A stretch of 25,194 bases of DNA from a virus: positions 1-25,194 of IMG/VR virus record IMGVR_UViG_3300010157_000232. One strand, written 5' to 3'. The notes under the pieces were generated by a model. That model searched no databases. It was given only the letters and a program-made list of their open reading frames with translations, and had not been told where the DNA came from. The translations under genes and the position numbers were made by a program. Below are positions 1 through 25,194 of the stretch, piece after piece (position 1 is the first letter of the stretch; every line of letters starts with the position of its first letter).

Positions 1-1646
1 ACGTCAATACCTTGTGCAACTGAGTCTACATAGTTCTTTGATGCTGCGTCACCTGGATTTACTGGAGTATATTGTAGACCGGTAATGTTAGTGTTTGCAT
101 TAAGAACGATATTGCCTGTACCGCCTACCAAAAGACTTAAGTTTTGGTTAGTGGGTGCAGTTATAGAGATAGGTGATGTACCAACAGATGTAATCGCATT
201 AGCGAGTAGGGTTGCGTTACTTTGAATATTGCCTGTCGCAATAATAATACCAGCAGTACCTAAATTGCCAACGTTAGCATTACCTGTACCAGTGTTTAAT
301 GTACCGGCTACGTTAACACCTGTATTAGTTACAACTAAGACGTTAGCAACGCCATTCGATGAAATATTGACATTGCCGGCTGCTGCTGGAATATTGACGT
401 TTGAGTTGCCGTTTGCAAGAGCACCGGTAAATGTTGTAGCAGTAATGGTATTTGATGCAAAGTTAGCAGTAATACCGGTAACAATGTTTAGTGCGCTGTT
501 ACCATTTGAGGATGATGTTACGCCAGCCAAATACACAGTTGAAGAAGTTGAAGTATTAGTCTGAACAGCAGCAGCGTTTGTAGCACTTGTTGCAGTACCG
601 GCAGTAGCAACACTTAAGTTTGCAACTTGAGTCGTTGAAGTAACTACAAATGGTGCAGTACCTGTTGTAACGTTAGAAATTAATTGAGGAGCAGTTACGT
701 TAGCACTTGCTAATACTTGTGCAGTACCCAAGTTACCTACGTTAGCATTACCAGTAGAATTTAATGTGCCGGCTACGTTAACACCAGTATAAGTTACTAC
801 TAATACGTTTGCGGTGCCGTTTGCTGAAATATTGACATTACCGGCTGCAGTTGGAATATTAACGTTTGAGTTACCATTAGCAATAGTGTAGATGCCGGTT
901 AATGCAGAACCATTACCAACAAATCCAGTAGCGGTGATGTATCCATTTGCGAAGTTAGCAGAAAAGTTCGCATTTGAGTTTAATTGATAATTAGCATTTG
1001 TAGTCTGTGCGCCGGAGACAAGAAATGGTAGATAATAAGTACCAGTTGTTTGCACGTTTGTTAGAACTGCTGATGCATTAGTGGCTGCGGTAGCACTTGC
1101 TACAGATAAGTTAGCGACTGTCGTAGTAGATGTAACTACAAATGGTGCAGTACCGGTTGCTACGTTAGAAATTAGTTGAGGAGCAGTTACGTTAGCAGTA
1201 GCAAGTACTTGTGCAGTACCCAAGTTACCTACGTTAGCATTACCAGTAGAATTTAGTGTGCCAGTTACATTTACGCCGGTGCCGGTAATATTAGCAGTAT
1301 TATTGCCGTTTACATAAGCGACAATATTTCCAGATGCAACAGGAATGGTAAGATTAGATGTGCCGTTAGCAATACCGTTACCAGATGGTACAGTGGCCCA
1401 AGTTAGAACACCTGACCCGTTTGTTTGTAAGTAGTACCCCGAAGAACCGCCTGTAATCGTAACGTTGCCTACAGGACCTAAGTTGGATGTACCAGTAACA
1501 CTTAATGCTGTTGCAATATTTACATAATTAGCTGTTGCTAAATTACCTAGATTTGCATTAGTAACAGCTAAATTACCACTAGATGCTGTAATTGTGGCAT
1601 TACCTACAGTTAGTCCATTTTTTACGACGAAATTGAGTGTTGACAT
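1..1646 (-). CDS. Giant repetitive tail-fibre protein (C-terminus beyond window)
   Basis: The frame is open from an ATG at 1646 to the left edge, giving at least 548 residues; the C-terminus is missing. A strong Shine-Dalgarno (AAGGATAGGAAAC) lies just before the start, 15 bp after the previous gene, so the two are probably co-translated. The N-terminus (MSTLNFVVKNGLTVG) is a looser version of the anchor seen in the next three fibre genes. The body is Asn/Gly/Thr/Ala-rich with repeats such as GNANVGNLGTAQVLA and NVTAPQLISNV, plus one GGSSGYYLQTNGSGVLTW unit. The last visible residues, DAASKNYVDSVAQGIDV, match the start of a module found complete in the 1585-aa protein at 5084-9841. This is inferred to be an elongated, trimeric beta-structured fibre on the tail. 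The repeat style and neighbours support this; the exact tail position is unknown. Confidence 0.85.
   Translation of the reverse strand, partial: MSTLNFVVKNGLTVGNATITASSGNLAVTNANLGNLATANYVNIATALSVTGTSNLGPVGNVTITGGSSGYYLQTNGSGVLTWATVPSGNGIANGTSNLTIPVASGNIVAYVNGNNTANITGTGVNVTGTLNSTGNANVGNLGTAQVLATANVTAPQLISNVATGTAPFVVTSTTTVANLSVASATAATNASAVLTNVQTTGTYYLPFLVSGAQTTNANYQLNSNANFSANFANGYITATGFVGNGSALTGIYTIANGNSNVNIPTAAGNVNISANGTANVLVVTYTGVNVAGTLNSTGNANVGNLGTAQVLASANVTAPQLISNVTTGTAPFVVTSTTQVANLSVATAGTATSATNAAAVQTNTSTSSTVYLAGVTSSSNGNSALNIVTGITANFASNTITATTFTGALANGNSNVNIPAAAGNVNISSNGVANVLVVTNTGVNVAGTLNTGTGNANVGNLGTAGIIIATGNIQSNATLLANAITSVGTSPISITAPTNQNLSLLVGGTGNIVLNANTNITGLQYTPVNPGDAASKNYVDSVAQGID
641..1292 (-). 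repeat. Two direct copies of a ~160-bp fibre module, 492 bp apart
   Basis: The stretches around 641-800 and 1133-1292 are near-identical at the DNA level. For example, the word ggagcagttacgttagca starts at 688 and again at 1180. They encode the repeated peptide TAPFVVTST...VTAPQLISNV and GNANVGNLGTAQVLA. A more diverged third copy lies in the neighbouring fibre gene (ggagcagttacg at about 2704). The offset of 492 bp is a whole number of codons (164), so the copies keep frame. Confidence 0.8.
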
Positions 1647-1661
1647 GTTTCCTATCCTTTA

Positions 1662-4600
1662 TTAGTCTGGCACATATGTACCCAATAAATTGACTACTGT
1701 ATTTGCATATAATCCCTGAGCATACAGTTGCACATTTCCGCTACCTATATTACTAGTAAGAGTAACCAAATCTGAACCGTATGTAGATAAACTACCGTAT
1801 ACTGTTATAATACTATTTATGCTGTCGTGTACCAGAAGCACTTCCAAGGCTTGGTATCCATAATCACTTCCTGCTTTAATTGTGTATTTGGCGGACCTAT
1901 ATGTTGCTAAGGGAAATTGATCGACTATAACGGTACCTATGCCCACAGAAACTGGAGGCCGCGAACTGTATAAATCCCCTACGGCTACGTTTGCAGCACT
2001 AACCGTATTAGTAGCTGTAATATTCCCACTAGCAGTAATATTAGCATTTGATGCGATATTACCGTTTGCAGACAGCGTATTGTTTATTGTAACAGTTCCG
2101 GAAGCTGATCCTAGTTCGACATTAGCTGATAATCCAATATTGATATTGGCTATGCCTCCTACATTGAAGAGTCCGGCGGTGCTACCTGAAACGAAAATAG
2201 TTGAAGTCCCTACTGTTACGCACCCTGAAGAAGCTACCAAATAGTTTGCAGTGATTATGTTGGCATTTGAAATATTACTATTAACATCTAGCAAAATCCC
2301 AGCCGGGGTCGTTAGATTTCCGGTAGTATCAAATACCCATTTGTTAGTTCCACTGGACCAAATGTTAACATTCCCGTTAGCAGTAGGAATACTGACGTTT
2401 GAGTTGCCATTGACGATATCGGTAATACCAGTTAATGATGAACCATTTCCAACAAATCCTGTAGCCGTGATATATCCGTTTGCTAGGTTAGCAGAAAAAT
2501 TAGCATTTGATTGAAGTGGGTAGTTACCTGTTGCTGTTGCAGAAATAAATGGTATGTATCCAGTGCCGGTTGTAGTTAAAGTAGTTGATACGTTAGTAGC
2601 ATTTGAAGCGGTTGTCGCATTTGCTGCAAATAAGTTAGCAACGGTGGTTGTTGAAGTGACAATAAACGGGGCGGTACCTGTTGCGATATTTGAGATTAAT
2701 TGCGGAGCAGTTACGTTGGCACTTGCCAATACCTGTGCAGTACCCAAATTACCAATATTAGCATTACCCACAATGTTTGCATAACCTGCAGTATTTGTTC
2801 CGCCATTTGCAATAGTCAACTGAGATGTGGCATTACCTGTAATAAAATGAGTGATATTAGCATTTGCAGTAATAGTAATATTGCTATTACCGTTCTGCAT
2901 TAATCCACTATTAATAGTAGTAATATTTCCAGTTGTAATAATCGCCGTAGCAGTACCCAAATTGCCAACGTTAGCATTACCTGTAGCATTCAATGTACCT
3001 GATACGTTTACGCCAGTACCTGTAATAATCATCGTATTATTACCAGCAGCAAAATGATTAATATTGCCACCTGATATTGGAATACTTACATTTGAAGTAC
3101 CATTAGATACATTACCAGAATATGCTGAATAGTTTGCGTTTGCTACAGTGCCGCTTACATTGGGTCCATAAATGTTACTTAATAGATTACCTGCACCACT
3201 AAAGTAGTTAGCAATTACTAAGTTACCTAAGTTAGCATTATCTGCTGAAATGTTGCCAGTGCCGCTATTATTAATTGCTAAACCAATACCAGTAGCATTA
3301 CCAATATTTGGTAATATTAATGTTGGACTTGTTTGACGAATAAATGTGCCACTACCCGAACCAGTATATTCAGTTGTAGTTAAGTGAAAATATTGCTCTG
3401 CTGCGCCGCCTTGTAATCCTGCTAAGTTATCGTGAAGTGTTACTAATGGAGTTTGAACAGTTGAACTTGTTGTGGTACCGTTCAATGTAACGCTTACATT
3501 CTTAGTCTGTGAACCACCGTTGATACTAGCAATGACTGTTGCAAGACCAATAGTAGTATTTGCTAATGCGGTTGCACCCTGAGTGGTAGTAAAGTTATAT
3601 GCCGTTAATGTTGCTGTGAGCGTTGCTGCACCAACATAGAACGCATTATCTAACACATTTATAGATACAGCACTCTCGTTTACATAACCACTAGTGGTTG
3701 TAACTGTTGCCGATGTGCTATTTGCGATAGCAGTAATTTGCATTAGTGCGTTTGGTGTTTGTAAGTAGCTCGCTAAACTTACATTTGAACTTGCGGTTGC
3801 AGTTGCGAATGGAGTGCTACCTGTTGCTGTAGCAGTTCTGCTTGTGCCGGTACCGGTAATTGTAATTGTGCCAGCATATGGTGTAGTAATATACTGAGAA
3901 ACTGCAATGCTAGGTGCACCGCCGCTGGTCGCGTTAGCGTTAGACCAAATACTATATGCCCATTGACCAGCATCTAATTGTGTTCTATTCAATGATCCGG
4001 TTTCAAATACAGCAAATACTTCTGACACGCCGCTTGGTATAACACCAGATACGTAACTTACAGCAGTTGTATTAGGGGTACCTAGTAATGTTTGAATATT
4101 AGCAAAGTTGTTTGTAGTTGGACCTGCTAAAATTTGCGGGCTAGTGAACCAAAAGTTAACTGACGCACCTGCACTTACTGTTGAACTTTGATTTTGGTTG
4201 ACCCAGTTAACACCGTTGTACCCAAGAACCTGACTTAATGATGGACTTGTGATAACAACATCTGACAAACTTGAGGTTAGTAACAATCCGGTGATACCAA
4301 CACCGTTACCAGTAATGTAATTTGCTTGTACTAAGTTACCGCCATTAATGTTACCTGCTGTGATGTTAGTACTAATATTAGCATAATTTGCATTGATTAT
4401 ATTTGCACCGTTAATATTAGAACTTGTACCGCTGAGATTAATATCCCCGTTACCGTTAAGAGTAATGCTACCTGCAAAGAAATTGCCTGTAATATTAGCA
4501 TTACCAGTTGCGTTTAAGTTGCCAGTAATATTTGCGTTACCAGCAGTTAAAAGTTGTGTAACAACAATATTACCTGCACCGACATTGCCAATATTAGCAT

Positions 4601-5084
4601 TGCCACTAATGTTTGCTGTACCCGTAATATTTGCACCAGTACCTGTAACCTGTAATACATTGGCTACTCCGGCTACTTTTACATTAAAATTACCACTTGG
4701 ATCTAATGAAGCGTTGCTTGTGCCATTTACAATATAAGAACCTGCTGCTATAGCAATGTTAGTGATATTGCTACCGTCACCTATTAGGTATTGTGCTTTA
4801 ACAACCCCTGAGTTAGCATATAAATTACCTGTTATAGTATTTGTTGTTACGTTTGCATTACCGGTAACAGTAATGCTAGCAAATTGTATATTAGCACTGT
4901 CAGTGAAATCTACATTTCCACCTGATAATATGATATTATTAGAATAAAGGGTACCACTAATCGTTGCATTGCTAGATGCCGAAATAAAATTAGCTGTAAC
5001 ATTGCCGTTTGCATCAATTACATTGATGATTGTATTGGCACCTACGCTAAACCCAGCGACTGAATTAAGCGGTTTATTTGCCAT
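1662..5084 (-). CDS. Giant repetitive tail-fibre protein with C-terminal beta domain
   Basis: The product has 1140 residues. Its ATG overlaps the stop of the upstream fibre gene by one base (TAATG), with AGGACT upstream, so translation is probably coupled. The N-terminus MANKPLNSVAGFSVG carries the anchor motif shared with neighbouring fibres. Residues about 30-290 are NANIxGN repeats. Residues about 290-590 form a different Thr/Ser/Ala-rich segment ending in LAGLQGGAAEQYFHL and TGTFIRQTSPTL-like sequence, a module widespread in phage tail fibres. NANI repeats return after that. The last ~100 residues (VDQFPLATYRSAKYTI ... YQALEVLLVHD) match a terminal domain common in fibres of T4-like marine phages. 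No enzymatic motif is seen. The role as a tail fibre is inferred from architecture and context; the receptor is unknown. Confidence 0.87.
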   Translation of the reverse strand: MANKPLNSVAGFSVGANTIINVIDANGNVTANFISASSNATISGTLYSNNIILSGGNVDFTDSANIQFASITVTGNANVTTNTITGNLYANSGVVKAQYLIGDGSNITNIAIAAGSYIVNGTSNASLDPSGNFNVKVAGVANVLQVTGTGANITGTANISGNANIGNVGAGNIVVTQLLTAGNANITGNLNATGNANITGNFFAGSITLNGNGDINLSGTSSNINGANIINANYANISTNITAGNINGGNLVQANYITGNGVGITGLLLTSSLSDVVITSPSLSQVLGYNGVNWVNQNQSSTVSAGASVNFWFTSPQILAGPTTNNFANIQTLLGTPNTTAVSYVSGVIPSGVSEVFAVFETGSLNRTQLDAGQWAYSIWSNANATSGGAPSIAVSQYITTPYAGTITITGTGTSRTATATGSTPFATATASSNVSLASYLQTPNALMQITAIANSTSATVTTTSGYVNESAVSINVLDNAFYVGAATLTATLTAYNFTTTQGATALANTTIGLATVIASINGGSQTKNVSVTLNGTTTSSTVQTPLVTLHDNLAGLQGGAAEQYFHLTTTEYTGSGSGTFIRQTSPTLILPNIGNATGIGLAINNSGTGNISADNANLGNLVIANYFSGAGNLLSNIYGPNVSGTVANANYSAYSGNVSNGTSNVSIPISGGNINHFAAGNNTMIITGTGVNVSGTLNATGNANVGNLGTATAIITTGNITTINSGLMQNGNSNITITANANITHFITGNATSQLTIANGGTNTAGYANIVGNANIGNLGTAQVLASANVTAPQLISNIATGTAPFIVTSTTTVANLFAANATTASNATNVSTTLTTTGTGYIPFISATATGNYPLQSNANFSANLANGYITATGFVGNGSSLTGITDIVNGNSNVSIPTANGNVNIWSSGTNKWVFDTTGNLTTPAGILLDVNSNISNANIITANYLVASSGCVTVGTSTIFVSGSTAGLFNVGGIANINIGLSANVELGSASGTVTINNTLSANGNIASNANITASGNITATNTVSAANVAVGDLYSSRPPVSVGIGTVIVDQFPLATYRSAKYTIKAGSDYGYQALEVLLVHDSINSIITVYGSLSTYGSDLVTLTSNIGSGNVQLYAQGLYANTVVNLLGTYVPD

Positions 5085-8000
5085 TAAATAGTCCTAAATT
5101 GCGTCGTCCAAACGGTTGCATTAGTACTTACCGGAGATACTTGCAGAGCAATATTTGCACCAACTAAATTTACTGACAATGAGCCTGGACTTGCACCAAT
5201 AAATGTTGTTCCATAAATTACAAAGTCAGCGATAGTTCCATCAGTTAAGGCCTGTACTGTTGCTGCTGAGTATTTAGCGCCGGCAGCATCTACGCCTTTA
5301 ACAAAAAATTCTACACCAGTAACGCCCGAAACAGGAAGCTGTGCAATAGTTTGATTGGCAGTAATGGACACTGTAGTTGTAGTTGCCCAATTAATCGATG
5401 TGTTGCCAAGTGTGATTACATTATCAATATTTGCATTATTAGCTGAGAGAGTACCTGATATGTTTGCATAACCTGTGATATTTGCACCGGTGCTAGTAAT
5501 TACGGCAGTAGTGTTGCCCCCTGACACAAGATTGATATTGCCATTAACAACGGGAATACTTACGTTTGATGTGCCATTACTAATTTGTGATGCGCTGACC
5601 GAATACCAACTTAAGTTACCTAAACCATCAGTTTGTAGTACTTGCCCAGAACTACCACCAGTGATATGTACGTTAGTATTTGATCCTAATGATACATTTG
5701 GTGAACTAGTAAACGTTACGTTACCGTTAGCTGTAAGAGCATAATTCGATGTGATATTATTAGCAACTAAATTACCAGCAATATTTGCGTTTCCGCCATT
5801 ATTAATAGCTAAACTATTGCCATATATACCATTAGCAGTTACATTACCCGTAATATTTGCATTGCCGCCAATTAGTGCGTCAAGCGTGATATTTGCAACA
5901 TTAGCAAAAATATAATTAACACCATTAATGTTACCACCACTACCTGTACCAACTAGTACATTACCAGAAATATTTGCATTACCACCAACCAATAATTCAG
6001 TGCCAACGTTAGCATAACCAGTTGAGATGAAATTGTTTACATTAGCAAATGTGTTGACTGTTAAACTATCAGTTAGCGTTAGTGCATTTGAATTTACGTT
6101 ACCAGCAAGTAAGTTACCCGTCAAGTTTAATGATGTACCGGTTGCTGCGCCAATATTTGGTGTTACTAATTGTGCGCTATTTGCTACCACAATATTACCG
6201 CCAATAATAGCAGTTGTTACATTATCTACATTAGCAGAAATTACCGTACCGGTAACCAAAATACCATTTGCACCAGTATACGCTATTGCCGAACCAAATT
6301 GTGTAAAGACAATATTAGTTACACCAATATCAATTTGACCTGTTGTTGTTAATACCCAACTTGAGCCACCATACGACATACCGCCAGAGATAAAGAAGTA
6401 CGCACCAGAACATAATGCAGTTGTACTTTGTGGAACAAATGTATCACCATCACTGCTTCTTGTAAGTACCCAAGGTGTTGAAATATCACCTTCTGTTGTT
6501 ACACTATAGATACCATTATATGCTTGTGTTGCTTGACCGATTACAAGTACTCTTGAGCCAACAGTTGTTGTAACACCGTCAGCCGCAAATGCTGCATTAG
6601 TACCAGCATTGGTTAAGGTTGCCCCAATACCTGATTGTGCAATTGCAGGTTCTGTTAAACCTGACCCTGCTATTAATGTTTCAACAATTGGTCCAAAGAA
6701 TGTAGATTTTACTGTTATTTGATTTGATGCAGGAATCGTGTCTACCCAATATACAACAGGTGCTGCACTAAGCCCATTAAATGCATTTGTAAATGAAATG
6801 TCAGCGTTTGCACTTAATCCGTGTGCTGTACTAAATTGAATTGTACTGTTACCAATAATATCTGTAACTGTTAGTGTTGTGCCACCATCCGTATATGTTG
6901 CGTTTAGATTAGCAGTAGTTAATACATTTGCTGCTGCGTGGATATATAAACCCTGACCTACGCTGTCAACATATTGTTTTGTTGCTGCATCTTGCGGATT
7001 TAATGGATCACGCACGCTTGTTATGTATGTGTGATTGACATCAACATTGCCTGCACCACCTGGCACTAAGTTAATGTTATAACTACCGTTAGCAAGTTGA
7101 TCACTTGCCAATGTTAAATATGTACCAACCGAAGTTAATGTGTTACCAATAAAGTTGACATTTGATGTAACATTGCCACTAGTAATTGTATTACCAGTAA
7201 CAATAACATTAGTACTTGATACTTTAATTACATTAGCGGTGCCACCAACTGAAACATCAATGTTACCATTAATTGTTGGGATAGCAATGTTGCTTGTACC
7301 GTTAGCAAATATACCTGTGATGTTACCAACAGTTAAGTTGCCGGTTATATTTGCGTTACTTTGAACAACTAAGTTACCTGCAATGTTTGCATCATAATTT
7401 GCATAGAAGTAGTTTGCTGTTGAAGTACCTTGAACATAAGTGTTATTATTAACATTCAAATCAAATGCTAAGTTTGCATAGTTAGCAAATAGATAGTCAA
7501 CACCACTGATATTACCACCAGAACCGCCACCTGTTTGAATATTGCCACCAACATTTAAGTTACCGGTAGTATCATCATAAGTGAATGATGCATTGCTAAC
7601 CAAATAATTAGCTGCATTTCCGTATACAATTTGAGTATTTGATATGGCATTTACTTGAGCATAGTTAACAGAGAGAATATTAGCGGTTGCTAAATTACCT
7701 AAGTTAGCATTACCAGTAGTTAAATTACTTGCGAAGTTTGCATAATTAGCAATTACTAAGTTACCTAAATTTGCGGTGCCAATTGCAGGGAATACTGAGT
7801 TGCCAGTTGGATCAAATGTCCAAATATAATTTCCTGTATCTGCGGCTGTTTGTATATGACCGCCTGTATTATCGGCATATACATAACTTTGATTATCAGG
7901 GCTACCAATTGCAGCTCCGTTAGGCGCAGTGCCACCTAATGTAATGTAACCACCGTTGTCATAGAGTTGACCGCTATCAGGGAATGTTAAATTGCCTGTG

Positions 8001-9841
8001 TTAGCAAACTGCCATTGATAATCCGTTACGCCACCGTTAGCATTAATAAAGACTGTGCCGTTGGTAACAGGAATAGTTACATTACTATTACCATTATAAA
8101 TTTCACTTACGTTAGCAGTTGATGTCCAAGAAAGATTTCCTGCACCATCGGTGATTAACGCTTGCCCAGTTGAACCACCGTAAATATGTACGTTACCAAC
8201 ATTACCTAATTGTACATTTGCACTATTAGTGTTAAAGTCAACTGTGCCACCTGCATTCGTCGTGAATGAGTTTGCTATTACAACATTTGCGCCAGTTACG
8301 TTACCGCCAGTTAGCGTGACATCTCCACCAGTGCCGGTTGTGCTAAAGTGGTTAGCAGTTACTAAGTTACCTAATGTAGTTGTACCGGCTGCAGCACCCT
8401 CACCTGCGGTAAGATTACCACTACCATCAAAATGCCAATAGTTTTCAACACCGTATGTGTTAGTGTAAATTTCAAAACCAAGATTGGTTAGATAGATGGT
8501 ATTGTTACCGCCACCTTGATTCAATCCTGCTAAACCATTAGGATAACCACTAGCGGCGTTCGATAGCATTAACTGACCAGTAGGATTACCAGTAGTATAC
8601 TGATCTACAATTTGTCCACCAAACGGGGTTGTTAAGAAACCTGTTGTATCAAAGTTCCAGTTATAATCTGTGCCAGCATTAGCATTGATGTATACATTGC
8701 CGTTGAGGTCAGGGATAGTTACATTACTATTACCGTTGTGAATAATTGTTGGGCTGCCGGTTGCTTGCCAACTTAAGTTACCTGACCCATCAGTTTGTAG
8801 TACATATCCTGAAGTACCACCATAGATATGTACGTTACTTACATTACCTAATTGTACGTTTGGATTGTAAGTATTGAAATCGATTGTTCCGCCATTGCTG
8901 GTAAACGAGTTTGCAAAAATAACATTGGCGCCAGAGATATTGCCTGAGCTACCTGTTGTTGTAAAGTTGCCGGCTGATACATTGCCTCCTGCGTATAAGT
9001 TTCCACCAACACCTACACCACCCGATACAACTAATGCACCAGTTGATGTTGTTGTCGAAACTGTAGTTGGATGAATTTGAAACTGTTGACCTGCATCAAA
9101 GAAACGCATTACCTCATTGCCAGTATCATAACCATTACCAAACACAATGTCATTATCTGTGCCCGTGCCGGACGTTGCTATAATTAAATTACCACCAAAA
9201 CCAGGGACGCCTGATACTACGAAATATCCATCGCCTGGCTGAGTTAATCCGGCGCCTGCAACATTATAGGTCGAACCAGCCATACCCATATCCGAATAAC
9301 CAGTCTCGGCGTTACCATTATCAGCATATGCTACCCAGTCAACTGACGCATTTGGGTTTTTATTTAATAGCGATGCTTGGGCATAGTTCGCAGAATTTGC
9401 GGTGCCAAGAAATATAGAATTGGGGAAATTAAGAATTCCACCGGCAGCATCGGGTCCAACAAGTATTGCGTTACCTAATAGTAAATTATAGGGAGCAGTT
9501 AGATTACCTGATGTGTCGAAATTCCATTGTTTGTCTACGCTAGCGTTAGCATTGATGTAAACATTACCATTAGCAGTGGGTATAGTGACATTACTATAGC
9601 CGTTATCGATAATACTAATATTAGCACTTGACGACCAAGTTAGATTACCTAACCCGTCTGTTTGTAGCACTTGCCCATTTGAGCCGCCGCCAATATAAAC
9701 ATTGCCTACATTACCCAAGTTAGCAAAATTACTTACTATAAGATTTCCGGTTGTTACATCTCCGTTACCGTAAATAATAGTAGTAATCGTACTATTGCCT
9801 ACCGAAAATCCACCAACTGAATTAAGTGCTTTTAATGACAT
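5084..9841 (-). CDS. Giant repetitive tail-fibre protein, 1585 aa
   Basis: This is the largest gene in the window. It starts MSLKALNSVGGFSVG, the shared fibre anchor. Several units of the form GGSSGQVLQTDGLGNLSW followed by NGNSNVTIP...GNVYINANA recur through residues about 50-500, each predicting a beta-rich shaft element. Residues about 940-1160 hold the phage-fibre module that begins DPLNPQDAATKQYVDSV and includes VLVIGQATQAYNGIYSV and SSWVLTTTGQIDIGV. The last ~110 residues (VEFFVKGVDAAGAKYS ... TIADFVIYGTTFIG) are a terminal beta domain different from that of the next gene. TAGGAT precedes the start, and a GATAAATA late-promoter octamer lies 22 nt upstream. A distal or side tail fibre is the likely role; precise attachment cannot be judged. 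Confidence 0.87.
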   Translation of the reverse strand: MSLKALNSVGGFSVGNSTITTIIYGNGDVTTGNLIVSNFANLGNVGNVYIGGGSNGQVLQTDGLGNLTWSSSANISIIDNGYSNVTIPTANGNVYINANASVDKQWNFDTSGNLTAPYNLLLGNAILVGPDAAGGILNFPNSIFLGTANSANYAQASLLNKNPNASVDWVAYADNGNAETGYSDMGMAGSTYNVAGAGLTQPGDGYFVVSGVPGFGGNLIIATSGTGTDNDIVFGNGYDTGNEVMRFFDAGQQFQIHPTTVSTTTSTGALVVSGGVGVGGNLYAGGNVSAGNFTTTGSSGNISGANVIFANSFTSNGGTIDFNTYNPNVQLGNVSNVHIYGGTSGYVLQTDGSGNLSWQATGSPTIIHNGNSNVTIPDLNGNVYINANAGTDYNWNFDTTGFLTTPFGGQIVDQYTTGNPTGQLMLSNAASGYPNGLAGLNQGGGNNTIYLTNLGFEIYTNTYGVENYWHFDGSGNLTAGEGAAAGTTTLGNLVTANHFSTTGTGGDVTLTGGNVTGANVVIANSFTTNAGGTVDFNTNSANVQLGNVGNVHIYGGSTGQALITDGAGNLSWTSTANVSEIYNGNSNVTIPVTNGTVFINANGGVTDYQWQFANTGNLTFPDSGQLYDNGGYITLGGTAPNGAAIGSPDNQSYVYADNTGGHIQTAADTGNYIWTFDPTGNSVFPAIGTANLGNLVIANYANFASNLTTGNANLGNLATANILSVNYAQVNAISNTQIVYGNAANYLVSNASFTYDDTTGNLNVGGNIQTGGGSGGNISGVDYLFANYANLAFDLNVNNNTYVQGTSTANYFYANYDANIAGNLVVQSNANITGNLTVGNITGIFANGTSNIAIPTINGNIDVSVGGTANVIKVSSTNVIVTGNTITSGNVTSNVNFIGNTLTSVGTYLTLASDQLANGSYNINLVPGGAGNVDVNHTYITSVRDPLNPQDAATKQYVDSVGQGLYIHAAANVLTTANLNATYTDGGTTLTVTDIIGNSTIQFSTAHGLSANADISFTNAFNGLSAAPVVYWVDTIPASNQITVKSTFFGPIVETLIAGSGLTEPAIAQSGIGATLTNAGTNAAFAADGVTTTVGSRVLVIGQATQAYNGIYSVTTEGDISTPWVLTRSSDGDTFVPQSTTALCSGAYFFISGGMSYGGSSWVLTTTGQIDIGVTNIVFTQFGSAIAYTGANGILVTGTVISANVDNVTTAIIGGNIVVANSAQLVTPNIGAATGTSLNLTGNLLAGNVNSNALTLTDSLTVNTFANVNNFISTGYANVGTELLVGGNANISGNVLVGTGSGGNINGVNYIFANVANITLDALIGGNANITGNVTANGIYGNSLAINNGGNANIAGNLVANNITSNYALTANGNVTFTSSPNVSLGSNTNVHITGGSSGQVLQTDGLGNLSWYSVSASQISNGTSNVSIPVVNGNINLVSGGNTTAVITSTGANITGYANISGTLSANNANIDNVITLGNTSINWATTTTVSITANQTIAQLPVSGVTGVEFFVKGVDAAGAKYSAATVQALTDGTIADFVIYGTTFIGASPGSLSVNLVGANIALQVSPVSTNATVWTTQFRTI

Positions 9842-9863
9842 TTGTTAAATCCTATTACTTGTA

Positions 9864-9871
9864 TATTTATC
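9864..9871 (-). promoter_or_regulatory. T4-like late promoter octamer GATAAATA
   Basis: The minus strand reads GATAAATA, one base from the T4 late consensus TATAAATA. It lies in the 40-bp gap between fibre genes, 22 nt before the ATG at 9841, with a Shine-Dalgarno-like TAGGAT between. The position fits a late promoter for the three distal fibre genes. Confidence 0.65.
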
Positions 9872-9881
9872 TTATCCATAA

Positions 9882-12128
9882 TTATGGTTCGTACTGTGTA
9901 ATCTGTACTTTATACACCGTAAGATTAGCATCGCTTGGTAAAACAGTAAGTATTGCGGTTGCAGGAGCTATTATGTTTCCTGGATTATATGATACCGCAA
10001 AAGTACCAACTGGACCACCTACATATAACGAACTATATTCATTATAATTTAAGCTTGCATTGTAAAGTACAACTGACAGTTTTGTTATCTGTCTAGTTCC
10101 CAAACTTGCATTAGTAGCGACAATTGTAAAATCTACGCCTGAAATAGTATTTGCCGCTAATGATAGAAGTGCCGTGCTGGCAGTAGTAGTAGAAATCGCT
10201 GCATACACATTGGATACAGAGAATTGATATACCCCAGAACCTATAGTGAGTGAGTTTGCTATTAAGTTTCCTGCAACGTTAAACGTATTTGTCACATCGT
10301 TGAATGTCAAATATGGACTACCGGCAAATGTTCCGTTAGTATTAAATTGAACTTGAGTATTTGCTCCGCCAGGATTTCCTCCGCCGCCGCCACCACCTGC
10401 TGCCCAACTTAAATTGCCCGTTCCGTCAGTCTGTAAATAATATCCAGATGTTCCACCTGTAATTTTTACATTAGATACTGTTCCTAAGAATACATTAGGA
10501 GATATACCTGCATTTAAGTTTCCTAAAACTGTTATTGCACCACCTGCATTTGCAGTAATATTGTTTGTTACAAAATTGGGTGTGCTAAGAGTCAATGTGT
10601 TCTGATTGAAGGTAAATGCTGCATTAGAACCAAATGATCCATTATTGTTGAACTGCACTTGGGTGTTTGACCCGCTTGGGGTGCTGCCTCCTCCCCCGCC
10701 TGCTGTCCAGTTTAAATTACCTAATCCGTCCGTGGTTAGTACATACCCCGAAGTTCCTCCAGAGATCGTTATATTGCCAACATTACCTAAATTTACATTA
10801 GATGCTTGAGAAAAATTAGCCGTTCCTGTAGAAATCAATGTGGTATTTGAACTGATGTTTCCAGCTGCAAATGTAGATACTGCTAGTGTATTAGTTATAT
10901 TATTATAAGTAAACCCAGCTTGACCGCCAAACGTGCCAGCCTTATTAAACTGAACTTGGGTATTTGAACCACCCGGAACACCATTTCCTCCACCGCCACC
11001 GGTTTGTGCAGTCCAACTTAAATTACCCAAACCGTCTGTTTGTAACACATAGCCATTAAGACCACCTGTTATAACAACATCTTGAACTGTAGCTTCTAAA
11101 GCTCCAACTGGTCCTGTAACATTCCCGCCGGCTACGTTGTTTGCAATTGCAGCAAAAGCTACTTGACCTGTAACATTACCACCGGCTACTAAATTAGCTG
11201 TACCTGCATATTCTACTTGACCGGTGACGTTTGCTCCTGCTACTAAGTTAGCAACTGATGCATAGTGGACTGCACCTGTAACATTGCCACCGGCTACGTT
11301 GTTTGCTATAGAGGCATATCCTACTTGACCTGTGACGTTTGCTCCAGCAACTGAATTGGCAACTGATGCATATTGAACTGGTCCAACAACATTTGCTCCT
11401 GATACTGAATATGCTACTACCGCAAAATTTACAGGGCCAAATACATTGCTACCAGCAACTCCATTTGCAGTAGTTGCAAATGCTACCCCGCCTGTTACGT
11501 TTGCACCAGCAACCGAATTAGCGACTGCTGCATATTCTACTTGACCTGTTATAGACGACCCGGGTATGCTAGCTGTTAGTGTACCGGTTACTGTTAAGTT
11601 AGGTACTGTTAGTGCGCCGGTTGATGAATTGAAGGTGAATCCGGATACCCCGCCAAAATTTCCGTTGTTATTAAACTGAACCTGTGTGTTTCCGCCACCT
11701 GGACCGGCGCCGCCGTTGCCACCGCCACCCGGAGCCCATTGTAGATTACCTGTTCCGTCAGTTTGTAGATAGTAGCCTAGTGTGCCGCCTGTAATTTTTA
11801 AGTTTGCCACATTACCTAAGTTAGCAGCTTTAGTTACATTTATAGTCGAAGTAGTGAAAATACTGTTATTATAATCAAAAGTAAGATTTGCACTGGCGCC
11901 TAGCGTACCACTTTGATTAAATTGAATCTGAGTATTAGTGCCGGCCGGGGTACTACTGAATGGTTGCCCATTTCCGTAAAAATAAGCATTAGCGAAAAAT
12001 CTATTTGCGCTGACGTTTCCTGACAGTGCAACTACGTTAGTGACTACATTACCGTTGGCTGCTACAACTGGTACTGGAGGAATTCCTACTGTTAAGCCAC
12101 CTACCGCATTAAATGGATCTGAAATCAT
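9882..12128 (-). CDS. Repetitive tail-fibre protein with 18-residue repeat array
   Basis: The product has 748 residues and starts MISDPFNAVGGLTVG, related to the other fibre anchors. It contains five copies of the phage-fibre unit GxNTQVQFNxxGxFG...FTFN, most preceded by glycine linkers of four to seven residues and by GGTSGYYLQTDGTGNLSW-type units. Residues about 188-342 are a tandem array of an 18-residue repeat (entered separately). The C-terminal ~120 residues form a separate domain (VYQFSVSNVYAAIST ... YEYSSLYVGG-like) ending in VYKVQITQYEP. The start is supported by GGGGAA 8 nt upstream and a GATAAATA octamer 20 nt upstream. It is inferred to be a tail fibre; it is the first of the four giant fibre genes in transcription order. 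Confidence 0.85.
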   Translation of the reverse strand: MISDPFNAVGGLTVGIPPVPVVAANGNVVTNVVALSGNVSANRFFANAYFYGNGQPFSSTPAGTNTQIQFNQSGTLGASANLTFDYNNSIFTTSTINVTKAANLGNVANLKITGGTLGYYLQTDGTGNLQWAPGGGGNGGAGPGGGNTQVQFNNNGNFGGVSGFTFNSSTGALTVPNLTVTGTLTASIPGSSITGQVEYAAVANSVAGANVTGGVAFATTANGVAGSNVFGPVNFAVVAYSVSGANVVGPVQYASVANSVAGANVTGQVGYASIANNVAGGNVTGAVHYASVANLVAGANVTGQVEYAGTANLVAGGNVTGQVAFAAIANNVAGGNVTGPVGALEATVQDVVITGGLNGYVLQTDGLGNLSWTAQTGGGGGNGVPGGSNTQVQFNKAGTFGGQAGFTYNNITNTLAVSTFAAGNISSNTTLISTGTANFSQASNVNLGNVGNITISGGTSGYVLTTDGLGNLNWTAGGGGGSTPSGSNTQVQFNNNGSFGSNAAFTFNQNTLTLSTPNFVTNNITANAGGAITVLGNLNAGISPNVFLGTVSNVKITGGTSGYYLQTDGTGNLSWAAGGGGGGGNPGGANTQVQFNTNGTFAGSPYLTFNDVTNTFNVAGNLIANSLTIGSGVYQFSVSNVYAAISTTTASTALLSLAANTISGVDFTIVATNASLGTRQITKLSVVLYNASLNYNEYSSLYVGGPVGTFAVSYNPGNIIAPATAILTVLPSDANLTVYKVQITQYEP
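11102..11567 (-). repeat. 54-bp tandem repeat array (18-residue units), about 8.6 copies
   Basis: Within the 748-aa fibre, the consensus VAGANVTGQVxYAxxANx recurs every 18 residues from IPGSSITGQVEYAAVANS to VAGGNVTGPVG. All units stay in frame with no interruption. Most differences between copies keep the hydrophobic/Gly pattern. The array probably forms a regular beta shaft, and the DNA repeats could change copy number by recombination. Confidence 0.85.
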
Positions 12129-12148
12129 TAATATTTCCCCGTATTATG

Positions 12149-12156
12149 TATTTATC
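12149..12156 (-). promoter_or_regulatory. T4-like late promoter octamer GATAAATA
   Basis: GATAAATA on the minus strand, 20 nt before the ATG at 12128, with GGGGAA as Shine-Dalgarno between. It lies in the gap between the plus-strand zinc-finger gene and the fibre genes, so it probably drives the four-gene fibre block. Confidence 0.65.
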
Positions 12157-12165
12157 GGATCATAT

Positions 12166-12181
12166 AAAAATGGGCTCCCCA
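12166..12181 (-). terminator. Possible weak intrinsic terminator
   Basis: The minus strand reads TGGG-GAG-CCCA followed by TTTTT. The stem is only four pairs with a three-base loop. Its place just before the fibre-block promoter would end transcripts arriving from the 81-aa gene. The short stem makes this a tentative call. Confidence 0.3.
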
Positions 12182-12204
12182 ATTAAAGAACCAAAAAAAT
12201 CTTT

Positions 12205-12212
12205 AATAAATA
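12205..12212 (+). promoter_or_regulatory. Possible late promoter for the plus-strand zinc-finger gene
   Basis: AATAAATA on the plus strand differs from TATAAATA and from GATAAATA by one base each. It ends 7 nt before the ATG at 12220, with no Shine-Dalgarno between. The spacing equals that of the TATAAATA before the gene starting at 15239. Confidence 0.35.
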
Positions 12213-12219
12213 TAGAAAT

Positions 12220-12582
12220 ATGCTTACAAAACAACCTCACAGACCATTTTGCATTAATTGCAAGACTACCTTAGCCAAAGCTAATGGTATAAGTAAGCAT
12301 GGATTTAAGAAATGGCACAAGTATTGCACCGAATGTGCTAAAACACTGTATAATCCTGCATTCAAATATCTACAGCATAAGAGAAGCCGTTGTGATACTT
12401 GCGGATTTGTAGCCGCAGATAAATGTCAATTAGACATTGTGTATAAAGACAATAATAAGGATAATAAATCGATATCTAATATAAAAACCGTGTGTGCTAA
12501 CTGTAATCGATTGCGTAAAAAGCAGTTAAAACAAAAAACTATATTAGATATTACCGTAGACGCTGATGTTACTATTGGGTAG
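12220..12582 (+). CDS. Zinc-finger, degenerate HNH-like protein
   Basis: This is the only convincing plus-strand gene (120 aa). Four CxxC pairs are visible: C11/C14, C36/C39, C58/C61 and C92/C95. The segment from C58 to L98 follows the layout of an HNH nuclease: a CxxCG knuckle, then QLDIVYKDNNKDN where the family usually has QLDVDHIDGNxxNN, then NIKTVCANCNRL where it has NLQTLCANCHRL. The usual catalytic His is replaced (Y75), and so is the His after the last CxxC (N96). The protein therefore may bind DNA or RNA without cutting, or use other residues. Similar small proteins occur in T4-like cyanophages and are often annotated HNH endonucleases. Its 3' end overlaps the convergent 81-aa gene by 11 bp. 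No Shine-Dalgarno precedes the start. Confidence 0.75.
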   Translation: MLTKQPHRPFCINCKTTLAKANGISKHGFKKWHKYCTECAKTLYNPAFKYLQHKRSRCDTCGFVAADKCQLDIVYKDNNKDNKSISNIKTVCANCNRLRKKQLKQKTILDITVDADVTIG

Positions 12583-12817
12583 CAGTTTCATTGATGATTG
12601 CAGTAGAAGTCTCTTTGTCAATAGTTAGGTAGCCGTAGCAGCAAATATTGTAGTCATCCGAACTATCACCAGATGATTCACTGTATGAAGGGACATTCAT
12701 TTTTACATTCTTAAAGATGTATTCTTTATCATTTTCAAACACTCTCCAAACATGGTTTTTCGAACCTCGATTTGGTTGACCGCGACTTTTGTTGAATCTA
12801 ATTAGATATTTGTTCAT
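12572..12817 (-). CDS. Conserved small protein of unknown function, 81 aa
   Basis: The ATG overlaps the stop of the oxygenase gene (ATGA), so the two are translationally coupled. The sequence has a basic N-terminal part (RFNKSRGQPNRGSKNHVWRV), a central FKNVKMNVPSYSESSG stretch, and an end rich in charged/polar residues (YGYLTIDKETSTAIINET). From memory of the family, this pattern (RGxxxRGSxxHVWRVFE ... IDKETSTAII) recurs as a conserved hypothetical protein in T4-like cyanophages. No catalytic motif, signal peptide or membrane segment is visible. Its coupling to the oxygenase suggests a joint role, but none can be named. Confidence 0.75.
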   Translation of the reverse strand: MNKYLIRFNKSRGQPNRGSKNHVWRVFENDKEYIFKNVKMNVPSYSESSGDSSDDYNICCYGYLTIDKETSTAIINETATQ

Positions 12818-13494
12818 ACTGTTGTTGCACTATTATCTACTGCTACTGATTGTAATTTATGAATAAGCCCAATATTAAAGTGTATAAACTTCGATGGTGA
12901 ATCAGCGCCATTTTTAGTAAAGGCATGCGGCAACCAAGAATTGGCAAATAGCATCATGCCGGGTTCTGGTTTGAAATTGACAGCGATACTTGCCGTAGTT
13001 GCTCTACTCATATCTCGCTCTATAATATTGGCATATTTTTTAGCAGGTCTAGGATCGTGAAATACCGGAATAGAACCATTTTTAGGGCATTCTAAGAAAT
13101 AGAATCCAGATATTTGATTACCCAATCCATGTATATGCTCGTCTTGTCCTGAGTGTTTTTCATGTTCTTGACACCACAACTCATTCATTATTGTAGCAAT
13201 AGAATCCATATTATAGCCTTGATGATTTAAAATTCCCCAAGCCTTGTCTAAAATGAATTTATTAAAGTCTGCCAGTCTAGGATCATTCATGAAATTATCT
13301 GACATATAGACAGGATAAATCTCATTTAGTGCTACTTGTTTTTTTACTTTAGCAAGATATTCGTCTGCCACGGCACAGACTGTTTCTAAAAATTCTGCGT
13401 TCTGTATTTGATAAATTGCCGAAGTAAAATAATGAAATTCTTGCAATTGCGGTTCGGTTGATGCTGCCGGCTCATCGCCGATTATTTCTGCCAT
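12814..13494 (-). CDS. 2OG-Fe(II) oxygenase-like protein
   Basis: The product has 226 residues and resembles the putative 2OG-Fe(II) oxygenases common in T4-like marine phages. Candidate iron ligands are H120 and H122 in DEHIHGLGNQISGFYFLECP and the distal H190 in ANSWLPHAF; VFHDPRP (145-150) and the closing FIHFNIG strand fit the family. The jelly-roll core would span about residues 100-210. The start at 13494 has AAAGGAC upstream. The gene overlaps the following 81-aa gene by four bases. Family members are thought to hydroxylate proteins or small molecules using 2-oxoglutarate; the phage substrate is unknown. Its position among fibre genes suggests a structural protein or host surface component as a possible target, which is inference only. 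Confidence 0.8.
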   Translation of the reverse strand: MAEIIGDEPAASTEPQLQEFHYFTSAIYQIQNAEFLETVCAVADEYLAKVKKQVALNEIYPVYMSDNFMNDPRLADFNKFILDKAWGILNHQGYNMDSIATIMNELWCQEHEKHSGQDEHIHGLGNQISGFYFLECPKNGSIPVFHDPRPAKKYANIIERDMSRATTASIAVNFKPEPGMMLFANSWLPHAFTKNGADSPSKFIHFNIGLIHKLQSVAVDNSATTV

Positions 13495-13583
13495 ATATAT
13501 GTCCTTTAAGATCAGATATTAAGTATATATGAATTTAACTGTTTAGTCAAATATTCTATATATGTTTATCGCCCAATTAATGA

Positions 13584-13763
13584 TTACTCTGGTGGGAGTT
13601 CCCAAAGCCAAGTTGATGTGTTTAATATATAACTTGGGTCTGGCTGGGGTGCATAGAATACATCATTAACAGGATCGTATGTGTATCCTATACCGGCATA
13701 ATTACCTCGTAACGCTACTCCGCCACCGCCGCCCGCAGCAACAAGATATGATACTGTTACAGG
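13584..13763 (-). pseudogene. In-frame continuation of the LamG adhesin beyond its stop codon
   Basis: Directly after the TAA that ends the 491-aa adhesin (13764-13766), the same frame stays open for 59 more codons to a second TAA at 13584-13586. The peptide begins PVTVSYLVAAGGGGGVA, the typical opening of the glycine-rich domain that follows LamG domains in phage fibres. It ends with IGYTYDPVNDVFYAPQP and TSTWLWELPPE, a C-terminal tag known from fibres and small proteins of T4-like cyanophages. There is no ATG, GTG or TTG in this frame and no Shine-Dalgarno, so independent translation is unlikely. The glycine-rich part is only a stub. It is either dead sequence left after a stop mutation or internal deletion, or the product of stop-codon readthrough (UAA followed by C). 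Confidence 0.7.
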
Positions 13764-15239
13764 TTACGGTCCAGGTGAAAAGGTAATATAACTAGGACTA
13801 ATTGGTGATGATGAGATAAAGGGTGGAGAGTTGACTGGTGTTACTGTTAAATTATTTGTACTGCTGTCGGTCAAATATGCAGAAGAAGAAAGCACATCTA
13901 GTAATACTGCTGTTTGCGTACCGGTAATGGCTGCGCTTGGATTACCGTTAACATTGGCACTTTGTGTAGCAGTTAATGGGCTAGTTGGCGTAGTGAAGTT
14001 ACTGGTGTAAACTGCGACACCATTTACAACACGATAGTTAGTAATATATCCGTTAAACCAAGCACTGTTCGCCCCGCCCAAGTAGTAAAAAACTCCGATT
14101 ACATTCGGCGTAAAATTAGGGACATTTCCTGTATAAGTTGCACTTGATATACCGTTAATATAAAGAGTATTGGTAGTGCCATTTTTTACCCAAGCGAGAT
14201 GTGTCCATTTATTCGCAACAGGATATGTGCCAGCACCTACATTTTGAAATACTTGTGTTCCATTATCATAAACAGAAATTCCAGATGGTCCATTACCACT
14301 TCCATTCTCATTTAATCTGAATATTTGTAAATTGCTATCCCCGGAGCCTGATATCGAAGTTTCATCACTATAGTCAAGTGGATATACCCAAGCTTCTATA
14401 GTAAAAGTGCCTGTTCCTGTAATTGTTGAGATAGCAGAAATATCTAGCTCTTGAGTAGAGCCATTAAAACTAACAGCACCGCCGTTAAAAAAATTAGTAG
14501 TTATCGGTGACAATGAGGTAAAAGTTGGAGAACTGACTGGTGTTACTGTGTAATTATTTGTACTTCCATCTGTTAAATATGCAGAAGAAGAAAGCACATT
14601 TAATAATAAGTTAGTTTTTGTACCGGTAATAGCTGCACTTGGATTACCATTAAGATTGGCACTTTGTGTAACAGTCAATGGACTAGTTGGTGGAGTGAAG
14701 TTACTGGTGTAAACAGCAGTACCAGCGACATATCTAAGATTTGTTATATAGCCAGAAAAGAATCTTGATGTTCCACTATTGTCCCATCGTCTCCCAATTA
14801 AAAATGGAGATGTTCCGGCAGTTGTAGTCCAGCTAGTTGTGAGTGTTGCGATAGAAGAACCATTAACGTACAATGTCAATACAGTTCCACTAAAAACAGC
14901 AGCTACATGACTCCAAGTATTTAACGTCAAGGTTACGCCAGAATTTGTACCAACCCATGCTGATCCACTATAATATCCGAAATTTATCGTTGAGTTGTCT
15001 CCTTGAAATCCACCCAATGCAAAAGGAATAACACTGGGAGCATACGTTCCAGTAAAAATTGCTCCACCATTATAGTTTGCTGTAGGATAAACCCAAACTT
15101 CCCAAGTAAATGGTGTTGTTGAAGTAGCGTTGGTAAAAGTCGCAGGGACAGTTAAATTTTGAGTTGTACCATTAAAACTAACGGCGCCGCCGATTGTAGC
15201 CGGACTAAATGTTACCCCACCAGTTACTGTTATTGTCAT
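13764..15239 (-). CDS. Adhesin with two LamG (concanavalin-like) domains
   Basis: The product has 491 residues. Two homologous halves are visible. Domain 1 (about residues 15-190) has GGAVSFNGTTQNLTVP, FTWEVWVYPTA, WSHVAAVFSG, LTLYVNG and GYITNLRYVAGTAVYTSNF. Domain 2 (about 250-425) has GGAVSFNGSTQELDIS, FTIEAWVYPLD, WTHLAWVKNG, NTLYING and GYITNYRVVNGVAVYTSNF. Each is followed by a PTSPLT...SAAITGT...LLDVLSSSAYLTD linker. LamG folds bind carbohydrates or proteins, so a receptor-binding role on the tail is likely. The start lies only 7 nt after a perfect TATAAATA and has no Shine-Dalgarno. The frame continues past the stop (entered separately), so the ancestral protein was probably longer. 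Confidence 0.85.
   Translation of the reverse strand: MTITVTGGVTFSPATIGGAVSFNGTTQNLTVPATFTNATSTTPFTWEVWVYPTANYNGGAIFTGTYAPSVIPFALGGFQGDNSTINFGYYSGSAWVGTNSGVTLTLNTWSHVAAVFSGTVLTLYVNGSSIATLTTSWTTTAGTSPFLIGRRWDNSGTSRFFSGYITNLRYVAGTAVYTSNFTPPTSPLTVTQSANLNGNPSAAITGTKTNLLLNVLSSSAYLTDGSTNNYTVTPVSSPTFTSLSPITTNFFNGGAVSFNGSTQELDISAISTITGTGTFTIEAWVYPLDYSDETSISGSGDSNLQIFRLNENGSGNGPSGISVYDNGTQVFQNVGAGTYPVANKWTHLAWVKNGTTNTLYINGISSATYTGNVPNFTPNVIGVFYYLGGANSAWFNGYITNYRVVNGVAVYTSNFTTPTSPLTATQSANVNGNPSAAITGTQTAVLLDVLSSSAYLTDSSTNNLTVTPVNSPPFISSSPISPSYITFSPGP
13861..14702 (-). repeat. Direct repeat inside the double-LamG adhesin, 702 bp apart
   Basis: The stretches 13861-14000 and 14563-14702 are close copies; for example gcagaagaagaaagcaca occurs at 13879 and 14581. 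The offset of 702 bp equals 234 codons. This marks a duplication of a LamG-plus-linker unit. Confidence 0.8.
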
Positions 15240-15246
15240 AGTTGTG

Positions 15247-15254
15247 TATTTATA
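15247..15254 (-). promoter_or_regulatory. Perfect T4 late promoter octamer TATAAATA
   Basis: The minus strand reads TATAAATA exactly, ending 7 nt before the ATG at 15239. It follows the pirin-like gene closely. With the T4 rule that transcription starts about six bases after the octamer, the mRNA would have a leader of about two bases. Confidence 0.65.
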
Positions 15255-15264
15255 CTGTTATTCG

Positions 15265-15936
15265 CTAGCGCAAATCAAATACAATAATTTCTGTCTGATT
15301 TGAGTTGATTAGTGTGATACTAGTTTCTTTGCTAAAACTTAACCCATCACCTTCAATCAAGTCTATATTATTAATAGTTGCAGTTCCATTTACTACATAA
15401 AGATAATACTGTCGGGTGATATCTAGTGAGTATGAGAAATCTTCTGTAAAAATTCCTGCTAACAATCTAGCATCTTGTTTGATGGGCAATTTTTCTGTGA
15501 TATTACAAAACTTGTTTAATTTATCTTCGCGGGCAAACTGATACCAATCGTGTCTTGGTTCTGTATCAAACTCATTTGGTCTAATCCATAATTGTAAATA
15601 ACGATTTGGTATATTAGTAGTGTTACCTTCAGTATGGCTTATACCACTACCCGCACTCATTCGCTGAACTGCACCAGCCGGCACTTCTACATCATTACCC
15701 AAACTATCTACATGGTGGCTGCTACCTTCTATAACATAACCAAAAATTTCCATGTTTTTGTGTTCATGCCATGGCACTTGCCAAGCATAGTGTACACGAT
15801 CATCATTGATCGTCTGCAAGTCGCTAAAATTCATATAGCGACTATCGTAATAGCTAGGGAAGCTAAAAGTTCTATAGCTATTAATAAAATCTGCTCTAGG
15901 GTTTCCTCTAGTATTAGCAGAGCGCAGTGTTATCAT
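15265..15936 (-). CDS. Pirin-like bicupin protein
   Basis: The product has 223 residues and matches the bacterial pirin/YhhW family along its full length. The N-terminus LRSANTRGNPRADFINSYRT and TFSFPSYYD, then LQTINDDRV, are family hallmarks. The metal ligands of the N-terminal cupin are present: H57 and H59 in PWHEHKNMEI, H101 and E103 in SGISHTEGN, with VQRMSAGSGISH around them. These positions correspond to the His/His/His/Glu set of human pirin. The C-terminal cupin (about residues 145-223: DARLLAGIFTED, YLYVVNGTATINN, IEGDGLSF) is also complete. Bacterial relatives include quercetin dioxygenases and redox-linked regulators; the function in a phage is unknown. The start ATG abuts the stop codon of a relic fibre gene (TAAATG) and lacks a clear Shine-Dalgarno. 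It lies between two adhesin genes. Confidence 0.9.
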   Translation of the reverse strand: MITLRSANTRGNPRADFINSYRTFSFPSYYDSRYMNFSDLQTINDDRVHYAWQVPWHEHKNMEIFGYVIEGSSHHVDSLGNDVEVPAGAVQRMSAGSGISHTEGNTTNIPNRYLQLWIRPNEFDTEPRHDWYQFAREDKLNKFCNITEKLPIKQDARLLAGIFTEDFSYSLDITRQYYLYVVNGTATINNIDLIEGDGLSFSKETSITLINSNQTEIIVFDLR

Positions 15937-15969
15937 TTAGCACCAGTTATTAGCATAGATTATTGGAGT
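15937..15969 (-). pseudogene. C-terminal relic of a fibre gene (TPIIYANNWC-stop)
   Basis: In the 43-bp gap before the pirin gene, one frame reads T-P-I-I-Y-A-N-N-W-C-stop, preceded by a stop. This matches the ends of the two fibre proteins at 16953 (TPETDAQANSWC) and 18399 (TPNIVNTNQWC). The frame differs from that of the upstream LamG-like gene. It looks like the last ten codons of a lost paralogue whose body was replaced by the present upstream gene. Confidence 0.6.
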
Positions 15970-15979
15970 TTACAGTAAA

Positions 15980-16933
15980 TCAACTAAGCCCAAATCTTGC
16001 CTTGTTAGCATTCCAACTAGCAGCAACTATTCTGGCATTTATTGCACCATCATATATTTTGATAATGGCTAATTTGCCACCCCAAAACTCTGTATAATCC
16101 CATCGCTTCATTAAATTAATGCCGCCGTTACTAGATAGCGGTAACGCCGAACCCAATGCGGATTCAACTAATATATTATTCACATAAAGTTTAGAAGATT
16201 GTCCGTCATATGTACCTACAAGCTGATACCAATTTTCAGTAGTTAATACATACCCAGCTGGTGTTTGTGTCCATCCGCCGCGATAAAATCCTGATTGTAA
16301 ATTTGGGCTGTTGTCATTCAAGCTACCCAAAGCATAGTTGATACTGCTGGTTGTGCCAGGAAATACTTCAGTAACAATACAGGGACTTCCTCCTACATTA
16401 GTGCCATCATAATAATGCCATGCTTCAACTGTCCAAGTATTCAATGTAGATAAACTTGTTGAACATTGCGCGTATTGACTTGATGCCGAAACAAATACCA
16501 TACTACCACCATTACTGCTATCGTATGTTACACCGTTATATAATCCAAACGGAAGATTATTTACACTATCAAACCATACTCCACTACTGGTAAATGAATA
16601 GAATTGTCCACTTACAAATGTCCCTCCAGTGATAGTAATTATAGGACTATCATCTCCTGGATTGGTCATATTAGTAACCACTGATCCTGGAAACTGTGTA
16701 CAAGACCAAGTACCGGTAGTCCAACTAGCAAACATTTCGTCCCAGTTACCGCCTCTGTTTAGTACTCTGAAAGTAGTCATTGATGATCCGCTACTATATG
16801 ATTGGGCGCTTGTGGTTGTAAGAGTAGTATATGTAGAAGCATCAAGACTTAGTTTTAATACTGGAGGGATACCAAGTTCTATCCCGGCGCCCATACTAAC
16901 ACCTCCTCCTAATTGTACTCCGTATGCGCTCAT
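15980..16933 (-). CDS. LamG/concanavalin-like tail adhesin, 317 aa
   Basis: The N-terminus (MSAYGVQLGGGVSMGAGIEL) is a short GxxIxGG-type strand motif resembling those of the two upstream fibre proteins. Residues about 25-110 form a separate beta-rich segment. A LamG-like fold covers about residues 130-317, with GGSMVFVSASSQYAQCS, WTVEAWHYYDG, WYQLVGTYDG, SKLYVNNILV and the characteristic closing strand GGKLAIIKIYDGAINARIV with final KARFGLS. It is related in fold to the double-LamG adhesin but not close in sequence. AAGGATACC supports the start, 19 bp after the upstream stop, so it is probably in one operon with the two genes before it. A receptor-binding role is inferred. Confidence 0.82.
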   Translation of the reverse strand: MSAYGVQLGGGVSMGAGIELGIPPVLKLSLDASTYTTLTTTSAQSYSSGSSMTTFRVLNRGGNWDEMFASWTTGTWSCTQFPGSVVTNMTNPGDDSPIITITGGTFVSGQFYSFTSSGVWFDSVNNLPFGLYNGVTYDSSNGGSMVFVSASSQYAQCSTSLSTLNTWTVEAWHYYDGTNVGGSPCIVTEVFPGTTSSINYALGSLNDNSPNLQSGFYRGGWTQTPAGYVLTTENWYQLVGTYDGQSSKLYVNNILVESALGSALPLSSNGGINLMKRWDYTEFWGGKLAIIKIYDGAINARIVAASWNANKARFGLS

Positions 16934-16952
16934 TTGGTATCCTTATTTAATT

Positions 16953-18359
16953 TTAGCACCAACTGTTTGCCTGAGCATCAGTTTCTGGTGTATATAATGT
17001 AAATGTAGCCGGCAAGTTAAACGTACCAAGCAGTGTAGTTGGTCCCGGGGAACCATCGAATGGATTTACCCCTGGTGTTTGATATGCTGTATTAGTGGGA
17101 TCAATCGTGCCTATCTGTAGGTAACAATAATTAGCATCGGTATAATAAAAAGTTACGTAGGCTAGTCCATTAATAACAGTACTGCCTGCCTGCCAAATTA
17201 CATTAAAAACTCTAGTTGCACTGTCTGTTAAACTCCATCCATAACTGTTATAATAATTTACTAATGACTCACTAAATGCAGAGTTTCCTCCACTGGTAGC
17301 ACTAAGAATTGGAGTATAAACTGCATGTGTTGGACCATACCCAGTGGCCCCAGCCGTAACTGTAAATGATGTACTACCCGTAACAGTGAGTTGATTATTA
17401 TTAGATGCAGTAGTAAAATCATTTGGATTTAATGTAAAACTAAGATAGCCTACATTAGTTGTAGGGAATTGTTTAATATCGCCAGGCCATACAATACGTA
17501 CTGCACCACCACCGCCATTTCCGCCTAAACCACCACCGCTGTTATCACCACCTGCACCACCTGCACCAACTTGAATTGTATATGAACACCCTGGATTAAC
17601 AGGGTAATTATTTATCCAACCTAATGCACCACCGCCACCGCCACAATAGTAATCATATGATCCGCCACCGCCACCAAATGTGCCACCAAATCCGCCATTG
17701 GTACCGCATACATCTTGACCATTTGAGCCGCCGCAGAATGCATCAGTACTTCCGCCGCCACCGCCTGTGCCAACTCTACTGCAAGCAAAATCAACAGCTA
17801 ATCCAGCCTGACCGTTTGCGCCTTGCCCTAATATGCCAACTCCTCCGCCACCACCGCCGGTGTTGCAAAAAACTCCTCCCCCACCGCCACCGCCACCACC
17901 CGACCCTGGGGTAGATGTCTGTGAGAAGTTCGAGGTTCCTTGTCCGCCTGGTCCTGTGTATCCGCCGGCACCGCCACCGCCCATTGAACAGCAGGCACCA
18001 CAAGGCACCCCGCCCATACCGCCGCCATTACCTACATATGTAGCCGGGGCTTTGCCGCCAACAGATTGACCACCGTTGCCACCATAACCTATTACAGGGT
18101 GAGATATACAAGCAGTTGGATTACAGAAATAACTTTCACCGCCATCACCACCGCCAGCTAAACCACACCCGGCGGAGCCGCCTCCGCCACCACCTATTGC
18201 AACTACAGATATAGAAGTAACACAAGGGGGTGCTGTCCAAGTATATGTACCTGAATTATAATAAATCGCACATCCACCAACTATTTGATTTCGTATTCCG
18301 CCTAAACCAATACCACCTGTTATTGTGATGCCTGGTCCTGTTATTGTTATTCCTGTCAT
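16953..18359 (-). CDS. Poly-glycine, cysteine-rich tail-fibre protein
   Basis: The product has 468 residues. The N-terminus MTGITITGPGITITGGIGLG is a strand repeat. A TYTWTAPPCVTSISVVAIGG segment then leads into about 240 residues dominated by runs of three to nine glycines. This ends with LGWINNYPVNPGCSYTIQVG and GGGGAVRIVWPG, a known boundary in phage fibre proteins. Such runs can form packed polyglycine-II helices, as known for the T4-like S16 gp38 adhesin. The C-terminal ~145 residues (from about 320) are a separate domain shared with the 177-aa neighbour and end NSWC. About 16 cysteines are present, unusual for an exposed fibre. AAGGATAAAAC precedes the start. A tail-tip adhesin is the likely role. 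Confidence 0.85.
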   Translation of the reverse strand: MTGITITGPGITITGGIGLGGIRNQIVGGCAIYYNSGTYTWTAPPCVTSISVVAIGGGGGGSAGCGLAGGGDGGESYFCNPTACISHPVIGYGGNGGQSVGGKAPATYVGNGGGMGGVPCGACCSMGGGGAGGYTGPGGQGTSNFSQTSTPGSGGGGGGGGGVFCNTGGGGGGVGILGQGANGQAGLAVDFACSRVGTGGGGGSTDAFCGGSNGQDVCGTNGGFGGTFGGGGGSYDYYCGGGGGALGWINNYPVNPGCSYTIQVGAGGAGGDNSGGGLGGNGGGGAVRIVWPGDIKQFPTTNVGYLSFTLNPNDFTTASNNNQLTVTGSTSFTVTAGATGYGPTHAVYTPILSATSGGNSAFSESLVNYYNSYGWSLTDSATRVFNVIWQAGSTVINGLAYVTFYYTDANYCYLQIGTIDPTNTAYQTPGVNPFDGSPGPTTLLGTFNLPATFTLYTPETDAQANSWC

Positions 18360-18398
18360 GTTTTATCCTTGTTTATTTTAGCACTTAGTTATTAGTTA

Positions 18399-18932
18399 TT
18401 AGCACCATTGATTTGTGTTAACGATATTTGGTGTGATTACGGTAAATATAGCAGGTAAGTTCCAAGTTCCTGCTAATGTGTAAATTGGACCGTTAAAGTA
18501 ATTAGTTCCAGAAGTTTGCCAGATAGGATTAGTAGTATCAACAACACCCATATTTAAATATGTGTCATTGTTGCCGTTGTCATAAAAACGCATAATAACT
18601 ACACCAGATGCAAGTGTACTACCGGCTCCCCAAGTAACATTGAACATATAAGAATTGATAGTGGGATTCAATCCATTAGTAGCCCAGTACGCACGAATCT
18701 CAGCAAGTTTGACAGGACTACCACCGTTGTTCAAACTTAAACTAGGAGTCCAAACTGCTTCTCCTGGTCCACTTTGGCCAGTAGTAGTAAATCCTATATT
18801 ACCGTTAGCAGATATATAGGTGCCCGCATAAGAATAATTAAAGTCTGATGATGCTAATGTGAAGGATGCTGGTCCTGAAGCAATAGTGATATTGCCGCCT
18901 ATACTAATTCCACCTTCTATTGTTATTCCCAT
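18399..18932 (-). CDS. Short tail-fibre protein, paralogue of the poly-glycine fibre C-domain
   Basis: The product has 177 residues. A short N-terminal strand motif (MGITIEGGISIGGNITIASG) leads directly into a ~155-residue domain that aligns with the end of the 468-aa fibre. Shared elements are a FTLxxxDF opening, AVWTPxLS, a central FNVTWGAGST versus FNVIWQAGST, NMGVVDTTNPIWQT versus QIGTIDPTNTAYQT, and the end GTWNLPAIFTVITP versus GTFNLPATFTLYTP with final QWC or SWC. It is the same architecture without the glycine-rich insert. AGGAAC lies upstream of the ATG, and a TAAATA-containing late-promoter-like site lies 22 nt upstream. It probably acts on the tail tip beside its paralogue; no other function is recognised. 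Confidence 0.75.
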   Translation of the reverse strand: MGITIEGGISIGGNITIASGPASFTLASSDFNYSYAGTYISANGNIGFTTTGQSGPGEAVWTPSLSLNNGGSPVKLAEIRAYWATNGLNPTINSYMFNVTWGAGSTLASGVVIMRFYDNGNNDTYLNMGVVDTTNPIWQTSGTNYFNGPIYTLAGTWNLPAIFTVITPNIVNTNQWC

Positions 18933-18946
18933 AGCTAGTGTTCCTA

Positions 18947-19744
18947 TTATATTGTATTTAGTAGTTTACAATTATTACCGTGCCAACGCTTGTGCATTCC
19001 AACACTTACGGTTTTTCCGCAATGTTGGCAAGTTACTTTTTGCTGTGATGGGTGTCTACCTTCTGCCAATCGCTTTAGATTAGCATCTGCGCCCAAAAAA
19101 TTATGTGTACCTTCTTTGACTCTTTTGTTATTCAAGTCGGAACCCAAAAAGTTATGCTTGCCTTCTGCTACTAACTTCTTATTCAATTTACCTTGATAGT
19201 TAGGACTCTTACCATTTTGCCAATGATGTGTACCCTTCTCGGCATTTACAGTTGATGGGTTATTTGTAATGGAGTTGTGTGTTCCTCGTTCATATGCAAG
19301 CTTAGCGTTTCTACCGTCTAAGTTAGGGTGATTAGTTACCCAAGGATGTGAACCAAAAGAAAATGCTTCTATTTGCCTGTCACTTGCGTTTTTTCTTGCC
19401 CCTGCATCTTTTCTCATATAATGATTATCACCTGCTATCTTTGCTGCTACTTTAGGATTAAGCATGGGATTGTTTTTTCCAGGGCTGAATCCAACAGGAT
19501 TAATATTTTGGTTCATGCAGTTAGGCTTTCCGTAATGTTCAGTTAGGTATTCGCCTTCTCGTTGTTTCAATGTCTCAAAGTCATCTACAAACTCTAATAT
19601 TTCACGGGTCAATGTTTCTTTGTTTTTAATCTGAGAAACCCATTTACCTGAACCAACATACCCGTCATCTAAGTTTTCTGTGCTATGCCTACCTATGTAG
19701 TACTTGCCATTAGTGTGAGTGGTTTTGTAAATAAAGTGTTTCAT
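18947..19744 (-). CDS. GIY-YIG homing-type endonuclease
   Basis: From the ATG at 19744 the product has 265 residues. Residues 4-20 (FIYKTTHTNGKYYIGRH) are the GIY-YIG core with the conserved Tyr pair and Arg. A catalytic-region Glu candidate lies in KQREGEYL. The middle and C-terminal part carries repeated GxHNFLG/GTHHW units typical of the DNA-binding NUMOD3 motif, followed by a zinc finger (CQHCGKTVSVGMHKRWH...C). This layout matches phage homing endonucleases such as the T4 Seg proteins. The frame also opens at an ATG at 19771, but that ATG lies inside a TATAAATG promoter-like octamer, and a GATAAATA octamer ends 5 nt before 19744, so the later start is preferred. It is free-standing, placed between the gp23 terminator and the fibre genes. 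Confidence 0.85.
   Translation of the reverse strand: MKHFIYKTTHTNGKYYIGRHSTENLDDGYVGSGKWVSQIKNKETLTREILEFVDDFETLKQREGEYLTEHYGKPNCMNQNINPVGFSPGKNNPMLNPKVAAKIAGDNHYMRKDAGARKNASDRQIEAFSFGSHPWVTNHPNLDGRNAKLAYERGTHNSITNNPSTVNAEKGTHHWQNGKSPNYQGKLNKKLVAEGKHNFLGSDLNNKRVKEGTHNFLGADANLKRLAEGRHPSQQKVTCQHCGKTVSVGMHKRWHGNNCKLLNTI
18955..18962 (-). promoter_or_regulatory. Possible late promoter (ACTAAATA)
   Basis: ACTAAATA on the minus strand keeps the TAAATA core but differs in the first two bases. It lies 22 nt before the ATG at 18932, the same spacing as the octamer before the 1585-aa fibre, and overlaps the last codons of the endonuclease gene. Confidence 0.35.
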
Positions 19745-19749
19745 ACAGT

Positions 19750-19757
19750 TATTTATC
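19750..19757 (-). promoter_or_regulatory. Late promoter octamer GATAAATA before the endonuclease
   Basis: GATAAATA on the minus strand ends 5 nt before the ATG at 19744. No Shine-Dalgarno lies between. The same 5-nt spacing occurs before the 74-aa gene at 24296. Confidence 0.55.
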
Positions 19758-19768
19758 ATAGTCTGCTG

Positions 19769-19776
19769 CATTTATA
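19769..19776 (-). promoter_or_regulatory. Second late promoter-like octamer TATAAATG
   Basis: TATAAATG matches the T4 late consensus at seven of eight bases. It lies 24 nt before the preferred endonuclease start and covers the alternative ATG at 19771. Confidence 0.35.
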
Positions 19777-19786
19777 AATTTTAGTT

Positions 19787-19813
19787 AAAAGAAAAGGGAC
19801 CGAAGTCCCCTTT
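19787..19813 (-). terminator. Rho-independent terminator after gp23 (UUCG tetraloop)
   Basis: The minus strand forms AAAGGGGAC-TTCG-GTCCCTTTT, a nine-pair stem with one G-T wobble, capped by the very stable UUCG loop. It is followed by CTTTT. It sits about 40 bp after the gp23 stop and upstream of the endonuclease promoters. Confidence 0.9.
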
Positions 19814-19838
19814 CTCTGTTCCAACATTTGATTTCTCA

Positions 19839-19857
19839 AATGAGAATGATTCTCATT
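19839..19857. promoter_or_regulatory. Perfect 9-1-9 palindrome resembling a Fur box
   Basis: AATGAGAATGATTCTCATT is a perfect inverted repeat around its central base. Its inner 15 bases match TGATAATnATTATCA at 12 of the 14 specified positions. It overlaps the stop codon of gp23. As RNA it could instead form a seven-pair hairpin with a five-base loop. Function is uncertain. Confidence 0.3.
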
Positions 19858-21049
19858 GAAAAGTCAAATTTTGCACGGCTATTTCACCAACGTAATCCGC
19901 GGCATTCCCGAAACTGCTAGCGGTGTTAGTAAGCTCAATGTAGCCATATCTCGTCATGAACGAAACGACTGGCTCGAATGTCGACGGATCTAATACAACG
20001 CCGCTGCTCATTAATGGAATATATGGGCAGTAGAACGCGGCTGCGTCAGTCTCAGATGAACCCTTGTAACCAACCAATACAGGCTGGGTGTCAGGTGAAT
20101 ATGAGTTAACGAATACGCGCATTGCACCGTTTAAAGTACCAACAAACTTAGTGTTAGTTGGGGCTTCAAATGTGCCTTCTGTTGTACGAGCAAATGCCGA
20201 AGTTGTTGCAGACTGAAGAACAGTCAACGAAGCAGGTGAAACAACTGCCCAGTTGCCAGCACCACGACGAGTGCGCTGTGCAATCAAGTTAGCAACGCGA
20301 TTGATAAGAACAGCAAGAGCAGCGTGTTCGTCACCAACGTATGTAGCAGTACCTGATACTGTAGCTTGGTTAAATGTATACTCGGTTGTTGCCAATGTTG
20401 ACAAGCTGAGTAAGATTTCCTGATCGATTTCAGCAGTGATTTCTTGAGCAAGAGCAGCCATAATTTCTGCTTCTACATCGATACCGTGCTGTGACTGTGC
20501 ATCCTGTGCAGCTTCAAAAGTCCAACGAGCTTGGAGCTTGCGTGACTTGGCTTCAACAGCCTGACGAAGGATCTGTACAGAAATCTGCTTACCACCGTTA
20601 CCTTCTAGAGTTGCTGTATCAGCACCTGTGTAGAAGTTAGTCGATGTTGTGCCTGACTGTACACGCGAGTATGCCTGTGCAATCAAGAATGGGCTAAGGG
20701 CTTCTTGACCAGCTTGTACACTTGTTTGTGCTGCTGAGTTATCAGTCAATGACTGAGCATAGCGTACACGTAAAGTGTGAATCTGACCAACAGGTCCTGT
20801 CATTGGCTGAACGCCAACCAATTCATTTGCAATAACAGTTGGCATTACACGACGAATTACTGGAAGAATAACGCGATTTAATGTTGCGATATTACCAGCA
20901 GTTGTTGTGCCAGCTGACGATTCAGCGAGCAACTGCTTGCGGGTGTTTTCTAAGATTACACCCATTGTTGAACGACGATTTCCCTTCAAGCCTTCTAACA
21001 GGGCCTCTCTGGTCTCGTCCCAACGGCTTTCTAAGAGTACTTTTGACAT
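19853..21049 (-). CDS. gp23: Major capsid protein gp23
   Basis: The product has 398 residues and carries unmistakable gp23 signatures: NRVILPVIRRVMPTVIANEL, VGVQPMTGPVGQIHTLRVRY, ARWTFEAAQDAQSQHGID, EAEIMAALAQEITAEID and, near the end, SFMTRYGYIELTNTASSFGN. It forms the HK97-fold capsomers of the prohead. The T4 protein has 521 residues, so this is a compact version. The N-terminal ~43 residues look like the delta region removed by gp21; sites fitting (L/I)xE before a small residue are LLE-G at 17-20 and LAE-S at 41-44. The start is supported by TTAGGAGAAATTAAAAATG. It follows gp22 by 28 bp and is closed by a strong terminator. Confidence 0.97.
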   Translation of the reverse strand: MSKVLLESRWDETREALLEGLKGNRRSTMGVILENTRKQLLAESSAGTTTAGNIATLNRVILPVIRRVMPTVIANELVGVQPMTGPVGQIHTLRVRYAQSLTDNSAAQTSVQAGQEALSPFLIAQAYSRVQSGTTSTNFYTGADTATLEGNGGKQISVQILRQAVEAKSRKLQARWTFEAAQDAQSQHGIDVEAEIMAALAQEITAEIDQEILLSLSTLATTEYTFNQATVSGTATYVGDEHAALAVLINRVANLIAQRTRRGAGNWAVVSPASLTVLQSATTSAFARTTEGTFEAPTNTKFVGTLNGAMRVFVNSYSPDTQPVLVGYKGSSETDAAAFYCPYIPLMSSGVVLDPSTFEPVVSFMTRYGYIELTNTASSFGNAADYVGEIAVQNLTFQ

Positions 21050-21077
21050 TTTTAATTTCTCCTAATCTATGTCTAAA

Positions 21078-22178
21078 TTAAAGCCCTGCCAGGCGTCTAA
21101 TGTCGATTACGTTATCACGATCTTCAACATCTACATCTGTCTTGGCAGTTTTGTTACCAGTAACTTCTCTTACACTTTCATTAATTGCAACTTTTTTAGT
21201 AGTTGATTTTTCTGAGCCTGTATTAAGTACTGCTGGTAAATACTTGTCGAATGCGGCCTGCAACTTAGTTGTCTGCACGCTTTCTAGCAAGGATTGCATT
21301 ACTTGAGCCTTTTCTTTGTTTAAAGTTTTGAGCAAATCGCTCATAACTTGTCCACGCTGATTTGATTCTTTAATAATACGAACCTCACGATCCTTTGATT
21401 CTACTAACTTGGTAGCTTCCGCTGCCTTGCTTGTAGCTTCAGCTAATTGCTGATCTTTTTGTTCTAGTGCTGATAAAAGCTTGCGAGTTTCTGCATTCTT
21501 ATCTAAGTAAGTTACAGAGTATTCACTTGCAAAAGCTTCAAACAGTCTACGACCAAAATTGTTTTCTTTAGCTGATTTGATATCTTCTTTGAGTTGTGAA
21601 ATTTCACCCTTAAGATGAGATGTGACTGCTGTATTGATTCTCTTTGCGCTCTCACTAACAAATTTGTTCTTGAGTGCATTAAGTTGAATTTGGCCTTCAG
21701 CAACCAACTTAACTTTGGTCTCGACAACTGCTTTCTTGTCTTGCGAGAATTCTTTAATTTCTTTAGCAAGGGCATGAACAACAAATTGCTCAAGCTTCTT
21801 TTGATTCTCTAGTGCGATCTGACGATCTGCGCGTAATTCTTTAATTTCTTCGGCTAATTTTGTAACCATAAAATTATTGAACTTTGCTGCATTTTCTCTG
21901 AGTTTCATCTTTGCTTGTACGCGATCTTCGTTAAGAGCCTTCTTTTCTTCATGAAATTCTTCAATTTCACTACGGAGGCTTTCGGTTACCATCTTATCTA
22001 GGGCTTCTACCATCACAATTCTATCGTGTTCATAGCGTTGTGCAAACTCTTCGCGGAGTTCAGACCGCACTTGATCACGGGCTTCTGTCAACTTGGACTC
22101 CCAAACTTTGTTAAGTTCTTGTCCAACATCTTCGTTGATTAAGCCACTGTCGAGCAATGGTTTGATAGCATCTAGCAT
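21078..22178 (-). CDS. gp22: Prohead scaffold protein gp22
   Basis: The product has 366 residues, longer than the usual T4 length (about 270). It is highly charged and mostly coiled coil (residues about 20-330; for example EEIKELRADRQIALENQKKL). A conserved FGRRLFEAFASEYSVTYLDK segment at about 210-230 supports gp22, as does the place between gp21 and gp23. It builds the inner core around which gp23 assembles and is then degraded by gp21. Several LxE sites fit that cleavage. The basic C-terminus ends NVIDIRRLAGL. AGAGGAAC precedes the ATG, 11 bp after the gp21 stop, indicating one operon. Confidence 0.92.
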   Translation of the reverse strand: MLDAIKPLLDSGLINEDVGQELNKVWESKLTEARDQVRSELREEFAQRYEHDRIVMVEALDKMVTESLRSEIEEFHEEKKALNEDRVQAKMKLRENAAKFNNFMVTKLAEEIKELRADRQIALENQKKLEQFVVHALAKEIKEFSQDKKAVVETKVKLVAEGQIQLNALKNKFVSESAKRINTAVTSHLKGEISQLKEDIKSAKENNFGRRLFEAFASEYSVTYLDKNAETRKLLSALEQKDQQLAEATSKAAEATKLVESKDREVRIIKESNQRGQVMSDLLKTLNKEKAQVMQSLLESVQTTKLQAAFDKYLPAVLNTGSEKSTTKKVAINESVREVTGNKTAKTDVDVEDRDNVIDIRRLAGL

Positions 22179-22189
22179 ATCTAGTTCCT

Positions 22190-22825
22190 CTATTTAATTT
22201 TTAATTCCTTGATAAGACGAGTTACCTCATCCTTCAAGTATTTCTGTACCTTTCTGTCGCCGCTAACTTCCTTAGCAACTTCTAGTATTTTATGACCGTG
22301 CTTCATGTTCATGAGGCCTTCATAAATTGCTTTTGGGTATGCGTTTGGTGCGCTTGGCTGCGCGACAATATCAACAGTGATTATTTCAAAATCACTTACA
22401 CGGCCATCCCTGTCGTCTACGTTACCGCTACCACGACTGGATACGCCAAGTTTAACACCACTCTCCAACATTGTTTTTACTAATTGACCCATTGGAGTTG
22501 GTAGAATTTTTAATTTTCCGAAACCGTTTGGCCCGTCCATCCACATATTAGTAATCATATGTGATACACGGTCCAAGTTAATCTTTAAATCATCTGGATG
22601 GTCTACTTCACCTAATACTGAATGACCTTCTGTGATTTGCTCGTTTAATGTTTTTACGGCATTTTCAATTTCAGTGACGGGGTAAACACGCTCGTTTGCG
22701 TTCTTTACCCCACCCTGAATGAAGATACCCTTCATATATAGGTTCTTCTGATCACCTTGAGTTACGCTTTCGACCTGCATTTCTGCACGGTCGAAAGATA
22801 ACTGTTCCTTGAGATACAAAGCCAT
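22190..22825 (-). CDS. gp21: Prohead core protease gp21
   Basis: The product has 211 residues, matching the T4 gp21 protease. Family landmarks are NANERVYP (43-49), the catalytic His in LGEVDHPD (H76) and the nucleophilic Ser in KLGVSSRGSG (S129 or S130). An Asp near 152 in ITVDIVAQPSAP may complete the active site. The C-terminal ~40 residues are a basic helix that is probably removed on activation. It cleaves the core proteins and the gp23 N-terminus during head maturation. AAGGAACTGAGAAC supports the start; the upstream acidic core gene ends only 14 bp away. Confidence 0.95.
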   Translation of the reverse strand: MALYLKEQLSFDRAEMQVESVTQGDQKNLYMKGIFIQGGVKNANERVYPVTEIENAVKTLNEQITEGHSVLGEVDHPDDLKINLDRVSHMITNMWMDGPNGFGKLKILPTPMGQLVKTMLESGVKLGVSSRGSGNVDDRDGRVSDFEIITVDIVAQPSAPNAYPKAIYEGLMNMKHGHKILEVAKEVSGDRKVQKYLKDEVTRLIKELKIK

Positions 22826-22839
22826 TTGTTCTCAGTTCC

Positions 22840-23703
22840 TTACTTAGCTACTGGGCTTCTTTTGCCAGTTGCTCCATCTTTGGTGACAGGCTTAGGAGTT
22901 GAATCTCCCTTTTCTGTGAAGTTATTCTTGCCTGGAGTGTTCTTGAACTTGCCTGCTCCCGGTAGATCGCCTTCACCCTTTGCACCGTAGTTGCTTGGAC
23001 TCTTAGGACCAGTTGGTACTGCTTCAGCATCACCAGAGAATTTTACTGGCTTACTTGCCATACCGCGCTGTCCTGAATTAGCAGCATATGTGCTTTTGCT
23101 CTGTGAGCCATTGTCACCGTGCTTTGGGGCTGGCACGCGAGGTAGATTGATATTTTCCATTACAGATTCTTCTTCTTCCTCTTCTTCATCGTCCATGTCC
23201 TCTTCATCGTCCATGTCCTCTTCATCATCTTCTTCGTCATGGTCTTTTTCCATGTCGTGAGTCATATCATGACCGGCTTCTTCAGCTTCGTCATCAAACT
23301 CTGCATCTTCTTCATCATGTTCTTTGTGTTCGTCGCCCATGATTTCTTCAAATTCTGCCATAAGCTCGTCTAATTTATCTTCAATACGAACTACGCGATC
23401 TTCGATTTCTTCGTGTTCAGACGCTTCATCATGACCCAAATCTGCATCTTCGGTCATGCCTGATTCTTCAGCATTAATTTCATCAAGTAGATCACCTACT
23501 TGTCCGCCCATGCCTTCGTCCATGTCATCTTCCATCATATCTTCGTCCATATCTTCTTCCATGCCCATCATTTCTTCGTCCATGATGTTTTCATAGATTT
23601 GGCGTGACTTTTCTACAACGATTTCGTGAAATAATTCGCTTGCTCTTTCTTCATTTTCATTAATGATTAAATCAATAAGTTGCTCAAATTTTTTATTGTC
23701 CAT
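22840..23703 (-). CDS. Acidic prohead core protein (gp67/gp68 position)
   Basis: From the ATG at 23703 the product has 287 residues. That start has AGGAGAACAAC upstream and is preferred over an in-frame ATG at 23739 without a Shine-Dalgarno. The N-terminal ~45 residues form a helix (FEQLIDLIINENEERASELF). Residues about 45-190 are extremely acidic with Met (EEDMDEDMMEDDMDEG, then runs of Glu and Asp) and include a short coiled coil (IEDRVVRIEDKLDELM). The last ~95 residues switch to a Gly/Pro/Lys/Asn-rich basic tail (TGPKSPSNYGAKGEGDLPGA). T4 places the core proteins gp67 and gp68 here, and similar acidic-then-basic proteins occur in cyanophages. A scaffold role is inferred from position and composition, not from sequence homology to T4. 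Confidence 0.75.
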   Translation of the reverse strand: MDNKKFEQLIDLIINENEERASELFHEIVVEKSRQIYENIMDEEMMGMEEDMDEDMMEDDMDEGMGGQVGDLLDEINAEESGMTEDADLGHDEASEHEEIEDRVVRIEDKLDELMAEFEEIMGDEHKEHDEEDAEFDDEAEEAGHDMTHDMEKDHDEEDDEEDMDDEEDMDDEEEEEEESVMENINLPRVPAPKHGDNGSQSKSTYAANSGQRGMASKPVKFSGDAEAVPTGPKSPSNYGAKGEGDLPGAGKFKNTPGKNNFTEKGDSTPKPVTKDGATGKRSPVAK

Positions 23704-23809
23704 TGTTGTTCTCCTGATTGAAATGGCTTTGTGTATCATTACTTATGCGTATATTAAAAAAACCGTCTAATAACGATGTATTTTTTGCGTTTTTGAGCAA
23801 GATATAAAG

Positions 23810-23833
23810 AAAAAGGGGCATTTGCCCCTTTTT
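23810..23833 (-). terminator. Rho-independent terminator, probably bidirectional
   Basis: AAAAAGGGGC and GCCCCTTTTT form a perfect ten-pair stem around a four-base loop, with a T run on either strand. It lies in the 155-bp gap between the 35-aa membrane peptide and the acidic core gene. No convincing late promoter octamer was seen in this gap. Confidence 0.85.
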
Positions 23834-23858
23834 ATACCAGCATCATTATTCAGCAATG

Positions 23859-23966
23859 TTATTTGCTGATCTTACTCTTAATCCAAGCGCCAATCTTAGG
23901 TACTAAAACTACTAATACTGCGCCAGCTACGGCTCCTGTTAAAAAGTCAACTGTTAGTCCAAACAT
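23859..23966 (-). CDS. Small single-pass membrane protein, 35 aa
   Basis: The frame runs MFGLTVDFLTGAVAGAVLVV with LVPKIGAWIKSKISK following, then TAA. CAAGGAGAATCTAC gives an excellent Shine-Dalgarno at proper spacing. Residues 3-23 are a hydrophobic Gly/Ala/Val helix, and the end is basic and amphipathic, so a short membrane peptide with a cytoplasmic positive tail is likely. It lies between the 74-aa gene and a terminator, in the head operon. The 105 bp upstream (23967-24071) hold only an imperfect hairpin at about 23986-24006. A role in membrane-associated prohead initiation is conceivable, but nothing in the sequence proves it. Confidence 0.75.
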   Translation of the reverse strand: MFGLTVDFLTGAVAGAVLVVLVPKIGAWIKSKISK

Positions 23967-24071
23967 GTAGATTCTCCTTGTTATAACACTACGGATTGCC
24001 GAAGTGCTAATAATATTTACTAGGACTAAGCCTTTATAAAGTACATAGTGAATTATTTTGAGATTGTTAGA

Positions 24072-24296
24072 CTAAACAGTGGGACCAGCAGCAGCTTTAG
24101 CACCGTATTGATCACGAACTTTAGTTAGATAGGTTTTCTTCTCATAATTCCTAACATCTAACATGCGTCTTAGTTTGCGAATTTGTCTTAACGTAAGTTT
24201 AGTTTTTCTAGATGTACGCCATACAGGTTTACTGTTGTCAGAATTGACATCTTGAAATCCAGCTACTGGTGGGTCAAACATTTCTATAAGGTTCAT
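24072..24296 (-). CDS. Conserved basic head-module protein, 74 aa
   Basis: The N-terminal third (MNLIEMFDPPVAGFQDVNSD) is followed by a strongly basic segment (KPVWRTSRKTKLTLRQIRKL then RRMLDVRNYEKKTY). Proteins of this pattern are, from memory, conserved next to gp20 in T4-like cyanophages and have no assigned function. Its place after gp20 is where T4 has the core protein gp67, but it is basic rather than acidic, so equivalence is doubtful. The start lies 15 bp after the gp20 stop and only 5 nt after a GATAAATA octamer, without a Shine-Dalgarno. Confidence 0.8.
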   Translation of the reverse strand: MNLIEMFDPPVAGFQDVNSDNSKPVWRTSRKTKLTLRQIRKLRRMLDVRNYEKKTYLTKVRDQYGAKAAAGPTV

Positions 24297-24301
24297 ATAA
24301 T

Positions 24302-24309
24302 TATTTATC
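24302..24309 (-). promoter_or_regulatory. Late promoter octamer GATAAATA after gp20
   Basis: GATAAATA on the minus strand lies between the gp20 stop (24312-24314) and the ATG at 24296, ending 5 nt before that ATG. It would start a separate late transcript for the core and capsid genes. Confidence 0.55.
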
Positions 24310-24311
24310 TG

Positions 24312-25194
24312 TTATCCAACTGATCCGGGCGTAGCTATACCACTAGCCGCCGCTGCACCTTGTGCACCTGCTGCTGCCCCTGCCATATTAGGTGGTGCAG
24401 TGCTTACAGGGCCTACAATGCTTTCTGGACTTGCTCCTTCTTCAGACGGGGCTTCCATTTGGTCTGCTGTGTCTTGATCTGCTTGCATATCCCCAATCGA
24501 AACTCCAATACTTCTAAGATCGCTGCCTTTGGGTCTATCAAGCTCATCTTTTTGATTCTCTTCACGCCACAATTTTTCATTCTTAGCGATTTCTTCTTCG
24601 CTTAAACCCAAGAATCTTTCCATTGCAAAACGCTTAGAAATATAGGGGAATTGATCCATTGTTTGGTATACACTAACTCTATCTTTGTCTAATTCACTTT
24701 GTCTATACGATGCAAAGTTTTGTGGTGGATTAAATGTAAGTTGAAATAACCCAGAATCAATATTAAAGCCTCTCCAACGTAAGAATAATTTAAACTCTTC
24801 ATCTAATTTAAGAGACATGTAATTCTGCAACCGCTCACAATATTGATTAAATCTAAACTCTTGTATCATTGCGGTGCCAACTCTACCGTCATTCATTGGA
24901 GTACTATTGTCGTCTGGGCCAGTTGGCAAATATGAACTTGGAACCCGCAAACCTCTAGCCAATCTGTTGTTAAAGTACTTTAAGTCATCAATTTCACCAA
25001 GATTTTGACCGCCAGGCAATAATTCAACACTGCTACCCTTACCTTCTGAGGTAACAGGGAAGAAGTAATCTTCGTTCATTGAGTTTTTGACAAATATACC
25101 TGAATCAATTGCAAATGTATGATAATCGTGCCAGCGGTGTAATCCATCTATAGTAATAGTACCAGTATCACGATTATCTACCTTTTCAATCTTC
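24312..25194 (-). CDS. gp20: Portal protein gp20, C-terminal part, interrupted by an intein
   Basis: The gene continues beyond the right edge; 293 codons are visible. From the Ser at 25080-25082 onward the protein is portal: MNEDYFFPVTSEGKGSSVEL, then LLPGGQNLGEIDDLKYFNNR, RVPSSYLPTG and, later, RFNQYCERLQNYMSLKLDEE. T4 gp20 has a closely similar EDFWLPRREGGRGTEITTLP and LPGGQNLGEMEDVEYF. The portal is the dodecameric ring at the capsid vertex through which DNA is packaged. The C-terminal ~50 residues are Ala/Gly/Pro-rich. The 37 codons before the Ser do not resemble gp20 and fit an intein end (entered separately). A Met begins the recognisable portal part, but no Shine-Dalgarno precedes it and the frame is open upstream, so it is not taken as a start. 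Confidence 0.92.
   Translation of the reverse strand, partial: KIEKVDNRDTGTITIDGLHRWHDYHTFAIDSGIFVKNSMNEDYFFPVTSEGKGSSVELLPGGQNLGEIDDLKYFNNRLARGLRVPSSYLPTGPDDNSTPMNDGRVGTAMIQEFRFNQYCERLQNYMSLKLDEEFKLFLRWRGFNIDSGLFQLTFNPPQNFASYRQSELDKDRVSVYQTMDQFPYISKRFAMERFLGLSEEEIAKNEKLWREENQKDELDRPKGSDLRSIGVSIGDMQADQDTADQMEAPSEEGASPESIVGPVSTAPPNMAGAAAGAQGAAAASGIATPGSVG
25083..25193 (-). mobile_element. C-terminal splicing segment of an intein in gp20
   Basis: The first 37 visible codons read KIEKVDNRDTGTITIDG, then LHRWHDYHTFAIDSGIFVKN, followed by Ser. Intein block F is seen in HDYHTFAID, and block G in SGIFVKN with the terminal Asn directly before a +1 Ser nucleophile. The penultimate residue is Lys instead of the usual His. 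The junction falls exactly at a conserved portal motif (just before MNEDYFFP). The rest of the intein, and whether it is contiguous with a homing nuclease or split, lies outside the window. Confidence 0.8.

Follow-up and report, generated by a model that had tools for sequence, protein, structure and literature searches.

The T4-type portal gene gp20 at the edge of the analysed DNA, the 25,194-nucleotide virus record IMGVR_UViG_3300010157_000232 of IMG/VR (here referred to as the window), very probably carries an intein of class 1 type that is contiguous and contains an HNH-type homing endonuclease. It is located between the equivalents of T4 Met328 and Ser329, and most likely splices out of the protein and homes into empty gp20 alleles. 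What is unusual about the single element is its place, the intein as such being ordinary, and the interest lies in its family, in the crowding of that family in the clip domain and in the several inteins found in single genes. As a marker gene, gp20 is in common use for T4-type phages; its product initiates head assembly and forms the ring through which DNA enters the head. A mobile element required to leave every portal subunit, where motor and DNA touch the ring, ties intein activity to virion assembly. Moreover, intein-bearing genes may be broken up or given a wrong size by gene callers and gp20 surveys that count on some 600 aa for a portal. The family is compact, with many alleles, empty sites and mini-, double and triple inteins, which makes it a good natural system for homing and also suits the study of splicing without a penultimate His.

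In the window, a minus-strand frame enters at 25193 with 37 codons (KIEKVDNRDTGTITIDGLHRWHDYHTFAIDSGIFVKN), followed by Ser (SMNEDYFFP) and by portal sequence up to the stop at 24312 (Table 1). As the virus record has 25,194 bases, the window end is the contig end, and the remainder of the 420-aa intein lies beyond it. The Portal_T4 match (PF07230, E 7.8e-46) covers residues 38–212 of the frame, starting straight after the Asn, and together with the T4 head gene order it identifies the protein as a T4-type portal. Among named phages, jumbo phages have the nearest portals, for example Agrobacterium phage Atu_ph07, at 53.7% over 76% of the query, and Pseudomonas phage PA5oct, at 52.3% over 75% of it. 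The 37-aa segment searched alone had no match in Pfam at E up to 1 or in NCBIfam at E up to 10, so the window by itself is insufficient as proof of an intein. The initial annotation, made from the window's letters, had proposed that an intein interrupts gp20 and had recommended a search with intein profiles; the short segment gave no match in such a search, but full proteins (L004, L005 and L040) do match intein models, and the proposal is borne out by two contigs that continue the sequence.

Table 1. Features located in the window, with strand and supporting match.
Feature	Position	Strand	Evidence
Intein C-terminal 37 residues (block F and block G, end ...GIFVKN)	25083..25193	-	identical to the last residues of the 420-aa intein, L004:22-1281
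Ser codon, C-extein +1, equivalent to T4 gp20 Ser329	25080..25082	-	T4 position from aligned relatives
C-terminal extein, T4-type portal gp20, stop codon included	24312..25082	-	PF07230 E 7.8e-46; phrog_213 portal
Small ORF straight after gp20, place of T4 gene 67	24072..24296	-	position only
Prohead core protease, gp21-like	22190..22825	-	PF03420 E 4e-28; phrog_207
Major capsid protein gp23	19853..21049	-	PF07068 E 5.6e-98; phrog_138
Homing-endonuclease-like ORF directly downstream of gp23	18947-19771	-	phrog_314 E 1.8e-23; weak GIY-YIG, Pfam E 0.1
2OG-Fe(II) oxygenase-like gene	12814-13494	-	phrog_81 E 4e-16
Small ORF amid minus-strand genes, weak HNH/zinc-binding matches	12220-12582	+	HNH E 0.02, below cut-off
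Four very long Asn/Gly/Thr-rich repetitive ORFs, 548+ (open), 1140, 1585 and 748 aa	3-12128	-	

The first of these contigs, L004, was found by scanning IMG/VR with the window frame and is identical to it over all 293 residues; its DNA agrees with window positions 19739-25194 at 99.835% over 5456 nt, gap-free, and extends 1,169 nt further. The second, L086, came from a later scan and matches the window at 99.935% over 6,112 nt, also gap-free, and the two contigs show 6 differences in 6,625 positions. The L004 frame reads DASYNPL, then an insert of 420 aa (CLDLETKIPLLDGRTL...TPDHKIP...VIHHNDYDRFNNDPRNLVYM...HTFAIDSGIFVKN), then SMNEDYFFP, all as a single open frame; junctions and length of the insert are the same in L086. 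The parts of the element are Cys1, a TPDH block B, an HNH-like endonuclease, block F and a terminal Asn followed by Ser+1. It had been conceded at the outset that the upstream sequence might align continuously with gp20 and lack Hint similarity; it is Hint-like and not portal. The extension thus recovered the region of blocks A and B and the endonuclease, but just 7 residues of the left extein, because both contigs begin there. The two have different IMG metagenome ids, yet their first base is the same one, 21 nt ahead of the intein, which suggests perhaps an assembly branch near the insertion site. Among the relatives, L005-L010, L040 and L041 each encode both exteins and the whole intein in one open frame, which measures 982-1043 codons from stop to stop.

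In an alignment of 42 related inteins, picked by hand among the best 80 of 190 relatives, Cys1, T74-P75-x-H77 of block B (T74 P75 D76 H77 in L004), His161-His162, His408 and Asn420 are invariant. The class 1 nucleophile, Cys1, lies outside the window and is present in L004, L086 and all 42 aligned inteins; the terminal Asn followed by Ser, likewise expected of class 1, is found within the window itself. The penultimate residue of the window's intein is Lys instead of His. In the available text of PMC5050341, this His is described as highly conserved but no absolute requirement, as a phage intein that has Gly at this place splices; an upstream block-F His can take over its role, and phage inteins are inconsistent in keeping it. 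The initial annotation called the Lys atypical, which is true of inteins generally, but in the gp20 family it is the rule (Lys in 115 and His in 2 of the 152 inteins delimited below).

Profile matches were of unequal strength. Intein_splicing (PF14890) is above the cut-off in L005 (E 5e-9) and L040 (9.2e-10) and below it in L004 (1.1e-6), and intein_Nterm (TIGR01445) exceeds its own cut-off in all three proteins. In the same three, an HNH_3 match lies mid-element, between the intein-model matches and weaker than these; it is above the cut-off in L040, L120 and L126 and below it in L005, L143, L153 and L004, where it is weak (17.4 against 24.8 bits). No HNH_3 match was listed for L139 and L157 at the thresholds used, nor any LAGLIDADG family for L004, L005 and L040 in Pfam at E up to 0.1. 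The AlphaFold model, computed with the 42-intein alignment, has a pLDDT of 87.1 (93-98 in the Hint parts) and a pTM of 0.71. Its best PDB match is the NrdJ-1 intein 8ubs (Z 22.1, rmsd 1.5, 142 aligned), followed by the DnaB, RecA and DnaE inteins. The 420-aa element is thus predicted to have the Hint fold, and its residues agree with class 1. The absent penultimate His and the matches of PF14890 and HNH_3 below the cut-off in L004 count against our explanation.

With these parts, the portal would be translated as a single precursor (about 1,020 aa in relatives), from which Cys1, Ser+1 and the terminal Asn420 would excise the intein in cis by the class 1 route, rejoining the exteins exactly. 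Lys419 stands at the penultimate place, and the invariant block-F His408 probably does the work of the usual His. In mixed infection, the HNH endonuclease would cut empty gp20 alleles, and repair would copy the intein in.

Empty alleles are plentiful among related portals. With the window frame as query, an insert was present in 10 of the best 80 relatives, and the other 70 have an uninterrupted YNPLSMNEDYFFP or a close variant. As this query contained intein residues, the scan was redone with the portal part alone, whose best 80 relatives comprise 7 with an intein and 73, including the nearest, with the insert-free site YNPL-SMNEDYFFP (small variants allowed). Both scans show the best 80 of at least about 600 candidates and include several near-copy loci, so that 70/80 and 73/80 are not population frequencies. 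The site is empty in L165-L167, the three closest other portals among the best 80 (84-86% identity). Matches beginning at query residue 28 were considered as possible divergent inteins and rejected, as they are empty sites. The insertion is therefore in frame with uninterrupted homologues at the same site; the gp20 alignment that had been recommended for defining the empty site did so, and the segment is not ordinary portal sequence, being lacking in uninterrupted portals.

By alignment of relatives sharing the junction, the insertion falls between Met328 and Ser329 of T4 gp20 (L163). According to the available part of PMC4493910, the clip domain of T4 gp20, where the packaging ATPase and the neck attach, comprises residues 279-358, and the channel loop residues 350-359. 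Since the site is inside the clip domain, an unspliced 420-aa insert should not permit a working portal ring.

We further collected the gp20 inteins as a family by scans with the intein alignments A1, A3 and A4 (best 80 each of 190, 366 and 365 relatives). Our intein N-terminal profile was matched in the ORF of 225 of the 292 loci tested, and all 225 of these ORFs also match the portal profile; the loci lacking an N-profile match number 67, the same as the empty portals among the loci tested. The 225 overlapping loci correspond to 142 distinct ORFs, of which 133 were fully delimited; nine were dropped for contig-end cuts or for want of a clear start or end, and four of the nine have two or three N-profile matches. 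The 133 ORFs hold 152 delimited inteins, one in 117 ORFs, two in 13 and three in 3, which makes 16 genes with multiple inteins (L139/L140, L266/L271 and L357/L358 being near-copies). Expressed as T4-equivalent +1 positions, they are located at 317 (13 inteins), 320 (5), 329 (85), 331 (1), 340 (3), 342 (3), 354 (37), 355 (3) and 358 (2), nine positions all within the 42 residues T4 317-358, in the clip domain and channel loop. All 152 were found starting from one intein family, and hence the crowding is a trait of this family and not of all portal inteins. The +1 residue is S in 133 and T in 19, a count partly given by construction, as Asn plus S/T/C was used for delimiting. Ten of the 152 are shorter than 200 aa. 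In L139:4513-8508, and likewise in L140, three related inteins of 156, 254 and 346 aa occupy one portal ORF, in which the stretches of portal sequence between them measure just 11 and 25 residues.

A tree of 126 distinct splicing domains, with few columns and many open forks, requires 16 site changes, against a minimum possible of 8 and a mean of 51.6 after shuffling (as low in 0 of 200), so the inteins mostly stay allelic and seldom reach a new site. In the bacterial and archaeal genome collection, the patterns used selected 62 stretches and 0 relatives. The searches of named phages with three gp20 inteins gave 9, 13 and 7 records, all at <60% identity, and the records other than LR756508.1 and SP-15 are known by annotation only. 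Going beyond these counts, and based on all 225 classified loci, each in gp20, one could speculate that one HNH-type intein family has a dedicated hotspot in T4-type portals, namely their clip domain and channel loop (nine positions in 42 residues, up to three inteins per gene), that head initiation would then need up to three splicing events per subunit, and that splicing may slow or time the assembly of the portal ring; we regard this as rather improbable.

Comparison of inteins with their portal flanks points to lateral transfer in the relatives. In L112/L113, the intein is 99.9% identical over 1,260 nt, against 70.5% for the portal DNA on the left (900 nt) and 74.7% on the right (700 nt); in L129/L131, the intein is 99.8% identical and the flanks 75.1% and 77.1%. 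Both pairs were selected because they rank at the top when pairs are listed by intein identity minus portal identity, and among the eight pairs profiled, four others have a smaller intein excess and two none (L087/L009 and L087/L098). Judged from these alignments, near-identical inteins in diverged portal DNA indicate transfer, which would be an indirect sign that the predicted HNH endonuclease cuts empty alleles. Intein identity correlates with portal identity (Spearman 0.80 over 496 pairs among 32 inteins), so joint descent is common and transfer episodic, much of the divergence being shared descent. The window's copy shows no recent transfer; its nearest inteins besides that of L086 are 77% identical (among the best 80 of 190). 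The portal tree comprised 80 rows, 30 with an intein and 50 with an empty site, after removal of other site types, duplicates and short rows, and several of its rows are long-branched; on it the intein state changes at least 12 times, and well supported branches force six of these changes. From the five of nine pairs with usable dS, which share members and are not independent, omega comes to about 0.05 for the splicing part and to 0.10-0.24 for the endonuclease part; both parts look maintained, under purifying selection.

Could the element be a splicing-dead remnant or plain insertion, the portal keeping a Hint domain as an extra domain? The missing penultimate His and the partial loss of endonuclease parts in some relatives (L125, 387 aa; L136, 315 aa) would fit, but 420 extra residues per subunit in the clip domain should block motor docking (domain limits from the available part of PMC4493910). 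The remaining splicing residues are conserved, omega is low in the splicing part and the penultimate Lys is widespread in the family, all of which makes this reading unlikely. A split intein, with the window holding the gene half for a short C-fragment and the N-half elsewhere in the genome, is more doubtful still. It had been thought possible because the segment, at 37 residues, has the length usual for a split C-fragment; many known phage inteins are split. However, a further 383 in-frame intein residues are joined to the segment in L004 and L086, one continuous ORF in both, and relatives have both exteins contiguous in one portal ORF, so that the intein is contiguous unless these contigs are chimeric. 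A group I intron or free-standing HNH gene within gp20 is barely credible: HNH endonucleases often reside in introns, which can also occur in structural genes of phages (PMC3706429), but the insert is in frame, stop-free and Hint-like at both ends, and no Rfam family reached the gathering score in the window, L004, L009 or L139. A check for structured RNAs and tRNAs likewise found none.

As to known systems, no report of an intein in T4-type gp20 was found in the open-licence literature searched, partly in excerpt, which makes the absence weak. Portal inteins (PORT) have been reported for cluster C1 mycobacteriophages, likewise in a phage portal gene, but in phages different from the T4-type carriers (PMC5050341, available text). 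The initial view that the portal is a departure from the usual intein genes therefore holds for T4-type phages as searched, but not for phages at large. Cluster J mycobacteriophage terminase inteins resemble the present case in being HNH-type, in a packaging gene and with an intein-less close relative, but their host gene is not the portal (PMC3706429, available text). In one clade of gut huge phages, portal genes are fragmented and/or divergent, and introns and putative inteins interrupt genes (PMC12363816, available text). The NrdJ-1 intein, the best structural and sequence match in the PDB (27% identity over 142 aligned), shares the Hint fold; its host gene is another one (ribonucleotide reductase, by name), and 8ubs, a 150-residue split-intein fusion, has no endonuclease of the size seen here.

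Two further records contain relatives of the gp20 intein. The uncultured huge phage LR756508.1 (L084, 484 kb) has a T4-type portal ORF with three inteins, whose sites are equivalent to T4 252, 265 and 394 and not 329; the third is related and of HNH type, with 33.6% identity across 63% of the query, but the other two are mini-inteins of 150 and 141 aa with the penultimate His. In this record, which lacks annotation, a LAGLIDADG-intein gene (167-1945) precedes the portal gene (2030-6190). SP15_022 of Bacillus phage SP-15, annotated as hypothetical, contains a distant relative (28-32% identity; 32% over 55% of the query) with a PF14890 match and an HNH-like stretch seen by eye. Unlike the gp20 carriers it has no portal match, so the kinship of gp20 inteins reaches beyond portals. 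In SP-15 (L085, 3674-5293; PF14890 E 9.5e-17), the intein adjoins a GLGKST P-loop-like motif.

In the rest of the window, the neighbours of gp20 fit a T4 head module, these being the gp21-like protease, gp23 and, where gp22 is expected, an ORF whose PHROG function is unknown. The homing-endonuclease-like ORF next to gp23 is a second mobile element in this module. At the other end of the window, the 1585-aa repetitive ORF had no PHROG match at E up to 0.01; all four repetitive ORFs show recurring GNANVGNLGTA-like motifs, and they are possibly fibre or adhesin proteins.
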